Source of the DNA: an archaeon
Lineage (GTDB): Archaea > Nanobdellota > Nanobdellia > Pacearchaeales > GW2011-AR1
Reading direction: 5' to 3'
Assembly (NCBI GenBank): GCA_018653485.1
Contig: JABHZE010000002.1
Location: 1-56,293, forward strand
DNA: 56,293 nucleotides
Each line of letters begins with the position of its first letter. Within the stretch, counting starts at the first letter, position 1. Positions 1 through 56,293 of this stretch are shown here, piece by piece. Both the position numbers and the translations under genes were made by a program. Under the pieces are notes generated by a model that saw nothing but the letters and a program-made list of their open reading frames with translations, was not told the origin of the DNA and did not search any database.

Positions 1-858
1 ACTCAACCAAAAGAATCACAAACACTTGAAGGAAGATTTGAATGGAACACTCCCCAAATCCAAACAACATTCCCACAAGGAGAAGATGCACAAGAACTCT
101 ACCAACAATTAGGAGGATACATAACAAGATTAGGAGACATACAATACAACCCAGAAACAAAAACAATTATTGGTTCAACACCATTTTTATCAGCAAGAAT
201 TGACACCCTTGTAAGACCATTAGGATTAAGAACAACTAACTTAAGAGATTTAAGCAGACCAGAAGTAATGCAAAGAGTTGAAGACAAGCATTATACAGAT
301 GCCCCAATTTTAGTATTAAGAACAACAAAAGATTCTTATGAGCCAAACAACCATTTAATAAATCAATTAACAAAACAAATAGAACAAACAAATGGAAAAC
401 TAGAACTTCCAGTAATGATTTCAGGATTTGATGTCCAACCTTCAGAAACTCCTCAACAAGGATATGGAATAGAAATAGTTCCAAGAGCAGATTTTCAAGC
501 AATTTCTGATGAAAGATTAGCTCATAAAAACAATGGAAAAAGATTTACAAATGTAGATGAGTTAGGATTACCTATTTTTGATAAAAATGGAACAAGAACT
601 TTCTATACAAGAAACCAAGGCTTGTCTAGGCTTTATCTTGACGGGGATTTGGACTTGGGCTCGGGCGACGAGAATCTTTCCTACTCTAACTCTAATGGCA
701 GGGTGGTCGTTGTGAGCGCCGAAGGAACTGAAGGCGCGAACTCAAATTTTTTAGAGTCATTTTCATCAAAAAGAGAAGAATTTGAAAAACAACAAAGAGA
801 ACATGAAAAAGGATCACAAAGATTAAGGGAAGAAATTAACAGAATTCTGGAAGGATGA
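1..858 (+). CDS. DGR target protein, 5'-truncated by the window edge, with internal variable repeat
   Basis: The frame is open from base 1 to the TGA at 856-858, so 285 residues of the C-terminal part are visible and the start lies outside the window. Residues 207-236 of the visible part are encoded by the DGR variable repeat (619-706) and contain the GLSRLYL...DLDLGS...GRVVVV pattern typical of C-type-lectin-like DGR targets. After the repeat come about 50 residues rich in Glu, Lys, Arg and Gln that look like a coiled coil (SSKREEFEKQQREHEKG). The repeat is therefore internal, unlike the C-terminal repeats of many DGR targets. The region around the repeat is clearly richer in GC than its surroundings. 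What the protein binds is unknown. The lectin-fold assignment is inferred from the DGR context and sequence pattern. Confidence 0.85.
   Translation, partial: TQPKESQTLEGRFEWNTPQIQTTFPQGEDAQELYQQLGGYITRLGDIQYNPETKTIIGSTPFLSARIDTLVRPLGLRTTNLRDLSRPEVMQRVEDKHYTDAPILVLRTTKDSYEPNNHLINQLTKQIEQTNGKLELPVMISGFDVQPSETPQQGYGIEIVPRADFQAISDERLAHKNNGKRFTNVDELGLPIFDKNGTRTFYTRNQGLSRLYLDGDLDLGSGDENLSYSNSNGRVVVVSAEGTEGANSNFLESFSSKREEFEKQQREHEKGSQRLREEINRILEG
619..706 (+). repeat. DGR variable repeat (VR)
   Basis: This 88-bp segment aligns without gaps to the template repeat at 1046-1133. There are 11 differences, and each one sits where the template has an adenine: ten A-to-G changes (640, 643, 646, 658, 659, 664, 665, 667, 702, 703) and one A-to-T (682). 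The template has 26 adenines in all. Nine codons differ and eight amino acids change, including Asn to Asp, Gly or Tyr. The last two differences lie at the 3' border and might belong to the homing-initiation sequence rather than to mutagenesis. Identity ends sharply on both sides: 618 and 1045 differ, and the sequences diverge after the shared TGG. Confidence 0.95.
716..737 (+). other. possible GC-rich hairpin just after the VR
   Basis: GCGCC at 716-720 and GGCGC at 733-737 can pair around a 12-nt loop. Hairpins downstream of the variable repeat help target recognition in some phage DGRs. This stem is only 5 bp with a large loop, so the link is speculative. Confidence 0.25.
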
Positions 859-861
859 ACT

Positions 862-1036
862 CCACCACAATAATCTTTAAATTAAATAACTTCTTTTTTA
901 AATTCCTAGTCTTTAACTAGGCCACAAGCTAATTAATAGTATTTGTTTTAAAACAAATCATAAAATTCAACCACAACAATTAGTAGGCTAGTTCTGAATC
1001 TTGAAGTGGTGGTGATTTACTTTTAATTAATTAGCT
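862..1036 (+). ncRNA. structured non-coding spacer upstream of the DGR template repeat
   Basis: No gene is visible between the target gene and the template repeat. The spacer is full of inverted repeats: CCTAGT/ACTAGG at 905-910/916-921; the 18-bp perfect palindrome ATTTGTTTTAAAACAAAT at 941-958; an 11-bp pair AGCTAATTAAT/ATTAATTAGCT at 927-937/1026-1036 that encloses the palindrome and ends 9 bp before the template repeat; and CCACCAC/GTGGTGG at 862-868/1006-1012, which would cross the 11-bp pair as a pseudoknot. RNA flanking the template is needed for cDNA priming in the Bordetella phage DGR, so this may be part of the template RNA. That role is inferred. Confidence 0.45.
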
Positions 1037-1045
1037 ATAACCATT

Positions 1046-1133
1046 GGCTTGTCTAGGCTTTATCTTAACAGGAATTTGGACTTGAACTCGAACAACGAGA
1101 ATCTTTCCAACTCTAACTCTAATGGCAGAATGG
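1046..1133 (+). repeat. DGR template repeat (TR)
   Basis: This is the non-coding template for the variable repeat at 619-706. It lies between the target gene and the reverse transcriptase, 24 bp before the reverse transcriptase ATG. In the frame of the target it is rich in AAC/AAT codons (ten Asn codons), the usual DGR design, because adenine mutagenesis of AAY reaches many amino acids without creating stop codons. It is also richer in GC than the flanks. Confidence 0.95.
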
Positions 1134-1157
1134 CTTAGTTAACTAGGATTTTAATCA

Positions 1158-2225
1158 ATGAAAACTTACAAAAATATTTACCCTAAAATTTACAACATGA
1201 AAAATTTAATTCTTGCTTATAAAAGAGCAAGAAAAGGTAAGACTAAAAAACTTTATGTCAAAGAATTTGAAGAAAATTTAGCCTATAATATAAAAATTCT
1301 CCACAATGAATTAAAAAATCAAACTTACAAACCTAAACTCCTTAAAACATTTATTTTAAGAGACCCAAAAACAAGAAAAATAAGTAAATCAGATTTTAGA
1401 GATAGAATTGTTCATCATGCTCTAATTAATATTATTGAACCTATTTTTGATAAACTTTTTATTTATGATTCATGTGCAAATAGAATTGGAAAGGGAAATT
1501 TATTTGCAATAAAAAGATTTGAGAAATTTTTAAGAAAAATATCAAAAAATGGAAAAATAAAAGGATGGTTTAATAACAATCAAATAAAGGGATATTGTTT
1601 AAAGGCAGATATAAAACATTATTTCCAAGAAATAAATAATAACCTCTTAATTAAAATCCTTCAAAGAAAAATAAAAGATAATAAAACCATCCAATTAATT
1701 AAAAAAATATTAAGTAACCAAAAAATAGAAAATAACCAACTCAAAATTAAAAATTATATAAAAGGAATGCCTCTTGGAAATTTAACTTCTCAATTCTTTG
1801 CTAACCTTTATCTCAATGAATTAGATTATTTTATTAAACATAAATTAAAGGTAAAATATTATCTTAGATATGTTGATGATTTTGTTCTTTTGCATAACTC
1901 AAAAGAACAATTAAAAATTTTGAAACTTAGAATTATTCATTTCTTAAATAATCAATTAAAACTTGAACTTCATCCAGACAAATCAAAAATAATCTCTCTT
2001 TCAAAAGGAGTAGATTTTGTAGGTTTTAAGATTTTTTATCATCATAAGAGGTTAAGAAAAAGAAATATTAAGAATATTTTTGTAATTATTAAAAAATACA
2101 AAAAAGAAGAGATTTCAAAAGAAAAATTATTAGAAATCTTTCAAGGATGGAAAACTTATGCAAGATGGGCAAATAGTTTTAAGCTAATAAGAAGATTAGA
2201 AATGGAGATTAACAAATATCAGTAA
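1158..2225 (+). CDS. DGR-type reverse transcriptase
   Basis: This 355-residue protein copies the template-repeat RNA into mutated cDNA. The first catalytic Asp is in the motif KADIKHYF (Asp151), and the polymerase box YVDD is at 238-241 (RYVDDFVLLH). The motif PLGNLTSQFFAN (residues 205-216) carries the xGxxxSQ signature typical of DGR enzymes. The N-terminal FRDRIVHHAL block (80-89) also fits. There is no maturase or endonuclease domain, which argues against a group II intron enzyme, and the length is normal for a DGR enzyme. The start is the first ATG after the template repeat. I see no avd-like accessory gene nearby, so one may lie upstream of the window or be absent. Confidence 0.96.
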   Translation: MKTYKNIYPKIYNMKNLILAYKRARKGKTKKLYVKEFEENLAYNIKILHNELKNQTYKPKLLKTFILRDPKTRKISKSDFRDRIVHHALINIIEPIFDKLFIYDSCANRIGKGNLFAIKRFEKFLRKISKNGKIKGWFNNNQIKGYCLKADIKHYFQEINNNLLIKILQRKIKDNKTIQLIKKILSNQKIENNQLKIKNYIKGMPLGNLTSQFFANLYLNELDYFIKHKLKVKYYLRYVDDFVLLHNSKEQLKILKLRIIHFLNNQLKLELHPDKSKIISLSKGVDFVGFKIFYHHKRLRKRNIKNIFVIIKKYKKEEISKEKLLEIFQGWKTYARWANSFKLIRRLEMEINKYQ

Positions 2226-2251
2226 TAATTATATTTTTTTAATCTCCAACT

Positions 2252-2623
2252 CTAACCAAAAAATCCACTCTGAAATAAATAAACTCCAACTCCCAATGCC
2301 AAAATCACTAATCCTGCAATAATTGCAATCCACATCAACTTTTTCTTTTCAGGAGTTATTTTTTGCTTTTTCCACTTTTTTCGATTAACCAAACCAATAA
2401 TAGTATAAGCCAACCCCAATACTATAAACATATTCCCAATATAACTATCTGAATCAAAAAGCCGTATAACAAGCCCAAAAGGCAACCAAATAATTCCCAT
2501 TACAAAAAACGAGTAATAATCAGTTTCATGCTTTCCTTTATTTTTCTTAACAAGAACTGCAAATATAATCCCAAATACAATTAATAACACTAAAATTGCA
2601 ATCATAATCCAAGGAATTACCAT
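2252..2623 (-). CDS. hypothetical membrane protein
   Basis: This 123-residue protein has about four hydrophobic segments, near residues 4-25, 38-58, 62-82 and 97-119. Lys-rich stretches lie after the first segment (VKKNKGKHE) and before the last (NRKKWKKQKITPEKKK). I recognise no family. It converges on the DGR reverse transcriptase, with its stop 26 bp from the end of that gene. The 63-residue gene 30 bp upstream is on the same strand. Confidence 0.6.
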   Translation of the reverse strand: MVIPWIMIAILVLLIVFGIIFAVLVKKNKGKHETDYYSFFVMGIIWLPFGLVIRLFDSDSYIGNMFIVLGLAYTIIGLVNRKKWKKQKITPEKKKLMWIAIIAGLVILALGVGVYLFQSGFFG

Positions 2624-2653
2624 AAATAATTAAATTTTTCAGAATATATAAAT

Positions 2654-2845
2654 CTAACTTCCCTTCTTTTTTCTTTTATAGAGATTAACATACTCCCTCT
2701 CCCATCTGTCATATCTAGTGTCTAATCTTTCACATACCTTCCTTGAATTTCCTTCAACATCTTCAATACAGAATTCCAATACAGTATCTGGAAAATACTC
2801 AAACCTTCCAAAATTCCAAGCACTATAACTATCATTTACAGCCAT
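2654..2845 (-). CDS. small hypothetical soluble protein
   Basis: This 63-residue ORF begins MAVNDSYSAWNFGRFEYFPD and ends with a basic tail (YKRKKKGS). It is aromatic and charged, with no membrane segment or recognised motif. It could share a transcript with the membrane-protein gene downstream. Its reality rests only on a normal ATG, protein-like composition and lack of overlap with anything better. Confidence 0.5.
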   Translation of the reverse strand: MAVNDSYSAWNFGRFEYFPDTVLEFCIEDVEGNSRKVCERLDTRYDRWEREYVNLYKRKKKGS

Positions 2846-2883
2846 AAAACACTCAATTTTTATTATTATTTAAATCTTCATAC

Positions 2884-3012
2884 TCAAACACGATTCTTAA
2901 CTGAGGTTTCATCAGCATTCTTCGAATCTTCAGCTATTTTCAAATCTTCTAATTCTAAACTATTTCCAGAATTAGAAATACTTTTACCCCACCAATAACT
3001 TTTTATACCCAT
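2884..3012 (-). CDS. possible 42-residue ORF with acidic tail
   Basis: An ATG at 3012 opens a 42-codon frame ending in TGA at 2884-2886. It starts MGIKSYWWGKS and continues with an acidic part containing EDLKIAEDSKNADETS. That part resembles in composition the acidic extensions of ribosomal proteins S11 and S4 in this window. It could be a real small protein, a decayed fragment or chance. Otherwise the interval 2846-3091 holds only the zinc-ribbon gene's leader. Confidence 0.3.
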   Translation of the reverse strand: MGIKSYWWGKSISNSGNSLELEDLKIAEDSKNADETSVKNRV

Positions 3013-3091
3013 TTTCCCCTATTTTTTGATTAGGAATACAAGTAAAATCTGATTTCTAAGTAATAAGTTAGAAGGAGGCAATAAGCCAAAA

Positions 3092-3400
3092 ATGGACGAT
3101 TTTGAACAAAGAGAAATGCACAAAGCAACTTGTTCTGACTGTGGAAATGAATGTGAAGTACCATTCAAACCAACAGAAGGAAAACCTGTTAGATGTAGAG
3201 ACTGTTTTAGAAAAAACAGACCACAAAGAAGCTTCGGAGGTAATAACAACCGAAGATTTGATAACAGAGATAGCAGACCAAGAGAAATGCACAAAGCAAC
3301 TTGTTCTGACTGTGGAAATGAATGTGAAGTACCATTCAAACCAACAGAAGGAAAAGATGTTTTCTGTAGCGATTGTTTTAAGAAAAAGAGAGAATTTTAA
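3092..3400 (+). CDS. duplicated CxxC zinc-ribbon protein
   Basis: The 102-residue protein consists of two nearly identical modules. Each has MHKATCSDCGNECEVPFKPT followed by a second CxxC (CRDCF or CSDCF), so each module should hold one zinc ion with four cysteines. A Gly/Asn/Arg-rich linker (SFGGNNNRRFDNRDSRP) joins them. This zinc-ribbon type is common as a single or repeated unit in archaea and candidate phyla, and nucleic-acid binding is only a guess. A GGAGG site lies 13 nt before the ATG. The modules share a 76-bp perfect DNA repeat, so the other-frame ORFs here are shadows. Confidence 0.85.
   Translation: MDDFEQREMHKATCSDCGNECEVPFKPTEGKPVRCRDCFRKNRPQRSFGGNNNRRFDNRDSRPREMHKATCSDCGNECEVPFKPTEGKDVFCSDCFKKKREF
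3109..3184 (+). repeat. 76-bp direct repeat, copy 1 (inside zinc-ribbon gene)
   Basis: It is identical to 3280-3355, 171 bp away and in the same frame. It encodes the first half of each zinc-ribbon module. Perfect identity including third codon positions points to a recent duplication or ongoing gene conversion. Confidence 0.95.
3280..3355 (+). repeat. 76-bp direct repeat, copy 2 (inside zinc-ribbon gene)
   Basis: This is the second copy of 3109-3184. After position 3355 the two modules diverge at the DNA level but still encode a similar C-terminal CxxCF half. Confidence 0.95.
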
Positions 3401-3517
3401 ATTCACTCTAGATTAAGAAACAATTAACAGATTTATTTTTATTTTTTTTATTTTAAAATTATAAACAAAAGAGAATTTTTTAACTATTTTTTAGAATTAT
3501 TATAATTTTCTTTTTCC

Positions 3518-3549
3518 TGAGGGTTTTTCTTTGTCAAAGAAAAAGGCTC
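3518..3549. terminator. hairpin between convergent genes
   Basis: TTTTTCTTT and AAAGAAAAA pair around GTC, with GAG and CTC able to extend the stem. It lies directly after the stop of the minus-strand gene 3551-3871 and downstream of the plus-strand zinc-ribbon gene. The stretch 3407-3510 is T-rich and holds nothing else visible. A termination role is inferred. Confidence 0.4.
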
Positions 3550-3550
3550 T

Positions 3551-3871
3551 TTATATAAAATCATCTATCTCAAAATTATCATCTGGAGAAGGCAATGTAA
3601 ATCTCCTCTTCACAATATCTGTTAATTTTTTATCTCTTCCATTACCATTTCTATCCCTCTCTTCACTCTTTCTAGCTTCTTTCCTAATCTTCTGACTTAA
3701 AACAGCGGCATCATACCATGAAAAAGATAATTCAGGATCACTAGCAAATCTTCCAAGGGTTCTTAATGCATCAGCCCTATTTTTATCATCATATAAAAAA
3801 ACATATCTCTCATTACCTTTAACTAAAGCTAATACATTGATATCTTTCTTACCCTGATATTCATTTCCCAT
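3551..3871 (-). CDS. conserved hypothetical protein
   Basis: This is a 106-residue soluble protein. The N-terminal half looks like a compact alpha/beta domain (VLALVKGNERYVFLYDD, then RTLGRFASDPELSFSWYDAAVLSQKIR). The middle is a charged linker (RKEARKSEERDRNGNGRDKK), and the C-terminus is acidic and short. The pattern reads as a conserved fold, but I cannot name a characterised family and infer no function. It is followed by the TPR-HEPN gene upstream on the same strand, about 50 bp away. Confidence 0.6.
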   Translation of the reverse strand: MGNEYQGKKDINVLALVKGNERYVFLYDDKNRADALRTLGRFASDPELSFSWYDAAVLSQKIRKEARKSEERDRNGNGRDKKLTDIVKRRFTLPSPDDNFEIDDFI

Positions 3872-3919
3872 GTCTTTTCATCACTTTCAATTACTTAAAA
3901 ACCTTTTGTTTTATAGAAA

Positions 3920-4654
3920 TCACGCCCGCCCCCGAATCTTCTCCATTACTTTTTGAAAAGTTTGATTATACTCTCTAACTCTTGAAGGGGCATTTGTTAA
4001 TGGACGATTGTGAGCAATAGCATTTCGAATAGGCTCTAAAGAATTTAATTTCTTGCCCCACTCTTTGATATCAATATAAGATGCAAAAATCTTTTTATTA
4101 GACTCTATAATTGATTTATAATTATAAAAATCTGCAAATAATAATAAATCTGCATGTTTTTCTTCATCTAATGCTTCTTCTCTTCTTCCAGCACAACTAG
4201 CCCTTATTTTTGGAGGCACTCCTTTTCTCCACCAATCCCCCCCATAATTAGCTTCTAATAAAAATCTGATAAACTCTCTAACATTATTCTCAAATAAATA
4301 TAATGAATCTCTTTTTGAATGCTCATGAAATTTACCACTAGGTTCTGATTCATTTGAAATACATTTAGTAAGGTATTCTTTAACAGAACCACTATCTGGA
4401 ACAGCTTTTAATGAACCTCTAAAATAATTCTCAGCTTCCTTATACCTACTAAATTTATATAACAATTCTCCCAATAAAATCTTTGGAGCCCATAAATGAG
4501 GGGCTAATTCAATAGATTTCTTAAATAAACTCTCTATTTCTGAAACAGAATCAATATCTTTCAAAGGTTTATTCATTAATTCCTTTCCAAGATAATAATA
4601 GTTCATAGCATCCCTAGGATTTCTCTTTAAATTCCATCTTAATCTTTTTTCCAT
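3920..4654 (-). CDS. TPR-like protein with Swt1-type HEPN domain
   Basis: I place the start at the ATG at 4654 because GAGGTG lies 5 nt upstream. The longer frame begins with TTG inside the preceding gene. The 244-residue protein has N-terminal TPR-like helices (about residues 5-105, RNPRDAMNYYYLGKEL and YKEAENYFRGSL). A C-terminal all-helical domain resembles HEPN_Swt1 (FENNVREFIRFLLEANYGG, then a WW pair). Near the end is IRNAIAHNRP, which contains the R-x4-H motif (RNAIAH) of active HEPN ribonucleases. HEPN proteins are often RNases in defence, toxin-antitoxin or RNA processing. Which of these applies here is unknown, and I see no obvious antitoxin partner. Confidence 0.75.
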   Translation of the reverse strand: MEKRLRWNLKRNPRDAMNYYYLGKELMNKPLKDIDSVSEIESLFKKSIELAPHLWAPKILLGELLYKFSRYKEAENYFRGSLKAVPDSGSVKEYLTKCISNESEPSGKFHEHSKRDSLYLFENNVREFIRFLLEANYGGDWWRKGVPPKIRASCAGRREEALDEEKHADLLLFADFYNYKSIIESNKKIFASYIDIKEWGKKLNSLEPIRNAIAHNRPLTNAPSRVREYNQTFQKVMEKIRGRA

Positions 4655-4731
4655 ATTCACCTCTAACCTATTATAGAAAGAAATTCTACTTTTAAATAAT
4701 TTAAGTGATTGAGTATATAATTCTTTAAAAA

Positions 4732-5211
4732 CTACTTTGAAACACAACAAATTGCAGGAGAAATCATCTCATAAATTTCACCATAATTTATCTCATTCTC
4801 ATTACATTTTTTATTTAAAACAGCATTAAAAACCCGCCCAATCTTTTCACATTCACTAGCAGAAATAACCAATCCCTCCTTAACAATATCTTCACTTCCA
4901 ACAAGTTTTAAATCTCTAATCTTAATCTTTGTCTCAACATTATTCTTTTCATCATCAAAAACTCTTGAATCTACTTCAAAATTAACTAAAATATCCCAAC
5001 TATTTTTATTAGTTTTAATAGACTCAACAATCTCAATATTTTGCCCATTATTGTTCAAATAAGTGTCTTGATTTTTTACATAACCATCTACTTCTTTAAG
5101 GGTTTCAAGAGGTATTTTTTTTAAACTAGCCTCATATATTAAGAAAATTCCACCTAAAAGTAAGACTAAAAAAAGGGTCAAACTTATCTTTAAAACAAGT
5201 CCAGATTTCAT
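4732..5211 (-). CDS. hypothetical membrane-anchored protein
   Basis: The 159-residue protein has a single N-terminal hydrophobic segment (about residues 7-27, ISLTLFLVLLLGGIFLIYEA) after a short basic start, so it is probably a signal-anchored extracellular protein. The rest is soluble and charged, with four cysteines near the C-terminus (SECEK, KKCNE and a final ICCV) that could form disulphides. No family is recognised. A TATA-like element centred about 26 bp upstream of the ATG overlaps an 11-bp perfect inverted repeat (5236-5261). Confidence 0.6.
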   Translation of the reverse strand: MKSGLVLKISLTLFLVLLLGGIFLIYEASLKKIPLETLKEVDGYVKNQDTYLNNNGQNIEIVESIKTNKNSWDILVNFEVDSRVFDDEKNNVETKIKIRDLKLVGSEDIVKEGLVISASECEKIGRVFNAVLNKKCNENEINYGEIYEMISPAICCVSK

Positions 5212-5235
5212 AATCTAACCAATGAATTTCCCTAT

Positions 5236-5261
5236 AAAAAGCTTGTTCTTACAAGCTTTTT
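5236..5261. promoter_or_regulatory. 11-bp inverted repeat over the promoter of a divergent gene pair
   Basis: AAAAAGCTTGT (5236-5246) and ACAAGCTTTTT (5251-5261) are perfect inverted copies around TCTT. On the minus strand the repeat contains the TATA-like sequence of the gene starting at 5211. It lies 18 bp from the TATA box (5279-5286) of the divergent gene at 5308. The placement fits an operator for a dimeric repressor, or a 5' RNA hairpin. The function is inferred. Confidence 0.45.
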
Positions 5262-5278
5262 GGGTTTTTTATGAAATA

Positions 5279-5286
5279 TTTATATA
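5279..5286 (+). promoter_or_regulatory. TATA box of the VIT1-like gene
   Basis: TTTATATA is centred about 25.5 bp before the ATG at 5308, the spacing expected for a leaderless archaeal transcript. Confidence 0.65.
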
Positions 5287-5307
5287 GCCAAATACACTTC
5301 TTCAAAT

Positions 5308-5784
5308 ATGAAATTAGCCATAAAAAAAGGAGTGGGATTTGGATTAACTTCAGGAGTTATAACAACCCTAGGTTTAATCATTGGATTAAATGCAGGAACT
5401 CATTCAAAAATGATAATTATAGCAGGAATTCTAACAATAGCAATTGCAGATGCCTTTTCAGATGCATTAGGAATTCACGTCTCAGAAGAATCTCAAAAAG
5501 ACACTACTAATAAAGAAATCTGGGCTTCAACAATTTCAACATTTTTCTCAAAATTAATAATAGCATTAACCTTTCTAATTCCAGTTATGGTTTTTACATT
5601 AACTATTGCAATTTATATAAGTTTAATTTTGGGAATTTTCTTAATTTCTCTTTTTAGTTTTTACATTGCAAAGGAAAATAAGACAAAACCTATAAAAATA
5701 ATTTCAGAACACATTTTTATAACCCTAATTGTATTGATCATCACTCACAACATTGGATTATTTATTTCTACAATGTTCTCATAA
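5308..5784 (+). CDS. VIT1/CCC1-family-related membrane transporter
   Basis: The 158-residue protein is mostly hydrophobic with about five membrane segments. It has the family-like N-terminal pattern GLTSGVITTLGLIIGLNAGT followed by ADAFSDALGIHVSEES, which resembles the metal-binding face of VIT1/CCC1 iron and manganese transporters. It is shorter than the eukaryotic proteins because the cytosolic Glu-rich hairpin is absent, a form common in archaea. Metal export or storage is possible, but the substrate is unproven. The start is fixed by the TATA spacing. The next gene (5825) follows on the same strand. Confidence 0.7.
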   Translation: MKLAIKKGVGFGLTSGVITTLGLIIGLNAGTHSKMIIIAGILTIAIADAFSDALGIHVSEESQKDTTNKEIWASTISTFFSKLIIALTFLIPVMVFTLTIAIYISLILGIFLISLFSFYIAKENKTKPIKIISEHIFITLIVLIITHNIGLFISTMFS

Positions 5785-5824
5785 ATTTTAAATATACTAA
5801 GAAACTAATAATAAAAAAGAGAAA

Positions 5825-6118
5825 ATGCAATTAAAATTAATAACAAGAGGATTAGGATTTGGACTAAAAAGCCTAGGAATTTTTTGGGCAATTTTTGATA
5901 GATTTATTTGTGATACATTATGTAGTGCAGGTGTTTGCACAGGTGCAGAAAATTCAAATTGCGCATTAATCTTATTACTTGTAGCAATTATTTTTGTTAT
6001 TTCAGGTTTTGTTATCGTTAAGTCAGAATTCAAAGCAAAAAAGAAACTAACAAAAAAATCTAAAAAACCCACAGATTGGAAAGCAAAATACAATAGATTA
6101 AAACAAAAGAAAAAATAA
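5825..6118 (+). CDS. small membrane protein with basic tail
   Basis: This 97-residue protein has one or two N-terminal hydrophobic stretches, a Cys-containing loop (CDTLCSAGVCTGAENSNCA) and a strong membrane segment at about 47-65 (ALILLLVAIIFVISGFVIV). A long Lys-rich tail (KAKKKLTKKSKKP) should lie in the cytoplasm. It begins 38 bp after the VIT1-like gene. No known family is recognised. Confidence 0.6.
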   Translation: MQLKLITRGLGFGLKSLGIFWAIFDRFICDTLCSAGVCTGAENSNCALILLLVAIIFVISGFVIVKSEFKAKKKLTKKSKKPTDWKAKYNRLKQKKK

Positions 6119-6269
6119 ATCTTCATCACTTTAAAATTAAACCTCTATGTAACCACTTTTCAGCGCATTTGTTTATAAACCAAATTATTCCCTATCAATT
6201 ATATCCCTAAAGATATTTCTATTTAAAGAAAACTCACTTATTATCAATAAGGAGGTTAATAATTCCAAA

Positions 6270-6431
6270 ATGATAATAGAACTATCGTTTGTTCTAGTTG
6301 GAGGAGTTAACCTTGGATTAGAGAGACAATGGAAGATTGTTAAGGGATTACTAGAGAGATACCCAAGGGCTAACTGGACCCGAAGAATAAACGCAAGGAA
6401 AGGCACTGGCAAATATATTGTCAAAATTTAA
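6270..6431 (+). CDS. small basic protein with strong ribosome-binding site
   Basis: This 53-codon ORF starts MIIELSFVLVGGVNLG and ends with a basic segment (NWTRRINARKGTGKYIVKI). AAGGAGG at 6249-6255 lies 14 nt before the ATG, a spacing similar to that of the zinc-ribbon gene at 3092. The amphipathic, charged sequence looks protein-like. Upstream, 6119-6248 contains T/A-rich sequence with possible TATA elements but no other gene. Function is unknown. The opposite-strand ORF here is taken as a shadow. Confidence 0.5.
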   Translation: MIIELSFVLVGGVNLGLERQWKIVKGLLERYPRANWTRRINARKGTGKYIVKI

Positions 6432-6470
6432 TTTTTTTCTTTTTATTTTTTATCTAATTAAAAATTCATT

Positions 6471-7058
6471 TTAAAACTCTTCACACTTAACTTGATAATA
6501 TGCCTTTGGATGATCACAAGAAGGACATTTCTCAGGAGCTTCTTTACCAAAATAAGCATAACCACACTCCCTACATATCCACCAAACTTCTTCAGATTTC
6601 TTAAACAAACTACCCTTTTCCAATTGTTCCAATAACTTCTTATATCTCTCTGCATGATGTTCTTCAGCCTTTGCAATAGACCTAAGCCTCAATGCAATTT
6701 CAGGATAACCTTCTTTCTCAGCAACATCTGCAAACTCAGGATACATCTCACTATATTCATAATGCTCCCCATCAATAGCCGCCTTTAAATTTTCAACATT
6801 ACTTTCATAAACAGTAGGACAACTAGCATCTACTTCAATCTCTCCTTGTTCATCTTCAGCAAACTCTTTTTTCAATTCCTGAATATGTTCAAATAATCTC
6901 TTAGCATGAACCTTTTCTTGATCAGCAGTAATTAAAAATATTTCAGCTATTTGTTCATAACCTTCTTTCTTAGCAACCTTAGCATAAAAAGTATATCTGT
7001 TTCTAGCTTGTGATTCTCCAATAAATGCTTTAGTTAAGTTTTTTAGTGTTTGTTTCAT
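6471..7058 (-). CDS. rbr: rubrerythrin
   Basis: The 195-residue protein has an N-terminal ferritin-like four-helix domain with diiron ligands ([23 protein letters not shown], then [14 protein letters not shown]) and a C-terminal rubredoxin-like domain with two CxxC pairs (CRECG and CPSCD). Rubrerythrin reduces hydrogen peroxide with electrons from rubredoxin or NADH in anaerobes and microaerophiles. The ATG overlaps the stop of the superoxide reductase gene by 4 nt (ATGA), so the two are translationally coupled. Together they remove superoxide and then peroxide. The length is normal. Confidence 0.97.
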
Positions 7059-7435
7059 TCATTCCTCCACAAACCATGAAGATTACAATACTCTCTAGCA
7101 ACAACTTTATCTCCTTCAACACAAAACTCTGCCTCAGGTTTATCTCCGAGTTTTAAAAATTTCTTATAAACAATTCCATCAACAATTAATTCAATAAACT
7201 CAATATAATGCTCTTCTTCCATTGGATGTTCTACACTTCCAACTTTAACTAAAAATCCTTTTTCTGTTTTTTCAATAATTGGAACATGTTTTTCACCTTT
7301 TTCAGGATCTTGTGTTTTTTCTTCTTGAAGTTTCATATCTTGTCCACAACAAACTAAAGTCCCATTTCCAGTATGTAAGACTTCAACTATATTTCCACAA
7401 ACTTCACATTTGTAAACCTGATTTTTTTCTGTCAT
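7055..7435 (-). CDS. dfx: superoxide reductase (desulfoferrodoxin)
   Basis: The 126-residue protein has an N-terminal desulforedoxin-like domain with four cysteines (YKCEVCGN, then LVCCGQDM). The SOR domain follows, with conserved ligands for the catalytic Fe(His4Cys) centre: [17 protein letters not shown], and a C-terminal CNLHGLW that provides the Cys and last His. It reduces superoxide to hydrogen peroxide. It is the first gene of a two-gene oxidative-stress operon with rubrerythrin. A TATA-like ATATAAAA at 7456-7463 (plus-strand reading) is centred about 25 bp before the ATG. Confidence 0.96.
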
Positions 7436-7455
7436 AATCCAAACAAAATATCAAG

Positions 7456-7463
7456 ATATAAAA
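7456..7463 (-). promoter_or_regulatory. TATA box of the dfx-rbr operon
   Basis: On the minus strand TTTTATAT is centred about 24.5 bp before the ATG at 7435, consistent with a leaderless transcript. Confidence 0.6.
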
Positions 7464-7522
7464 ACATTTCTATGCTGGATTTCAATACCTTAATGCATTT
7501 CAATAATCAGTAATTTTTATTT

Positions 7523-7547
7523 TTCTCCTCCTATTTATGAGGGAGAA
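7523..7547. repeat. 25-bp dispersed palindromic repeat, copy 1
   Basis: It begins TTCTCCTCCTATTTATGAG and can fold through TTCTCC/GGAGAA arms. It differs at one position from 35091-35115. Both copies sit 25-60 bp downstream of a minus-strand gene, here xerA. Possibly a 3'-end processing signal or a small dispersed repeat. Confidence 0.7.
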
Positions 7548-7578
7548 CAAATCAAAATAGTTTAACTCTTATCTTTTT

Positions 7579-8397
7579 TCACAAATTATCTAACGGATTC
7601 TTAATCCCTTTAACTTGCTCTTGACTTATATGAGTATATATTTGTGTCGTAGCAATACTGCTATGACCCAAAAGGAACTGTATCTTCCTCAAATCAACTC
7701 CTGCATCTAATAAATGAGTTGCAAATGAATGACGAAGAGTATGAGGATGAACTGATTTTTCTATACCTGCATTTTGAGTAGCTTTTTGAACTATCTTTTG
7801 AATATTTCTAGTAGTTAAAGGCATTTCTTTTGAAAACAAATAAGTCCAATCTGAATTTCTTTTAATAAATTTATCCAAATTTTTAGAAAGTTTTTTAGAT
7901 AATATAAACATTCTATCTTTCTTTCCTTTTCCTTCTCTAACCCACCCCATATTTTCAGAAAAATCTAAATCAACAGGTTTAATATTAACAACTTCAGAAA
8001 CACGCAAACCAGAAGAATATAACATTTGCATAATTAATTTACTTTTCAAAGTTTGAGAAGCCTCAATTAAATTAATAACTTCTTGTTTTGTTAAAACAAC
8101 TGGAATTTTTTTATCAGCTTTAGGCCTTTTAATACCCGCAGTAGGATCTTTTCCAAAAATACTAATATAAGCAAATTTAACAGAAGCTAAAAATAATATC
8201 ACAGAACTAGAAGCTCTTTCAGACATTTTCTCAGCTAAAAAATATTTCACATCATCTGATTCAATTTCTTCAGGATTTTTTCCAGAAAAATCTAATAACA
8301 ATCTATTGAATTCAATATAATTTCTCAAAGTATATGGAGACAATTTACCTATTTTAATTTCTGTTTCAAGTTTTCTTAAAAATTCCTCTCTTTCCAT
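7579..8397 (-). CDS. xerA: XerA-type tyrosine recombinase
   Basis: I start at the ATG at 8397 because TATATAAA is centred 25.5 bp upstream. The longer frame uses GTG. The 272-residue protein has an N-terminal SAM-like DNA-binding domain (about 1-90) and a catalytic domain with the full tyrosine-recombinase set: Arg132 (SSGLRVSEV), Lys in GKGKKDR (about 157-160), His219 and Arg222 (HTLRHSF), His245 (LLGHSS) and Tyr254 (IYTH). Archaeal XerA resolves chromosome dimers at dif. A role in integration at tRNA 3' ends is only a possibility suggested by the repeats elsewhere in the window. It is divergent from the operon at 8489. Confidence 0.92.
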   Translation of the reverse strand: MEREEFLRKLETEIKIGKLSPYTLRNYIEFNRLLLDFSGKNPEEIESDDVKYFLAEKMSERASSSVILFLASVKFAYISIFGKDPTAGIKRPKADKKIPVVLTKQEVINLIEASQTLKSKLIMQMLYSSGLRVSEVVNIKPVDLDFSENMGWVREGKGKKDRMFILSKKLSKNLDKFIKRNSDWTYLFSKEMPLTTRNIQKIVQKATQNAGIEKSVHPHTLRHSFATHLLDAGVDLRKIQFLLGHSSIATTQIYTHISQEQVKGIKNPLDNL

Positions 8398-8418
8398 ATA
8401 TTTAATTGTGCGAACCCC

Positions 8419-8426
8419 TATATAAA
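8419..8426 (-). promoter_or_regulatory. TATA box of xerA
   Basis: TATATAAA (plus-strand reading) is centred 25.5 bp from the ATG at 8397. This decides the start codon. Confidence 0.7.
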
Positions 8427-8459
8427 GATTCACAAAATATCCTTTACATTGATATAGTC

Positions 8460-8467
8460 TTTATAAA
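8460..8467 (+). promoter_or_regulatory. TATA box of the 8489 operon
   Basis: TTTATAAA is centred 25.5 bp before the ATG at 8489. It lies back to back with the xerA promoter. Confidence 0.7.
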
Positions 8468-8488
8468 TTATTTCACCTAAGAGTTTAT

Positions 8489-9019
8489 ATGGCAAATCAA
8501 AGGAAAAGAGGGATTAGTAACAAACCATCCAAAAAACAATTATATTATTTTTTAAGAAATTTAGAAGCAAATTCTATTGATATTAATGAGGCAGGAATCA
8601 TTGCAGGATATACAGTAGCAGAAGCACTAAGGGATTTTAGGTATACCCTTCAGTCAGATGAAGAAAAAAGTTTTCAAGAAGTTAGGAGAGTTTATGACGG
8701 ATTTAATGAAATTCTTCAAATCCCCTTTGAACAAGGAGAAGGAGCAAGATTAATTGCAGATTTAAGAAAAAAACTAGAATCTTCTTTAGAAAGAGATTTT
8801 GATACCTCACAACCTTTTTCAGATAGTTTAATTTATTTAGGATTAATTAATCTTTTAAATATTCGTAATGGTTCTTGCGAAGAAAGATTAAGAATGTCTG
8901 GTATAGATCTTATTTCTGCAGTTAAAGAAATAGGCCCTAGAAAAAGAAGAAAACAATTAACAGGAGATTATTCCCAAATACTTTATAATTTCACAAGAAG
9001 TAAAGGAGAAAGAAGATAA
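8489..9019 (+). CDS. hypothetical protein, first gene of the PhoH/nuclease/helicase operon
   Basis: This is a 176-residue soluble, mostly helical protein with a basic N-terminus (MANQRKRGISNKPSKK) and a basic C-terminal tail (GPRKRRKQL, then TRSKGERR). No domain is recognised. The segment INEAGIIAGYTVAEALRDFR could be a helix-turn-helix-like element. The leaderless promoter and the 20-bp gap to the PhoH-like gene suggest co-transcription with nucleic-acid enzymes, so RNA or DNA binding is a reasonable guess but not shown. Confidence 0.6.
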   Translation: MANQRKRGISNKPSKKQLYYFLRNLEANSIDINEAGIIAGYTVAEALRDFRYTLQSDEEKSFQEVRRVYDGFNEILQIPFEQGEGARLIADLRKKLESSLERDFDTSQPFSDSLIYLGLINLLNIRNGSCEERLRMSGIDLISAVKEIGPRKRRKQLTGDYSQILYNFTRSKGERR

Positions 9020-9039
9020 AACCAAAAGAGGTATAGGTG

Positions 9040-10590
9040 ATGCAAGAAAATAATCCCAAAACAAATTATCATAAGGCATATATTCCTTTAGCAGATGTTT
9101 ATTCAGAAGGGGGAATAGGAGTTTATGCAGATCTTGAAAGATCAGGAAATGAAGAAGAATCCGAAACAGAAAAAACCCGTGCAAAAAATTTAGTTATTCT
9201 AACATCTCAAATTCGTAATCAAGCATTACATTCAGAAGAAAGTGCTTTAGCAAAAAAAGCATTTTCATATTTAATTTCAGGAGGAACCAAATTAGAGGCG
9301 GGAGATGGAATGGTAGTTTATGATATGGGGGAAGGATTAGATGTAGCTTATATTGATGACCCTGATTTCCTAACATCAGGATTAGAAAAAAGAGTAAAAG
9401 AAAGATTTCAAATAAATAACGGATTAAAGGTAATAACTAGGGATGTTAAACAACATCTAGATTTTGAAGGAGATGCAGTTAAGGTAGAAAAACCTGGTTT
9501 TTTAATTGCAACAGAAGCACCACATAAGGGATTAATCAATGGAAATGGAGAATTATATGAAAGACTTATAGTTCAGAATGGGCCTATCACCTTAGAAGAA
9601 GCTGAAGAAATTTTAGGAGAAGATTTATTTATGAATCAATTTTTAAGATTTGAAGGAAATAACGGTTATGAATATGCAAGAATCAGAGGAGATTTAACAA
9701 GAAACTCAAAAGGAAAAATAATAGATGTAGAAAATGAGAGAGTAACCTTATTAGGACAACATGAATATTCAAAAGAATTAAGAGTGGGAGATCAACGTTT
9801 TAGAAATGGCATACATGGTATAAAACCTCAAGACATGGAACAATATCTTGCAATGCAGCACATTCTTTTAAATCCAGATGTAGAAATTGCATTTATTTCA
9901 GGATCCCAAGGTTCTGGTAAAACTCTAATTACTTATGCAGCCATAATAAATCAAATAATGGATTATAGAGGGGAAATAAATAAAAGAAGAGGAGTTAAGG
10001 GAAATAGAAATTCACTTTATGATCAAGTTTCTTTATTAAAGGCAGGAGGAGATCTTATTGGAGGGAGTAAGGGAAATATTGGATTTCTTCCAGGAGATAT
10101 GTGGAAAAAAATAGAACCCAACTTAAGATCTTACAAAAGAGCACACAAAACATTAGATTGGGGAAAAAGTTATCCTTTCAAAAGCATGGCTATTCCAAAA
10201 AATGGAAATGATTTTGGGAAAACAAGACAACAATTTCCAACAAAAAATTTGGATTTTGCCCTTCCTTCAGATGACGAAGCAATAGATATTCTACCTATTG
10301 GTTATTTTAGGGGGGAATCATTTCCAAATACATTATTGGTTGTTGATGAAGCACAAAATTTAGAATTAAAAGAACTTAAAGCAGTAATTGAAAGAGTAGG
10401 TATTGGCTCAAAAATTGTTATATTAGGAGACCCGTTTAATCAGATAGATAATCCAAAATGTTCTGTTGAAAGAAACGGACTTTCAAGTGCAATGAAATTC
10501 TTTTTACCAATGCCTCAATCAGCAATGATTTATTTAACTGGAAATTATAGAAGCAGAACTTCAGAAGATACATTACATATGCATGTATAA
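9040..10590 (+). CDS. PhoH-like ATPase with long N-terminal extension
   Basis: I take the ATG at 9040, 7 nt after GAGGT, rather than the GTG at 9037. The 516-residue protein has about 280 N-terminal residues of unknown fold, then a PhoH-type P-loop ATPase: Walker A GSQGSGKT at about 288-295, Walker B LLVVDEAQN at about 431-439, followed by the family's RVGIGSKIVILGD and NQIDNP segments and a sensor-like GNYRSRT. PhoH proteins are ATPases linked to RNA metabolism or helicase activity, often beside nucleases. An insertion of about 110 residues separates Walker A and B. The first gene partner is at 8489, and the nuclease gene follows. Confidence 0.85.
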   Translation: MQENNPKTNYHKAYIPLADVYSEGGIGVYADLERSGNEEESETEKTRAKNLVILTSQIRNQALHSEESALAKKAFSYLISGGTKLEAGDGMVVYDMGEGLDVAYIDDPDFLTSGLEKRVKERFQINNGLKVITRDVKQHLDFEGDAVKVEKPGFLIATEAPHKGLINGNGELYERLIVQNGPITLEEAEEILGEDLFMNQFLRFEGNNGYEYARIRGDLTRNSKGKIIDVENERVTLLGQHEYSKELRVGDQRFRNGIHGIKPQDMEQYLAMQHILLNPDVEIAFISGSQGSGKTLITYAAIINQIMDYRGEINKRRGVKGNRNSLYDQVSLLKAGGDLIGGSKGNIGFLPGDMWKKIEPNLRSYKRAHKTLDWGKSYPFKSMAIPKNGNDFGKTRQQFPTKNLDFALPSDDEAIDILPIGYFRGESFPNTLLVVDEAQNLELKELKAVIERVGIGSKIVILGDPFNQIDNPKCSVERNGLSSAMKFFLPMPQSAMIYLTGNYRSRTSEDTLHMHV

Positions 10591-10654
10591 CCCAATTAGC
10601 ATAGAAATACTTTTAAAACAATTTCTTTTTTATCTATTACAAAAAGGTGAAAAA

Positions 10655-11542
10655 ATGGTATTATACTCTCATTCAAGATTGTCCTCATTTGAACAATGTC
10701 CTTTCAAATACAAATGTAGATACATCGATAAACTAAAACCAGACATTAAAACAACTATAGAAGGATTTCTAGGAAATGCAGTCCACTCAACATTAGAATG
10801 GGTTTACACACATTCAAAAGAAAGAACCTTTGAATTAGATGATTTAATAGAATATTATGCAAAATTATGGAGAGGAGATTATTCTCCAGAAATAAAAATA
10901 GTTAAGGAAGAATTTAATGAAGAATTTTATTTTAATAAAGGAATAAAATTTTTAATAGACTATTTCATGAAATATTCCCCATTTAAAGACAATACTATTG
11001 AAACAGAAAAAAAATTAATAATGAGTTTAGATTTAGATGGAAAATATAAAATAATCGGATTTATAGATAGGCTAATCCATCATCAAGATACAAATATTTT
11101 TGAAGTTCATGATTATAAAACCTCTGCAACATTAAAATCTCAAGAAGAATTAGACCAGGATAGGCAATTAGCATTATATGCTATTGGAATAAGAAAATTA
11201 TATCCTCAAGTAAATGATGTAAAATTAGTATGGCATTATTTAGATTTTAACAAAACAGTAAGTTCAGAAAGAACAGTGGAGCAATTAGAAACTTTAAGGC
11301 AAGAAATAATGCAATTAATAGATAAGGTAGAATCTGCAACAGAATTCCCTCCCTTATCCTCAATTTTATGCAAATGGTGCGAGTTTAGAAGTTATTGCCC
11401 TACATTAAAAGAAGAATCCAACAATCCTGAAGAAAACTCAAATTCCTTAGATCAAAACCAATCAACATCAGAAACCAACAACAATCAAAATAATTTCCCA
11501 AAAAATAATAGTCCTTACAAATCTCAACAAAAATTATTTTAA
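10655..11542 (+). CDS. RecB/Cas4-type PD-(D/E)XK nuclease with Fe-S cysteines
   Basis: The start is the ATG at 10655, 4 nt after AGGTGA. The upstream in-frame extension overlaps the PhoH gene. The 295-residue protein shows the PD-(D/E)XK nuclease order: His44 and Glu48 (GNAVHSTLEW), Asp138 (GFIDR), Asp153 and Lys155 (HDYKTS) and Gln171 (DRQLALYA). One N-terminal cysteine (Cys15, FEQCPFKY) and three C-terminal ones (Cys239, Cys242, Cys248) match the four ligands of the 4Fe-4S cluster in Cas4 and AddB-type nucleases. The last 40 residues are Asn/Ser/Gln-rich and probably disordered. No cas genes lie nearby, so it is more likely a repair or processing exonuclease. Confidence 0.88.
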   Translation: MVLYSHSRLSSFEQCPFKYKCRYIDKLKPDIKTTIEGFLGNAVHSTLEWVYTHSKERTFELDDLIEYYAKLWRGDYSPEIKIVKEEFNEEFYFNKGIKFLIDYFMKYSPFKDNTIETEKKLIMSLDLDGKYKIIGFIDRLIHHQDTNIFEVHDYKTSATLKSQEELDQDRQLALYAIGIRKLYPQVNDVKLVWHYLDFNKTVSSERTVEQLETLRQEIMQLIDKVESATEFPPLSSILCKWCEFRSYCPTLKEESNNPEENSNSLDQNQSTSETNNNQNNFPKNNSPYKSQQKLF

Positions 11543-11559
11543 GAGCCTAATATTCTAAA

Positions 11560-13476
11560 ATGTGGAGCTTATATGAAAATGAAAAGAAACTTGAACCTTT
11601 AGTTTTTTCTAATGGGAAATCTCAAAAAGATATAGTTCAAGAAGTAATTAATGCAATTGAACAAGGAAATAAAATAATTTTCATTCAAGGTATGTGTGGA
11701 ACAGGCAAGTCAGCTATAGCATTAAATCTTGCAAAATATTTTGGAAAAACATCTATTGTTGTTCCAATTAAATCATTACAAGAACAATATCTGAAAGATT
11801 ATTCTAACAAAAAATATGTTTTAAATAAAGACAAAAAATTAAAAATATCCTCAATTCTAGGAAGAAAAAATTTCAAATGCAGGTTTCTTAAAGAAGGGCA
11901 GGGGATAAATCAAAACTTCTTACTTTCAAAAAAAGAAACAAATGCAAAACTAAGTGATATTTTTGCAGGAGTTAAACCTAAACAAGATAATGATGATTCT
12001 TGTGACAATAAATTTCTTCCATGTAAAATAGATATAAAAGAAAAAAATCTAAACATAATTAAAGATTATATTAGAAAAAATCCAGATGCAAAAGTAACTA
12101 ATTTTTCATCTATCTCAGAAGTTAAAAGATTAAGTATAGCCCCTATTTGCCCATATTTTTCACCTATTCTCCCTCAAGAGATAGATATTAAAAAATTTAA
12201 TGAGGCAAATAAAATAAAATATAAAGGTCTCAATAATAAAAAATTTACAATTTATCAAAGAAAACCTGGTTGTGGTTTTTATGACCAATACTCTGCCTAT
12301 GCAGAATCAGATGTAATAATTTTTAATAGCCAAAAATATAAATTAGAAACATTAATGGACAGAAAACCAGAGACAGAACTAGAAATTATCGATGAATGTG
12401 ATGATTTCTTAGATAGTTTTGCAAACCAAGAAATTTTAAATCTCAATCGTCTAACTTTTGCACTTTCATTCTTATTTTCCAACCATAATACTAATACAGA
12501 GATTCTAAAAAAGTTATCCGATATAACGAATACCTTAAAGAAAAAATACAATGAACCAAATTCAGAGATATTTGAAATAAAAGATACCTTAGTTAGAGAG
12601 CTTCTAGAAACAATTTTAGAAAATCCAGATTTATTAAATGAAATTGAAATAGATGAAGATAATTATTTGTTTCATTTAGATGAGGTTGCAAGAAATTTCT
12701 CAAATTTATTAAATGAAACTTATTTTTCAGTTGAAAAAAGAGATAATGATATCACCATTCAATTAGTAACTACAAATCTAGCAAAAAAATTAAAAGAATT
12801 AATAGACAAAAATAAAGTTATTGTGATGATGTCTGGAACAATTCATTCAGAGTATGTTTTAAAAAATATTTTTGGATTAGAGAAATTTAAAGTAATCGAG
12901 GCAGAAATAGAATCTCAAGGAGATTTAATAAAATGCAAACATGGATATGAAATGAATTGTAAATATTCTAATTTTCAAAACCAATCGGTTACTAGAGAGA
13001 AATACCTCTTAGCATTTTCAAAATCCATAGCCTCTGCAAAACCTCCTACTTTAATACATTTAACAAGTTTTGCAGATCTTCCAACAGAACAAGAGAAAAT
13101 AAAGTTCAACATAACTAATTTGCCAACAAAAGCTGAATTAATGCATCAACAAGCAATAGACCCAATGGGAAAAAGAGTTAGAGATTTTAGAAATAAAAAA
13201 ACTACAAGATTATTCACTACAAAATGCACCAGAGGAGTAGATTTTCCAGGAGATATTTGCAATAGCATTGTAATAACAAGATTTCCTTACCCTAATATCT
13301 CATCAATTTTCTGGAAGATTCTTAAAAAAACTTATCCTGCGCATTTTATGTCATTTTATATGGATAAGGCAAATAGAGAGCTTCTTCAAAAAATCTACAG
13401 AGGATTAAGATCAAAAACAGATAGAGTATATCTTTTAAGTCCTGATAGTAGAGTTTTAGATGCAAAAATAAACTAA
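11560..13476 (+). CDS. XPD/DinG-like Fe-S superfamily 2 helicase
   Basis: The 638-residue protein has Walker A GMCGTGKS at 44-51, a DEAH-box variant DECD at 278-281, motif III-like VMMSGTIHSEYVL, motif V-like TKCTRGVDFPGD and motif VI-like YRGLRSKTDR. Between motifs I and II are several cysteines (107, 148, 155, 197, 238) that could supply the four ligands of the XPD-type 4Fe-4S cluster. SAYAESDVIIFNSQKY after the last Cys is typical of the family (xxxADVVVxNH). These enzymes unwind DNA 5' to 3' in repair or replication. It follows the nuclease gene by 17 bp and looks like the last gene of the operon. Confidence 0.88.
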   Translation: MWSLYENEKKLEPLVFSNGKSQKDIVQEVINAIEQGNKIIFIQGMCGTGKSAIALNLAKYFGKTSIVVPIKSLQEQYLKDYSNKKYVLNKDKKLKISSILGRKNFKCRFLKEGQGINQNFLLSKKETNAKLSDIFAGVKPKQDNDDSCDNKFLPCKIDIKEKNLNIIKDYIRKNPDAKVTNFSSISEVKRLSIAPICPYFSPILPQEIDIKKFNEANKIKYKGLNNKKFTIYQRKPGCGFYDQYSAYAESDVIIFNSQKYKLETLMDRKPETELEIIDECDDFLDSFANQEILNLNRLTFALSFLFSNHNTNTEILKKLSDITNTLKKKYNEPNSEIFEIKDTLVRELLETILENPDLLNEIEIDEDNYLFHLDEVARNFSNLLNETYFSVEKRDNDITIQLVTTNLAKKLKELIDKNKVIVMMSGTIHSEYVLKNIFGLEKFKVIEAEIESQGDLIKCKHGYEMNCKYSNFQNQSVTREKYLLAFSKSIASAKPPTLIHLTSFADLPTEQEKIKFNITNLPTKAELMHQQAIDPMGKRVRDFRNKKTTRLFTTKCTRGVDFPGDICNSIVITRFPYPNISSIFWKILKKTYPAHFMSFYMDKANRELLQKIYRGLRSKTDRVYLLSPDSRVLDAKIN

Positions 13477-13482
13477 GTCTTC

Positions 13483-14121
13483 TTATTTTTCTTTACTAGC
13501 TTCAGAAAGCTCTCGACTAGAGGTAAAAAATTCACTTCCTGATGAAATTCCTCTTAATATAAATTCAATCGCGAAGATAAATATAACAAATAAGATTATG
13601 TTTGAAAACAAACCAGGTATTTCAATAATCTTTCCAACTAAACTATCTAAATTAAAAAAATCTTCTCCTAAAACAAACATTGCTAATACAGTGAATGGAA
13701 GAATCTTTGCAATATCTTTTGATAAATCTTCACTAATGTATGCAGTTATTCTTGTTGAAGCTATTATTGCTGCAGAAATTAAAAGAATTTGATAAGCATC
13801 TTGTTTAGATAATAATAATAAAAACAAAGATAATACTGTAAACCAAAATAACACTAAGAACGGCAAAATAATCAAGTATTCAAGAGTATACAAACTAACT
13901 GCAAAAAACTTTTCTAAAACAGGAAAATTAGAATAATTATATTGCTTTAAGTTTAATACAATTATTTCCTTATTTGCTAAAAACTTATAGAACTTGTAAA
14001 TAAAAAGTGCATAGATAACAATAAAGATAGTATAAACTGAAAGCGTAACTAATGTTTTATATTCAGCAGGAATACTATCCACCATAGACTGAAAGTAATT
14101 TGCAATTTCTCCAATAACCAT
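13483..14121 (-). CDS. conserved membrane protein
   Basis: This 212-residue protein has about five or six hydrophobic segments. Prominent ones are at 23-45 (TLVTLSVYTIFIVIYALFIYK), 75-105, 108-125 and 165-190. It ends in a polar Ser/Glu-rich tail (SSRELSEASKEK). The segment SRITAYISEDLSKDIAKILPF between membrane helices looks conserved. I know no function. It converges on the helicase gene with 6 bp between stops and lies downstream of S9 on the same strand, with 68 bp between. Confidence 0.65.
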   Translation of the reverse strand: MVIGEIANYFQSMVDSIPAEYKTLVTLSVYTIFIVIYALFIYKFYKFLANKEIIVLNLKQYNYSNFPVLEKFFAVSLYTLEYLIILPFLVLFWFTVLSLFLLLLSKQDAYQILLISAAIIASTRITAYISEDLSKDIAKILPFTVLAMFVLGEDFFNLDSLVGKIIEIPGLFSNIILFVIFIFAIEFILRGISSGSEFFTSSRELSEASKEK

Positions 14122-14189
14122 TTTTCACACTCTTTATATATAAAATTAATTAAAGATTATAAAGGTTTCTGAAAAAGCTTTGATTAAAA

Positions 14190-14600
14190 CTATCTAAACG
14201 ACTTCTGTCTTTTTCTTCTAGCCTTACTATCACCAGGTTTGTTAGGTTCTTTTCTTCTTGTATCTGCAACTAATAAATTTTTATCATAACTGATAAATGC
14301 TTGTTTTAATTCTTTAGATTTTGTAAATTCAACTAATGCCTTAGCTATAGCTAATCTTCCTGCTTGAATTTGTCCTTCAGATCCACCACCTTTAATATTC
14401 ACCGCAATATCAAAATCAAAATTCCCCAAGGTTTTTTTAGTCAATTCAATTGGTTCTTTTATTGTAAGTCTCTTAAACATATCTAAATGTTCATAAGGAA
14501 TTTTATTAACAGTTATTTTTCCTTTTCCAGTTTTAATTGTAGCTTTAGCTATTGCAGTTTTTCTTTTTCCTGAAACAGTTAGATTTTTTTCAATTGCCAT
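14190..14600 (-). CDS. rps9: ribosomal protein S9 (uS9)
   Basis: This 136-residue small-subunit protein has the family pattern SGKRKTAIAKATIKTGKGKI, GGGSEGQIQAGRLAIAKAL and the basic C-terminal end KARRKRQKSFR, whose tail reaches the ribosomal P site. The length is normal for archaea. Last ribosomal gene of the block, it follows L13 by 4 bp and should be co-transcribed with L18e and L13. Confidence 0.97.
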   Translation of the reverse strand: MAIEKNLTVSGKRKTAIAKATIKTGKGKITVNKIPYEHLDMFKRLTIKEPIELTKKTLGNFDFDIAVNIKGGGSEGQIQAGRLAIAKALVEFTKSKELKQAFISYDKNLLVADTRRKEPNKPGDSKARRKRQKSFR

Positions 14601-14604
14601 AGGA

Positions 14605-15015
14605 TTATATTTTTTCAGTTAACTCCTTTAATGTTATAAATTTATCATGTTTAATACTTTCCATCTTTTCCATTTTTCCATCTTTAAATTCTTTTGGAAT
14701 TCCATCATAACATTTTATTTTCAAAAATGCTTGCTTTCCAATCCCTTTTCTATGATCAGGCAACATTCCTCTTATTCCTCTCTTTAAAACCCTATGTGGC
14801 AATCTAATAACTTTAGGCCCTTTTTGAGAATGTCCACCCTTATCTCTTAAAATACTATATTTTTCAATTACATTTTTTTTACTTCCAGTAATAATCGCCT
14901 TTTCAGAATTCACAATAACTACTTCATTTCCTTCTAAAGCATTTTTAGCAGCAAAACTAGCAATTCTTCCAAAACTTCCATTTTTTGCATCAATAATTAT
15001 TTTTTTATTTTCCAT
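14605..15015 (-). CDS. rpl13: ribosomal protein L13 (uL13)
   Basis: This 136-residue large-subunit protein shows DAKNGSFGRIASFAAKNAL near the N-terminus and the conserved KGPKVIRLPHRVLKRGIRGMLP core. It sits between L18e and S9 in the usual archaeal order. The gap to L18e is about 10 bp, so the three genes form one transcription unit. Confidence 0.97.
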   Translation of the reverse strand: MENKKIIIDAKNGSFGRIASFAAKNALEGNEVVIVNSEKAIITGSKKNVIEKYSILRDKGGHSQKGPKVIRLPHRVLKRGIRGMLPDHRKGIGKQAFLKIKCYDGIPKEFKDGKMEKMESIKHDKFITLKELTEKI

Positions 15016-15025
15016 AGTATTTTAC

Positions 15026-15382
15026 CTAAATTACCTTAACCCCTTCTAATTTTTTATTCTTATTAATCTCATCTTCAATTGTTTTAATCTCACAACCAGC
15101 TTTCTTAAGTTTTTCCTTAGCAGATTCTGAAAATCCAATAGCACTTATTTTAATTTTTCTTTCAATATCTCCTTCACCTAATACTTTCCCAATAACCATT
15201 ATCTTGTCCCCTTCAACAGAATTCAAACCATCTAAATTAATTTTAGTATATTTGCTTCCAGGAGCAGATAATTTCTTAGCTAAATCAAGTAATCCATTTT
15301 TCTTAGCAAGAACAATAGTTTTAACTACAATAGGATTTCTCTTATTCTTTATTCTTTTATCAATTTGTGTTTTGCTTATCAT
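15026..15382 (-). CDS. rpl18e: ribosomal protein L18e (eL18)
   Basis: I start at the ATG at 15382. The longer frame uses TTG and would add six residues. The 118-residue protein has the L18e pattern: NPIVVKTIVLAKKNGLLDLAKKL, then GDKIMVIGKVLGEGDIERKIKI and ISAIGFSESAKEKLKKAGC. It is an archaeal/eukaryotic large-subunit protein. Upstream, between here and tRNA-Leu, lie several strong hairpins that could belong to its leader or to the tRNA trailer. Confidence 0.94.
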   Translation of the reverse strand: MISKTQIDKRIKNKRNPIVVKTIVLAKKNGLLDLAKKLSAPGSKYTKINLDGLNSVEGDKIMVIGKVLGEGDIERKIKISAIGFSESAKEKLKKAGCEIKTIEDEINKNKKLEGVKVI

Positions 15383-15410
15383 TTTGTTATTCTCAATCAA
15401 GTTATTAGTT

Positions 15411-15506
15411 TAGTAGAAGTAATTTTTAATTAACTTCTGCTAACGCGATTATGTTTAATTCCTTGTGATCAGGAATTAAATAGTTAAAGAATTTTTAATT
15501 CTTTAA
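15411..15506. other. three tandem hairpins between rpl18e and tRNA-Leu
   Basis: Three perfect or nearly perfect stem-loops follow one another: 15411-15420/15433-15442 (10 bp, one G-U), 15454-15463/15471-15480 (TTTAATTCCT/AGGAATTAAA, 10 bp) and 15484-15492/15498-15506 (9 bp). No ORF is visible in 15401-15573. They may form a ribosomal-operon leader, a processing signal between tRNA and mRNA, or remains of mobile hairpin elements. Confidence 0.6.
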
Positions 15507-15573
15507 ACACTCGCAGATTGTTAATTTTGAAAGATAATTTGTGTTTATAAATGTTGTTATAGTCTCAAAAAAT

Positions 15574-15596
15574 ACAGGGAACAGGATTCGAACATG
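15574..15596 (-). repeat. second copy of the tRNA-Leu(AAG) 3' end
   Basis: In tRNA orientation this segment repeats the T-arm and acceptor 3' strand (ACATG, TTCGAATCCTGTTCCC, TGT), lacking two G residues and with two changes at the very end. A 17-bp core is identical to the tRNA. It lies 99 bp beyond the tRNA 3' end. Its 3' strand could still pair with the tRNA's 5' acceptor strand using G-U pairs. Confidence 0.85.
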
Positions 15597-15695
15597 TGAG
15601 CGTTCGTAAGAACCGAACAGCCAGAGAATTCTCCAAATTCTCTGGACATACAACTCGGTATCAAAAAGAGAGTTGTAGGGTGAGAATCTAAACAT
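15597..15695 (-). other. hairpin-rich insert downstream of tRNA-Leu(AAG)
   Basis: This 99-bp segment lies between the tRNA and the repeated 3' end. Three stem-loops fill it: GTTCG/CGAAC (about 15602-15618), CCAGAGAATT/AATTCTCTGG (15621-15630/15636-15645) and ACAACTC/GAGTTGT (15650-15656/15670-15676) with loop GGTATCAAAAAGA on the plus strand. The last two have counterparts in the insert after tRNA-Arg (31363-31443), with the 13-nt loops agreeing at 11 positions. There is no coding potential. Confidence 0.75.
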
Positions 15696-15778
15696 GCGGG
15701 GAACAGGATTCGAACCCATGTAGGCACTAAGCCAACACGACCTTAACGTGTCCCGTTTGACCACTCCGGCATCCCCGC
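15696..15778 (-). tRNA. tRNA-Leu (anticodon reads AAG)
   Basis: The 83-nt gene folds as a type II tRNA: acceptor GCGGGGA/TCCCCGC, D stem CCG/CGG with GTGGTCAAA, anticodon stem ACACG/CGTGT with loop TTAAGGT, long variable arm TGGCTTAGTGCC, and T-arm with TTCGAAT. The variable arm and D-arm match the tRNA-Leu at 30709. The 7-nt loop gives anticodon AAG, so position 34 is A. That is unexpected in archaea, which normally use GAG. CCA is not encoded. It sits between rpo3 and rpl18e in the ribosomal block. Confidence 0.88.
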
Positions 15779-15838
15779 AGTATAATAAATTATTAAATCA
15801 AACAATTATAAACTTATCCCCTAAGAAATCAAACCAAT

Positions 15839-16504
15839 CTACTTAACAGCCTTATCCAACTCTTTCAAATTATCATCTAAAGCATCAATTGCCTTCACAA
15901 AAATATCTTTAACTTCTAATTGTCCCCAAGATTCCATTTCAATAATTAATTCTTTAACATCCTTAACTTTCATAATTTCCTTCTTTTTATCTTCTGAAAG
16001 ATTATGAGTATTCATCTCTTCTTCATTATAAGTTACTTTTCCTTCTTCATCAATATAAAGGTAATCTAGTAATTCTTCATCAACATTATGTTTAAAAATC
16101 ATAAACCCAGGTGAATGCTTTATATGGTCAATACCTTTTCCAAGCTTAGCTTCTGCAACAATTTCTATTTCTTGCCCTTTATCTAAAATTGTGATTGGTA
16201 ATTTAAATCCAGTATCTATTGAAGGACTTAATTCATCTGAATAAACAGTTTTAGGTCCTTTTTCTTTTAATTTAAACTTAATTTCCTTACTAGTTTTTTC
16301 AGTTTTAATTGGAATTAAACCCATTCTATGAGCTACAATCTCATCATATAATGCAGAATCATTTTTAAAAATCTCAACTTCATCAATAGCCATTACAGGA
16401 ATCTCCAGTAAACTTCTTCTTATAGCATTTGCTAAACTAGAACTCATATCTGTAACTAATTCTAATTTTCTGCCTTCTTTATTGTAATCTTTTATTGTTA
16501 TCAT
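15839..16504 (-). CDS. rpo3: RNA polymerase subunit Rpo3 (subunit D)
   Basis: The 221-residue protein is the archaeal alpha-like assembly subunit (Rpb3 homologue). The N-terminal dimerisation part shows SSSLANAIRRSLLEIPVMAIDEVEI, and EIVAHRMGLIPIKT follows. The central insert contains no cysteine, so the Fe-S cluster found in some archaeal Rpo3 proteins is absent here. It lies between S11 (47 bp upstream) and tRNA-Leu, matching the archaeal S13-S4-S11-RpoD order. The length is somewhat short for the family, which is usual when the Fe-S domain is missing. Confidence 0.96.
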   Translation of the reverse strand: MITIKDYNKEGRKLELVTDMSSSLANAIRRSLLEIPVMAIDEVEIFKNDSALYDEIVAHRMGLIPIKTEKTSKEIKFKLKEKGPKTVYSDELSPSIDTGFKLPITILDKGQEIEIVAEAKLGKGIDHIKHSPGFMIFKHNVDEELLDYLYIDEEGKVTYNEEEMNTHNLSEDKKKEIMKVKDVKELIIEMESWGQLEVKDIFVKAIDALDDNLKELDKAVK

Positions 16505-16551
16505 CTTATAATAGCGATTTTTAGGGTTTTTAAATTTATTTAATCATTAAT

Positions 16552-17145
16552 TTAAACCCTTCTTCCTCTTCTACCACCTTTCTTTTTAGGTCCGCCTCTA
16601 GCAATCTTTGTAGTATCCATTATACTTAAAATTTTAAAACCTGATCTTGTAAGTGATTTAATAGCTGCATGAGCTCCTGGTCCAGGATTATTTTGCCCTG
16701 TTGACGCCCTGATCTTAACATAAAACCCTGTTATTCCATTATCTCTAGCAGTCTCAGAAATCTTCTGAGCCATAAACATAGCAATTGTAGGATTAGCCTT
16801 TAATCTATCTTGTTTAGTGGATTGTCCCCCTCTAAACTTGGCTATTGTTGCACCAGACAAATCAGTAAGGTTCATAATAGTATTATTAAATGTAGTATAA
16901 ATATTTAGAATTGCAATTCTATCTTCTCTTTTCTTTTTTGGAGCCTCTTTTGATTCAGAATCTCCTTTGTTTATTTCTTCCTTAACATCTCCTTTAGATT
17001 CTGAAATACCTTTATCTTCTGAAGCACTTTTCGAATCTTCAGAAGCATTCTTAGAATCTTCTAAATCCGCAGACTTAGAAATGCTCTCAGCTTTTTTCTT
17101 TTGAGCTTCTTCAATTTCTTCAATTTGTGTTTTTTCTTCAACCAT
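16552..17145 (-). CDS. rps11: ribosomal protein S11 (uS11) with acidic N-terminal extension
   Basis: I choose the ATG at 17145, since the longer frame starts with TTG. The protein has 197 residues. Residues 1-74 are a low-complexity, Ser/Glu/Asp/Lys-rich extension with repeats like LEDSKNASEDSKSASEDK. The conserved S11 core begins at about residue 75 with DRIAILNIYTTFNNT and continues through GGQSTKQDR and GPGAHAAIKSLTRSGFKI to the basic end GGPKKKGGRRGRRV. The core forms part of the small-subunit platform. The extension is unusually long for archaeal S11 and resembles the tail of S4 in the neighbouring gene. Confidence 0.96.
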   Translation of the reverse strand: MVEEKTQIEEIEEAQKKKAESISKSADLEDSKNASEDSKSASEDKGISESKGDVKEEINKGDSESKEAPKKKREDRIAILNIYTTFNNTIMNLTDLSGATIAKFRGGQSTKQDRLKANPTIAMFMAQKISETARDNGITGFYVKIRASTGQNNPGPGAHAAIKSLTRSGFKILSIMDTTKIARGGPKKKGGRRGRRV

Positions 17146-17206
17146 GTTCAAATTTTTCTCCTTTTATTAAAATTTGAAGATACTAAAATTTTTAATTTTT
17201 CCATTT

Positions 17207-17920
17207 TTATTTTTTATCTTCCTTTGGTTTATCTTCACTAGGTTCTTCTTTCTTTTCTTCAGCATTAACTGATTCATCAGCTATATTTGAATCTTCAGAA
17301 CCTTGTTCTGAAACTCCTTCTTCACTTGCCATTACTTCAGAATCTTCAACATTTTTCAAATCTTCAACATTTTTCACGCCTTCTGAATCTTCTGATTCAG
17401 AACTTCCCTCACCATCTTCAACAATATCTTCAATTATTTCTTCTGCCTTTGATTTTTTAGGTGTTTGAACTTTTAATGTAATCTTTAATTTAATATCTGG
17501 TTCTTCTTCTAATGAAACCATATACGATGGAATATTAACAACTTGACTACCAACTGAAACATGCTTATGTGCAATTAATTGTCTTGCTTGTTTTGGAGTG
17601 CTTGTTAAACCATTAGCAAATACAATTGTTTGTAATCTTCTTTTTAACCAGTCTTCTTTATCCAATGATAAAACTCCAGCAATATTTTCAACATTAAATC
17701 CCTTTTTATTTAATCTATCCACAAAAGCTTGTTTTTCTTCTTCACTTGCAGTAATTAATTCTTTTGCAAGATTTCTTAATCTTCCAATAGCTGCATCTGC
17801 TTTCCAAATTTCCTTTTTATTTTTTAAACCATATCTTTCCCTAAGAACATTTTCTTCCTCTATTCTTGGCTTATCAAAAGGTTTTCTCGGTCTTGAATAT
17901 TTTTTTCTTTTTCTTAGCAT
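17207..17920 (-). CDS. rps4: ribosomal protein S4 (uS4) with acidic C-terminal extension
   Basis: The 237-residue protein has the archaeal S4 N-terminus (KKYSRPRKPFDKPRIEEE, RYGLKNKKEIWKADAAI) and an S4 RNA-binding domain (RRLQTIVFANGLTSTPKQARQLIAHKHVSVGSQVV). From about residue 172 onward it becomes a long acidic Ser/Glu/Asp/Val tail, mirroring the acidic N-terminal extension of S11. The core binds 16S rRNA early in assembly. It starts in the same AAATAATAAAATG context as L21e, and the stop of S13 is 4 bp upstream. Confidence 0.96.
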   Translation of the reverse strand: MLRKRKKYSRPRKPFDKPRIEEENVLRERYGLKNKKEIWKADAAIGRLRNLAKELITASEEEKQAFVDRLNKKGFNVENIAGVLSLDKEDWLKRRLQTIVFANGLTSTPKQARQLIAHKHVSVGSQVVNIPSYMVSLEEEPDIKLKITLKVQTPKKSKAEEIIEDIVEDGEGSSESEDSEGVKNVEDLKNVEDSEVMASEEGVSEQGSEDSNIADESVNAEEKKEEPSEDKPKEDKK

Positions 17921-17924
17921 TTTA

Positions 17925-18422
17925 TTATTTACCTGGCCCCTTTCTAGTTTTTACTCCCACCGCTTTCTTTTTACCTTTACTTCTAAAATTACTCTTTGTT
18001 CTTTGACCTCTAGTTGGATGTCCAAACGCATGTCTTAATCCTCTATAAGATCTAATTTTCTTTAACCTTCTAATATCAAATTCTTTCTTCATATCTAATG
18101 AAGCAGTAATCAAATGATTGTCTTCTCCTGTTTCAAAATCTTTTTGCCTGTTTAATAAAAAATTAGGAATTTTCCCAGATAAATTTTTAATTAATTCTGT
18201 AAGTTCTTCAATTTCCTTTTCACTAAATTCTGAGACTCTTTTAGAAGGATCTATTTTCAAAAGATGACAAACAGCATTTGAAATACTCCATGAAATCCCC
18301 TTAATATAAGTTAAACCAACTAAGATTGTTTTATGCCCTGGAATATCAGTTTGCATAATTCTAACTATTGAATAATAGTTTTTCTCTGGTTTCTTTATTT
18401 CTTGTGTTTTTTCTTCTACCAT
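17925..18422 (-). CDS. rps13: ribosomal protein S13 (uS13)
   Basis: This 165-residue protein has a normal archaeal S13 core (VRIMQTDIPGHKTILVGLTYIKGI, helix-two-turn-helix, then YRGLRHAFGHPTRGQRTKSNFR) and the basic C-terminal end KKKAVGVKTRKGPGK. S13 sits in the small-subunit head and contacts the P-site tRNA. It follows DUF655 by 1 bp and precedes S4 by 4 bp, so it is tightly coupled in the operon. Confidence 0.96.
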   Translation of the reverse strand: MVEEKTQEIKKPEKNYYSIVRIMQTDIPGHKTILVGLTYIKGISWSISNAVCHLLKIDPSKRVSEFSEKEIEELTELIKNLSGKIPNFLLNRQKDFETGEDNHLITASLDMKKEFDIRRLKKIRSYRGLRHAFGHPTRGQRTKSNFRSKGKKKAVGVKTRKGPGK

Positions 18423-18423
18423 T

Positions 18424-18963
18424 TTAATTTATGAATAATACATATTTTTCTTTACCTGTGATCTCCTCAATTATTCTTTTTTCAATAGCCTTTTTAGGAT
18501 CAGGCAAGTTTGAAACTCTTTTCTTTAAATCATCCAAAGATTCAAATAAGGATTTGTTTCTTTCTTCTAATATCGCCTCAGTATGTTTCTTACCAAAACC
18601 TGGAAGCAATTCAAACTGGTGTAACCGAGTATTTATTGCTTCTGCTTTGTTAAAGAAATCAACGAATTTTGTTTCATCTTCTTCAATTTGATTTTGAATA
18701 AATTCATTTAACTGATTTCTTGTTGTTTCAGTAATTTTATCTTCTGGAAGCCTTCCAAGAATATAATAGATCTTATCTCTCTTGCCTTCCCCAATGTAAA
18801 CTTTTTCATTTACATCTAATTTTACACCTCGCCTTGGTATTAACTGTAATAATGTGAAATTTTTAACACCTATAGCTTGAGCTATTGGCATCATTTTCTT
18901 TTCTAATGGATAACCATAAGGTAGGTAATCTAAGACAATTGCATGTTCTTCTTTTTCTGTCAT
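18424..18963 (-). CDS. DUF655 family protein (putative RNA/DNA-binding)
   Basis: The 179-residue protein matches the archaeal DUF655 family, with EEHAIVLDYLPYGYP near the start, an OB-like part (IPRRGVKLDVNEKVYIGEGKRDKI) and a helix-hairpin-helix-like segment (HQFELLPGFGKKHTEAILEER). In archaea it typically lies between Rpo4 and ribosomal genes, as here (Rpo4 ends 5 bp upstream). The exact function is unknown. Nucleic-acid binding is inferred from the fold. Confidence 0.92.
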   Translation of the reverse strand: MTEKEEHAIVLDYLPYGYPLEKKMMPIAQAIGVKNFTLLQLIPRRGVKLDVNEKVYIGEGKRDKIYYILGRLPEDKITETTRNQLNEFIQNQIEEDETKFVDFFNKAEAINTRLHQFELLPGFGKKHTEAILEERNKSLFESLDDLKKRVSNLPDPKKAIEKRIIEEITGKEKYVLFIN

Positions 18964-18968
18964 TTTTC

Positions 18969-19280
18969 TTATTTGGAATTTTTAACAATCCCCAGTATTT
19001 TATTTGTTTCATCCTCATTCAAACTTATATCTGTAAATATTTTATTCAAATCTGAAGCATCTGCTGGAAGTAAATCAATTATTTTAACAACATGTTCTCT
19101 CTTAAGTTTTAATAAGTCTAATGCTTCTAAATCTTCTTTAATCTTTTTAGCTTGTTCAGGTTTAGTTTTCATAAACTTTTTCAAATAAATTTCAATTTGT
19201 TCTTTCTTATCACTTTCTGGAACATTGTCTACAATTTCTTTTACTTCATTCAAATTTAAAGGTGTTCTATCATGTATCAT
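18969..19280 (-). CDS. rpo4: RNA polymerase subunit Rpo4 (subunit F)
   Basis: This 103-residue protein has the Rpb4/RpoF pattern: RTPLNLNEVKEIVDNVP, a central FMKTKPEQAKKIKEDLEALDLLKLKREHV and ending with LPADASDLNKIFTDISLNEDETNKILGIV. Rpo4 pairs with Rpo7 to form the RNA polymerase stalk that binds nascent RNA. It lies between L21e and DUF655, the normal archaeal order. Confidence 0.95.
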   Translation of the reverse strand: MIHDRTPLNLNEVKEIVDNVPESDKKEQIEIYLKKFMKTKPEQAKKIKEDLEALDLLKLKREHVVKIIDLLPADASDLNKIFTDISLNEDETNKILGIVKNSK

Positions 19281-19289
19281 TTTATAGTC

Positions 19290-19541
19290 CTACTTTAACT
19301 TCTTCAAATGAACAGGGTGGATTATATAAGTTTTTTCCTTGTTCAAATCATTTATTTTTACTATGTATGAATCTCCTCTCTTACCACTCACAACCCCAGA
19401 TCTTCCTTGTAATTGTCTTGGAAACTTAGGTTGAACAGCTAATTCTCTAATCACTGCAACTCTTTCACCTTCTTTAAACTCTTGAAAGTAATTACTAAGA
19501 CTTATCTTTCCATGAGTTTTCATTGATTTTCTTTTTAGCAT
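19290..19541 (-). CDS. rpl21e: ribosomal protein L21e (eL21)
   Basis: I start at the ATG at 19541 because the longer frame uses TTG and this ATG has the same AAATAATAAA context as S4. The 83-residue protein contains LSNYFQEFKEGERVAVI, PRQLQGRSGVVSGKRGDSYIVKI and a basic end, matching archaeal L21e. It is shorter than usual at the N-terminus, with the basic arm reduced to about ten residues. It is the first gene of the ribosomal/RNAP operon. Confidence 0.93.
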   Translation of the reverse strand: MLKRKSMKTHGKISLSNYFQEFKEGERVAVIRELAVQPKFPRQLQGRSGVVSGKRGDSYIVKINDLNKEKTYIIHPVHLKKLK

Positions 19542-19575
19542 TTTATTATTTAGCAACTAAGAATAAGTATTATTC

Positions 19576-19622
19576 ATTAGTGCTTGTAGCATTTAAGATA
19601 ACAAGAGTTGCTATCCACTAAT
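19576..19622 (-). promoter_or_regulatory. structured leader upstream of the L21e operon
   Basis: ATTAGTG (19576-19582) pairs with CACTAAT (19616-19622), enclosing an inner 8-bp stem (19597-19604/19608-19615, with one G-U, loop of three). In the minus-strand transcript this would be a compact structure about 35-80 nt before the start codon. Autoregulation by a ribosomal protein is possible but not shown. Confidence 0.4.
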
Positions 19623-19677
19623 TTATCTTCACTCTAAAATTCATAGAAATACAGGGTTTTTAAAGGTTTGGATAACA

Positions 19678-19687
19678 TTTAAAAATA
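19678..19687 (+). promoter_or_regulatory. TATA box of the small gene at 19707
   Basis: TTTAAAAATA is centred about 25 bp before the ATG at 19707, which supports that this small ORF is transcribed, probably without a leader. Confidence 0.55.
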
Positions 19688-19706
19688 CTAGAATTTTAGT
19701 CTTTTT

Positions 19707-19871
19707 ATGAGATTAACAGATAGTATTGATTGCAGGGATGAAGTAGGGAGAAACCCAATAACTCCTCTCCAGTATCTCGGGGTGATGTATACAATCGCTA
19801 AAGAATCCTTATTGCACCCATTTAAAACTTCTACAATTGATTATGATACTCTTGAAGTGACTAGAAAATAA
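19707..19871 (+). CDS. small hypothetical protein (54 aa)
   Basis: This ORF begins MRLTDSIDCRDEVGRNPIT and ends KTSTIDYDTLEVTRK. It has protein-like composition, a well-placed TATA box and no overlap with other genes. It converges on the zinc-ribbon gene with 30 bp between. No family is recognised. Confidence 0.5.
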   Translation: MRLTDSIDCRDEVGRNPITPLQYLGVMYTIAKESLLHPFKTSTIDYDTLEVTRK

Positions 19872-19901
19872 TTTTATGCTAAGTAATTTAATAATTAAAA
19901 C

Positions 19902-20066
19902 CTAACTCCCACCCTGATTCAAATCGCCCCTTTGTTGAGCTTCTTCCATATTTTGAACAATCGCCTTAAACATATTATCTCCAAAAACTCCCCTACCGCA
20001 TCTTTCACAAAAATCTATCACACTATCGTCTGAGACTTCAACTTTACAATAAATGCATTTTTTCAT
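19902..20066 (-). CDS. small zinc-ribbon protein (54 aa)
   Basis: The ORF starts MKKCIYCKVEVSDDSVIDFC and contains two CxxC pairs (CIYC and CERC), which should form one zinc ribbon. The rest is a helix (GDNMFKAIVQNMEEAQQRGD) and a short polar tail. This small ribbon with the FKAIVQNME helix recurs in archaea, but no function is known to me. It is located between a small leaderless gene and the beta-propeller gene on the same strand. Confidence 0.75.
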   Translation of the reverse strand: MKKCIYCKVEVSDDSVIDFCERCGRGVFGDNMFKAIVQNMEEAQQRGDLNQGGS

Positions 20067-20162
20067 TTTAAAATTTATATGTTTACACTCTTTTTTAATA
20101 ATAAAAATAATTATTCAATTTACTTTATAAACTTATATGTAAAATTCTTCAATTAAAATTTT

Positions 20163-22364
20163 TTAAAAAATAAATTCTTTTATTTTTTCTAAACTATCTA
20201 ATTCATTTAATTGAAGTTTTGTATCTGAAAGAGTATAAAGGACATCTCCAATATACAAACTTCTTTTAATTCCTAACTCTCCTCCAAGATAATATCCACT
20301 TTTCTTAAAAACCTCATCATCTTCATGATGAGTTATTCTATCTCTTAATTCAAATCCATCTTCTAAATTAATATCATATACATAGGCCCCTTGGAAAGTG
20401 TATTCTCCATGTTGATTATCTTGAGCAGGCTCTCCTTTAATTTCTGCAAGAGTTATTGGAAGAACTAATAATTCTTTTTCTCTATCAAATAAAAATGCCT
20501 TATGATTTCGTAATGCTTCAGAATCAGTTCCCCTGTCTCCAATAATAACTTTATGCATTTCAATTGGATTTTCAACATCACTTACATCAAAGATAGCCAT
20601 TTTAATTCCTTGATACCATGCAAAATCCCTAGTTTCACTTTCTGCCTCAACAGTATCTTTTCCAATCCCAATTAAATGATTCTCATCATAAGGATGCAAG
20701 TAATCTGAATAACCAGGAATTTTTAATTTTCCTAAAACATTAGGATTCTCTGCATTACTTAAATCAATAACAAATAATGGATCAACTTTTTTGAAAGTTA
20801 CAACATATCCTCTTCCGCCCATAAATCTAACCGAATAAATTTTTTCACCAGGAGCTAATTCTTCCAACTCTCCAACAACATTTAACTCCTCATTTAACAC
20901 ATAAACATTATTTGTAGATTTCTCTTCACTATTCCAAACTTCTCCAATAGTTGTAGCGATTCTAAAATTACCTTCATATTCATCCATTGAAAATTGATTT
21001 AAGATATGCCCTTTAACTTCCCCACTTCCTGCAAATTCAATTTCACCATTATCTAAACTAAATTTAGTTATAACTGTTTTCTGAGTTTGATCAACATCTC
21101 CAGCAAGAATCCCTACCCTGCTATATGAAGGCCAGTTTGTTTGCGCAATATACAAATTTTCCAAAGAAGCATAAACATTTTGCCCACTTCCAACAATAAC
21201 TTCCTTCTCAACTTCTTTATTTTCATCACTTATTGAAATAGACGCAATAGTAATAAAACCCTGAGCTTGAATCGGTTCAATATAACCTACCTCAGTACAT
21301 GCAACCATAGGTTCTGGATTTCCATTATCTTCTCTATACATAGGGATTATTTCTTCACAAGCAGGAGATTTATCATAATAATTTGGATAAGAATTTACAA
21401 CAAAATAAACATCTGAATTTATTTTTCTTGAAGTAACATAATTCCCTTCAAAATCAACTTCCTTTAATAATTCTGGATTTTCCTTATCTGAAACATCATA
21501 TAGTCTAACACTAGTTAATTGAGTAGATCTAGGATAATAATCTTCCTCAACTACTTCATTTTCTACAAAAGGCACTTTATCAATTTCCTCATAAAAACTT
21601 CCAAATACTATTAATCTATTATCTTCAATAAAAATTTCACTTCCCCTAAATTCATTTAATTCAATTTCACTCAAGATTTCAGCTCTTTCTGAAGGATAAG
21701 CTTTGATAATTATTAATTTTCCATCAGCAATAGCATAAATATACTCTCCATCTGTTTTTATTATATCTGCTTCATCAACACCTTGGACCTGAATATTAGT
21801 TTCAGAATAATCATCTGAAGCAGTTAAAGAACCAGCACTATCTGCATTAGCCTCCATAATCATTACTCCACCACTCCCTTTTTCAAACCTTTCTCCCAAA
21901 TTCTCAAATGCATTTACCAAATCTTCTCCAGATTCAAATCTAGAAAATCCAGGCTCATCAGAATCATCAGGATACAATGCCCCAAAATTTATCACAACTA
22001 ATAATGCAACAAGAGCAACTAAAATTACTGGAAGTATTCCTTTTAACATAGTAAGATTAGGTTTTTTAGATGGAGAAATAACAATATGTTTTCTTGCTAA
22101 TTTATACATTTTAATTTTCTTTCCTTTAACACTCCAAAAAAAGTTTTTAGTTTTTTCAACTAATCCTGCTTTAATCAAATTTTTGATATTATAACCTACT
22201 GTATTCATTGGGATATCACAAGCATCAGAAATATCTTTCTCACTAGCTTCTTTAACATCCCCTAAATGACCAATTATTTTTTTGCAAGTTTTATTTTTCA
22301 ATACTTCTGCAATTTGTTTTGACCTTTCATCATTCAATCCCACTAATATAAATTTGTCATTCAT
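20163..22364 (-). CDS. winged-helix, single-membrane-span, extracellular beta-propeller protein
   Basis: I start at the ATG at 22364, because TTTAAATA is centred 25.5 bp upstream. The ATG at 22373 would lie too close. The 733-residue protein has a cytoplasmic helix-turn-helix domain at about 1-90 (KEASEKDISDACDIPMNTVGYNIKNLIKAGLV), one membrane helix at about 107-125 and a large extracellular region of the secreted beta-propeller family (Beta_propel), with DDYSETNIQVQGVDEADIIK and repeated LYDVSDKENPELL-type blades. The order suggests a one-component sensor that binds DNA inside and senses something outside. It follows the MacB-type operon but has its own promoter. Its ligand is unknown. Confidence 0.85.
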   Translation of the reverse strand: MNDKFILVGLNDERSKQIAEVLKNKTCKKIIGHLGDVKEASEKDISDACDIPMNTVGYNIKNLIKAGLVEKTKNFFWSVKGKKIKMYKLARKHIVISPSKKPNLTMLKGILPVILVALVALLVVINFGALYPDDSDEPGFSRFESGEDLVNAFENLGERFEKGSGGVMIMEANADSAGSLTASDDYSETNIQVQGVDEADIIKTDGEYIYAIADGKLIIIKAYPSERAEILSEIELNEFRGSEIFIEDNRLIVFGSFYEEIDKVPFVENEVVEEDYYPRSTQLTSVRLYDVSDKENPELLKEVDFEGNYVTSRKINSDVYFVVNSYPNYYDKSPACEEIIPMYREDNGNPEPMVACTEVGYIEPIQAQGFITIASISISDENKEVEKEVIVGSGQNVYASLENLYIAQTNWPSYSRVGILAGDVDQTQKTVITKFSLDNGEIEFAGSGEVKGHILNQFSMDEYEGNFRIATTIGEVWNSEEKSTNNVYVLNEELNVVGELEELAPGEKIYSVRFMGGRGYVVTFKKVDPLFVIDLSNAENPNVLGKLKIPGYSDYLHPYDENHLIGIGKDTVEAESETRDFAWYQGIKMAIFDVSDVENPIEMHKVIIGDRGTDSEALRNHKAFLFDREKELLVLPITLAEIKGEPAQDNQHGEYTFQGAYVYDINLEDGFELRDRITHHEDDEVFKKSGYYLGGELGIKRSLYIGDVLYTLSDTKLQLNELDSLEKIKEFIF

Positions 22365-22385
22365 AAAAAACATAAAATAAGGTAG

Positions 22386-22393
22386 TATTTAAA
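22386..22393 (-). promoter_or_regulatory. TATA box of the beta-propeller gene
   Basis: On the minus strand TTTAAATA is centred 25.5 bp before the ATG at 22364. This decides the start. Confidence 0.65.
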
Positions 22394-22425
22394 CACAGCG
22401 AAGAGTTCAAACCTATTAGAACTAA

Positions 22426-23337
22426 TTAGAAATTTTTCTTAGCCTTCTTCTTTTTCCTTCTTCTATAATACCAATAACCTACTCCAACCACAATCACAAC
22501 AACAATTACTATATTCGTTGTATTCCCAGAACTCATTCCTAACTCCTTTGCACTCATCATCTCTAATGGAACATTTATCTCTTCAACATAATCAATATTC
22601 ATTGAATCTTTATAACTAATTTTTAATGGAAGATTAACTTCTTTTGCCTTACTTTTTAAATTAATTTTAAAATCTACAGAATCAAAATCATCTGAATCTA
22701 AATCACCTACATATTCTCTATTTGCAGAAATAATTTTATAATCTTCACTCTCCATTAATTCAACTGTTAAAAATTTAACATCTCCTAAATCATTATTAAT
22801 AAATTTTATACTTACTTCTCCAAGATTCTTTCCCTTATACACCCCAGTACTATCAACCTGTGCAAAAATTTTAGGAATGTTCTTTATAATTATTCCAAAC
22901 TCATCAACATCTTGTTGAGCAGTTCCAAAATCAGTTACAGAATCACTACTCTTAATATGACTAAGATAATCTATTGTAACATTAGAATTAACAATTCCTT
23001 CAGAAGCATCAGGTAAAATCATTATATTATATTCAACTTCAGCACTTGCTCCTGCTTCAATTCTTGGAATTTTTTTTCTTGAAATATCATTAATAAAAGC
23101 AATTTCAGGAGGTAAATCAACTCGAACTCTTACATCACTCACATAATAATTTCCAAGATTTTTTAATTTTAATTTTAATACTCCTTCTCCACCAACACCT
23201 ACTTGATCTGGTTCAACAGAAATACTTTCAATTCTCATAACATGCCCAAAATCCAAACCATCTACAGCTGAAACATTTCCAGCAAAAGCTATAATAAAAA
23301 TTCCAGTCATAATAAGTAAAAATATTTTTCCTTTCAT
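22426..23337 (-). CDS. secreted CARDB-like protein, membrane-anchored
   Basis: I start at the ATG at 23337, which gives a clean signal peptide (MKGKIFLLIMTGIFIIAFAG, cleavage after AVSA-like NVSA). The longer frame uses TTG within the permease gene. The mature 280 residues hold two or three Ig-like CARDB/COG1361-type domains (LKLKNLGNYYVSDVRVRVDLP, IKFINNDLGDVKFLTVELME) and a C-terminal membrane anchor at about 278-298 followed by a Lys/Arg-rich tail. It is a paralogue of the frameshifted gene at 27976-28837: both share DIDSDDFDSV. It probably works outside the cell with the MacB-type permeases. Confidence 0.8.
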   Translation of the reverse strand: MKGKIFLLIMTGIFIIAFAGNVSAVDGLDFGHVMRIESISVEPDQVGVGGEGVLKLKLKNLGNYYVSDVRVRVDLPPEIAFINDISRKKIPRIEAGASAEVEYNIMILPDASEGIVNSNVTIDYLSHIKSSDSVTDFGTAQQDVDEFGIIIKNIPKIFAQVDSTGVYKGKNLGEVSIKFINNDLGDVKFLTVELMESEDYKIISANREYVGDLDSDDFDSVDFKINLKSKAKEVNLPLKISYKDSMNIDYVEEINVPLEMMSAKELGMSSGNTTNIVIVVVIVVGVGYWYYRRRKKKKAKKNF

Positions 23338-23389
23338 TCTCTTTTTTATATTTGTAATAATATGTCCTCCTTTAAAAATGCTTTTGTTT

Positions 23390-24604
23390 TTACTCGTAGC
23401 GTAAAGCATCAACAGGCTTTAATTTACTTGCCTGATAAGAAGGTAAAAACCCAGAAAGAACTCCCACAACAAAAGCAAAAGCTAATGAACCAATAATAAT
23501 CCAAGGATTCATAGAAGCCCTTAACATATCTACTCCAAATACAACCTTTGCACCATACTCAATTCCCTTAGCAATTCCAATCCCCACAATAACTCCTGCT
23601 CCCCCTCCAACCAACCCCAATATACCAGACTCAATAACAAATATAGTAAGTATATCTTCATTTCTAGCACCAACAGCCTTCATAGTTCCAATCTCTTTCT
23701 TTCTTTCTAAAACAGAGGTATACATAGTATTAGCAATCCCAATCCCTCCAACAATCATAGAAATAGCACCAATACCTAAAAGAAATGCAATCAAAATATT
23801 AAATATATTTCCAAAAGTTTCCATAATTTCATCAGGGGTTAAGATTGAGAAATCTATTGTTTTTTCATCAACATCTCTAAAACTCATTAATTTCTTTTTA
23901 ACTCTTCCAGAAACTTCTGCCATATCTTCTCCTTCTTTAATCTCAATCCAAAGCATATCCACCCTATCTCCACTATTAAATAATTCCCTAAAATCATTAA
24001 GATTAATATACACTTGTTGATCATCTCCAGGATTTCCAACCTCACTCACAATTCCTGCAACTTCAAATTCAACACCATTTATTTCTATATTATCTCCAGG
24101 CTTTATTTTTTTACCCATTAATTTCCTATACCCATAATTATAACCCATAAGGATTTTGTTATTATCACTTCCCTTTAACCATCTTCCATCTTCAATTTCA
24201 ATTCCAGAAGCTTCAAAAACTAATTGAGCCTCTTTCTCATCTTCAGGTAATCCAAGAACAAAATAATATCTTGTTTTTTCATTAAATTCGATTTTACCAT
24301 TTCCAAGAACAAAATAAGTTACCTTATCAACCCCTTGAATTTTTTTAACAACCTCATAATCATCTAAAGTTAATTCAACAGCCCCCTCCCCTCCAAAACC
24401 TGTTGCAGAACCCTTTGGTTGTATAAAAAACTTATCACCACCTAACATTTCAAATTGATCATCAACAAAATCTTTTAATCCCAATGACAAACTCAATAAA
24501 ACAAAAATGGTAATAATAGCTAAGAAAATTCCCAATATAGTTAACAAACTCCTAATCTTTCTTTCTTTCAAACTCCTATAAGCTAATCTTAAATAATCGT
24601 GCAT
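23390..24604 (-). CDS. MacB/FtsX-type ABC permease (paralogue 3)
   Basis: The 404-residue protein has an N-terminal membrane helix (TILGIFLAIITIFVLLSLSLGL), a large extracellular MacB-type core domain (about 45-270) and three C-terminal FtsX helices, with the family's VGGIGIANTMYTSVLERKKEIGTMKAVGAR and ending in ASKLKPVDALRYE. MacB-type systems drive extracytoplasmic work (mechanotransmission) rather than pump through the membrane. It shares the operon's single ATPase (25946-26656) with two other permeases. Confidence 0.92.
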   Translation of the reverse strand: MHDYLRLAYRSLKERKIRSLLTILGIFLAIITIFVLLSLSLGLKDFVDDQFEMLGGDKFFIQPKGSATGFGGEGAVELTLDDYEVVKKIQGVDKVTYFVLGNGKIEFNEKTRYYFVLGLPEDEKEAQLVFEASGIEIEDGRWLKGSDNNKILMGYNYGYRKLMGKKIKPGDNIEINGVEFEVAGIVSEVGNPGDDQQVYINLNDFRELFNSGDRVDMLWIEIKEGEDMAEVSGRVKKKLMSFRDVDEKTIDFSILTPDEIMETFGNIFNILIAFLLGIGAISMIVGGIGIANTMYTSVLERKKEIGTMKAVGARNEDILTIFVIESGILGLVGGGAGVIVGIGIAKGIEYGAKVVFGVDMLRASMNPWIIIGSLAFAFVVGVLSGFLPSYQASKLKPVDALRYE

Positions 24605-24646
24605 TTTTTGTATGTATCTCCTTTTGTTTAAACTTTTCTGAAAAGT

Positions 24647-25867
24647 TTACCCTCTCAAAGCATCAACAGGCCTTAATTTACTTGCTTGAACACTTGGAAT
24701 TAAACCTGCAAAAATTCCAATTAAAAATGAAAAAAGTATTGCCGAAATAATTAATAAAAAATTCACTTCTACACTTATTATCCTTATCCCTAATGCACTA
24801 TTTGCAGCAGAAGCAGCGCCAAATGATAAACCCACCCCAATTAAAACACCTATAATCCCTCCAACCAACCCTAATAAACCAGATTCTATTAAAAATATAC
24901 TCAAAACATCAGAATTCTTAGCACCAATCGCCTTCATAGTTCCAATCTCTTTTTTCCTTTCTATTACAGAAGTATACATAGTATTAGCAATTCCAATTCC
25001 TCCAACAATCAAAGAAATCAATGCAATTCCAACCACAACAATATTCACAGAATTAATAATATCTGTAACAGCACCAACTGCTTCTAAAGGAGTTTCAACA
25101 GAAAAATCATCATCATCATCTTCACCTAAGTCCCTATCCCTTCTAAGATTTCTTTTAATTTTTTCTGCAACTTCTTTTATTTCTTTAGGTTCTTCAACTT
25201 GCGCAACAATTAAATCCCATTCATCACCAATTTCAAGTATATTTTTCAAATCTTCTTCCATCAATAAAACAATCCCGTTTACTTGGAAATTCCCACTTTT
25301 CTTTAAAATTCCTGCAACTTCAAATTCCTGCCCTTGAATCTTAATTGTTTTTCCAACCTTAACCTCTTTATCAAAAACTGATTTCTTAACAAGGTCTTGT
25401 CCTAAAACCACTTTTCCAGAATCACCAGAATAAATCAATCTACCTTCTTTAGTTTTAATAGCCAAAGCATCATAACCTAAATCAGCTTTTTCTTTATCTT
25501 CAAGAACACTGGTAGCAAAGGTAAATTTAGCAGCATTATTATATTCTAATTTAACCATTCTTAACAACCGTGGAATAACTAACTCAACCCCCACAGTATT
25601 TTCAATTAATTTTAAATCATCATCATTTAATTTTTCAACAGCAGTACTTCCAGGAGGCCCCATCCCAGTCCCAGCATTTTGAATAGTTAATTTGTCTGTA
25701 GAAAGTGTTGCAAATTGAGCAGTCACAGCAGTTTGTAATCCTTGTCCCAAACTTATCAGAGAAACAACAGCTGCAATACCAATAAAGATACCAATCATAG
25801 TTAACCAACTTCTAAGCTTTCTCCGTCTAAGATTATTAAACCCCAACCTAAAATAGTCTTGTATCAT
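24647..25867 (-). CDS. MacB/FtsX-type ABC permease (paralogue 2)
   Basis: The 406-residue protein has the same layout as its neighbours: N-terminal helix after RRKLRSWLTMIGIFIGIAAVVS, extracellular core with an Asp-rich loop (GEDDDDDFS), then three C-terminal helices with IGIANTMYTSVIERKKEIGTM and the terminal SKLRPVDALRG. It lies directly downstream of the ATPase gene. The N-terminal segment is nearly identical to that of the permease at 26746-27957, so the two arose by duplication. Confidence 0.92.
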   Translation of the reverse strand: MIQDYFRLGFNNLRRRKLRSWLTMIGIFIGIAAVVSLISLGQGLQTAVTAQFATLSTDKLTIQNAGTGMGPPGSTAVEKLNDDDLKLIENTVGVELVIPRLLRMVKLEYNNAAKFTFATSVLEDKEKADLGYDALAIKTKEGRLIYSGDSGKVVLGQDLVKKSVFDKEVKVGKTIKIQGQEFEVAGILKKSGNFQVNGIVLLMEEDLKNILEIGDEWDLIVAQVEEPKEIKEVAEKIKRNLRRDRDLGEDDDDDFSVETPLEAVGAVTDIINSVNIVVVGIALISLIVGGIGIANTMYTSVIERKKEIGTMKAIGAKNSDVLSIFLIESGLLGLVGGIIGVLIGVGLSFGAASAANSALGIRIISVEVNFLLIISAILFSFLIGIFAGLIPSVQASKLRPVDALRG

Positions 25868-25945
25868 ATTTACCTTTTTCTTTTAATAATATAATACCTA
25901 AAAGAGAGTTTATATTTTTAATTGAAATAGACTCCCAGAATCAAT

Positions 25946-26656
25946 TCACTTCCTACCACTCTTATTCTCAATCTTTCCATCCTTTAACTTATAAATTCTA
26001 TCAGCATGTTTTGCAACATACATATCATGAGTTACTAAAATAATTGTTTTCCCCTCATCACTTAATTTATTAAACATCTGAGCAACTTCTTCACCTCTCT
26101 TAGTATCTAAATTCCCTGTAGGTTCATCAGCCAAAATAACTTCAGGATCATTTGCAAGTGCACGAGCAACAGCAACTCTCTGTCTTTCACCACCCGATAA
26201 CATATTAGGTAAGTGAGTCAATCTATGGTCTAATCCTACCTTTGTTAGTAATTCCTTAGCTCTTGCAACTCTTTCTTCATAAGGAACTCTTTGGAAAATC
26301 ATAGGTAAGGTTACATTTTCCAATGCAGTTAATGTAGGAATTAAATTAAAAGTTTGAAAAACAAAACCAATTTTTCTACCCCTAATTTGAGCTAAATCAG
26401 ATTCATGTAGTTTTTCAATATTAATATTATCTAAAAAAATATCCCCTTTTGTTGCAATATCTAATGCCCCAACAAGATTCATAGCAGTTGACTTTCCACT
26501 TCCACTAGGCCCAACAATTGCAACAAAATCTCCCTTATTAATTACAATATCAACACCATCCACTGCTTTAACAATCTCATCCCCTGCCTTATACCATTTT
26601 GCAACATTCTTTAATCGAATGATTTCATTATTTGTTTTCTTTTTTCTTTCTACCAT
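25946..26656 (-). CDS. ABC transporter ATP-binding protein, LolD/MacB type
   Basis: The 236-residue ATPase has Walker A GPSGSGKST (about 48-56), Q-loop region GFVFQTFNLIPTLTALENV, signature LSGGERQRVAVARAL, Walker B VILADEPTGNLD and switch His in ILVTHD. This matches the LolD/MacB-type subfamily that pairs with FtsX-fold permeases. It is the only ATPase gene among three permeases in the operon, so it presumably serves all of them. Confidence 0.95.
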   Translation of the reverse strand: MVERKKKTNNEIIRLKNVAKWYKAGDEIVKAVDGVDIVINKGDFVAIVGPSGSGKSTAMNLVGALDIATKGDIFLDNINIEKLHESDLAQIRGRKIGFVFQTFNLIPTLTALENVTLPMIFQRVPYEERVARAKELLTKVGLDHRLTHLPNMLSGGERQRVAVARALANDPEVILADEPTGNLDTKRGEEVAQMFNKLSDEGKTIILVTHDMYVAKHADRIYKLKDGKIENKSGRK

Positions 26657-26745
26657 ATTATATTTTATTTATCCTAGTATTTATTTCTTTCCGAAGGTAT
26701 TTACTATTTTTCTTTTCCGAAGTTTTCTTTTTTAAAAGAAAAGCT

Positions 26746-27957
26746 CTACTCATACCTCAAAGCATCAACAGGTTTTAATCTTGAAGCCTGTAATGCAGGT
26801 AAAACTCCTGATAATGTTCCAATAACAAATGAAAATATTAATGCACCAATAATAATAACTGGGCTCATACTTGCTTGTAATAATGGGGTTCCAATATAAA
26901 TTCCAGCAATATACTCAGCACCTTTAGCAAGTCCAATTCCAATCCCTACTCCAATTAATCCTCCAACTAACCCCAATAAACCTGACTCTATTAAAAATAA
27001 CATTAAAACATGAGAATTCTTAGCACCAATTGCTTTCATAGTTCCAATCTCTTTAGTTCTTTCTACAACAGAAGTATACATAGTATTCATAATCCCAATA
27101 CCTCCAACTAATAATGAAATAGCTGCAATCCCTACTAAAACTCCTTGAACAACTGCAAAAATATTTTGAAAAGTATTTAATAATTGTTCAGAGGTTTGAA
27201 CATTAAATGTTTCTTGTTTTTCTTTTTCCCCTCTTGATTTCCTTAATTTTCTTTCAATTGTTTCTGCAACTTCCTCAGTATCAAAACTAGGAGAAGTTTT
27301 AACCATTATTTGACTTTCTTCATCTTCCACGCCTAACACTTCTTTTAAAATATCTTTATCTACATGAAGTAAGCCATCATCAATAGGGTTCCCAATCTTT
27401 CCCATTACACCCACAATTTTAAAGTCATAACCTTCAATTTCAATATTGCTCCCAATCCTAACAGGTTTATCCCAAATATCTCCATAAATATGATTATATC
27501 CAACAACAACCTTGAATTTATCACCTTTTTTTAAATCTCTTCCATCAATAATCCCCCACCCTTGGATTTCATTTAATGATCTTCTATCTTCAGGAGTTAA
27601 ACCTGATGCAAAACCAATTCCACTTTCATCTCCAACCCTTGCCTGTCCTTGTTTTATTAAAAACCCGACAGCCCATTCAACACCTCGTACATTTTCAATA
27701 ACCTTTAAATCTTTGCTTGTTAAAATTAATGAACCACCCGCACTTCCAGGAGGCCCCATACCCTTAGGTTGAATAATTATTTTATCACTTCCTAATTTTT
27801 CAAATTCATCTGTAATATAATCTTGTAATCCTTGTCCTAAACTCATTAATGAAACAACAGCAGCAATACCAATAAAAATCCCAATCATAGTTAACCAACT
27901 ACGTAACTTTCTCCTTTTCAAATTATTCAAACCCAATACAAAGAAATCCTTTAACAT
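26746..27957 (-). CDS. MacB/FtsX-type ABC permease (paralogue 1)
   Basis: This 403-residue protein has an N-terminal helix (LRSWLTMIGIFIGIAAVVSL), an extracellular core at about 45-265 and three C-terminal helices with GGIGIMNTMYTSVVERTKEIGTM, ending ASRLKPVDALRYE. It precedes the ATPase gene by 89 bp, where a TTTTCTTTT/AAGAAAAG hairpin sits right after its stop. It follows the frameshifted CARDB-like gene by 18 bp. Confidence 0.92.
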   Translation of the reverse strand: MLKDFFVLGLNNLKRRKLRSWLTMIGIFIGIAAVVSLMSLGQGLQDYITDEFEKLGSDKIIIQPKGMGPPGSAGGSLILTSKDLKVIENVRGVEWAVGFLIKQGQARVGDESGIGFASGLTPEDRRSLNEIQGWGIIDGRDLKKGDKFKVVVGYNHIYGDIWDKPVRIGSNIEIEGYDFKIVGVMGKIGNPIDDGLLHVDKDILKEVLGVEDEESQIMVKTSPSFDTEEVAETIERKLRKSRGEKEKQETFNVQTSEQLLNTFQNIFAVVQGVLVGIAAISLLVGGIGIMNTMYTSVVERTKEIGTMKAIGAKNSHVLMLFLIESGLLGLVGGLIGVGIGIGLAKGAEYIAGIYIGTPLLQASMSPVIIIGALIFSFVIGTLSGVLPALQASRLKPVDALRYE

Positions 27958-27975
27958 TTTAATTCCTAATCACAT

Positions 27976-28837
27976 CTATGATTTTTTAGCATTTTTCCAC
28001 TTTCTAAATTTCTTATAACCAAAATAAACAATAATTAAACCAACTATAATTCCAAAATATAATCCAAAATTATTTTTCTGAATTAATCCTAATTTAATTG
28101 CCTCATCCCTATCATAAACATCAACTAGAATCTCAAATCCTTCTATATAATTTTTATTAACACTATCCTTATAGATAATAGTTACAGGAATATTCACCCT
28201 ATCCCTAGCATCATTATTAAATCGAATTTTAAATTTAACAGAATCAAAATCATCACTATCTATATCTCCAATATAAGAACTTCTTGAACCTAACACTAAA
28301 TTGATTTGAGTCTTCTATGGCTACTTCTAAAAATCTTGCATCACTTAAACCTTTATTAGTAACTTCAACTAAGATTTCTTTCTCACTACCCTTCAAAAAT
28401 AAACTATTTTCAACATGAACCCCCATAACAGGTTTTGAATTAACTGTTACACTAATTAAAGAATTTTTAATAACAGGCACTTCATTATTCATATAACTAA
28501 TTTCTACTGGAATTTTATAAATCCCAGATTCAGCATCATTAAGAGCAATTATTTCAAATCTAGCTGTTTCCTCATCCCCTTCTTCAATTTCATCAATATT
28601 ATAATCCGTTGAAGAGTCATAAGGTGCAAAAGGCGCATTTAGTAAATTAAGACTTACACTAACATCTTCTAAATCTATTTCTCCATTATTTTCAATTCCA
28701 ATAATTACACTAGAAGTTTCTCCAGGTGCAATTTCATTAGGAGTCATTAAAACAGAATCTATAATTAATGCAGAACTTAAATTTAAACTAATTAGAAGAA
28801 TCATTCCAATAATCAAACTTAATATTATTTTTTTCAT
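27976..28837 (-). pseudogene. frameshifted CARDB-like secreted protein
   Basis: Two overlapping frames (28256-28837, 193 codons, and 27976-28296) together cover one protein like the paralogue at 22426-23337. The first has a signal peptide (MKKIILSLIIGMILLISLNLSSA) and Ig-like domains (VIIGIENNGEIDLEDVSVSL). The second carries GDIDSDDFDSVKFKI, also in the paralogue, then the membrane anchor and basic tail. The reading shifts by one base around 28295-28315. It could be a true mutation, programmed frameshifting or a sequencing error. As the first gene of the MacB-type operon it would otherwise supply an extracellular partner. Confidence 0.8.
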
Positions 28838-28972
28838 GTTTAAATTTCCTTGTAAATTTAAAGAGGCTAAAATTCCTCTATGAATTTTTTCATTTTATCT
28901 ATAATATGTTTTCTCAGAAAAATCTGAGGCATTCACCTCAATCTAGTTAGAATAAAACCATTTAAAAATACA
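28838..28972 (-). promoter_or_regulatory. leader and promoter region of the MacB-type operon
   Basis: A TATA-like TTTAAAAATA lies near 28960-28970, so the transcript would have a leader of about 100 nt. It contains TTTAAATTT/AAATTTAAA (28839-28847/28854-28862), just before the start codon, and CTCAGA/TCTGAG around AAAA (about 28911-28926). The latter, or both, may affect translation. This is inferred. Confidence 0.35.
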
Positions 28973-29007
28973 CTAAACAATTTAAAATATATTTCACAAA
29001 ATATGTA

Positions 29008-29946
29008 TTAAACTTCTTTCATAAGTTTTTCAATCTCTTCCCAACTTTTAACACTATTTAATTTCCTTCTCAACTTATTACTTCCTTCCAAACCTTTTGT
29101 AAATTCTTGAGCCCTCATTTTAGCATCAACAACAGAAAAAATTCCAAATTTTCTTGTTAATTCAATATATTCAAAATAATCTGCAATCTTTTCCTCTTTA
29201 GTTTGTTCAACAATTTGACCATTTTTAAGAAAAGCATTAACTTGCTTAAAGATAAAAGGATTTCCAATAGCAGCTCTTCCAATCATAACATAATCACACC
29301 CAGTTTCCTCAAACATTTGCTTACAACTTTCACCATCAACAACATCCCCATTCCCAATAACAGGAATTTTAACAGCATCTTTCACTTCTTTAATCACACT
29401 CCAATCAGCTTTTCCAGCATATCCTTGTTCAAGAGTTCTAGCATGAACAATAATTAAATCAGCACCATTTTCCTCACAAATTTTAGCAATCTCAACACCA
29501 TTAACTTTCCTATCAATCCCTATCCTAATTTTAACAGAGACAGGTTTCTTAACACTTTCACTAACTGCCTTAACAATTTCTGCAATTTTATTTTTTCTTC
29601 TAAGCAAAGCACTACCACAACCTTGTTTTATAATCTTTGAACTAGGACATCCAAAATTAAGATTAATTATATCAAAACCTTCATTTTCCAAAAACTTTCC
29701 AGCCTTAACCAGATTCTCAGTATTCTGTCCAAAAATTTGCCCAACAATAGGCCTTTCACTTTTATCCATAAGAACTAACTTAACAACAGCTTTATTTCCT
29801 CTAGACAAGGCATTAGCACTTAACAATCCCGTACTAACTAATCCTGCCCCATATTTCTTACACATTAATCTAAATGCAACATTAGTAATATCATGCATTG
29901 GAGCCAATACAACTTTTGATTTTAGTTTTGGAAGTGATTTAGCCAT
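29008..29946 (-). CDS. dus: tRNA-dihydrouridine synthase
   Basis: The 312-residue FMN enzyme reduces uridines in the tRNA D-loop. It has the family markers: VLAPMHDITNVAFR near the N-terminus, NLNFGCPSSKIIKQGCGSALL with the catalytic Cys region (about 95-115), VKIRIG, HARTLEQGY and NGDV...MIGRAAIGNPF for FMN phosphate binding. The length is normal for the TIM-barrel plus C-terminal helical domain. It is divergent from rnp4 with about 60 bp between. Confidence 0.95.
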   Translation of the reverse strand: MAKSLPKLKSKVVLAPMHDITNVAFRLMCKKYGAGLVSTGLLSANALSRGNKAVVKLVLMDKSERPIVGQIFGQNTENLVKAGKFLENEGFDIINLNFGCPSSKIIKQGCGSALLRRKNKIAEIVKAVSESVKKPVSVKIRIGIDRKVNGVEIAKICEENGADLIIVHARTLEQGYAGKADWSVIKEVKDAVKIPVIGNGDVVDGESCKQMFEETGCDYVMIGRAAIGNPFIFKQVNAFLKNGQIVEQTKEEKIADYFEYIELTRKFGIFSVVDAKMRAQEFTKGLEGSNKLRRKLNSVKSWEEIEKLMKEV

Positions 29947-29976
29947 ATTATTAATATTATTTTATTTTCAATAACT

Positions 29977-29984
29977 CTTAAATA
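29977..29984 (+). promoter_or_regulatory. TATA box of rnp4
   Basis: CTTAAATA is centred 25.5 bp before the ATG at 30006. Confidence 0.55.
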
Positions 29985-30005
29985 CATTCCTACTTTAATT
30001 AATTT

Positions 30006-30269
30006 ATGAACAAACCAAAAACATCAAAACAAGAAGCAGAACAAATAATAAAACAAACATTTTCATCCAATCCAACACCCAAACAAATCAAAAAAATCAA
30101 AAGATTAGCAATGAATAAAAAAATCTCAATTAAACCCTATAGAAAAAAATTCTGCAAAAAATGCTTAACATTCTTTACAACAGATAACCAAAAGATTAGA
30201 ATAAAAAAACCACATAAAATAATTAAGTGTAAAAATTGTAATAATATAAGTAGATATAAGATGAAGTGA
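30006..30269 (+). CDS. rnp4: RNase P protein component 4 (Rpp21)
   Basis: This 87-residue protein has two N-terminal helices (KQEAEQIIKQTF, KQIKKIKRLAMNKKISI) and a zinc ribbon (FCKKCLTFF, then KCKNCNNISRYKMK), the layout of archaeal Rpp21/Rnp4. It supports the catalytic RNase P RNA in trimming tRNA 5' ends. A leaderless promoter sits upstream. It converges on rpo10. Confidence 0.9.
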   Translation: MNKPKTSKQEAEQIIKQTFSSNPTPKQIKKIKRLAMNKKISIKPYRKKFCKKCLTFFTTDNQKIRIKKPHKIIKCKNCNNISRYKMK

Positions 30270-30291
30270 TTAAAACCACATTCAAAAATCC

Positions 30292-30492
30292 TTAAGATTT
30301 TTTGAACTTATTAATTAATTCTAAATTATCAACTTGCCCTAAGAATACTGACTTGCAACAATATCTCTCAATACCTAATTCATCAAAAACTTTGTTACCA
30401 TCTTCACCATTATTTTCAGTTCTATCTTTGAATTCTTCCCAAAGGTGCCCAATTGGCTTTCCACAACTTACACATCGAACAGGTATTATCAT
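30292..30492 (-). CDS. rpo10: RNA polymerase subunit Rpo10 (subunit N)
   Basis: I start at the internal ATG at 30492, because the longer frame starts with GTG and adds 20 non-homologous residues. The 66-residue protein is the zinc-bundle subunit: MIIPVRCVSCGKPIGHLWEEF, DELGIERYCCKSVFLG. It anchors Rpo3 and other subunits in assembly. It is separated here from the main ribosomal/RNAP block. A small insertion (RTENNGEDGNK) lies between the Cys pairs. Confidence 0.95.
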   Translation of the reverse strand: MIIPVRCVSCGKPIGHLWEEFKDRTENNGEDGNKVFDELGIERYCCKSVFLGQVDNLELINKFKKS

Positions 30493-30531
30493 TTTTGTTT
30501 TAGATATTTTAGTTTTTATTAATATTAAGAT

Positions 30532-30643
30532 GAGACAACTCGTAAGCTTCACTTCCTCACGGAAACTAATACAAACAACATAGCCTGCTTAACTTCTGAG
30601 TTCGGAATGGTATCAGGTGTGACCAGACTATTATGGTCGTCTC
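30532..30643 (-). rRNA. rrf: 5S ribosomal RNA
   Basis: In minus orientation the sequence begins GAGACGACCATAATAGTCTG and has the conserved loop-B region CCGAACTCAGAAGTTAAGC and the complementary ends GAGAC/GTCTC. At 112 nt the ends are approximate by a few bases. It is isolated, with no 16S or 23S gene nearby. Confidence 0.93.
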
Positions 30644-30708
30644 AATAATACCTAAAAAAGACACTTTATAAAGCTTTTTATACCTCTAATTATTACCATT
30701 TTTAGCAT

Positions 30709-30791
30709 GCAGAGGTTCCAGAGTGGTCAAATGGGCAAGACTCAAGATCTTGTGGCTTAGTGCCTTCGTAGGTTCGACTCCTACCCTCTGC
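30709..30791 (+). tRNA. tRNA-Leu(CAA)
   Basis: The 83-nt type II tRNA has acceptor GCAGAGG/CCTCTGC, D stem CCA/TGG, anticodon stem CAAGA/TCTTG with loop CTCAAGA (anticodon CAA), variable arm TGGCTTAGTGCC and T-arm GTAGG/CCTAC. CCA is not encoded. The 3' end is repeated 128 bp downstream, together with 12 bp of trailer. Confidence 0.95.
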
Positions 30792-30803
30792 ATATTTTAT
30801 TTT
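30781..30803 (+). repeat. 23-bp direct repeat at the tRNA-Leu(CAA) 3' end, copy 1
   Basis: The last 11 bases of the tRNA (CTACCCTCTGC) plus the following 12 bases are repeated perfectly at 30920-30942. Confidence 0.95.
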
Positions 30804-30919
30804 GCCAAAGGCAAAATAGTTCAGATAATAGGTAGGAATTTGAACCTAAAGGTTCGACGAGCAATTTAACTTTTAGGGGTTTCAAAAGGTATTCAGGGTG
30901 GAAAGTGGAATTGGGAGCA
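30804..30919 (+). other. insert between the tRNA-Leu(CAA) 3'-end repeats
   Basis: The 116-bp segment has no ORF. It contains a stem-loop that begins in the repeat (ATTTTGCC/GGCAAAAT, 30799-30806/30810-30817), an inverted T-arm-like sequence GGTAGGAATTTGAACCT (30831-30847; close to the reverse complement of the tRNA's own T-arm) and GAACC/GGTTC around TAAA. Parts therefore look derived from the tRNA itself. Confidence 0.7.
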
Positions 30920-30942
30920 CTACCCTCTGCATATTTTATTTT
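30920..30942 (+). repeat. 23-bp direct repeat at the tRNA-Leu(CAA) 3' end, copy 2
   Basis: This is the second perfect copy of 30781-30803, just before the 3' end of the membrane-protein gene at 30949. Confidence 0.95.
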
Positions 30943-30948
30943 TTAAAT

Positions 30949-31230
30949 TCATCCACATAAACTAAAAATCCCTTTTTGTAATAAAAATAAACTTACCAAT
31001 ATTACAACAAGATTAGGCATCTCCACACTTGTAGAAGATAATATTATTAATCCAACCCCAATATCTAAAAAACTTATCACACTTAATCCATAAATAAAAA
31101 TAATTCCCTTTACCAATAAAACTAGTCCCATGATTAAAATCAATTCTTGAATTCCCACCCCCAAAATCCCAAATACCCAAAAACAAATTCCTATTATAAT
31201 ATCCAAAACACCTAATATTTTTATTATCAT
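30949..31230 (-). CDS. small membrane protein (93 aa)
   Basis: Nearly the whole protein is hydrophobic, with three or four membrane helices (MIIKILGVLDIIIGICFWVFG, ELILIMGLVLLVKGIIFIYG, VVILVSLFLLQKGIF). No motif is recognised. It lies between tRNA-Leu(CAA) and tRNA-Arg. Confidence 0.55.
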   Translation of the reverse strand: MIIKILGVLDIIIGICFWVFGILGVGIQELILIMGLVLLVKGIIFIYGLSVISFLDIGVGLIILSSTSVEMPNLVVILVSLFLLQKGIFSLCG

Positions 31231-31284
31231 TAAAATAACCTAATGCATAGCTTTTTTAAACTATCTGCCCATTCATTTTTAGAT

Positions 31285-31357
31285 GCCCAGGTAGTTCAAC
31301 TGGATAGAATACGTCCCTCCTAAGGACGGGGTTGCAGGTTCGAGTCCTGCCTTGGGC
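31285..31357 (+). tRNA. tRNA-Arg(CCT)
   Basis: The gene folds with acceptor GCCCAGG/CTTGGGC (one G-U), anticodon stem CGTCC/GGACG with loop CTCCTAA (anticodon CCT) and T-arm GCAGG/CCTGC. It is 73 nt and does not encode CCA. Fourteen bases spanning its 3' end are repeated at 31444-31457. Confidence 0.95.
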
Positions 31358-31362
31358 GTTTA
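31349..31362 (+). repeat. 14-bp direct repeat at the tRNA-Arg 3' end, copy 1
   Basis: TGCCTTGGGCGTTT covers the last nine bases of the tRNA and five bases beyond. It recurs exactly at 31444-31457. Confidence 0.9.
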
Positions 31363-31443
31363 ATAAACAGGACTTGTTCGAGTCATCTTAAACTCGATAT
31401 CAAAAAAAGAGTTTAAGAATCAGAGAATTAGAAATTCTCTGAT
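31363..31443 (+). other. hairpin-rich insert downstream of tRNA-Arg
   Basis: The 81-bp segment contains GACT/AGTC around TGTTCG, then CTTAAACTC/GAGTTTAAG (31387-31395/31409-31417) with loop GATATCAAAAAAA, then AATCAGAGAATT/AATTCTCTGATT (31418-31429/31433-31444). The last two match hairpins in the insert behind tRNA-Leu(AAG): the loop agrees at 11 of 13 positions on the plus strand, and the arms share CAGAGAATT/AATTCTCTG. There is no ORF. Confidence 0.75.
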
Positions 31444-31457
31444 TGCCTTGGGCGTTT
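31444..31457 (+). repeat. 14-bp direct repeat at the tRNA-Arg 3' end, copy 2
   Basis: This is an exact copy of 31349-31362, 81 bp beyond it. It partly overlaps the last base of the AATTCTCTGATT hairpin arm. Confidence 0.9.
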
Positions 31458-31480
31458 TAATTTTACAGGGATTACAAATA

Positions 31481-31488
31481 TTTATATA
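31481..31488 (+). promoter_or_regulatory. TATA box of the HNH gene
   Basis: TTTATATA is centred 25.5 bp before the ATG at 31510. Confidence 0.65.
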
Positions 31489-31509
31489 AGTTGGAAACCC
31501 ATTTTATTT

Positions 31510-31845
31510 ATGCCTTACAAAGACCCAGAAAAAAGAAGAGAATGTAGAAGAAGATGGTATAAGAATAATAAAGATAGTGAGAGGGCTCATATTTATCGAA
31601 GGAAAAAAGAAATTAAAAAATGGTATAAAGATTATAAAAAAAATTTAAAGTGTGAAAAGTGTAGCGAAAATCATATAGCAACATTAGACTTTCATCATAA
31701 AAATAAAGAAGACAAGGAAGATCAAATTCCTTATTTAGTTCGTGGAGGATATTCAATTGAAAGAATTAAAAGAGAAATAAATAAATGTCAAGTTTTATGC
31801 GCAAATTGCCATAGAAAAGAGCACCATAGAACCCAAAACATTTAA
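31510..31845 (+). CDS. HNH endonuclease-like protein
   Basis: The 111-residue protein has a very basic N-terminal half (PEKRRECRRRWYKNNK, KKEIKKWYKDYKK) and a C-terminal HNH domain: structural CEKC, catalytic-type DFHHKN and CQVLCANCHRKEHH. This resembles small phage- and intron-associated HNH nucleases. It lies between tRNA-Arg with its 3'-end repeat and tRNA-Gly, and has its own leaderless promoter. A link to mobile DNA at the tRNAs is possible but not shown. Confidence 0.85.
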   Translation: MPYKDPEKRRECRRRWYKNNKDSERAHIYRRKKEIKKWYKDYKKNLKCEKCSENHIATLDFHHKNKEDKEDQIPYLVRGGYSIERIKREINKCQVLCANCHRKEHHRTQNI

Positions 31846-31871
31846 AAAACTATCAAAACTACTAAAAATAT

Positions 31872-31941
31872 GCGCTGGTGGTTTAGTGGTAGAATCATTG
31901 CCTTCCAAGCAATTGGCCCGGGTTCGAGTCCCGGCCGGCGC
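31872..31941 (+). tRNA. tRNA-Gly(TCC)
   Basis: Acceptor GCGCTGG/CCGGCGC (G-T allowed), anticodon stem ATTGC/GCAAT with loop CTTCCAA (anticodon TCC) and T-arm CCGGG/CCCGG identify tRNA-Gly. It is about 70 nt, with CCA not encoded. Eleven bases spanning its 3' end recur at 31991-32001. Confidence 0.95.
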
Positions 31942-31946
31942 ATTTT
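31936..31946 (+). repeat. 11-bp direct repeat at the tRNA-Gly 3' end, copy 1
   Basis: CGGCGCATTTT covers the final six bases of the tRNA and five following bases. It recurs exactly at 31991-32001. The repeat is short, but its position matches that at the other three tRNAs. Confidence 0.7.
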
Positions 31947-31990
31947 AATCCCAACCTACAATAAGCTACAAAATGGGCAGGTCGGATAGG

Positions 31991-32001
31991 CGGCGCATTT
32001 T
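31991..32001 (+). repeat. 11-bp direct repeat at the tRNA-Gly 3' end, copy 2
   Basis: This is an exact copy of 31936-31946 after a 44-bp insert that has no ORF and no strong hairpin. The promoter region of secF follows. Confidence 0.7.
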
Positions 32002-32080
32002 CTTGATTAAAACAATCATTCTCTCCTCTAACAACCTTTAAAAACACAACTTTTCTTAGAAATTATATATTACAACAAAA

Positions 32081-32998
32081 ATGACAGAAGAAACTTTAAA
32101 CGAAATAATTGAAGGAAAAGAAAAAAGCTTTGCAAAGTGGTATGATAAAAATTACAAACTCTTACTTTTAATTCCATTAATACTTCTTATTCTCTCCCTA
32201 GGTTACCTAGGCTACTTTTACCAAGAAAATAATGATTTTATTAAAAAAGATGTTTCTCTAACAGGAGGAACTTCAATTACATTGTTTTCAGAATCAAAAA
32301 TTAATCTAAATCAACTTGAGAATGTTTTAACAGGAAAGTTATCTGATTTTTCAGTAAGGGAACTTTCAGATTTTAGAACAGGTAAACAAAAGGCAGTAGT
32401 TATAGAATCACAAGAAGATGCATCAATAATCAAACCATTACTTGAAGAATTTTTAGGATACTCCTTAGATGAAACAAATTCTTCTATAGAATCAACAGGT
32501 TCAACATTAGGTGACTCATTTTACAAACAATTACAATTTGCAATTTTACTTTCTTTTATAATGATGGCAATAGTTGTGTTTATAATTTTTAGAACATTAG
32601 TTCCTAGTTTCGCAGTAGTTTTATCTGCATTTGCAGATATTGTTATGACTCTTGCAATGGTTAATATTTTAGGAATGAGGGTTTCAAGTGCAGGAATAAT
32701 CGCATTATTAATGTTAATTGGTTACTCTGTAGATTCAGACATTATGCTTACAACAAGACTATTAAAAAGAAGAGACAATATCAACAAAAAAATATGGGGC
32801 GCATTTAAAACAGGTATGACTATGACTATTACTTCAATTATAGCATTAAGTGTTACATTATTTATTACTCAAACTTTCTCAGAAGTTCTTAGGCAAATCT
32901 TCACAATATTATTAATTGGATTAGGATTTGATATATTAAACACTTGGACTACAAACTCATCAATATTAAAATGGTATTTGGAGAAAAAACATGGTTAA
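32081..32998 (+). CDS. secF: protein-export membrane protein SecF
   Basis: The 305-residue protein has six membrane helices: one near residues 28-47, then the large extracellular loop with the SecF motif DVSLTGGTSITLF, then five clustered after residue 150 (AILLSFIMMAIVVFIIFRTLVPS, LMLIGYSVDSDIMLTTRLLKRR). SecF with SecD uses the proton-motive force to help SecYEG export. In archaea secF precedes secD, as here, and the two genes overlap by 8 bp. Confidence 0.96.
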   Translation: MTEETLNEIIEGKEKSFAKWYDKNYKLLLLIPLILLILSLGYLGYFYQENNDFIKKDVSLTGGTSITLFSESKINLNQLENVLTGKLSDFSVRELSDFRTGKQKAVVIESQEDASIIKPLLEEFLGYSLDETNSSIESTGSTLGDSFYKQLQFAILLSFIMMAIVVFIIFRTLVPSFAVVLSAFADIVMTLAMVNILGMRVSSAGIIALLMLIGYSVDSDIMLTTRLLKRRDNINKKIWGAFKTGMTMTITSIIALSVTLFITQTFSEVLRQIFTILLIGLGFDILNTWTTNSSILKWYLEKKHG

Positions 32999-34499
32999 AT
33001 TAAACTGGAAAATTTGGTTATTAATTTTATGCATAATCGGCTCACTATTAGCAATTATTCCATTAGATTTCACTAACGGTGTTGAAATCGCATCTGTTGC
33101 TTCAAATTCAACAGCATTTGAACAAGGATTAAAGCCAGGAGAAATTATCACTGCAATTGATGGAAACCCAATAATTAACACAGGAGATTATAGGGATATT
33201 ATAAATTCAAAATTTCCTTCAGATGAAAAAGTAAAATTAATAATTACTACTTCATCAAATGAATACATTCTTTTTGATAACCAAGCACCAGATATTTCAG
33301 TTAAAGATGTATCAAGAACAAGAATAAAAACAGGATTAGATTTATCAGGGGGAGCAAGAGCTTTAATTTCTGCGGAAAAACCATTAACACAAGCAGAATT
33401 AAATGATTTATTAGCAATAACTTCAGAAAGACTTAATGTTTATGGATTAAAGGATGTTCAAGTAAGGCCTGTTACAGATTTATCTGGAAATCATTTTATG
33501 CTTGTTGAGATTGCTGGTTCAACTCCAAAAGAATTAGAGAATTTAATAGCAAAACAAGGAAAATTTGAAGCAAAAATAGGAAATGAAACTGTTTTCTCAG
33601 GAGGAGATAAGGATGTTACTTATGTTGCAAGAACAGGAGACCAATCAGGAATATATTCATGTAATCCTTATAATGGAGCAGAACTCTGTCAATTTAGATT
33701 TGCGATTTCATTAAGTGAGGACGCAGCAAAAAGGCATGCAGAAATTACTTCTAAATTAGGATTAGATGCTTCAGACCCTCAATATTTAGAACAAAAATTA
33801 GATTTATATTTAGACGACCAATTAACAGATTCACTTTATATTGGAAAAGACCTAAAGGGAAGTGAAACAACCCAAATTTCAATTTCAGGTTCAGGAACAG
33901 GGGCAACAAGAGAAGAAGCTTATGACGATGCTACAAGAAACATGAACCAACTTCAAACAGTTTTAATTACAGGAAGTTTACCATTTAAATTACAAATAGA
34001 AAAAATAGATACAATCTCACCATTACTTGGAAAAGAATTTATTAATACTATTTTAATTGCAGGATTAGCTGCAATTTTAGCAGTAGGATTTATTGTTCTT
34101 TTAAGATACAGAAATTTTAAACTTTCATTAGCAGTACTTTTAACTAGCTTCTCAGAGGTATTAATTATTTTAGGAGTTTCTGCAATAGCAGGTAGAAATT
34201 TAGATCTTCCAGCAATTGCTGGAATAATCGCTGCAATTGGGACAGGGGTAGATTCTCAAATTATTATCTTAGATGAATCTCAATCAAAGGCAAGTTCTTT
34301 AAGGGAAAGAATCAAGAGAGCATTATTTATTATTTTAGGAACTTACATAACAACCCTATTCGCACTTCTTCCACTTATCTGGGCAGGAGCAGGGTTATTA
34401 AAAGGATTTGCAATAACAACTATCATTGGAATTTCAGTAGGAGTATTTATAACTCGTCCTGCATTCTCAGAGATTGTTAAATTAATAGTTAAAGAATAA
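32991..34499 (+). CDS. secD: protein-export membrane protein SecD with PDZ-like insertion
   Basis: The 502-residue protein has an N-terminal helix (WLLILCIIGSLLAIIPLDF), then a PDZ-like domain at about 28-96 (VASNSTAFEQGLKPGEIITAIDGNP), then the SecD P1 domain (KTGLDLSGGARALISAE) and five C-terminal helices with ATGTGVDSQIIILDESQ-like IAAIGTGVDSQIII. It works with SecF. The PDZ domain may bind exported chains. The C-terminal end RPAFSEIVKLIVKE lacks extra domains. Confidence 0.95.
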   Translation: MVKLNWKIWLLILCIIGSLLAIIPLDFTNGVEIASVASNSTAFEQGLKPGEIITAIDGNPIINTGDYRDIINSKFPSDEKVKLIITTSSNEYILFDNQAPDISVKDVSRTRIKTGLDLSGGARALISAEKPLTQAELNDLLAITSERLNVYGLKDVQVRPVTDLSGNHFMLVEIAGSTPKELENLIAKQGKFEAKIGNETVFSGGDKDVTYVARTGDQSGIYSCNPYNGAELCQFRFAISLSEDAAKRHAEITSKLGLDASDPQYLEQKLDLYLDDQLTDSLYIGKDLKGSETTQISISGSGTGATREEAYDDATRNMNQLQTVLITGSLPFKLQIEKIDTISPLLGKEFINTILIAGLAAILAVGFIVLLRYRNFKLSLAVLLTSFSEVLIILGVSAIAGRNLDLPAIAGIIAAIGTGVDSQIIILDESQSKASSLRERIKRALFIILGTYITTLFALLPLIWAGAGLLKGFAITTIIGISVGVFITRPAFSEIVKLIVKE

Positions 34500-34507
34500 A
34501 AAAAGAG

Positions 34508-34969
34508 ATGCTACCAAAAAAACACATAATATTAGGATTAGTATTCACCATTATTTTTTATTACATTTTTGATACAACCATACTACAAACTACCCTAATT
34601 TTTCTTTCAACATTTTTAATTGATTTTGATCATTATCTTTGGTTTATTATCAATAAAAAAGACCCTAATCTAAAAAACGCAATTACCTGGTTTAAACAAA
34701 AAAGAGAAAAATGGATTCATTTATCTCATAAAGAAAAACAAAATTATAAAATCCCATTAATAGTTTTTCACGGATTAGAATTTTGGATAGTGCTCTACAT
34801 TATCTCTCTAAAATACCCTCTATTAGCATTTAGTTTAATTGGAATTTCATTTCATATGGTTTTAGATTGGATAGAATTAATCATTCTTAAGGAACCTATA
34901 ATTTACAAATTCTCTCAAACACATCTTTATTTAAGAAATAAAGGGAAAAAAGATTTTGATTTAATTTAA
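34508..34969 (+). CDS. DUF457/YdjM-like integral membrane protein
   Basis: The 153-residue protein starts MLPKKHIILGLVF and has about four membrane helices, with membrane-embedded His/Asp motifs DFDHYLWF, FHGLEFW and FHMVLDW that resemble the metal-dependent membrane hydrolase family YdjM/DUF457. The assignment is tentative. It follows secD by 8 bp, so it should be in the same operon, but a role in export is not established. Confidence 0.55.
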   Translation: MLPKKHIILGLVFTIIFYYIFDTTILQTTLIFLSTFLIDFDHYLWFIINKKDPNLKNAITWFKQKREKWIHLSHKEKQNYKIPLIVFHGLEFWIVLYIISLKYPLLAFSLIGISFHMVLDWIELIILKEPIIYKFSQTHLYLRNKGKKDFDLI

Positions 34970-35003
34970 ACAAAGTATATCTCGTTAAATTTTTTTATTG
35001 TAT

Positions 35004-35075
35004 ATAAACTTTATAAGTTTATTACAACCCTGAAATATTCTGCGAAGTAGAATTTTCTTGGGTTTTATGGCCTCA
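35004..35075. terminator. hairpins between the convergent sec operon and rfbH
   Basis: ATAAACTT/AAGTTTAT (35004-35011/35015-35022) is followed by a composite stem, AACCC/GGGTT enclosing ATTCTGC/GTAGAAT around GAA. They lie 3' of the sec operon and could mark transcript ends. The assignment is inferred. Confidence 0.4.
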
Positions 35076-35090
35076 ATGAGAATTTAATTT

Positions 35091-35115
35091 TTCTCCCCCT
35101 ATTTATGAGGGAGAA
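35091..35115. repeat. 25-bp dispersed palindromic repeat, copy 2
   Basis: It differs from 7523-7547 at one base (C instead of T at the seventh position). It lies 27 bp downstream of the rfbH stop on the minus strand, the same relation as the first copy has to xerA. Confidence 0.7.
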
Positions 35116-35141
35116 GAAATATAAATTCAAGTAGTTAAATT

Positions 35142-36527
35142 TTAATTAATTTTTTCAAAAAATTCTTCAAAACATTTAATCATATAATTCATCTTTTCAG
35201 AAGTAATCCCTGGGAAAACACCAACAAAGAAACTATTATGTAAAATAATATCAGTATTTCTCAAATCTCCAACAACTCTTTTTTGAATATTTTCAAAACC
35301 AGGTTGCCTTAAGATATTTCCTCCAAAAATCATCCTAGTTTCAATACCCTTCTCCTCTAAAAATTCAATAATCTCATTTCTTGAAAATCCTGCATTTTCT
35401 TTAATCGTTATTGGAAATGCAAACCATGAAACATCTGCCTCTTCTAACCATTTAGGCAAAATTATTTTATCCTGATACTTATTCAATACACGATACAATA
35501 TATTAAAATTTTCTTTTCTTTTTCTTGAAAATTCTGGAAGTTTTTTTAATTGTTCTAATCCCATTGCACACTGAATATCTAATGGTTTCAGATTATATCC
35601 AATATGGCTAAAAACATATTTGTGGTCATATCCATCCGGCAAATTTTTGAACTTATGTTTAAATCTATTTTTACAGGCACCTAAGGGGTCTTTCTCTCCT
35701 GTTTCACAATAACAATCTCTCCCCCAATCTCTAAATGAACGAAGAGCTCTTGCAATTCTTAAATTATCTGTTGCAACTGCACCACCCTCCCCCATAGTCA
35801 TATGGTGAGCAGCATAAAAGCTATATGTGGAAATGTCTCCAAAACTTCCAATCATTTTTCCATCATATTTAGAATCTAATGCATCACAACTATCTTCAAT
35901 AACATAAAGATTATGCCTTTTTGCAATCTCCATTATTCTTACAATATCTGCAGGATTTCCTAATGTATGTGCAAAAAATATTGCCCTAGTTTTGGGAGAA
36001 ATAGCTCTTTCAATTTCATTAACATCTATATTGTAACTCCCTAATTCAACATCTACAAAAACTGGAATTAAATTATTCTGCAATATGGGGGCAAGCGTCG
36101 TTGGAAAAGTACTAGCAACAGTTATTACTTCATCTCCATCTTTTAACGGATCATCTAATAAATGAGATTTCAAAGCACTTATAGCTAATAAATTAGCAGA
36201 ACTCCCTGAATTACAAACAATTGATTTCCTAACTCCTAATAATTCTGCAAGTTTTTCTTCAAACTTCTTTCCTTTCACACCTAATGTTAACCAAAAATCA
36301 AGAGAACTATCCACTAAGGCTTTCATTTCATTTTCATCATAAACTCTTCCAGCATAATGAACCCTATCTTTTCCAGCAATAAACTTTTTACGTTTTTCCC
36401 TCAAATCATGAATTTCTCCAACCCTTTCAAGAATCTCTTTACGCAATTCATCTTCTTTACGCAATTCATTAATTTCATTAAATTTATCCATTATTTCATC
36501 CATTAATTTAGATTCATTCTTGTCCAT
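35142..36527 (-). CDS. rfbH: CDP-6-deoxy-4-keto-glucose-3-dehydrase (RfbH/E1)
   Basis: I start at the ATG at 36527. The longer frame begins with TTG. In the numbering of the longer frame, SFYAAHHMTMGEGGAV carries His252 where other DegT/AHBA aminotransferases have the PLP lysine. This is the hallmark of E1, a PMP enzyme that removes the C3 hydroxyl. Cys225, Cys283, Cys285 and Cys296 (spacing 57, 1 and 10) fit the 2Fe-2S ligand arrangement of E1. RVYDENE and SSLDFWLTLG are family motifs. Substrate would come from RfbF and RfbG (43497-45399). It makes CDP-3,6-dideoxy-4-keto sugar with a flavin reductase partner, which is not seen here. Confidence 0.93.
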   Translation of the reverse strand: MDKNESKLMDEIMDKFNEINELRKEDELRKEILERVGEIHDLREKRKKFIAGKDRVHYAGRVYDENEMKALVDSSLDFWLTLGVKGKKFEEKLAELLGVRKSIVCNSGSSANLLAISALKSHLLDDPLKDGDEVITVASTFPTTLAPILQNNLIPVFVDVELGSYNIDVNEIERAISPKTRAIFFAHTLGNPADIVRIMEIAKRHNLYVIEDSCDALDSKYDGKMIGSFGDISTYSFYAAHHMTMGEGGAVATDNLRIARALRSFRDWGRDCYCETGEKDPLGACKNRFKHKFKNLPDGYDHKYVFSHIGYNLKPLDIQCAMGLEQLKKLPEFSRKRKENFNILYRVLNKYQDKIILPKWLEEADVSWFAFPITIKENAGFSRNEIIEFLEEKGIETRMIFGGNILRQPGFENIQKRVVGDLRNTDIILHNSFFVGVFPGITSEKMNYMIKCFEEFFEKIN

Positions 36528-36623
36528 TTTAAATCTTATTTTAAATTTAACTTCTTTCAAATTTAAATGTTTATGATACTCTAGAATATATAATCTGTCA
36601 TATAGGTTGGGTAGTGAATATAC

Positions 36624-36631
36624 TTTTAAAT
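36624..36631 (+). promoter_or_regulatory. TATA box of the Nudix-like/HAD gene pair
   Basis: TTTTAAAT is centred 25.5 bp before the ATG at 36653. Confidence 0.6.
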
Positions 36632-36652
36632 CAATTCAAATAAATAATTTTA

Positions 36653-37756
36653 ATGGAAACACCAAAACATCCGTGGTCAAGAATAAATCATATTTTTAAT
36701 CCTCTAATAAAGGAAGAAGACATAACTACTATCTTTGAAACAGGATTAAAATCAGTTAGAAAAACTAATGGAATTATCCAAGATATACAAGACGTTATCG
36801 ATCAAAAAATAGATAGGTTAGGATTAACAGGACAAAAATTACTAACTCTTCCAAAAGAAGTAAGAGAGGGGGAATTAGGTTCGGCTATTAAATCAGATTC
36901 TGCTTGGCAAAAAGCCTATCAAGAACTTTTAGCACATTTAGCTCCAAACTTAGATGCAGGGGAGGTAGCTAGTCATTCAGAACACATACTAAGGCCGGAT
37001 TGGAATTCACCTCAATTCGGGTTAGTAGGTTATGAATTTGATAAAGAGAATAATCATTTAGATTTAAGGGGAAAAGTTTCTCACGCCTATTTAAGTTTTC
37101 TATCTAGTGTGAGGGATGAAAATGGAAACCAAGTTTATCCTGATTTAAAATTGGATTCAATGTCTGTTGTAGGAATTTTAGTCACAAAAGATAATTATCT
37201 TATTTCAGGATTAAGGGCAGGCCATAATTTTGCAGACACTATTATGAATATTCCTGCAGGTTCTGTAGAACCTCACTCAGGACAAAATCCATTATATGAA
37301 TCTATAGATGCAGAGTTTATAGAAGAATTAGCTTTATCAAGGGATGAATGGAAAACAACAGTTAATTCAGGATTAGTTGCAATGACAGAAGACCATGCGT
37401 CTGAACAAAAAAGAACTTATGCAGTTTTTAGAGCTGAAACTATCATGTCTAAAAAAGATTTAACACTCAATGAAATAATAAAAAGATGGAAAGAATCTGC
37501 AGAAGATAAGGGAGAGCATAGGAGACTTGAATTTTATCCAAATAATCCTAAATATGTTTTAGAAAAAATAAAACATAATGGATTTGATTATGCAAATGCA
37601 CAATTGCCCCTTTCAAATACATCTCCTGAAAATCATGGAACCATCCTTCCTCAATGTGCAATCAACATGTTAGCTCATTTTGCTCAACAAAGTTTTCCAG
37701 AAGGAGCAAGAAATGCAGAAGAATATTTAGAAGGAAGATATAAACTAATCGAATAA
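36653..37756 (+). CDS. Nudix-like protein
   Basis: The 367-residue protein has a long helical N-terminal part (1-170), then a Nudix-like fold (VVGILVTKDNYLISGLRAGHN, NIPAGSVEPHSGQNPLYESI, DAEFIEELAL). The EF-EEL segment resembles the Nudix box, but the box is interrupted and the canonical REUXEE is altered, so the catalytic activity is uncertain. The C-terminal part (about 265-367) is of unknown fold. The HAD gene follows after 3 bp, suggesting a joint role in nucleotide or sugar-phosphate clean-up. Confidence 0.55.
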   Translation: METPKHPWSRINHIFNPLIKEEDITTIFETGLKSVRKTNGIIQDIQDVIDQKIDRLGLTGQKLLTLPKEVREGELGSAIKSDSAWQKAYQELLAHLAPNLDAGEVASHSEHILRPDWNSPQFGLVGYEFDKENNHLDLRGKVSHAYLSFLSSVRDENGNQVYPDLKLDSMSVVGILVTKDNYLISGLRAGHNFADTIMNIPAGSVEPHSGQNPLYESIDAEFIEELALSRDEWKTTVNSGLVAMTEDHASEQKRTYAVFRAETIMSKKDLTLNEIIKRWKESAEDKGEHRRLEFYPNNPKYVLEKIKHNGFDYANAQLPLSNTSPENHGTILPQCAINMLAHFAQQSFPEGARNAEEYLEGRYKLIE

Positions 37757-37759
37757 AAA

Positions 37760-38491
37760 ATGTCAACTAAAAAATCACTTGTTTTATGGGATGTTGGAGG
37801 AGTTCTTTTAGAATTAAATTATACAGGATTATATGAAAAAGGTGCAGAATTAACAGGCACAACTCCTAATGAATTCAAACAACAATATGATAGGAGTAAG
37901 TTAGAGTTTGGAGTTTTAAATGGGGATATTTCTGATGAAGATTATCAGCAACAACTTAAACAAATGTTAGGCAACCCTGAAATGTCAAGAGTAGATTTAG
38001 AAAATTTTGTAAAAAAAGGATGGGGAACAGAAATACCTGAAACAATTGAATTAAAACAAAGAACTTATTTTCAAGGAAATGCAATGGTGGGAATTTTTTC
38101 TAATATAAATCAATTTGCATTTGAATATTTATCAAAAACCTATCTAAAAATGTTTCAAACATTTAACCCTCAAGCACCAGTAATATGTTCCTATGATTCT
38201 GGAGGAGTTAAACCTAATCTCCCAATGTATAGAAAAGCAAATGAAAAAGCAAAAGAATTAGGTTGTGATAATGTAATCCTTGTGGAAGACAAAGTAAGTT
38301 ATCTAAAACCAGGGATGGATCATTTTAACTGGAAAGGAATATTCTTCACACCTTATTTAGATCATGCAGAATCAATTCGTTCAGTAGAAGGGCATAACGA
38401 TGATACTTTAATTTCTAATCCCAATTTTAGAACTGCAAACAATTTGCACGAATTAGAACAAGCTTTGAGAGGATTTGGAATAAAAATTTAA
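37760..38491 (+). CDS. HAD-family hydrolase
   Basis: The 243-residue protein has the HAD motif I LVLWDVGGVLLEL (nucleophile Asp, then Gly instead of the second Asp), motif II GIFSNIN, motif III Lys in GGVKPNLPMY and motif IV VILVEDKVSY. The second Asp of DxD is replaced by Gly, as in some haloacid-dehalogenase-type and non-phosphatase members. The substrate is unknown. It is 3 bp downstream of the Nudix-like gene and converges with the glycosyltransferase gene. Confidence 0.75.
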   Translation: MSTKKSLVLWDVGGVLLELNYTGLYEKGAELTGTTPNEFKQQYDRSKLEFGVLNGDISDEDYQQQLKQMLGNPEMSRVDLENFVKKGWGTEIPETIELKQRTYFQGNAMVGIFSNINQFAFEYLSKTYLKMFQTFNPQAPVICSYDSGGVKPNLPMYRKANEKAKELGCDNVILVEDKVSYLKPGMDHFNWKGIFFTPYLDHAESIRSVEGHNDDTLISNPNFRTANNLHELEQALRGFGIKI

Positions 38492-38510
38492 TATTTTCAA
38501 TTTCTTACCC

Positions 38511-39209
38511 CTAATTCCTAAAATCCAGCCCATATTTAAAAAAACCAAGCGCCATATTAATTATTCTAGGCATTTTCATATAACTTTTTCCAACTTCCCT
38601 TTCTCTATGAATGATTGGAACTTCAACAATTTTATATTTTTTTTCACTCATTTTTTTTAAAAAATCTAAATTAAATAAATAAGCAAGTTCTTTAGTTCTA
38701 ACAGCAGGAAATAATTCCCTTTTCATAAAAATAGGGTATCCATTAACATCTTTTAAATTTAAATTAAACCTAATCCTTATCAACGAGTTAAAAACAAATG
38801 AGGTAAATTTTCTAAACAATCCATCTTTTCTTTGCATCCTTCTTGATTTTGAAACATCAAAATTATTTATTTTTAATTTTTCATAAACCTTATAAACATC
38901 TTGAGCAGAAACTTCTTCATCTGCACATGTAAATCCAATATATTCTCCATCAGACTTATCAAAACCATACATTATTCCTCCCCCATAACCAAGATTTTTA
39001 GGAAGATTAACAACTTTTAATCTTTGATTCTCATTTCCTAATTTATTCAAAACTTCATCTGTTTTATCCCAAGAACCATGATTAACTAGAACTAATTGAT
39101 AATCTACTTCATGTTTTTCAAATTCATTAACTAAATTTCTAACTGTTTTTTCAATACCCCTTTCTTCATTATATATCGGAATTGTTATAGACACTTCAGG
39201 ATGTTTCAT
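38511..39209 (-). CDS. family 2 glycosyltransferase
   Basis: The 232-residue protein has the GT-A GT2 pattern: VSITIPIYNEERGIEKTVRNL, GSWDKTDEVLNKL, LPKNLGYGGGIMYGFD and the metal-binding region GFTCADEEVSAQDV (DXD variant). This resembles dolichol-phosphate mannosyltransferase-like enzymes but lacks C-terminal membrane helices. It transfers an NDP-sugar onto a lipid or glycan. Its start overlaps the end of the epimerase gene (39196-40146) by 14 bp. Confidence 0.9.
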   Translation of the reverse strand: MKHPEVSITIPIYNEERGIEKTVRNLVNEFEKHEVDYQLVLVNHGSWDKTDEVLNKLGNENQRLKVVNLPKNLGYGGGIMYGFDKSDGEYIGFTCADEEVSAQDVYKVYEKLKINNFDVSKSRRMQRKDGLFRKFTSFVFNSLIRIRFNLNLKDVNGYPIFMKRELFPAVRTKELAYLFNLDFLKKMSEKKYKIVEVPIIHREREVGKSYMKMPRIINMALGFFKYGLDFRN

Positions 39210-40146
39210 TTGAATACCTCTCTAAATTATTTTTAAACCACTCAATACTTTCTTTTAAACCTTGCTTTAAATTTTTTTTAGGTTTCCAATTAAAAAACTC
39301 TTTTGTTTTATTCATATCTGCAACCCAAATTTTATTATCATAACTTCGAGGTTTGTATTCTCCAAAAATAATTCTACTTGAAGAATTAGAGATTCTTATA
39401 ATTTCTTCAACCACATTTAAAATAAACTCCTGATTCCCAGAACCCACATTAAATATCTCCCCTTTAGCTTTTTCAGCATTATCAATAGCTCTTAAATAAA
39501 GTTCAACAACATCTTTAATAAAAATATAATCTCTAACTCCATAAGGATTATTCAAAACAATATCTTCCTCTTTAAGTGCATTTACTAATGCATAACTCAT
39601 TAATCTATCTTTATGATCATAAGCTCCATAAGGTGAAAATATTCTAAAAGAGACAATTGGTTTATTTTTTGTTTTAGCAATCATCTGCCCATATTTACAG
39701 GCCATATTTTTACTTATCCCATAAACATTCATAGGAGAACAAACATCATCCTCATTCATTGGTCTATTTTTTATTCCATACTCTGACGAACTTCCAGTAT
39801 TAACAAAACATCTATAATCTATTTCATCACAAGCATCAATTAAATTTTTGCTTCCAAAAAAATTAATATCTAAAATATCTTTTTCATTTCCTTCAACACC
39901 TGCATAGATTCCAGCAGTAGCTAAATGAAAAATTATATCTGGATTAATTTTTTTTACAATTTCAAAAATACTTTCTCTTTCTCTTAAATCACCAATCCAA
40001 AATTTAATATTCAAACCTTCTAACCTCCATTTATCGGAATTTTCACGAACTAAACAATGAACTTCAAATCCTTCCTGGACTAGTTTTCGAGTTAGGTTAG
40101 AACCAATAAAACTATTTGCACCAGTTATAAGAACCTTATGCTTCAT
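39196..40146 (-). CDS. NAD-dependent epimerase/dehydratase or reductase
   Basis: I start at the ATG at 40146. The longer frame uses TTG. The 316-residue SDR has the Rossmann motif ITGANSFIGSNLTR, and the catalytic residues Ser/Tyr/Lys in SSSEYG and YGISKNMACKYG. It belongs to NDP-sugar epimerases, dehydratases or reductases. In the 3,6-dideoxyhexose context it could play the part of the YerF-type ketoreductase, but sequence alone does not show that. Its start lies inside the end of the fusion gene, so translation is coupled. Confidence 0.88.
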   Translation of the reverse strand: MKHKVLITGANSFIGSNLTRKLVQEGFEVHCLVRENSDKWRLEGLNIKFWIGDLRERESIFEIVKKINPDIIFHLATAGIYAGVEGNEKDILDINFFGSKNLIDACDEIDYRCFVNTGSSSEYGIKNRPMNEDDVCSPMNVYGISKNMACKYGQMIAKTKNKPIVSFRIFSPYGAYDHKDRLMSYALVNALKEEDIVLNNPYGVRDYIFIKDVVELYLRAIDNAEKAKGEIFNVGSGNQEFILNVVEEIIRISNSSSRIIFGEYKPRSYDNKIWVADMNKTKEFFNWKPKKNLKQGLKESIEWFKNNLERYSNETS

Positions 40147-43132
40147 CTTCCTCAAGAGGTTTTACAATCATATTTTCCCTAAATTCTTCTCTTGACAATC
40201 TAGGAGAAGGATCTTCAATAGGCCTTCCAAATTCTAATTTAGGAGAAATATATTGCCCATGTTTTAATTCAACACTGCATAAGATAGGTTCTTCAGAATT
40301 TAAAATATCCCTAATTTTTAATAACTCTGAATGATTGTTTATTTGTTCTGTCTTAAGTCCATACGCTCTTCCAATACCCAATAAATCCGGATCTCCCAAA
40401 CCTCCATCATAACATGTAGCATTATATTTAGAATCTAACCAAACATCTTGAAATTGCTTTATTATCCCATACTCATGATTATTTATCAAAAATATTTTTA
40501 TTGGAAGTTTATGTCTTTCAATAGTCTCTAATTCATTAATATTCATCTTCAAACCACCATCTCCGATTATACAGATAACCTGTTTCTTATTATTAGCAAA
40601 ACAAGCACCAATTGCAGCAGGTAATGAATAGGCCATGGGTGAATTTCCAAAAGCAGAAAATAACTGTTGCCCCTCTTTAACTTTAAATCCCTGCATAGTC
40701 CAAGTTAAATTACCTCCGGCATCTGTAATTATTATATCTCCTTCTTTAGATTCATTAGAAAGAATAGTCATAAAAACATAAGGGTTAACTTTTTCTTTTT
40801 CTTCTAAATATTCTGGGAGTACAATTGGATATTTTTCTTTCCATAATTTAATTTTATTCTTCCACTCATTTAAATCTTGAACAGCTATTTCCCCTAATCG
40901 AGGGATTATTCCATCTAAAAAATCATTAATATCATTATTAATATCTACATCAATTATTAATCCTCTTCCTTTGTATAGTTCTTTTGCATCAATATCAACT
41001 AATATTTTTTTAGCACCTCTAGCAAAACTACTCCTCTTACCTCCTGTTTGTCGAGTATCTAATCTTGAACCAATAGTTAAAATTAAATCCGAATTTTGAA
41101 CTGCAAAATTTCCAGCTCGATTCATAGAAACACCAAACCCTTCAACAAATAATGGGTGATTATGAGGCAAAATATCTATTGCACCCCAACTTGGAGCAAC
41201 AGGAATACTCAATTTTTCAACTAACTCTCTAATTCTTTTTTCAGCATTTGCTAATTTAACTCCTGCACCCAAAATAATAATGGGTCTTTTAGCCTTATTT
41301 ATTAATTCAATTGCCTCATTAATTTTTTCATTTAATAGATTAGAATCAACTTCCTTTTTTTCAGGAACATAACCCCTCAAATTTTCAACATCTATTTGAG
41401 TTCTTTGAACATTCATTGGAATATCTATTAAAACAGGTCCAGGCCTTCCAGATTTAGCCATATAAACAGCTTTTTCTAAATAATATCTAATATCTTCAGG
41501 ATTATCTACTTTAACTGCAAATTTTGTAATTGGTTTTACAATACTAACAATATCTGTTTCTTGAAAACCAACTTGCCTAGGCCCATCTTCTTCTGAGGAT
41601 TCATTAGTATTTACTTGCCCAGTTATGTAAATTGTAGGAATAGAATCAAAATAAGCACACCCCATTCCAGTAATTAAATTAGTTGCTCCAGGGCCACTAG
41701 TCGCCATAGCAACTCCCAAATTTTTAGTAACTCTTGAATAAGCCTCTGCAGCAATTGCAGCACCTTGTTCTTGAGTTGTACAAATATATTTTATATTTTT
41801 ATTTTCATCAAAAGAATTAATTATATTCATTACAGCCCCCCCAGTTACTAAAAAAGCATGCCCAATTCCTTGTTTTTCAAGAAATTCTAATAAATAATCT
41901 GATAGTTTCATAGTTTGTTTTAAATTCCGAGGTTTTTTAAGAATATCTGTGTTAGAATGAAACCCTGCTAAAATCTTTCTCATTCTTTCAATACCTTCTA
42001 AAATATCTGCCTTTGAAGAAGCATAACAAAATCTTACATAATCTCCATAATTTTTTCCAAACATACTCCCAGGAGCACAAGCAACTCCTGCTTTTTCTAA
42101 CATCATATCTGCAAATTCCTTTCCAGTAAATCCTGTATCTTTTACATTACAAAATGCATAAAAAGCTCCCCTAGGTTTTAAACAAGTTATACCCGGTAAA
42201 CTATTTAACCCATTATGAATAATATCTCGTCTTTCTCTATACTCTTTCATCATATTCTCAATTTCTTCTTGACTTCCCTTTAATGCCTCTACTCCTGCTT
42301 TTTGAATAAATGGCGCAACACAACTAACATTAGTTTCCAATAATAAATTCATCCTCTCAATTAATTCCTCTGGCCCAATCACAATTCCTAATCTCCATCC
42401 AGTCATAGCATAGGATTTACTAAATCCATTTGCAACAATTACTCTATCTTTACATTTATCATAAACACAAGGAGAATGAAATTTAGTATCTGCATCTTGA
42501 TAAATCATTCTAGCATAAATTTCATCACTTAATAAATAAACATCATGTTTTTCAGCAATATCATAAATTCTTTTCATTTCTTCTTCTTTCATAACAGAGC
42601 CAGTAGGATTATTCGGTGAATTCATAATTATTAATCTAGTTTTATCACTCATAGCTTTTTCAACATCTTCAGGATTTAGTCTAAATTCATTTTCTTCTTT
42701 TAATGGGACACTTACTGCTTTTCCGCCAAAAAAATCAATCGCAGAAATATAAGTTGGAAAACAAGGTTCTGGAACAATTACTTCATCTCCCGGTTCTATT
42801 GTACAACCCACAGTATAAAAAATAGCAGAATTAGCTCCTGGACAAACTAAAACCTGGTTTAAATCAGGCCTAAATTTTCTTGAATTTTCAGTAGCATCCA
42901 CTGCTGCAACTCTAAATTCCATTAAACCCTTAGAAGTAGTATAATGGGTTTCTCCACGAATCAAAGAGTCATATGCTGCCTCAGAAATGTTTTTTGGAGT
43001 TTCAAAATCAGGATCTCCTAATTCAAAATGAAGAATACTTCTTCCTTGACTTTCAAGTTCTTTAGCTCTTGCAAGTATATGAAACATTGGTTGCCCACTT
43101 AATTTTTTAGCTCCTTCAGATATCTTTTTCAT
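40136..43132 (-). CDS. aminotransferase/ThDP-enzyme fusion (YerE/acetolactate-synthase-like C-terminal half)
   Basis: This is a 998-residue two-domain protein. Residues 1-390 are a class I aminotransferase: SPNNPTG (172-178), DEIY (203-206) and PLP lysine 239 in NGFSKSYAMTGWR. A short linker leads to Met408, which starts a complete ThDP enzyme of acetolactate-synthase type: Glu455 (TQEQGAA), SGPGATNLITGM, and the ThDP motif GDGGLKMN with NNHEYG. Beside rfbF, rfbG and rfbH, the C-terminal half may be YerE-like, adding a two-carbon unit from pyruvate to a CDP-4-keto-3,6-dideoxy sugar. That is inferred, and ordinary acetolactate or sulfopyruvate chemistry remains possible. I know of no reason for the fusion, since a missing stop codon could also explain it. 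Confidence 0.88.
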   Translation of the reverse strand: MKKISEGAKKLSGQPMFHILARAKELESQGRSILHFELGDPDFETPKNISEAAYDSLIRGETHYTTSKGLMEFRVAAVDATENSRKFRPDLNQVLVCPGANSAIFYTVGCTIEPGDEVIVPEPCFPTYISAIDFFGGKAVSVPLKEENEFRLNPEDVEKAMSDKTRLIIMNSPNNPTGSVMKEEEMKRIYDIAEKHDVYLLSDEIYARMIYQDADTKFHSPCVYDKCKDRVIVANGFSKSYAMTGWRLGIVIGPEELIERMNLLLETNVSCVAPFIQKAGVEALKGSQEEIENMMKEYRERRDIIHNGLNSLPGITCLKPRGAFYAFCNVKDTGFTGKEFADMMLEKAGVACAPGSMFGKNYGDYVRFCYASSKADILEGIERMRKILAGFHSNTDILKKPRNLKQTMKLSDYLLEFLEKQGIGHAFLVTGGAVMNIINSFDENKNIKYICTTQEQGAAIAAEAYSRVTKNLGVAMATSGPGATNLITGMGCAYFDSIPTIYITGQVNTNESSEEDGPRQVGFQETDIVSIVKPITKFAVKVDNPEDIRYYLEKAVYMAKSGRPGPVLIDIPMNVQRTQIDVENLRGYVPEKKEVDSNLLNEKINEAIELINKAKRPIIILGAGVKLANAEKRIRELVEKLSIPVAPSWGAIDILPHNHPLFVEGFGVSMNRAGNFAVQNSDLILTIGSRLDTRQTGGKRSSFARGAKKILVDIDAKELYKGRGLIIDVDINNDINDFLDGIIPRLGEIAVQDLNEWKNKIKLWKEKYPIVLPEYLEEKEKVNPYVFMTILSNESKEGDIIITDAGGNLTWTMQGFKVKEGQQLFSAFGNSPMAYSLPAAIGACFANNKKQVICIIGDGGLKMNINELETIERHKLPIKIFLINNHEYGIIKQFQDVWLDSKYNATCYDGGLGDPDLLGIGRAYGLKTEQINNHSELLKIRDILNSEEPILCSVELKHGQYISPKLEFGRPIEDPSPRLSREEFRENMIVKPLEEDEA

Positions 43133-43273
43133 AATTAAATCATCTTTTTTAGCTTTTAATAGATTATATGGATGAAAAATATATATCCTGTAACTACTTT
43201 AAACCTTTTAACATTCCTTGGATATAATCTCTTTAATATAATCAGAAAACTAAAACAATAAATAATCCTTTGA

Positions 43274-43432
43274 TCATTTAGTTTTATTTATTGTTGAATA
43301 AACAACTAAGATGGCTATTAAGGTTGCTACAATTCCTCCAACGATATTAAAATAAGGAAAATCAAGGTATTTGTAAATTCCAGCGAAAATAAGTAAAATT
43401 ATTCCTATAATCCAAAATTTAATCTTTTCCAT
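43274..43432 (-). CDS. small membrane protein (52 aa)
   Basis: The ORF starts MEKIKFWIIGIILLIFAG and has two membrane helices (about 5-19 and 28-46, IVGGIVATLIAILVVY), a typical small hairpin membrane protein. It fills the gap between rfbG and the fusion gene, and the rest of 43133-43496 shows nothing. Function is unknown. Confidence 0.5.
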   Translation of the reverse strand: MEKIKFWIIGIILLIFAGIYKYLDFPYFNIVGGIVATLIAILVVYSTINKTK

Positions 43433-43496
43433 ATTAAATAATTCAATCTAATCTTTATAAAATTAACTAGAAAACCTCTATACACTATTTCTAACC

Positions 43497-44462
43497 CTAC
43501 TTTAAAACCTCTAAATACCAATCATAACTTTCTTTAATCGCATCTTCAAAACTAACCTTAGCACTCCAACCTAAAAGAGATTTTATTTTAGAAGCATCTA
43601 AATGTTGTTCAGGAATTTCTGCTTTAGCTTTGTTTAATATTTTAGTTTTAACTGGAACATTAATTGCCTGAGAAACTCTTTTAACAACTTCTAAAACATT
43701 CATAATATTATCACTTGCAAGATTAAATGCTTGCCCTTTTGTTTTATGTATGTTTTCGGCTAAAAGAATATACCCTTCAATACAATCTTTTACATAAATA
43801 TACTCTCTAATCATTTTACCATCACTTCTTATTTCCAAATCTCTATCTTTAATTGCAGATTCAATAACTCCTGGGATAATCCTATTCATATTTAAATCTC
43901 CAGGCCCAAAAACATTAGCACATCTTCCAATTGTTACTGGAATATTATAAACTCCAGCATACATTTGTGAAATCAAATCCGCACAAGATTTTGAAACATC
44001 ATATGGTGCTTTTCCATGTAATCGCTCATTTTCCTTATAAGGAACATTTTTACTAGGCCCATAAGCCTTATCACTTGAAACCATAACCATGCATTCAATT
44101 TTTCTATAAACCCGTGCAGCCTCTAATAAATTCACAGTTCCCATTATGTTTGATTCAAGAGTCTCAATTGGATTTTGAAGAGCAATAGTAACTAAGGGTT
44201 GCGCACCTAAATGAAAGATAACATCTATTTCATATTTTGTAAGAATGTCCATAATCTTCCTAGTATCTTTTAAATCACCTATAGCAACAGAACATTTTTT
44301 TCCTAAATTTCTATATTCAAAATAACTTTGAGGATCAAAGTCTCTTAATAATGCCACAATATTTGCATTGGTTTTACTCAATACTTCAACCAAATGCGAG
44401 CCTTTAAATCCTCCCGCACCAGTAACTAAAACATTTTTATTTTCCCAGAATTCTCTATTCAT
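43497..44462 (-). CDS. rfbG: CDP-glucose 4,6-dehydratase (RfbG)
   Basis: The 321-residue SDR enzyme has the nucleotide-binding motif VTGAGGFKGSHLVEVL, HLGAQPLVTIALQNPIETLESN, the active-site VSSDKAYG and PYDVSKSCADLI (Tyr, Lys). It makes CDP-4-keto-6-deoxy-D-glucose from CDP-glucose, the step between RfbF and RfbH. The start overlaps the end of rfbF by 8 bp, which supports one operon. Confidence 0.94.
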   Translation of the reverse strand: MNREFWENKNVLVTGAGGFKGSHLVEVLSKTNANIVALLRDFDPQSYFEYRNLGKKCSVAIGDLKDTRKIMDILTKYEIDVIFHLGAQPLVTIALQNPIETLESNIMGTVNLLEAARVYRKIECMVMVSSDKAYGPSKNVPYKENERLHGKAPYDVSKSCADLISQMYAGVYNIPVTIGRCANVFGPGDLNMNRIIPGVIESAIKDRDLEIRSDGKMIREYIYVKDCIEGYILLAENIHKTKGQAFNLASDNIMNVLEVVKRVSQAINVPVKTKILNKAKAEIPEQHLDASKIKSLLGWSAKVSFEDAIKESYDWYLEVLK

Positions 44463-45399
44463 TTTGTGATCCTCGATTTAAGTTATCACCTAAAGTACTA
44501 TCTAAATTAGAATTTAGATTCTTTTCCATTTCTTGAGAAATTAAATTACCTACATTATCACTATGACAAACACTTAATTGTTCTTCTGAAAATGCACTAT
44601 CTCCCCCATCTATAAGAGATTCCTTCCCTTTCCAGACCTCCCATGGAGCTCCTTGTTCATGAATTTCATTTAATTCATCAACATCTTTTTGAGTATCCAT
44701 AGATTTCCAAAAACTAGTATGAACATACCCTCCTAATTCATTATCTTCTGCAAGTTTTTTCATGGGCTCTTGTTCAAGTATGCAATTAGGTTCTGTAGAA
44801 AGATAACTAAATATTCTTTGATTAAAAACCATAAATCCCCCATTGATTAAATCTTTCATATTAGGTTTTTCATCAAATTTTTTAATTAAATCATCTTCAA
44901 TTTCAACTAGCCCATATTTATATACTGGATGAACTGCAGTGAGTGTTGCAACTTTTCCTTTCCTTTTATGAAAAGAATATAATTTTCTTAAGTCAATATC
45001 TGAAACCCCATCCCCATAAGTCATAAAAAAATCTTCATCATTTCCAATATACTTTTGTATTCTTGCAATTCTTGCACCAGTCATAACTTCTTGTCCAGTA
45101 TCAACAAAAGTTATCCTAACATCTAATCCCTCATTATCTGTTAAATGATATATTTTATTTTTTCTTAAGTCTAACACAAAATCATTATTTCTTTCTTCTA
45201 ATTTAAGGAAATAATCTTTAATCATATGCCCCTTATAACCTAAACATAGAATAAAATCCTTAATACCCTGAGAAGAATAAATTTTCATAATATGCCATAA
45301 TATAGGCCTACCCCCAATTTCCACAAGAGGTTTAGGTTTAAACTCTGTTTCACCAGCTAATCTAGTTCCCTTACCACCACATAAAATAACAGCCTTCAT
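44455..45399 (-). CDS. rfbF: glucose-1-phosphate cytidylyltransferase (RfbF), with polar C-terminal extension
   Basis: The 314-residue enzyme makes CDP-glucose from CTP and glucose-1-phosphate. It shows CGGKGTRLAGETEFKPKPLVEIGGRPILWHIM, the conserved FMTYGDGVSDID (metal-binding Asp) and INGGFMVF. The normal enzyme has about 257 residues, so the last 50 or so (SEEQLSVCHSDNVGNLISQ, then Asn/Ser/Gly-rich) are an unusual polar extension with no known role. It is the first gene of the rfbFG pair, divergent from a GT-C gene. Confidence 0.95.
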   Translation of the reverse strand: MKAVILCGGKGTRLAGETEFKPKPLVEIGGRPILWHIMKIYSSQGIKDFILCLGYKGHMIKDYFLKLEERNNDFVLDLRKNKIYHLTDNEGLDVRITFVDTGQEVMTGARIARIQKYIGNDEDFFMTYGDGVSDIDLRKLYSFHKRKGKVATLTAVHPVYKYGLVEIEDDLIKKFDEKPNMKDLINGGFMVFNQRIFSYLSTEPNCILEQEPMKKLAEDNELGGYVHTSFWKSMDTQKDVDELNEIHEQGAPWEVWKGKESLIDGGDSAFSEEQLSVCHSDNVGNLISQEMEKNLNSNLDSTLGDNLNRGSQNE

Positions 45400-45507
45400 A
45401 TTTTAAACTCCCTTTTGCATATTATTCTCCCTTAAATATTCTATTTAAAGATTATCCCTATTCATTATATATTGTCTAAAAAATAGATATTAACTGTCAA
45501 TATAATC

Positions 45508-45515
45508 TTTATAAA
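45508..45515 (+). promoter_or_regulatory. TATA box of the membrane glycosyltransferase gene
   Basis: TTTATAAA is centred 25.5 bp before the ATG at 45537. Confidence 0.6.
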
Positions 45516-45536
45516 CTGCCCAGGATACTGAAATAT

Positions 45537-46991
45537 ATGAAAATTAGAGTAAATACAAGGAAATTCTTACTATTATTTTCCTTTATCTTAATAATCTCTT
45601 GTTTAATATTAAAGGTCTTTTTGATTTTTAATTTCCCCTTATTAAACAATGAGCCATTTTTTGCAGTAAGGGCATTAGAAATAACCAAGGGAAATGTTTT
45701 ACACACTGGAAATCTTTTTAATAATCATGGCCCACTCTCAGTTTATTTTTTAAGTTTTGTCTCAATTTTTTCTGAATTAAATTGGAGCTCAATTCATCTA
45801 GCTGGTTTTTTTTGGGATTTATTGATTTTAATAACTTTATTTTTTATTTCAAGAAAATATTTAGGATTAGAAAATGCAATAATAAGTTCTGCAATTTATT
45901 TAGTCTTATCAGTAGCTTTTTATGGGACCATCTATAATTCAGAATACCCTTGTGCTTTTTTTGGATTATTAGGGTTTCTTGCATACATTAAATTTTTAGA
46001 AAAAAATAAATCTAATTATTTATTCTTGGCAGGTTTTTTAATAGCAATTTCATTATGGTTTAAACAAACAGGATTTTTCTTTTTTCTAGCAATATTTTTT
46101 AACGAGTTATACTTAAATTTCAAAAGAGAAAATTCATTTCGTAAATTAATTAAAAATAACCTCATCATTATCTCCGGAATTCTTATATTTAGCCTCCCCT
46201 TATTGACATACTTTTTTTATTATACTCAATGGAAATTTTTAGAAGATATGATAATTTTCAATCTATTATTTGAAACAAGACATTCTAGAATTATTGTTCT
46301 TGGAAAATTCATTAGAATGCTAGCATTCTATTTCGGATTTTTATTTGTTCTAATACTGGCAAAACCCAAAAGAACAGAATCAGAGAACGAAATAAAAAAA
46401 GAGCCAAAAATTATCCACAAAATCACAAGATTATTTATGATCTACTCCATAATAATGATTCTATTCTTTGCAATAAATAGGGAACTTTTTGGAACTCACC
46501 TTATGCAATTAGCAGTAGTCTTAATACCTCTCTCAATGATCTATTATTCAAAATACAAAGATAATTCTCTAAAAATCATTAGAATTTTACTAATAATTTC
46601 TCTTTTATCTATTTTTATGGTTAGTTTAGAAGAAATAGCAAGAGAACACTTAAATGATGAAAAAATAGAACAAGAACAAATACAATCTTTTATGAAAAAA
46701 GAGATTCCCAGAGGAAGTTTAGTTTATTCTGTTTTTGACCTATATCCATTTTTAGGAGGATATCAAAATCCTTATCGTTGGACTACTCTCCAACCCAATG
46801 TAGAGAGTATTGATCCAATGGATGATTTTTGCAATTTCTTAGATAATGTGGACTACATTATATTCACTGGACATCAAAAAAAATATTTGGGCAAAAAAAA
46901 TCTTAATTGCGCATATTCCAAATTCACAATTATAAAAGAATTTGAAGATATTGGTCAGAGCAATGTAGAAATTCTAAAAAAATCCTCATAA
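45537..46991 (+). CDS. GT-C (PMT-like) membrane glycosyltransferase
   Basis: This 484-residue polytopic protein has about ten membrane helices and a soluble C-terminal part (about 385-484). The first outer loop has the acidic motif NNEPFFAVRAL and FNNHGPLSVYFL, typical of GT-C enzymes that use polyprenyl-phosphate sugars (PMT/ArnT-like). The transferred sugar is unknown. The flippase gene has its own promoter right after its stop, so they may be separately regulated. Confidence 0.72.
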   Translation: MKIRVNTRKFLLLFSFILIISCLILKVFLIFNFPLLNNEPFFAVRALEITKGNVLHTGNLFNNHGPLSVYFLSFVSIFSELNWSSIHLAGFFWDLLILITLFFISRKYLGLENAIISSAIYLVLSVAFYGTIYNSEYPCAFFGLLGFLAYIKFLEKNKSNYLFLAGFLIAISLWFKQTGFFFFLAIFFNELYLNFKRENSFRKLIKNNLIIISGILIFSLPLLTYFFYYTQWKFLEDMIIFNLLFETRHSRIIVLGKFIRMLAFYFGFLFVLILAKPKRTESENEIKKEPKIIHKITRLFMIYSIIMILFFAINRELFGTHLMQLAVVLIPLSMIYYSKYKDNSLKIIRILLIISLLSIFMVSLEEIAREHLNDEKIEQEQIQSFMKKEIPRGSLVYSVFDLYPFLGGYQNPYRWTTLQPNVESIDPMDDFCNFLDNVDYIIFTGHQKKYLGKKNLNCAYSKFTIIKEFEDIGQSNVEILKKSS

Positions 46992-46993
46992 TC

Positions 46994-47001
46994 TATTTAA
47001 A
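46994..47001 (+). promoter_or_regulatory. TATA box of the flippase gene
   Basis: TATTTAAA starts 2 bp after the upstream stop codon and is centred 25.5 bp before the ATG at 47023. Confidence 0.6.
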
Positions 47002-47022
47002 CCATCTTCGGATAATATAAAA

Positions 47023-48600
47023 ATGCAAAAAGAAAAAACAGAACAAAAAAAATTAAATAATTCATTAAGAATCGTGGCTAAATCCTCTTTTATAGTTTTA
47101 ATAGGACTTATTTTTTCAAAGATTATGACTTATGTTTACAGGATTATTATCGCAAGAGAATTAGGTCCTGAAGTATATGGGCTATTCTCATTAGCATTAA
47201 TGATTTCTACATTGTTTATTGCATTAGCATCATTAGGGCTCCCAGAAGGATTATTAAGATATATCTCATTTTATAGGGGAGAAAAAGAAAAAGGAAAATC
47301 ACAATATATTTTTAGATTTTCATTATTTATCTCAATAATTACTTCAATAATAATAGGATTAGTGTTATTTTTATTTGCAGAACCAGTATCAACAAATATT
47401 TTTAATAATTCAAACCTAACTATATTTCTTAAATGGTTTGGGATATTCATACCATTAGTAACTATCACAAATTTATTTTCTCTTTTAACAAGGGCCTATG
47501 AAGAAATAGGGTGGAATTCGTTTATTATCAATATTTTTCAACCATTCATAAAAGTAACCCTTTTAGGAATACTATTCTTCTCCGGTTTTAAATCCATGTC
47601 AATAATTCTCTCCTACAATTTAAGTTTTATAGGCGTTTTAATTTTGTCACTAATAGTCTGTTCCTATAAAACTGCAGATATTTTTAAAATTCCTAATTTA
47701 GACAAAAAAACAAAATCAAAAATAACTAAAGATTTATTAGCCTATTCATGGCCAATGATGTTTTTAGGAATGATTATGTTTATTTTTTATGGTATTGATT
47801 CATTTATTATTGGAGCATTTACAGGTAGTGAGGGAGTTTATAATGTGGGTATTTACAATTCTGCAGTTCCAATAGCCTCATTAATAGGTATAGCCCCAAT
47901 ATTATTCATTCAATTATTTTTTCCATTAATTACAAAAGAATTTGCAAAAAAAGATACAAAATTAATAAAAGATTTAAGTAAACAAATAGGCAAATGGATT
48001 TTTATTCTAAATCTCCCATTAACATTATTAATGATTTTATTTCCAGAATTCTTAATAAATTTATTATTTGGTCCAGAATATATTCCTGCTAAATTTGCTT
48101 TAATCTATTTAGCAATTGGTATGTTTTTTTTCTCAGTGTTTAATGTATCTGAAAAATTATTATCTATGGCAGGGAAATCAAAGGCAGTTCTTTTTAATCT
48201 AATCCTAGCAGCAATAATTAATTTAATTTTAAATTTGATCTTAGTTCCAGCCTATGGGATAAATGGGGCCGCATTTGCAACCATGGCTACCTATATTTTC
48301 TGGAGTATAATTTCAGTTCTTCAAGCAAAATACTATGTTTCAATAATTCCTGTAAGAAGAAAAATGTTAACTATACTTTTAATTTCTATACCTTCATTTT
48401 TATTAGTTTATTATGTTAAACAGTTAGTTCAACCAAGTTTAATCAATACAGCATTACAAGGAATATTGTTCCTTCTTCTTTATTCCTTTTTAATCCTAAT
48501 AACAGGGGCATTAGACAGGAATGACATAATGATTTTACATTCATTAAAAAATAAAAATTTAAAAAGTATTTTAAAAAAGACACATAAACAAAAAAAATGA
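47023..48600 (+). CDS. oligosaccharide flippase (Wzx-like, MATE/MVF superfamily)
   Basis: The 525-residue protein has about 14 membrane helices. The start has the family pattern SSFIVLIGLIFSKIMTYVYRIIIARELGPEVYGLFSLALM, broken here into short conserved parts such as ARELGPEVYG. Wzx-like proteins flip lipid-linked oligosaccharides outward, which fits the sugar genes nearby. The stop overlaps the next ATG by 4 bp (ATGA), so the radical SAM gene is coupled. Confidence 0.92.
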   Translation: MQKEKTEQKKLNNSLRIVAKSSFIVLIGLIFSKIMTYVYRIIIARELGPEVYGLFSLALMISTLFIALASLGLPEGLLRYISFYRGEKEKGKSQYIFRFSLFISIITSIIIGLVLFLFAEPVSTNIFNNSNLTIFLKWFGIFIPLVTITNLFSLLTRAYEEIGWNSFIINIFQPFIKVTLLGILFFSGFKSMSIILSYNLSFIGVLILSLIVCSYKTADIFKIPNLDKKTKSKITKDLLAYSWPMMFLGMIMFIFYGIDSFIIGAFTGSEGVYNVGIYNSAVPIASLIGIAPILFIQLFFPLITKEFAKKDTKLIKDLSKQIGKWIFILNLPLTLLMILFPEFLINLLFGPEYIPAKFALIYLAIGMFFFSVFNVSEKLLSMAGKSKAVLFNLILAAIINLILNLILVPAYGINGAAFATMATYIFWSIISVLQAKYYVSIIPVRRKMLTILLISIPSFLLVYYVKQLVQPSLINTALQGILFLLLYSFLILITGALDRNDIMILHSLKNKNLKSILKKTHKQKK

Positions 48601-49976
48601 AAATAACATTAGCAATGGCCCCATGGGATTTATGGCAAGATGAAGAAGATACATTGTATCCAATGGGATTAGCATATTTAGGATCGGTTTTAGAAAAAAA
48701 TAATCATGAAGTAGATTTACTTAATTTAACTAATACTCAATGGGAAGAAGTTAAACCGAGAGTATTTGAAAAAATTAAAAAAGAAAAACCAGATTTTTTT
48801 GGAATAAGCATTCTTTCAAATAGTCGAATTTCAGCACTTAAGTTACTTAAGGTAGTAAAGGAAGCAAGCCCTGAAACAAAGATTATTGCAGGAGGAGTTC
48901 ATACAAGTTTCCTTCATGAACAAGTTTTAGATAAATATCCTGTAGACTATGCAGTTATTGGTGAGGGAGAGATAACTTTTATTGAACTTATTGAAGCAAT
49001 AAAAAAAGAAAAATCTCTTGAGTATTTTAAAAAAATTAAAGGGATTGCATTTAAGCACAAATATGAAATAATAAAAACAGAGCCAAGAGAAAGAATAAGG
49101 GATTTAGATTCACTTCCATTCCCTAAACATGAATTTTTTGAGAAAACTATTAAGAAACATAAGACTGCGTATATGATGACTTCAAGGGGATGCCCATTTT
49201 CATGTTCTTTTTGTCCTAGCTCAGCATTTTTGGGAGTATGCCTAATCCAAAGAAGTGCAGAAAATGTTTTTGAAGAAATTAAATATCTAATTAAAAAATT
49301 CCCTTATTTAGAAGAAATCCATTTCTTAGATGATGAGTTTGTATGCAATAATAAAAGAATAATTGATTTATGTAAAATGATGTTAAAAGAAAACATTAAG
49401 ATAAAATGGAATTGTTTAGGAAGAGCTTCTTCGATTAATGAAGAATTAATAAGCTGGATGAAAAAAGCAGGTTGCTATGAGGTTATTTTTGGTGTAGAAA
49501 GTGGTTCTCAAAGAATGTTAGATGGCATGGGGAAAAGGGTAAAAGTAGAACAAATAATAAATGCATTTGAGATCTGTAAGAAATACAAACTTGAAACAGC
49601 ATGTTTAATGATTGTTGGACTTCCTGGAGAAAATAAAGAAAGTGTGAATGAATCTATAGCTCTTGCAAAAAAACTAAAAAAAGTAATCAGTCCAGCGATT
49701 CTTATAGTTTATCCGGGAACTAGGGTTTATGAGGTTGCAAAAGAAAAAGGAATGATGACAGATGATTACTGGTTAGCAGAAGGACTTCCACCATTATACA
49801 CAGCAGAACATTCAAAATCCAAATTATTGTGGTGGAGTTTTAAATCAGGTTTAATCTCTCGTTTTTATGCAGAAAATGGAGATTTCATACCATTTATCAA
49901 AGAAAAATTCATAAAGAAATTACACCCTCATAATTTTATAAGAATAACAAAAAGATACTTATCAGATAAAACCTAA
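48597..49976 (+). CDS. B12-binding-domain radical SAM protein A
   Basis: The 459-residue protein has an N-terminal cobalamin-binding-like Rossmann domain (about 1-140, GLAYLGSVLEKNNHEVDLL, KIIAGGVHTSF) and a radical SAM domain with the 4Fe-4S motif GCPFSCSFC (about 199-206). GVESGSQRMLDGMGKRVK and GLPGENKESV follow. The His of the cobalamin-ligand motif DxHxxG is not evident, as in many family members. Such enzymes do methylation, C-C bond formation or ring reactions. It shares the flippase's transcript, so a glycan or lipid substrate is likely but unproven. Confidence 0.9.
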   Translation: MKITLAMAPWDLWQDEEDTLYPMGLAYLGSVLEKNNHEVDLLNLTNTQWEEVKPRVFEKIKKEKPDFFGISILSNSRISALKLLKVVKEASPETKIIAGGVHTSFLHEQVLDKYPVDYAVIGEGEITFIELIEAIKKEKSLEYFKKIKGIAFKHKYEIIKTEPRERIRDLDSLPFPKHEFFEKTIKKHKTAYMMTSRGCPFSCSFCPSSAFLGVCLIQRSAENVFEEIKYLIKKFPYLEEIHFLDDEFVCNNKRIIDLCKMMLKENIKIKWNCLGRASSINEELISWMKKAGCYEVIFGVESGSQRMLDGMGKRVKVEQIINAFEICKKYKLETACLMIVGLPGENKESVNESIALAKKLKKVISPAILIVYPGTRVYEVAKEKGMMTDDYWLAEGLPPLYTAEHSKSKLLWWSFKSGLISRFYAENGDFIPFIKEKFIKKLHPHNFIRITKRYLSDKT

Positions 49977-50004
49977 TTAAGAATAAATCAAAATCATTTA
50001 ATTA

Positions 50005-51456
50005 TTAATTCTTTTCCACAACACCTAATTGACTATTGGTTATAAATTCAGTATCTCCTTTCTTCAATGCTTTAACTAATCTATTAAAAGTTAATAATGC
50101 GCCAACTTTTCCAGATTTATTTATCATAGGTTTCCATCTCCAAGGTGCTAAATAAATGCTTGCAAAAGCCTCATTTTGTATTTCAACTAAATCTTCAGGA
50201 GATAAATCTCCTACAGTCATAACAGCGGCATTATATCTCCGGTAGTTTGAAAAATCCTCTGTTTCAAGCTTTAAACCGTTCTCGCCTTTTTTAGCCATTT
50301 CAAACAATTCAGTTCCAGGATAAGGCACTGCGATACTTATATTGGCTTGTTTAATGTCTTTTGATTCCCTCAAAAACTTTAAAGTTTTCTTAACAGTTTC
50401 TCTAGTTTCCCCAGGCAACCCAATCATACAAGAATTTAATGTCTCTATATCATATTTATTGGTTAATTTATTTGCAGTAATATAACTCTCTAATGGGACC
50501 ATTTTCTTCATTGTTGTTCTTATAGTTTCATCAACAGATTCTAATCCAAATGAAAGCCTTATCAAACCCGCGTCAACCATTATTTTAATAAGTTCCTCAT
50601 CAATTAAATTAGCACGAGTACTTCCTTCAAATGTAACTCCCAAATTTTCTTTGATCATTAATTCGCATATCTTCATCATATGTTCTCGATTCATAGTAAG
50701 AGTATCATCCAAAAACATAAAATGTTCAACCCCTTGTTTTTCAATGCATTCTTTCATTTCCTCAATAACTAATTCAGGATTTTTCATACGAGTATCATTT
50801 CCAAAAACCTTTGTACTACAAAAAATACATTTAAATGGGCATCCTCTAACCGTCATGATAGTTGTAAACTTTTGCATACCTTTTGAAGTCCCTAAATTGT
50901 ATTTATCTGCCTTTAACAAATGTCTTGCAGGAGACGGAACAGAATCCATGTCATGAATAGGAAATGCTTGCCCAGTAAATTTTATTTCTCCATTATCCCG
51001 ATGCATCATCCCTCTAATTTTTGTAACATCTTCCTTTTTTTCATATTTTTCTAAAAATTCAGGCCAAGAATTATCTCCCTCTCCAATAAATGCATAATCA
51101 AAACAATCTTCAAAAACCTCTCCCTTTAAGACAGTTATATGTGGGCCTCCAATAACAATTGGAACATTTAATTCTTTTTTTAAAGCATTAGCCATCTCAA
51201 CAACGATATGGTAAAAGGGAGTTGTTCCAGTACATCCAATAATATCTGGATTAAATTCTTTGGTTTGTTTAACTATTTCTTCAATAGATAATCCTTCTGC
51301 CTCTCCATCAATAATAATTACTTCATGTCCTTGCTTTTCAGCTATTGCAGCAAGATATGCAAGATTTAATGGAGGCCATTTTCCCGCCTTTTTTGCAAAA
51401 TGAGATATCTTCCCATACTCCTCAGTCCATAAAGGATATAAAAGCGCTATTTTCAT
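50005..51456 (-). CDS. B12-binding-domain radical SAM protein B
   Basis: This 483-residue protein has the same layout: cobalamin-binding-like domain (about 1-150, LAYLAAIAEKQGHEVIIIDGEAEG, PIVIGGPHITVLKG) and a radical SAM domain with GCPFKCIFC (about 205-213) and LDDTLTMNREHMMKI. It has an extra C-terminal domain. The 44-residue gene upstream overlaps its ATG, so they are coupled. It converges on radical SAM protein A. Substrate unknown. Confidence 0.9.
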   Translation of the reverse strand: MKIALLYPLWTEEYGKISHFAKKAGKWPPLNLAYLAAIAEKQGHEVIIIDGEAEGLSIEEIVKQTKEFNPDIIGCTGTTPFYHIVVEMANALKKELNVPIVIGGPHITVLKGEVFEDCFDYAFIGEGDNSWPEFLEKYEKKEDVTKIRGMMHRDNGEIKFTGQAFPIHDMDSVPSPARHLLKADKYNLGTSKGMQKFTTIMTVRGCPFKCIFCSTKVFGNDTRMKNPELVIEEMKECIEKQGVEHFMFLDDTLTMNREHMMKICELMIKENLGVTFEGSTRANLIDEELIKIMVDAGLIRLSFGLESVDETIRTTMKKMVPLESYITANKLTNKYDIETLNSCMIGLPGETRETVKKTLKFLRESKDIKQANISIAVPYPGTELFEMAKKGENGLKLETEDFSNYRRYNAAVMTVGDLSPEDLVEIQNEAFASIYLAPWRWKPMINKSGKVGALLTFNRLVKALKKGDTEFITNSQLGVVEKN

Positions 51457-51587
51457 TCTTCATCACCTAACATTTTTTTAAAATTTTGTGAGAATGTTTC
51501 AAAAACCTCATCATAAGCTTCTTTCGCCTTTTTCATTTTTTTTAATTCCTCATATTCTGATTCAGTTATCGCAATAATTTTTTCCAT
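51453..51587 (-). CDS. small coiled-coil protein coupled to radical SAM B
   Basis: The 44-residue ORF begins MEKIIAITESEYEELKKMKK and consists of one charged helix that could form a coiled coil. Its stop overlaps the ATG of radical SAM gene B by 4 nt (ATGA), and it has its own ATG start. Tight coupling suggests a partner protein of the enzyme, which is unproven. Confidence 0.5.
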   Translation of the reverse strand: MEKIIAITESEYEELKKMKKAKEAYDEVFETFSQNFKKMLGDEE

Positions 51588-51676
51588 ATTTTAAGGACAT
51601 GTAATCCATTTAAAAATATTTATATGCTATGCAAAAACCCAATAATATTTAAAAACAAGGCAATCTCTTTATGATT

Positions 51677-53158
51677 ATGGAAGATAAAAGAGATTTAGAC
51701 CAATTAGATTGCTTATTAATTAATCCAGGTTCAATGAGAAAAAAAATTTACCAGGATTTAAGTAAGGATTTCTCTGCTATTGAAACACCTTTTTGGGCAG
51801 CATTAACAGCAGGATTTTTAAGAAATAAAAATTTTAAAGTAGATATTTTGGATGCAAATGCAGAAAATATTGATATTCAAGAAACAGCAGAAAAATCAAT
51901 CAAACTACTCCCTAAATTAATTAATATTGTAGTTTATGGGCAACAACCTTCTGCATCAACTCAATTAATGAATTCTGTAACCAAACTTTGTGAAAAAATT
52001 AAAGAATTAAATCCCAATCAAAAAATAATTTTAACAGGAATACATCCGACATCATTACCTAAAAGAACATTAGAAGAAACAAAGGCAGATTATATAGCTC
52101 AAGGAGAGGGATTTTACACAATTCAACAACTTCTAGAAAACAAGCCCCTAAATGAGGTTCAAGGTTTATGGTATGAGGAAGAAAACCAAATAAAAAATAA
52201 CCTTCCGCCAGAAATAGTAAAAGATCTAGACTTAGAATTAGGGGATGTTGCTTGGGATTTGCTTCCAATGGATAAATACAAAGCCCATAATTGGCATGCA
52301 CTTCATGATTTAGAATCAAGAAAAAATTACGCATCAATTTCAACAAGTCTGGGATGCCCATTTAATTGTTCTTTTTGTTGCATTAATGCCCCCTTTGGGA
52401 AATCATCTTATAGAACTTGGAGTCCTGAATGGACATTAAAACAATTGGAGATTTTAGTAAACAAATACAATGTAAAAAATATAAAATTTATAGATGAACT
52501 TTTTGTTTTAAAACCAGAGCATTTTATGACAATTGCAAATGGAATTATTGAAAATAACTGGGATGTAAATATCTGGGTTTATGCAAGAATAGATACTGTA
52601 AATGAAGAACATTTACCAATCTTAAAAAAAGCAGGATTTAATTGGTTTGCATTAGGGATAGAATCAGGAGATGAGGAAGTAAGAAAGGGAGTTTCAAAAG
52701 GAAGATTTGAAGAAAGCGATATAAGGGAAGTTGTTAAAAAAATTCAAGATGCAGGAATTTATATTATTGGAAATTATATTTTTGGACTTCCAGATGATAC
52801 TTTAGAAAGTATGCAGAAAACATTAGATTTAGCGAAAGAATTAAATTGTGAATTTGGAAATTTTTATTGTGCAACAGCCTATCCTGGTTCAAGACTATAC
52901 ACAGAATCAATAGAAACTCAAACCCAGCTTCCAGAAAATTGGGAAGATTATTCTCAACATGCCTATAATTTCCTTCCTCTTCCAACAAAACACATAACAC
53001 CAAAACAAGTATTAAAATTCAGGGATGATGCTTTTGACGAATACTTCAAAAATCCAGATTATCTAAATATGATTGAAAAAAGATTTGGAATAAAGGCAAG
53101 AGAACATATTGAAGAAATGACAAAACTTAGATTAAAGAGGAAGATTTTAGAAGATTAA
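51677..53158 (+). CDS. B12-binding-domain radical SAM protein C
   Basis: I place the start at the second ATG at 51677, because TATTTAAA/ATTTAAAA is centred about 27 bp upstream. The ATG at 51671 is only 21 bp from it. The 493-residue protein has a cobalamin-binding-like domain (AALTAGFLRNKNFKVDILDANAEN, LTGIHPTSLPKR) and a radical SAM domain with GCPFNCSFC followed by a further Cys (about 226-234). ALGIESGDEEVRKGVSKGRF and GLPDDTLESMQK are family segments. It is the third such enzyme in 5 kb. Substrate is unknown. Confidence 0.9.
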   Translation: MEDKRDLDQLDCLLINPGSMRKKIYQDLSKDFSAIETPFWAALTAGFLRNKNFKVDILDANAENIDIQETAEKSIKLLPKLINIVVYGQQPSASTQLMNSVTKLCEKIKELNPNQKIILTGIHPTSLPKRTLEETKADYIAQGEGFYTIQQLLENKPLNEVQGLWYEEENQIKNNLPPEIVKDLDLELGDVAWDLLPMDKYKAHNWHALHDLESRKNYASISTSLGCPFNCSFCCINAPFGKSSYRTWSPEWTLKQLEILVNKYNVKNIKFIDELFVLKPEHFMTIANGIIENNWDVNIWVYARIDTVNEEHLPILKKAGFNWFALGIESGDEEVRKGVSKGRFEESDIREVVKKIQDAGIYIIGNYIFGLPDDTLESMQKTLDLAKELNCEFGNFYCATAYPGSRLYTESIETQTQLPENWEDYSQHAYNFLPLPTKHITPKQVLKFRDDAFDEYFKNPDYLNMIEKRFGIKAREHIEEMTKLRLKRKILED

Positions 53159-53769
53159 TTTTTTCCAGGATACAGGTCTTCTTTCTTAACTTCTTGATTA
53201 TACAAATCACCCACTTCAATAAATAATGTCGATTTATCACTTTCTAGGGCTTGTTTATATGCCGGAAAAATATCTTCAGCTCTTTCTAATTTAACCACAT
53301 TAACTTCTTTTAACATTTCTTTCAAAGCAGAAGTATAATCAGAACAATGTTGCACTCCAGGGTATAATGGTGAGGTCCCCCCTATTTGAGTTCGAATAAT
53401 CACCTTGGGCTTAAATTGATTATTTGACATTTCTCTTGTTTTATCTAAATGATTCACCAATTGATTAATAGCACAAATTAAAAAATCAAATCTTGGATAA
53501 ACACTTACAGGAATATAACCCTCTAAACTCAATCCAATACTTATCCCCATTTGACTATCTTCCATAATTGGCATCTCTAATCGTTTCTCTTGCGGAACTC
53601 CACCCAAACTTCCAAGTATCGCACTTCCTTTGTACTTCACAGTTTGCCCAATAAAAATAACCCTTTCATCTTCACCAAGCATTTCCATAGCCCTAATAAC
53701 TTCTTGTTTATAATTTAATTTAGAATTAGAATCTTCTTCAATCTTATTAACAACATCTTCATATCTCAT
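53155..53769 (-). CDS. E1-type ThDP enzyme, beta/pyrimidine-domain subunit
   Basis: I start at the ATG at 53769. The longer frame uses GTG inside the alpha gene. The 204-residue protein has the E1-beta/transketolase pyrimidine-binding fold: YKQEVIRAMEMLGEDERVIFIGQTV, RLEMPIMEDSQMGISIGLSLEGYIPVSVYPRFDF and NHLDKTREMSNNQ with the usual RTQIGG continuation. The catalytic-type Glu is expected in PIMEDSQMG. It lacks the C-terminal domain of longer beta subunits, so it is shorter than usual. It works with the alpha subunit upstream, 1 bp away. The substrate keto acid or sugar is unknown. Confidence 0.85.
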   Translation of the reverse strand: MRYEDVVNKIEEDSNSKLNYKQEVIRAMEMLGEDERVIFIGQTVKYKGSAILGSLGGVPQEKRLEMPIMEDSQMGISIGLSLEGYIPVSVYPRFDFLICAINQLVNHLDKTREMSNNQFKPKVIIRTQIGGTSPLYPGVQHCSDYTSALKEMLKEVNVVKLERAEDIFPAYKQALESDKSTLFIEVGDLYNQEVKKEDLYPGKN

Positions 53770-53770
53770 T

Positions 53771-54364
53771 TTAAAAACTAACCCACTGCCCAACGCCATG
53801 GTGAGGAAATCCTCGAACATATTTATATCTAATAACATTAACAGAATCTGAATCACAATTACCCCAAACTTCTTGAGTAGGAGTTTCAACACTTAACCCA
53901 TTATCTTCTATAATAAAATTAATCTTCAATCCTTGTTTTTTAGCATATTTAGCACACTCATGAAAAATTCCCATTTCAGAACACATATCACCAACAAAAA
54001 CCCAAACTCGCTCTTGTCCGCCCTTTCTTTTTATCCCCATTGCAACACCTACTGCAATAGGCAATACGCCCCCAACAATGGCAGAGGTAAAAAATTTATC
54101 TTTAACACTATTCAAATGAATACTCCTATTTTCAAGAATTTCATTTCTAACAAATTCCTTATCAACCCCCTTAAGTAAAGCATGATAATGGCTTCTATGT
54201 GTTGAGAAAACCCAATCACACTCATTTACTTCCTTAAATATTTCAATTAAAGGTTCTTCATTACCTTTTGAAAAATGCACAGGCCCCTTTATTTGAGCAT
54301 TCAAATAACATTCTTTAATCTCTTCTTCAAAATCAATTAACTCTTGTTTTGTTATTTTTTCCAT
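53771..54364 (-). CDS. E1-type ThDP enzyme, alpha/pyrophosphate-domain subunit
   Basis: The 197-residue protein has the pyrophosphate-binding fold: FSTHRSHYHALLKGVD, TSAIVGGVLPIAVGVAMGIKRKG and the ThDP motif GDMCSEMGIFHECAKYA with EDNGLS about 28 residues on. The third residue of GDG is Met here, a deviation. It ends with RGFPHHGVGQWVSF. Together with the beta gene, it forms an enzyme split like E1 but only about 400 residues in total. The beta gene follows after 1 bp. Confidence 0.85.
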   Translation of the reverse strand: MEKITKQELIDFEEEIKECYLNAQIKGPVHFSKGNEEPLIEIFKEVNECDWVFSTHRSHYHALLKGVDKEFVRNEILENRSIHLNSVKDKFFTSAIVGGVLPIAVGVAMGIKRKGGQERVWVFVGDMCSEMGIFHECAKYAKKQGLKINFIIEDNGLSVETPTQEVWGNCDSDSVNVIRYKYVRGFPHHGVGQWVSF

Positions 54365-54446
54365 TTTTCAAATCCCTTCCCCATTAACTAAAATCAATTA
54401 TTTTTAACTCTATTTAAGGATTTATATAATCTAAAGAATCAATCAA

Positions 54447-55148
54447 TTATTTACTTTCAATCGCCAATAATTTCTTTCCCACTTTTCTTCTAAAATCTTT
54501 TGTAGTATAATATTCTGGAGTAATAATTCTTTTAGCAGAATCTGTATGAAGCATATCATACCATTCAAGAACAAAACCTAATCCTCTCAAGGTCCCTTTT
54601 AAACATTCTGGACTTGCTTCATCTAAACTTTTATCACAAAAATCCCAAAGCACAGCAGGATTATTTCTATTCTCAACTATATCCTCTGGAGAAATCAAAT
54701 CCTTATTTCCAAAATACTTAAACGCCCCTAAAATTCCATAAGGCCCAAACCCATTCATTTTATCTGCATCTTGAAGAACTTTTGCAACATTATTGCCCCC
54801 TTCATAAACCCTATAAGAATGAACAGTCACTGCCTCAATTACTTCCCCAAAATCCTTTCCTGAAAGGCCAATCGTCCTTAAAACCTCAGCAGTAGGTTCA
54901 ATAGATAATAGTGCATGAGGTGGAACATTTGAATCTCCCCTTGATTTCATCACTTCTTCTTCAATTCTACCTAGGTCATGACAATAGGCAGAAATAACCG
55001 GCAAAATATAATCCAAACCTTCTTTCTGAGCAACTAATTTAGCATTATCACTAACTCTCTCAACATGAGGCCATGAATGCACCCAGCAGTCTAATGTATC
55101 ATATTGAGGTTTTACTAATGCATAGGTATGATCTAGTATATTTGTCAT
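54447..55148 (-). CDS. HD-domain phosphohydrolase
   Basis: The 233-residue protein has the HD metal ligands: His near the start (VHSWPHVERVSDNA), HD in SAYCHDLGRIEEEV and Asp in LQDADKMNGFGPYG. VTVHSYRVYEG adds a His. HD proteins hydrolyse phosphate esters of nucleotides or related molecules. The substrate is unknown here. It stands between the radical SAM/SPASM gene and the E1-like genes on the same strand. Confidence 0.85.
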   Translation of the reverse strand: MTNILDHTYALVKPQYDTLDCWVHSWPHVERVSDNAKLVAQKEGLDYILPVISAYCHDLGRIEEEVMKSRGDSNVPPHALLSIEPTAEVLRTIGLSGKDFGEVIEAVTVHSYRVYEGGNNVAKVLQDADKMNGFGPYGILGAFKYFGNKDLISPEDIVENRNNPAVLWDFCDKSLDEASPECLKGTLRGLGFVLEWYDMLHTDSAKRIITPEYYTTKDFRRKVGKKLLAIESK

Positions 55149-55189
55149 AATAAAACAGCCTTAAAATAGTTTATAAATATTTGGATGGT

Positions 55190-56293
55190 TTAAGGAAACC
55201 CTAAACACATAGGATCATCCTCATTACTCCCCATAGCTAATTCTTCAATCTGTCTAGCATACTCTCCATAAGTGCACCTGCCACATTCTTTATCAACACA
55301 AATAGATTTTAACAATTCTCTATGCTCATTACTCCCCCAAAATTTAGCTATTTCTTGAATATCAGGAGAATGACTACATAATTTGAATCTTGGTTCAATT
55401 CTATGGTCTGCACAAACATAAACATTTCCATCCGAACAACACTGAAACATTAAAGTTGAAGAACTACAATTTTTGAAGGTATGCATAACTCTAAATTGAG
55501 GATCATATTTATGCATAATTGTAAAGACTCTAAAATTCTCCCCATCATTTAACTCATGGCATTTCTGAAAAAGTTTTTGTATTTCTTCCATATTATAGTT
55601 TAAATCAATAGCTTGATCAAAATCTTTTCTTTCTAAATCTACTGGACGCGCATGAAAGTCTCTTACTCCAATTTGTTTTGCCAATTTACATGCCTCATAA
55701 ACTTCATGATAGTTTTGAGGAGTAATTAAAAATTTATACGAAATATCTACCTTAGAACCTGTCTCTTCTTTTATTCTAACTAATCTTTTAAGATTCTCAA
55801 CAACTCTATCAAATAAATCCACTCCATGAATTTTTTCAAAAGTTTCTCTTGTAGCTGCATCTAATGAAACCCCTACCCATCTACAATTCATCATTTCCCT
55901 AGCAACTTCTTCATTAATTAAACTACCATTTGTAGCAAAAGAACAATCCATGCCTTTACTTTTAATATATGAAGGTAAGTCCCAAACAGCCTTATTCATT
56001 AATGGTTCTCCTCCTCCACCTAAACAAACTCCCTTTACACCCCACTCAGCCATAAAATCCATAATATTCCTTAAATGTTCACGAGTCATCAATTTTTTAT
56101 CCTCTGGAACCTCCTCAGGATTAATAACTAAATACCTTTGAGCATTACAATGCCCACAATCAAAGTTACATAAATGCCCCGGGTCTAATGAAAGTTCTAT
56201 TGGAGGAGGTAATTTTGCACCATCCTCGCCTTTAAACCATTTTGCAATTGGAACATAATGTGATTGATACCACGCTAATCCCTTGTAAGAATT
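55190..56293 (-). CDS. radical SAM/SPASM-like protein, 5'-truncated by the window edge
   Basis: The frame is open to the window end, so at least 367 residues are coded and the start is outside. CNFDCGHC near the visible N-terminus is the radical SAM motif CxxxCxxC. GGGGEPLMN follows as the GGEPL motif, and VGVSLDAATRETFEKIHG continues. The C-terminal part has Cys clusters (KNCSSSTLMFQCCSDGNVYVCADHR, VDKECGRCTYG) like SPASM auxiliary Fe-S binding domains. Such proteins modify peptides or other substrates. Its substrate and partners are unknown. Confidence 0.88.
   Translation of the reverse strand, partial: NSYKGLAWYQSHYVPIAKWFKGEDGAKLPPPIELSLDPGHLCNFDCGHCNAQRYLVINPEEVPEDKKLMTREHLRNIMDFMAEWGVKGVCLGGGGEPLMNKAVWDLPSYIKSKGMDCSFATNGSLINEEVAREMMNCRWVGVSLDAATRETFEKIHGVDLFDRVVENLKRLVRIKEETGSKVDISYKFLITPQNYHEVYEACKLAKQIGVRDFHARPVDLERKDFDQAIDLNYNMEEIQKLFQKCHELNDGENFRVFTIMHKYDPQFRVMHTFKNCSSSTLMFQCCSDGNVYVCADHRIEPRFKLCSHSPDIQEIAKFWGSNEHRELLKSICVDKECGRCTYGEYARQIEELAMGSNEDDPMCLGFP

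Follow-up and report, generated by a model that had tools for sequence, protein, structure and literature searches.

tRNA genes of the window and their repeated 3' ends

The stretch of archaeal DNA considered here (the window; 56,293 nucleotides) carries four intact tRNA genes, and each of them is followed by a second copy of its own 3' end (Table 1). An earlier note on this DNA had claimed such copies for every tRNA of the window and described the inserts as free of ORFs; both statements are confirmed, the former for four of the four genes at nearly identical coordinates. The repeat pairs of tRNA-Leu(CAA) (23 nt, exact), tRNA-Arg(CCT) (14 nt) and tRNA-Gly(TCC) (11 nt) have the lengths reported before, whereas the pair of tRNA-Leu(AAG), put earlier at about 23 bp, is 29 nt long at 86% identity with an exactly matching core of 17 nt. 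In the same order, the copies lie 116, 82, 44 and 93 nt apart; the second and fourth distances replace the earlier values of 81 and about 99 bp. The unit behind tRNA-Gly(TCC) is the least convincing of the four.

In the Leu(CAA) unit, the 5' arm of hairpin H1 consists mostly of the repeated flank, and the flank of the distal copy continues as TTAAATTC without a hairpin. Hairpin H3 is laid out as GA, a 5' arm (30861-30873), a 3' arm (30902-30914) and the right-end motif GAGCA (30915-30919). Hairpins similar to those of the Arg(CCT) unit occur at tRNA-Phe and tRNA-Gly(GCC) of the same genome, and the Leu(AAG) unit is 88% identical over 60 nt to the unit at tRNA-Leu(TAG) elsewhere in the genome.

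A 5S rRNA gene (30530-30644, minus strand) is located shortly before tRNA-Leu(CAA) and is separated from the tRNA-Ala gene, which precedes 23S rRNA-like sequence on the same genome. A small ORF of 111 aa (31510-31845), conserved behind tRNA-Arg(CCT) in several Pacearchaeota, has CxxC and HH/CxxCH motifs; it looks HNH-like by eye and has no Pfam match. The SecF protein encoded beside tRNA-Gly is up to 73% identical to proteins of Candidatus Pacearchaeota genomes.

Table 1. tRNA genes of the window, copies of their 3' ends and parts of the intervening units
Feature	Position	Strand	Basis or detail
tRNA-Leu(CAA), intact	30708..30793	+	ARAGORN and Rfam RF00005
Leu(CAA) proximal copy, tRNA 3' end and flank (CTACCCTCTGCATATTTTATTTT)	30781..30803	+	exact repeat
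Leu(CAA) hairpin H1, TATTTTGCC-AAA-GGCAAAATA	30798..30818	+	inverted repeat
Leu(CAA) unit, segment antisense to host T-arm (GGTAGGAATTTGAACCT)	30831..30847	+	sequence
Leu(CAA) unit, sense copy of T-arm 5' half (AGGTTCGAC)	30850..30858	+	direct repeat D2
Leu(CAA) unit, class I hairpin H3	30859..30919	+	stem covaries across 22 units
Leu(CAA) distal copy, tRNA 3' end and flank	30920..30942	+	exact repeat
tRNA-Arg(CCT), intact	31284..31359	+	ARAGORN, Rfam; proximal copy 31348-31361
Arg(CCT) unit body	31362..31443	+	T-arm fragment GTTCGAGTC 31376-31384; hairpins 31386-31418 and 31418-31444
Arg(CCT) distal copy of tRNA 3' end	31444..31457	+	exact repeat
tRNA-Gly(TCC), intact	31871..31943	+	ARAGORN, Rfam; proximal copy 31936-31946
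Gly(TCC) short unit (44 nt) and distal 11-nt copy (31991-32001)	31947..32001	+	repeat
tRNA-Leu(AAG), intact	15694..15779	-	ARAGORN, Rfam; proximal copy 15687-15715
Leu(AAG) family A unit body	15594..15686	-	hairpins 15621-15645 and 15649-15677
Leu(AAG) distal copy of tRNA 3' end, decayed (86%)	15565..15593	-	repeat search

Occurrence, anatomy and fold of the units

The genome to which the window belongs (G000; 930 kb in 6 contigs, 86% complete) was represented by 32 tRNA genes, a 33rd, sub-threshold match being excluded. Copies were counted as exact matches of at least 11 nt to the last 22 nt of a tRNA within 250 bp downstream. The scan of all tRNAs proposed in the earlier note bore the pattern out, with strict copies behind 13 of the 32 genes compared with 0.005 expected per 32 tRNAs from dinucleotide-preserving shuffles. 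The upstream 250 bp of the same 32 genes hold no copy and nothing longer than 7 nt. At tRNA-Gly(TCC), tRNA-Ala(TGC) and tRNA-Asp(GTC), the copies are short or depend on the 3' flank; with these weaker cases, about 16 of the 32 genes are occupied. As a rule for all tRNAs, the claim therefore stands for the window and falls for the genome. At 50% occupancy, four of four arises by chance in about 6% of cases, and, since about half of the G000 tRNAs are occupied, the window is a favourable local sample, i.e., luck inside a real pattern. A lack of repeats at other tRNAs had been named as an outcome that would tell against the claim; it applies to the other half (about 16 of 32), which is the pattern expected of a patchy element.

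Within the genus, a sample of 159 tRNAs, drawn almost entirely from 17 further genomes, included 26 with a downstream copy of 10 nt or more. Occupancy differs between these genomes (0/13 in G002, 4/15 in G003, 5/17 in G001 and 5/11 in G013). A few cases also occur in other families and orders outside the genus. Wider samples gave genuine ones at L056, L061, L062, L063, L071, L224, L225 and L302, and L193 and L194 are genuine cases from other families of the same class; the out-of-genus rates are upper bounds because the 10-nt threshold admits false positives in wide samples (L281 lies inside an ORF, L299 is an apparent intron-containing tRNA that follows). Farther from tRNAs, within stretches of 5-20 kb, no convincing copy of a tRNA end was found. 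In several near-complete genomes of the same class (e.g., G062, G064, G088 and G089), no more than 5-9 tRNAs exceeded the Rfam score under the stricter filters, which suggests that many of their tRNAs are interrupted or unusual.

The inserts are 18-303 nt long (median 107, typically about 50-150) and contain no ORF. In the direction of the tRNA, the fullest units start with the tRNA and its flank (about 8-20 nt), followed by hairpin H1, a segment antisense to the T-arm, a sense copy of the 5' half of the T-arm, hairpins and the repeated tRNA 3' end with its flank. The tip of H1 is often GCAAAGC-like, and its 5' arm can be the flank itself, the 3' arm then being antisense to the flank (Leu(CAA) of the window, L104, L225). 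The body has one to four hairpins, the flank hairpin is present in many units, and the repeated 3' end usually includes part of the flank. Three classes of right end are found: GARYA before the copy (class I, with bodies flanked by GA and GARYA), TCACAT or CGGAT before GTTC, and a hairpin ending in TCTGA directly before the copy. The duplication varies in length from about 11 to 40 nt.

The class I stem, taken from GA to GARYA in 22 units, is 94.7% paired (219 Watson-Crick, 31 G-U and 1 A-C), compared with about 66% for shuffled 3' arms and 46-55% for slid versions; the H3 arms were placed by eye with the flanking motifs as guides, a procedure that raises pairing overall but hardly a bias of G-U over A-C. 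With shuffled 3' arms, the ratio of G-U to A-C is about 37 to 15. In all stems of 52 units, G-T and A-C pairs stand at 55 to 18 (expected 54-56%; p = 0.0009). Such a bias speaks for folding of the tRNA-sense strand. The folding molecule would most simply be RNA co-transcribed with the tRNA, with a single DNA strand as the alternative. No Rfam family matched the units at its gathering score, and below it only chance-level matches were seen.

Away from its tRNAs, the same genome has a pair of structured repeats that are nearly identical and about 190 nt long (L089, G000 C3:198382; L092, G000 C6:64694). The hairpins of their inner loop are of the two types found in the tRNA units (AGAGAATT..AATTCTCT and TTCAACTC-TCTTTTTGATAAC-GAGTTGAA). 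They match no Rfam family and could be a new RNA or element.

The antisense segments match their hosts. Over 52 units, the antisense match to the last 25 nt of the own tRNA has a mean score of 16.1, compared with 12.5 for other tRNAs (p = 2e-8). In related Gln units, a host with CCGGTTC (G000) goes with the segment GAACCGG, and hosts with CAGGTTC (G010, G133) go with GAACCTG. Thus, part of the unit is copied from the host or kept complementary to it, which is poorly explained by the simple insertion of a fixed sequence.

Insertion at tRNA 3' ends and competing explanations

Empty sites for the Arg(CCT) unit are present in G008 (L138) and in the isolate ARS1126 (L068), where an intact tRNA is followed by the homologous flank and no unit. 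In the window, the distal copy at this gene is followed by GCGTTTTAATTTTACAGGGATTACAAATATTTATATAAGTTGG, which leads into a small gene. Since the homologous flank stands directly behind the tRNA in both species, the distal copy marks the place of the old tRNA end, and the 96-bp piece comprising the unit and one copy is extra. The earlier note had proposed a comparison with close relatives; empty sites were found for this one tRNA in two species, neither of them close (flank identity 72-78%). The comparison suggests insertion on the scale of different species and not within one.

The orthologous tRNA-Gln(CTG) genes of G000 and G010 carry unrelated unit families, with homologous sequence beyond them. 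tRNA-Gln(TTG) of G000 is followed by two different, unrelated units, one after the other, so that GGGTGGGGCTAT is present three times. Identical tandem units were found at Leu(CAA) in L071, Leu(TAG) in G013 and Gln(TTG) in G012, where the G013 array enters assembly Ns and the G012 contigs end inside the array. Distal copies are decayed at Leu(AAG), Leu(TAG) and Asp, the tRNAs themselves being intact. Related bodies stand behind different tRNAs in 11 pairs, each with a host-specific 3' end; shared bodies include those of Asp/Glu (83% over 65 nt), Cys/Leu(TAG) (78% over 74) and Gly/Cys (74% over 102). Insertion relative to other species, patchiness and the sharing of bodies are thereby shown.

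The favoured reading, at roughly even odds (about 0.5), is that the units form one family of miniature elements of Pacearchaeota, non-autonomous and with tRNA 3' ends as their insertion sites. This reading draws on copies far above chance in many independent genomes of the genus, empty sites, bodies shared between tRNAs, tandem units, independent occupancy of orthologous tRNAs, the covarying stem and the decay of distal copies while the tRNA stays intact. Neither a transposition event nor a circle nor an enzyme was observed; this, the variable duplication length, the lack of terminal inverted repeats common to all families, the host-matched antisense segments and the distance of the species with empty sites count against it. 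Among the readings offered in the earlier note, a miniature tRNA-targeting family is therefore the best fit, and remnants cut down from larger elements are disfavoured because the bodies are recurrent covarying hairpins and not random leftovers.

Insertion would open the 3' region of the tRNA over a segment that runs from the T-loop/T-stem to as far as about 20 nt downstream, both sides ending with the intervening 11-40 nt. Duplication on both sides would keep the tRNA functional, and the new copy of the tRNA end would be a further target, giving tandem units. The folded strand may be what is recognised, most likely as RNA from tRNA read-through, and the enzyme presumably acts in trans. It is tempting, if rather unlikely, to see the units as a mobile structured RNA that inserts by base pairing with the host T-arm, each copy being fitted to its host. 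If true, this would be a new form of RNA-guided or tRNA-primed insertion, without an obvious integrase, transposase or Cas1 partner.

Alternatively, a structured RNA trailer behind the tRNA might be selected for a role in tRNA processing or in the control of expression, or as a small RNA in its own right, and be spread by conversion. The conserved fold of the tRNA-sense strand, as expected of a functional trailer, and the position of the units directly behind tRNAs in the same sense agree with this. Against it stand the patchy occupancy (0/13 tRNAs in G002), the fact that a given tRNA can carry different unit families, the decay of distal copies and the amplification in tandem, and the explanation appears unlikely. 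Duplication in place, for which a doubtful case can be made, would need no mobile element: palindrome-driven template switching at the T-arm during replication would leave sense-antisense-sense copies beside the tRNA, and similar bodies would come from gene conversion between tRNA loci. It would account for the better antisense match of units to their own host than to other tRNAs (p = 2e-8), for the 5' arm of H1 being host flank folded back (Leu(CAA) of the window, L104, L225) and for the variable duplication length. However, hairpin bodies unrelated to the tRNA recur at several tRNAs in several genomes, and the covariation of the class I stem with its strand bias is unexplained by copying errors.

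Descent from tyrosine-integrase elements, as internally deleted, attP-only derivatives or scars moved by integrases in trans, seems distinctly improbable. Integrase elements bring their own tRNA 3' end in attP. In the units, a given body occurs with the 3' ends of different tRNAs, each specific to its host, an outcome that integrase recombination could reach only by spoiling the tRNA, and the tyrosine-recombinase mechanism implied in the earlier note is unsupported. Nevertheless, integrase ORFs directly behind tRNAs are common here. In G000, tRNA-Glu(TTC) has the integrase at C3:313668 immediately behind it, and integrases also lie near tRNA 3' ends in six further genomes of the genus (G002, G003, G005, G008, G011 and G012). 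G012 has, at its tRNA-Gln(CTG), the left half of a class I unit (97% over 31 nt), and after it come a HepT-like gene and an integrase of 400 aa. A decayed 3' (right) arm also seems present there, so the unit may be older than the element. In blastn searches, the tRNA flanks of eight other integrase loci had no convincing match to the units, and with the possible right arm in G012 this leaves the integrase link suggestive only. In length, the copies are comparable to the short att sites of thaumarchaea (median 17 bp; PMC6563490).

The integrase behind tRNA-Glu(TTC) (348 aa; L202 17452-18498, G000 C3 near 313,500) is a tyrosine integrase, starts about 60 bp behind the tRNA and probably belongs to a classical integrated element. 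Other integrases of G000 lie at C4:140279 and, in the window, at 7579-8433.

An origin from Cas1 or casposons was rejected, as Cas1 was not found in G000 and the duplication length is not fixed; with G000 86% complete, the absence is not proof, and Cas1 was found in only 1 of 15 genomes of the genus. Mobility by reverse transcriptase was likewise rejected. The only reverse transcriptase detected in G000 is that of a diversity-generating retroelement (DGR), adjoining an 88-nt template/variable repeat pair (1046-1133 / 619-706), and none was detected in G003, which has units. An archaeal bulge-helix-bulge intron in the T-arm was rejected as well, no matching motif being seen by eye at class I junctions. 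A search of IMG/VR for viral carriers with two exact unit-body patterns gave no match.

The DGR occupies positions 268-2225 of the window, with a target ORF (268-858) holding the variable repeat, an Rfam RT-16 RNA (905-1043), the template repeat and an RVT_1 gene (1158-2225). Its two repeats differ mostly at template A positions.

Comparison with known systems

The 3' ends of tRNA genes are well known as insertion sites of elements of kilobase size. Occupation of roughly half the tRNA genes in a small archaeal genome by short non-coding elements of one family, each copy with host-specific sequence, would be a new use of these sites; no description of such units was found in the open-access literature searched (subscription papers were not covered). 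In an uncultured lineage, such units would bear on how tRNAs are annotated and how their trailers are processed, and would provide a clean system for how a short structured nucleic acid inserts without an enzyme of its own.

MITEs and short palindromic repeats are short, non-coding, hairpin-forming and multicopy, lack their own enzyme and have terminal direct repeats. The units share all of this, with many copies per genome, but they stand strictly at tRNA 3' ends, have long, variable duplications and conserve their fold on one strand. Terminal inverted repeats across the family are absent, the class I inverted-repeat stem being internal and the unit ends differing between classes. A duplication of fixed length is expected of a DDE transposase or Cas1; that of the units varies (about 11-40 nt). 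As to an autonomous parent transposon, one integrase locus (G012) shares the left half.

Casposons insert with target duplication, and some use tRNA genes. The units resemble them in both respects and differ in the absence of detected Cas1 from G000 and in the unfixed duplication length. With SINE-type retroelements the units have in common a short structured body, a variable target duplication and a tRNA connection. We know of no LINE-type partner for the units, and no partner reverse transcriptase capable of retrotransposition was detected in G000, where the enzyme is that of the DGR, or in G003, where none was detected.

The nearest likeness in target is to the tyrosine-integrase elements: a tRNA 3' end is used, an intact tRNA stands on one side and a partial copy at the far end of the insert, and tandems are possible. 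The features that matter most for membership among known tRNA-integrated elements are not those of the units, as the inserts hold no integrase gene and are not tied to a single target tRNA end (related bodies at Asp/Glu, Cys/Gly/Leu and others). Archaeal tRNA-integrated elements with tyrosine integrases carry about 9-23 kb (PMC9897764). Thus, known elements measure kilobases and have their own integrase, whereas the units are gene-free pieces of about 20-300 bp, structured and with host-matched antisense, in which one body serves many tRNAs with host-specific ends.
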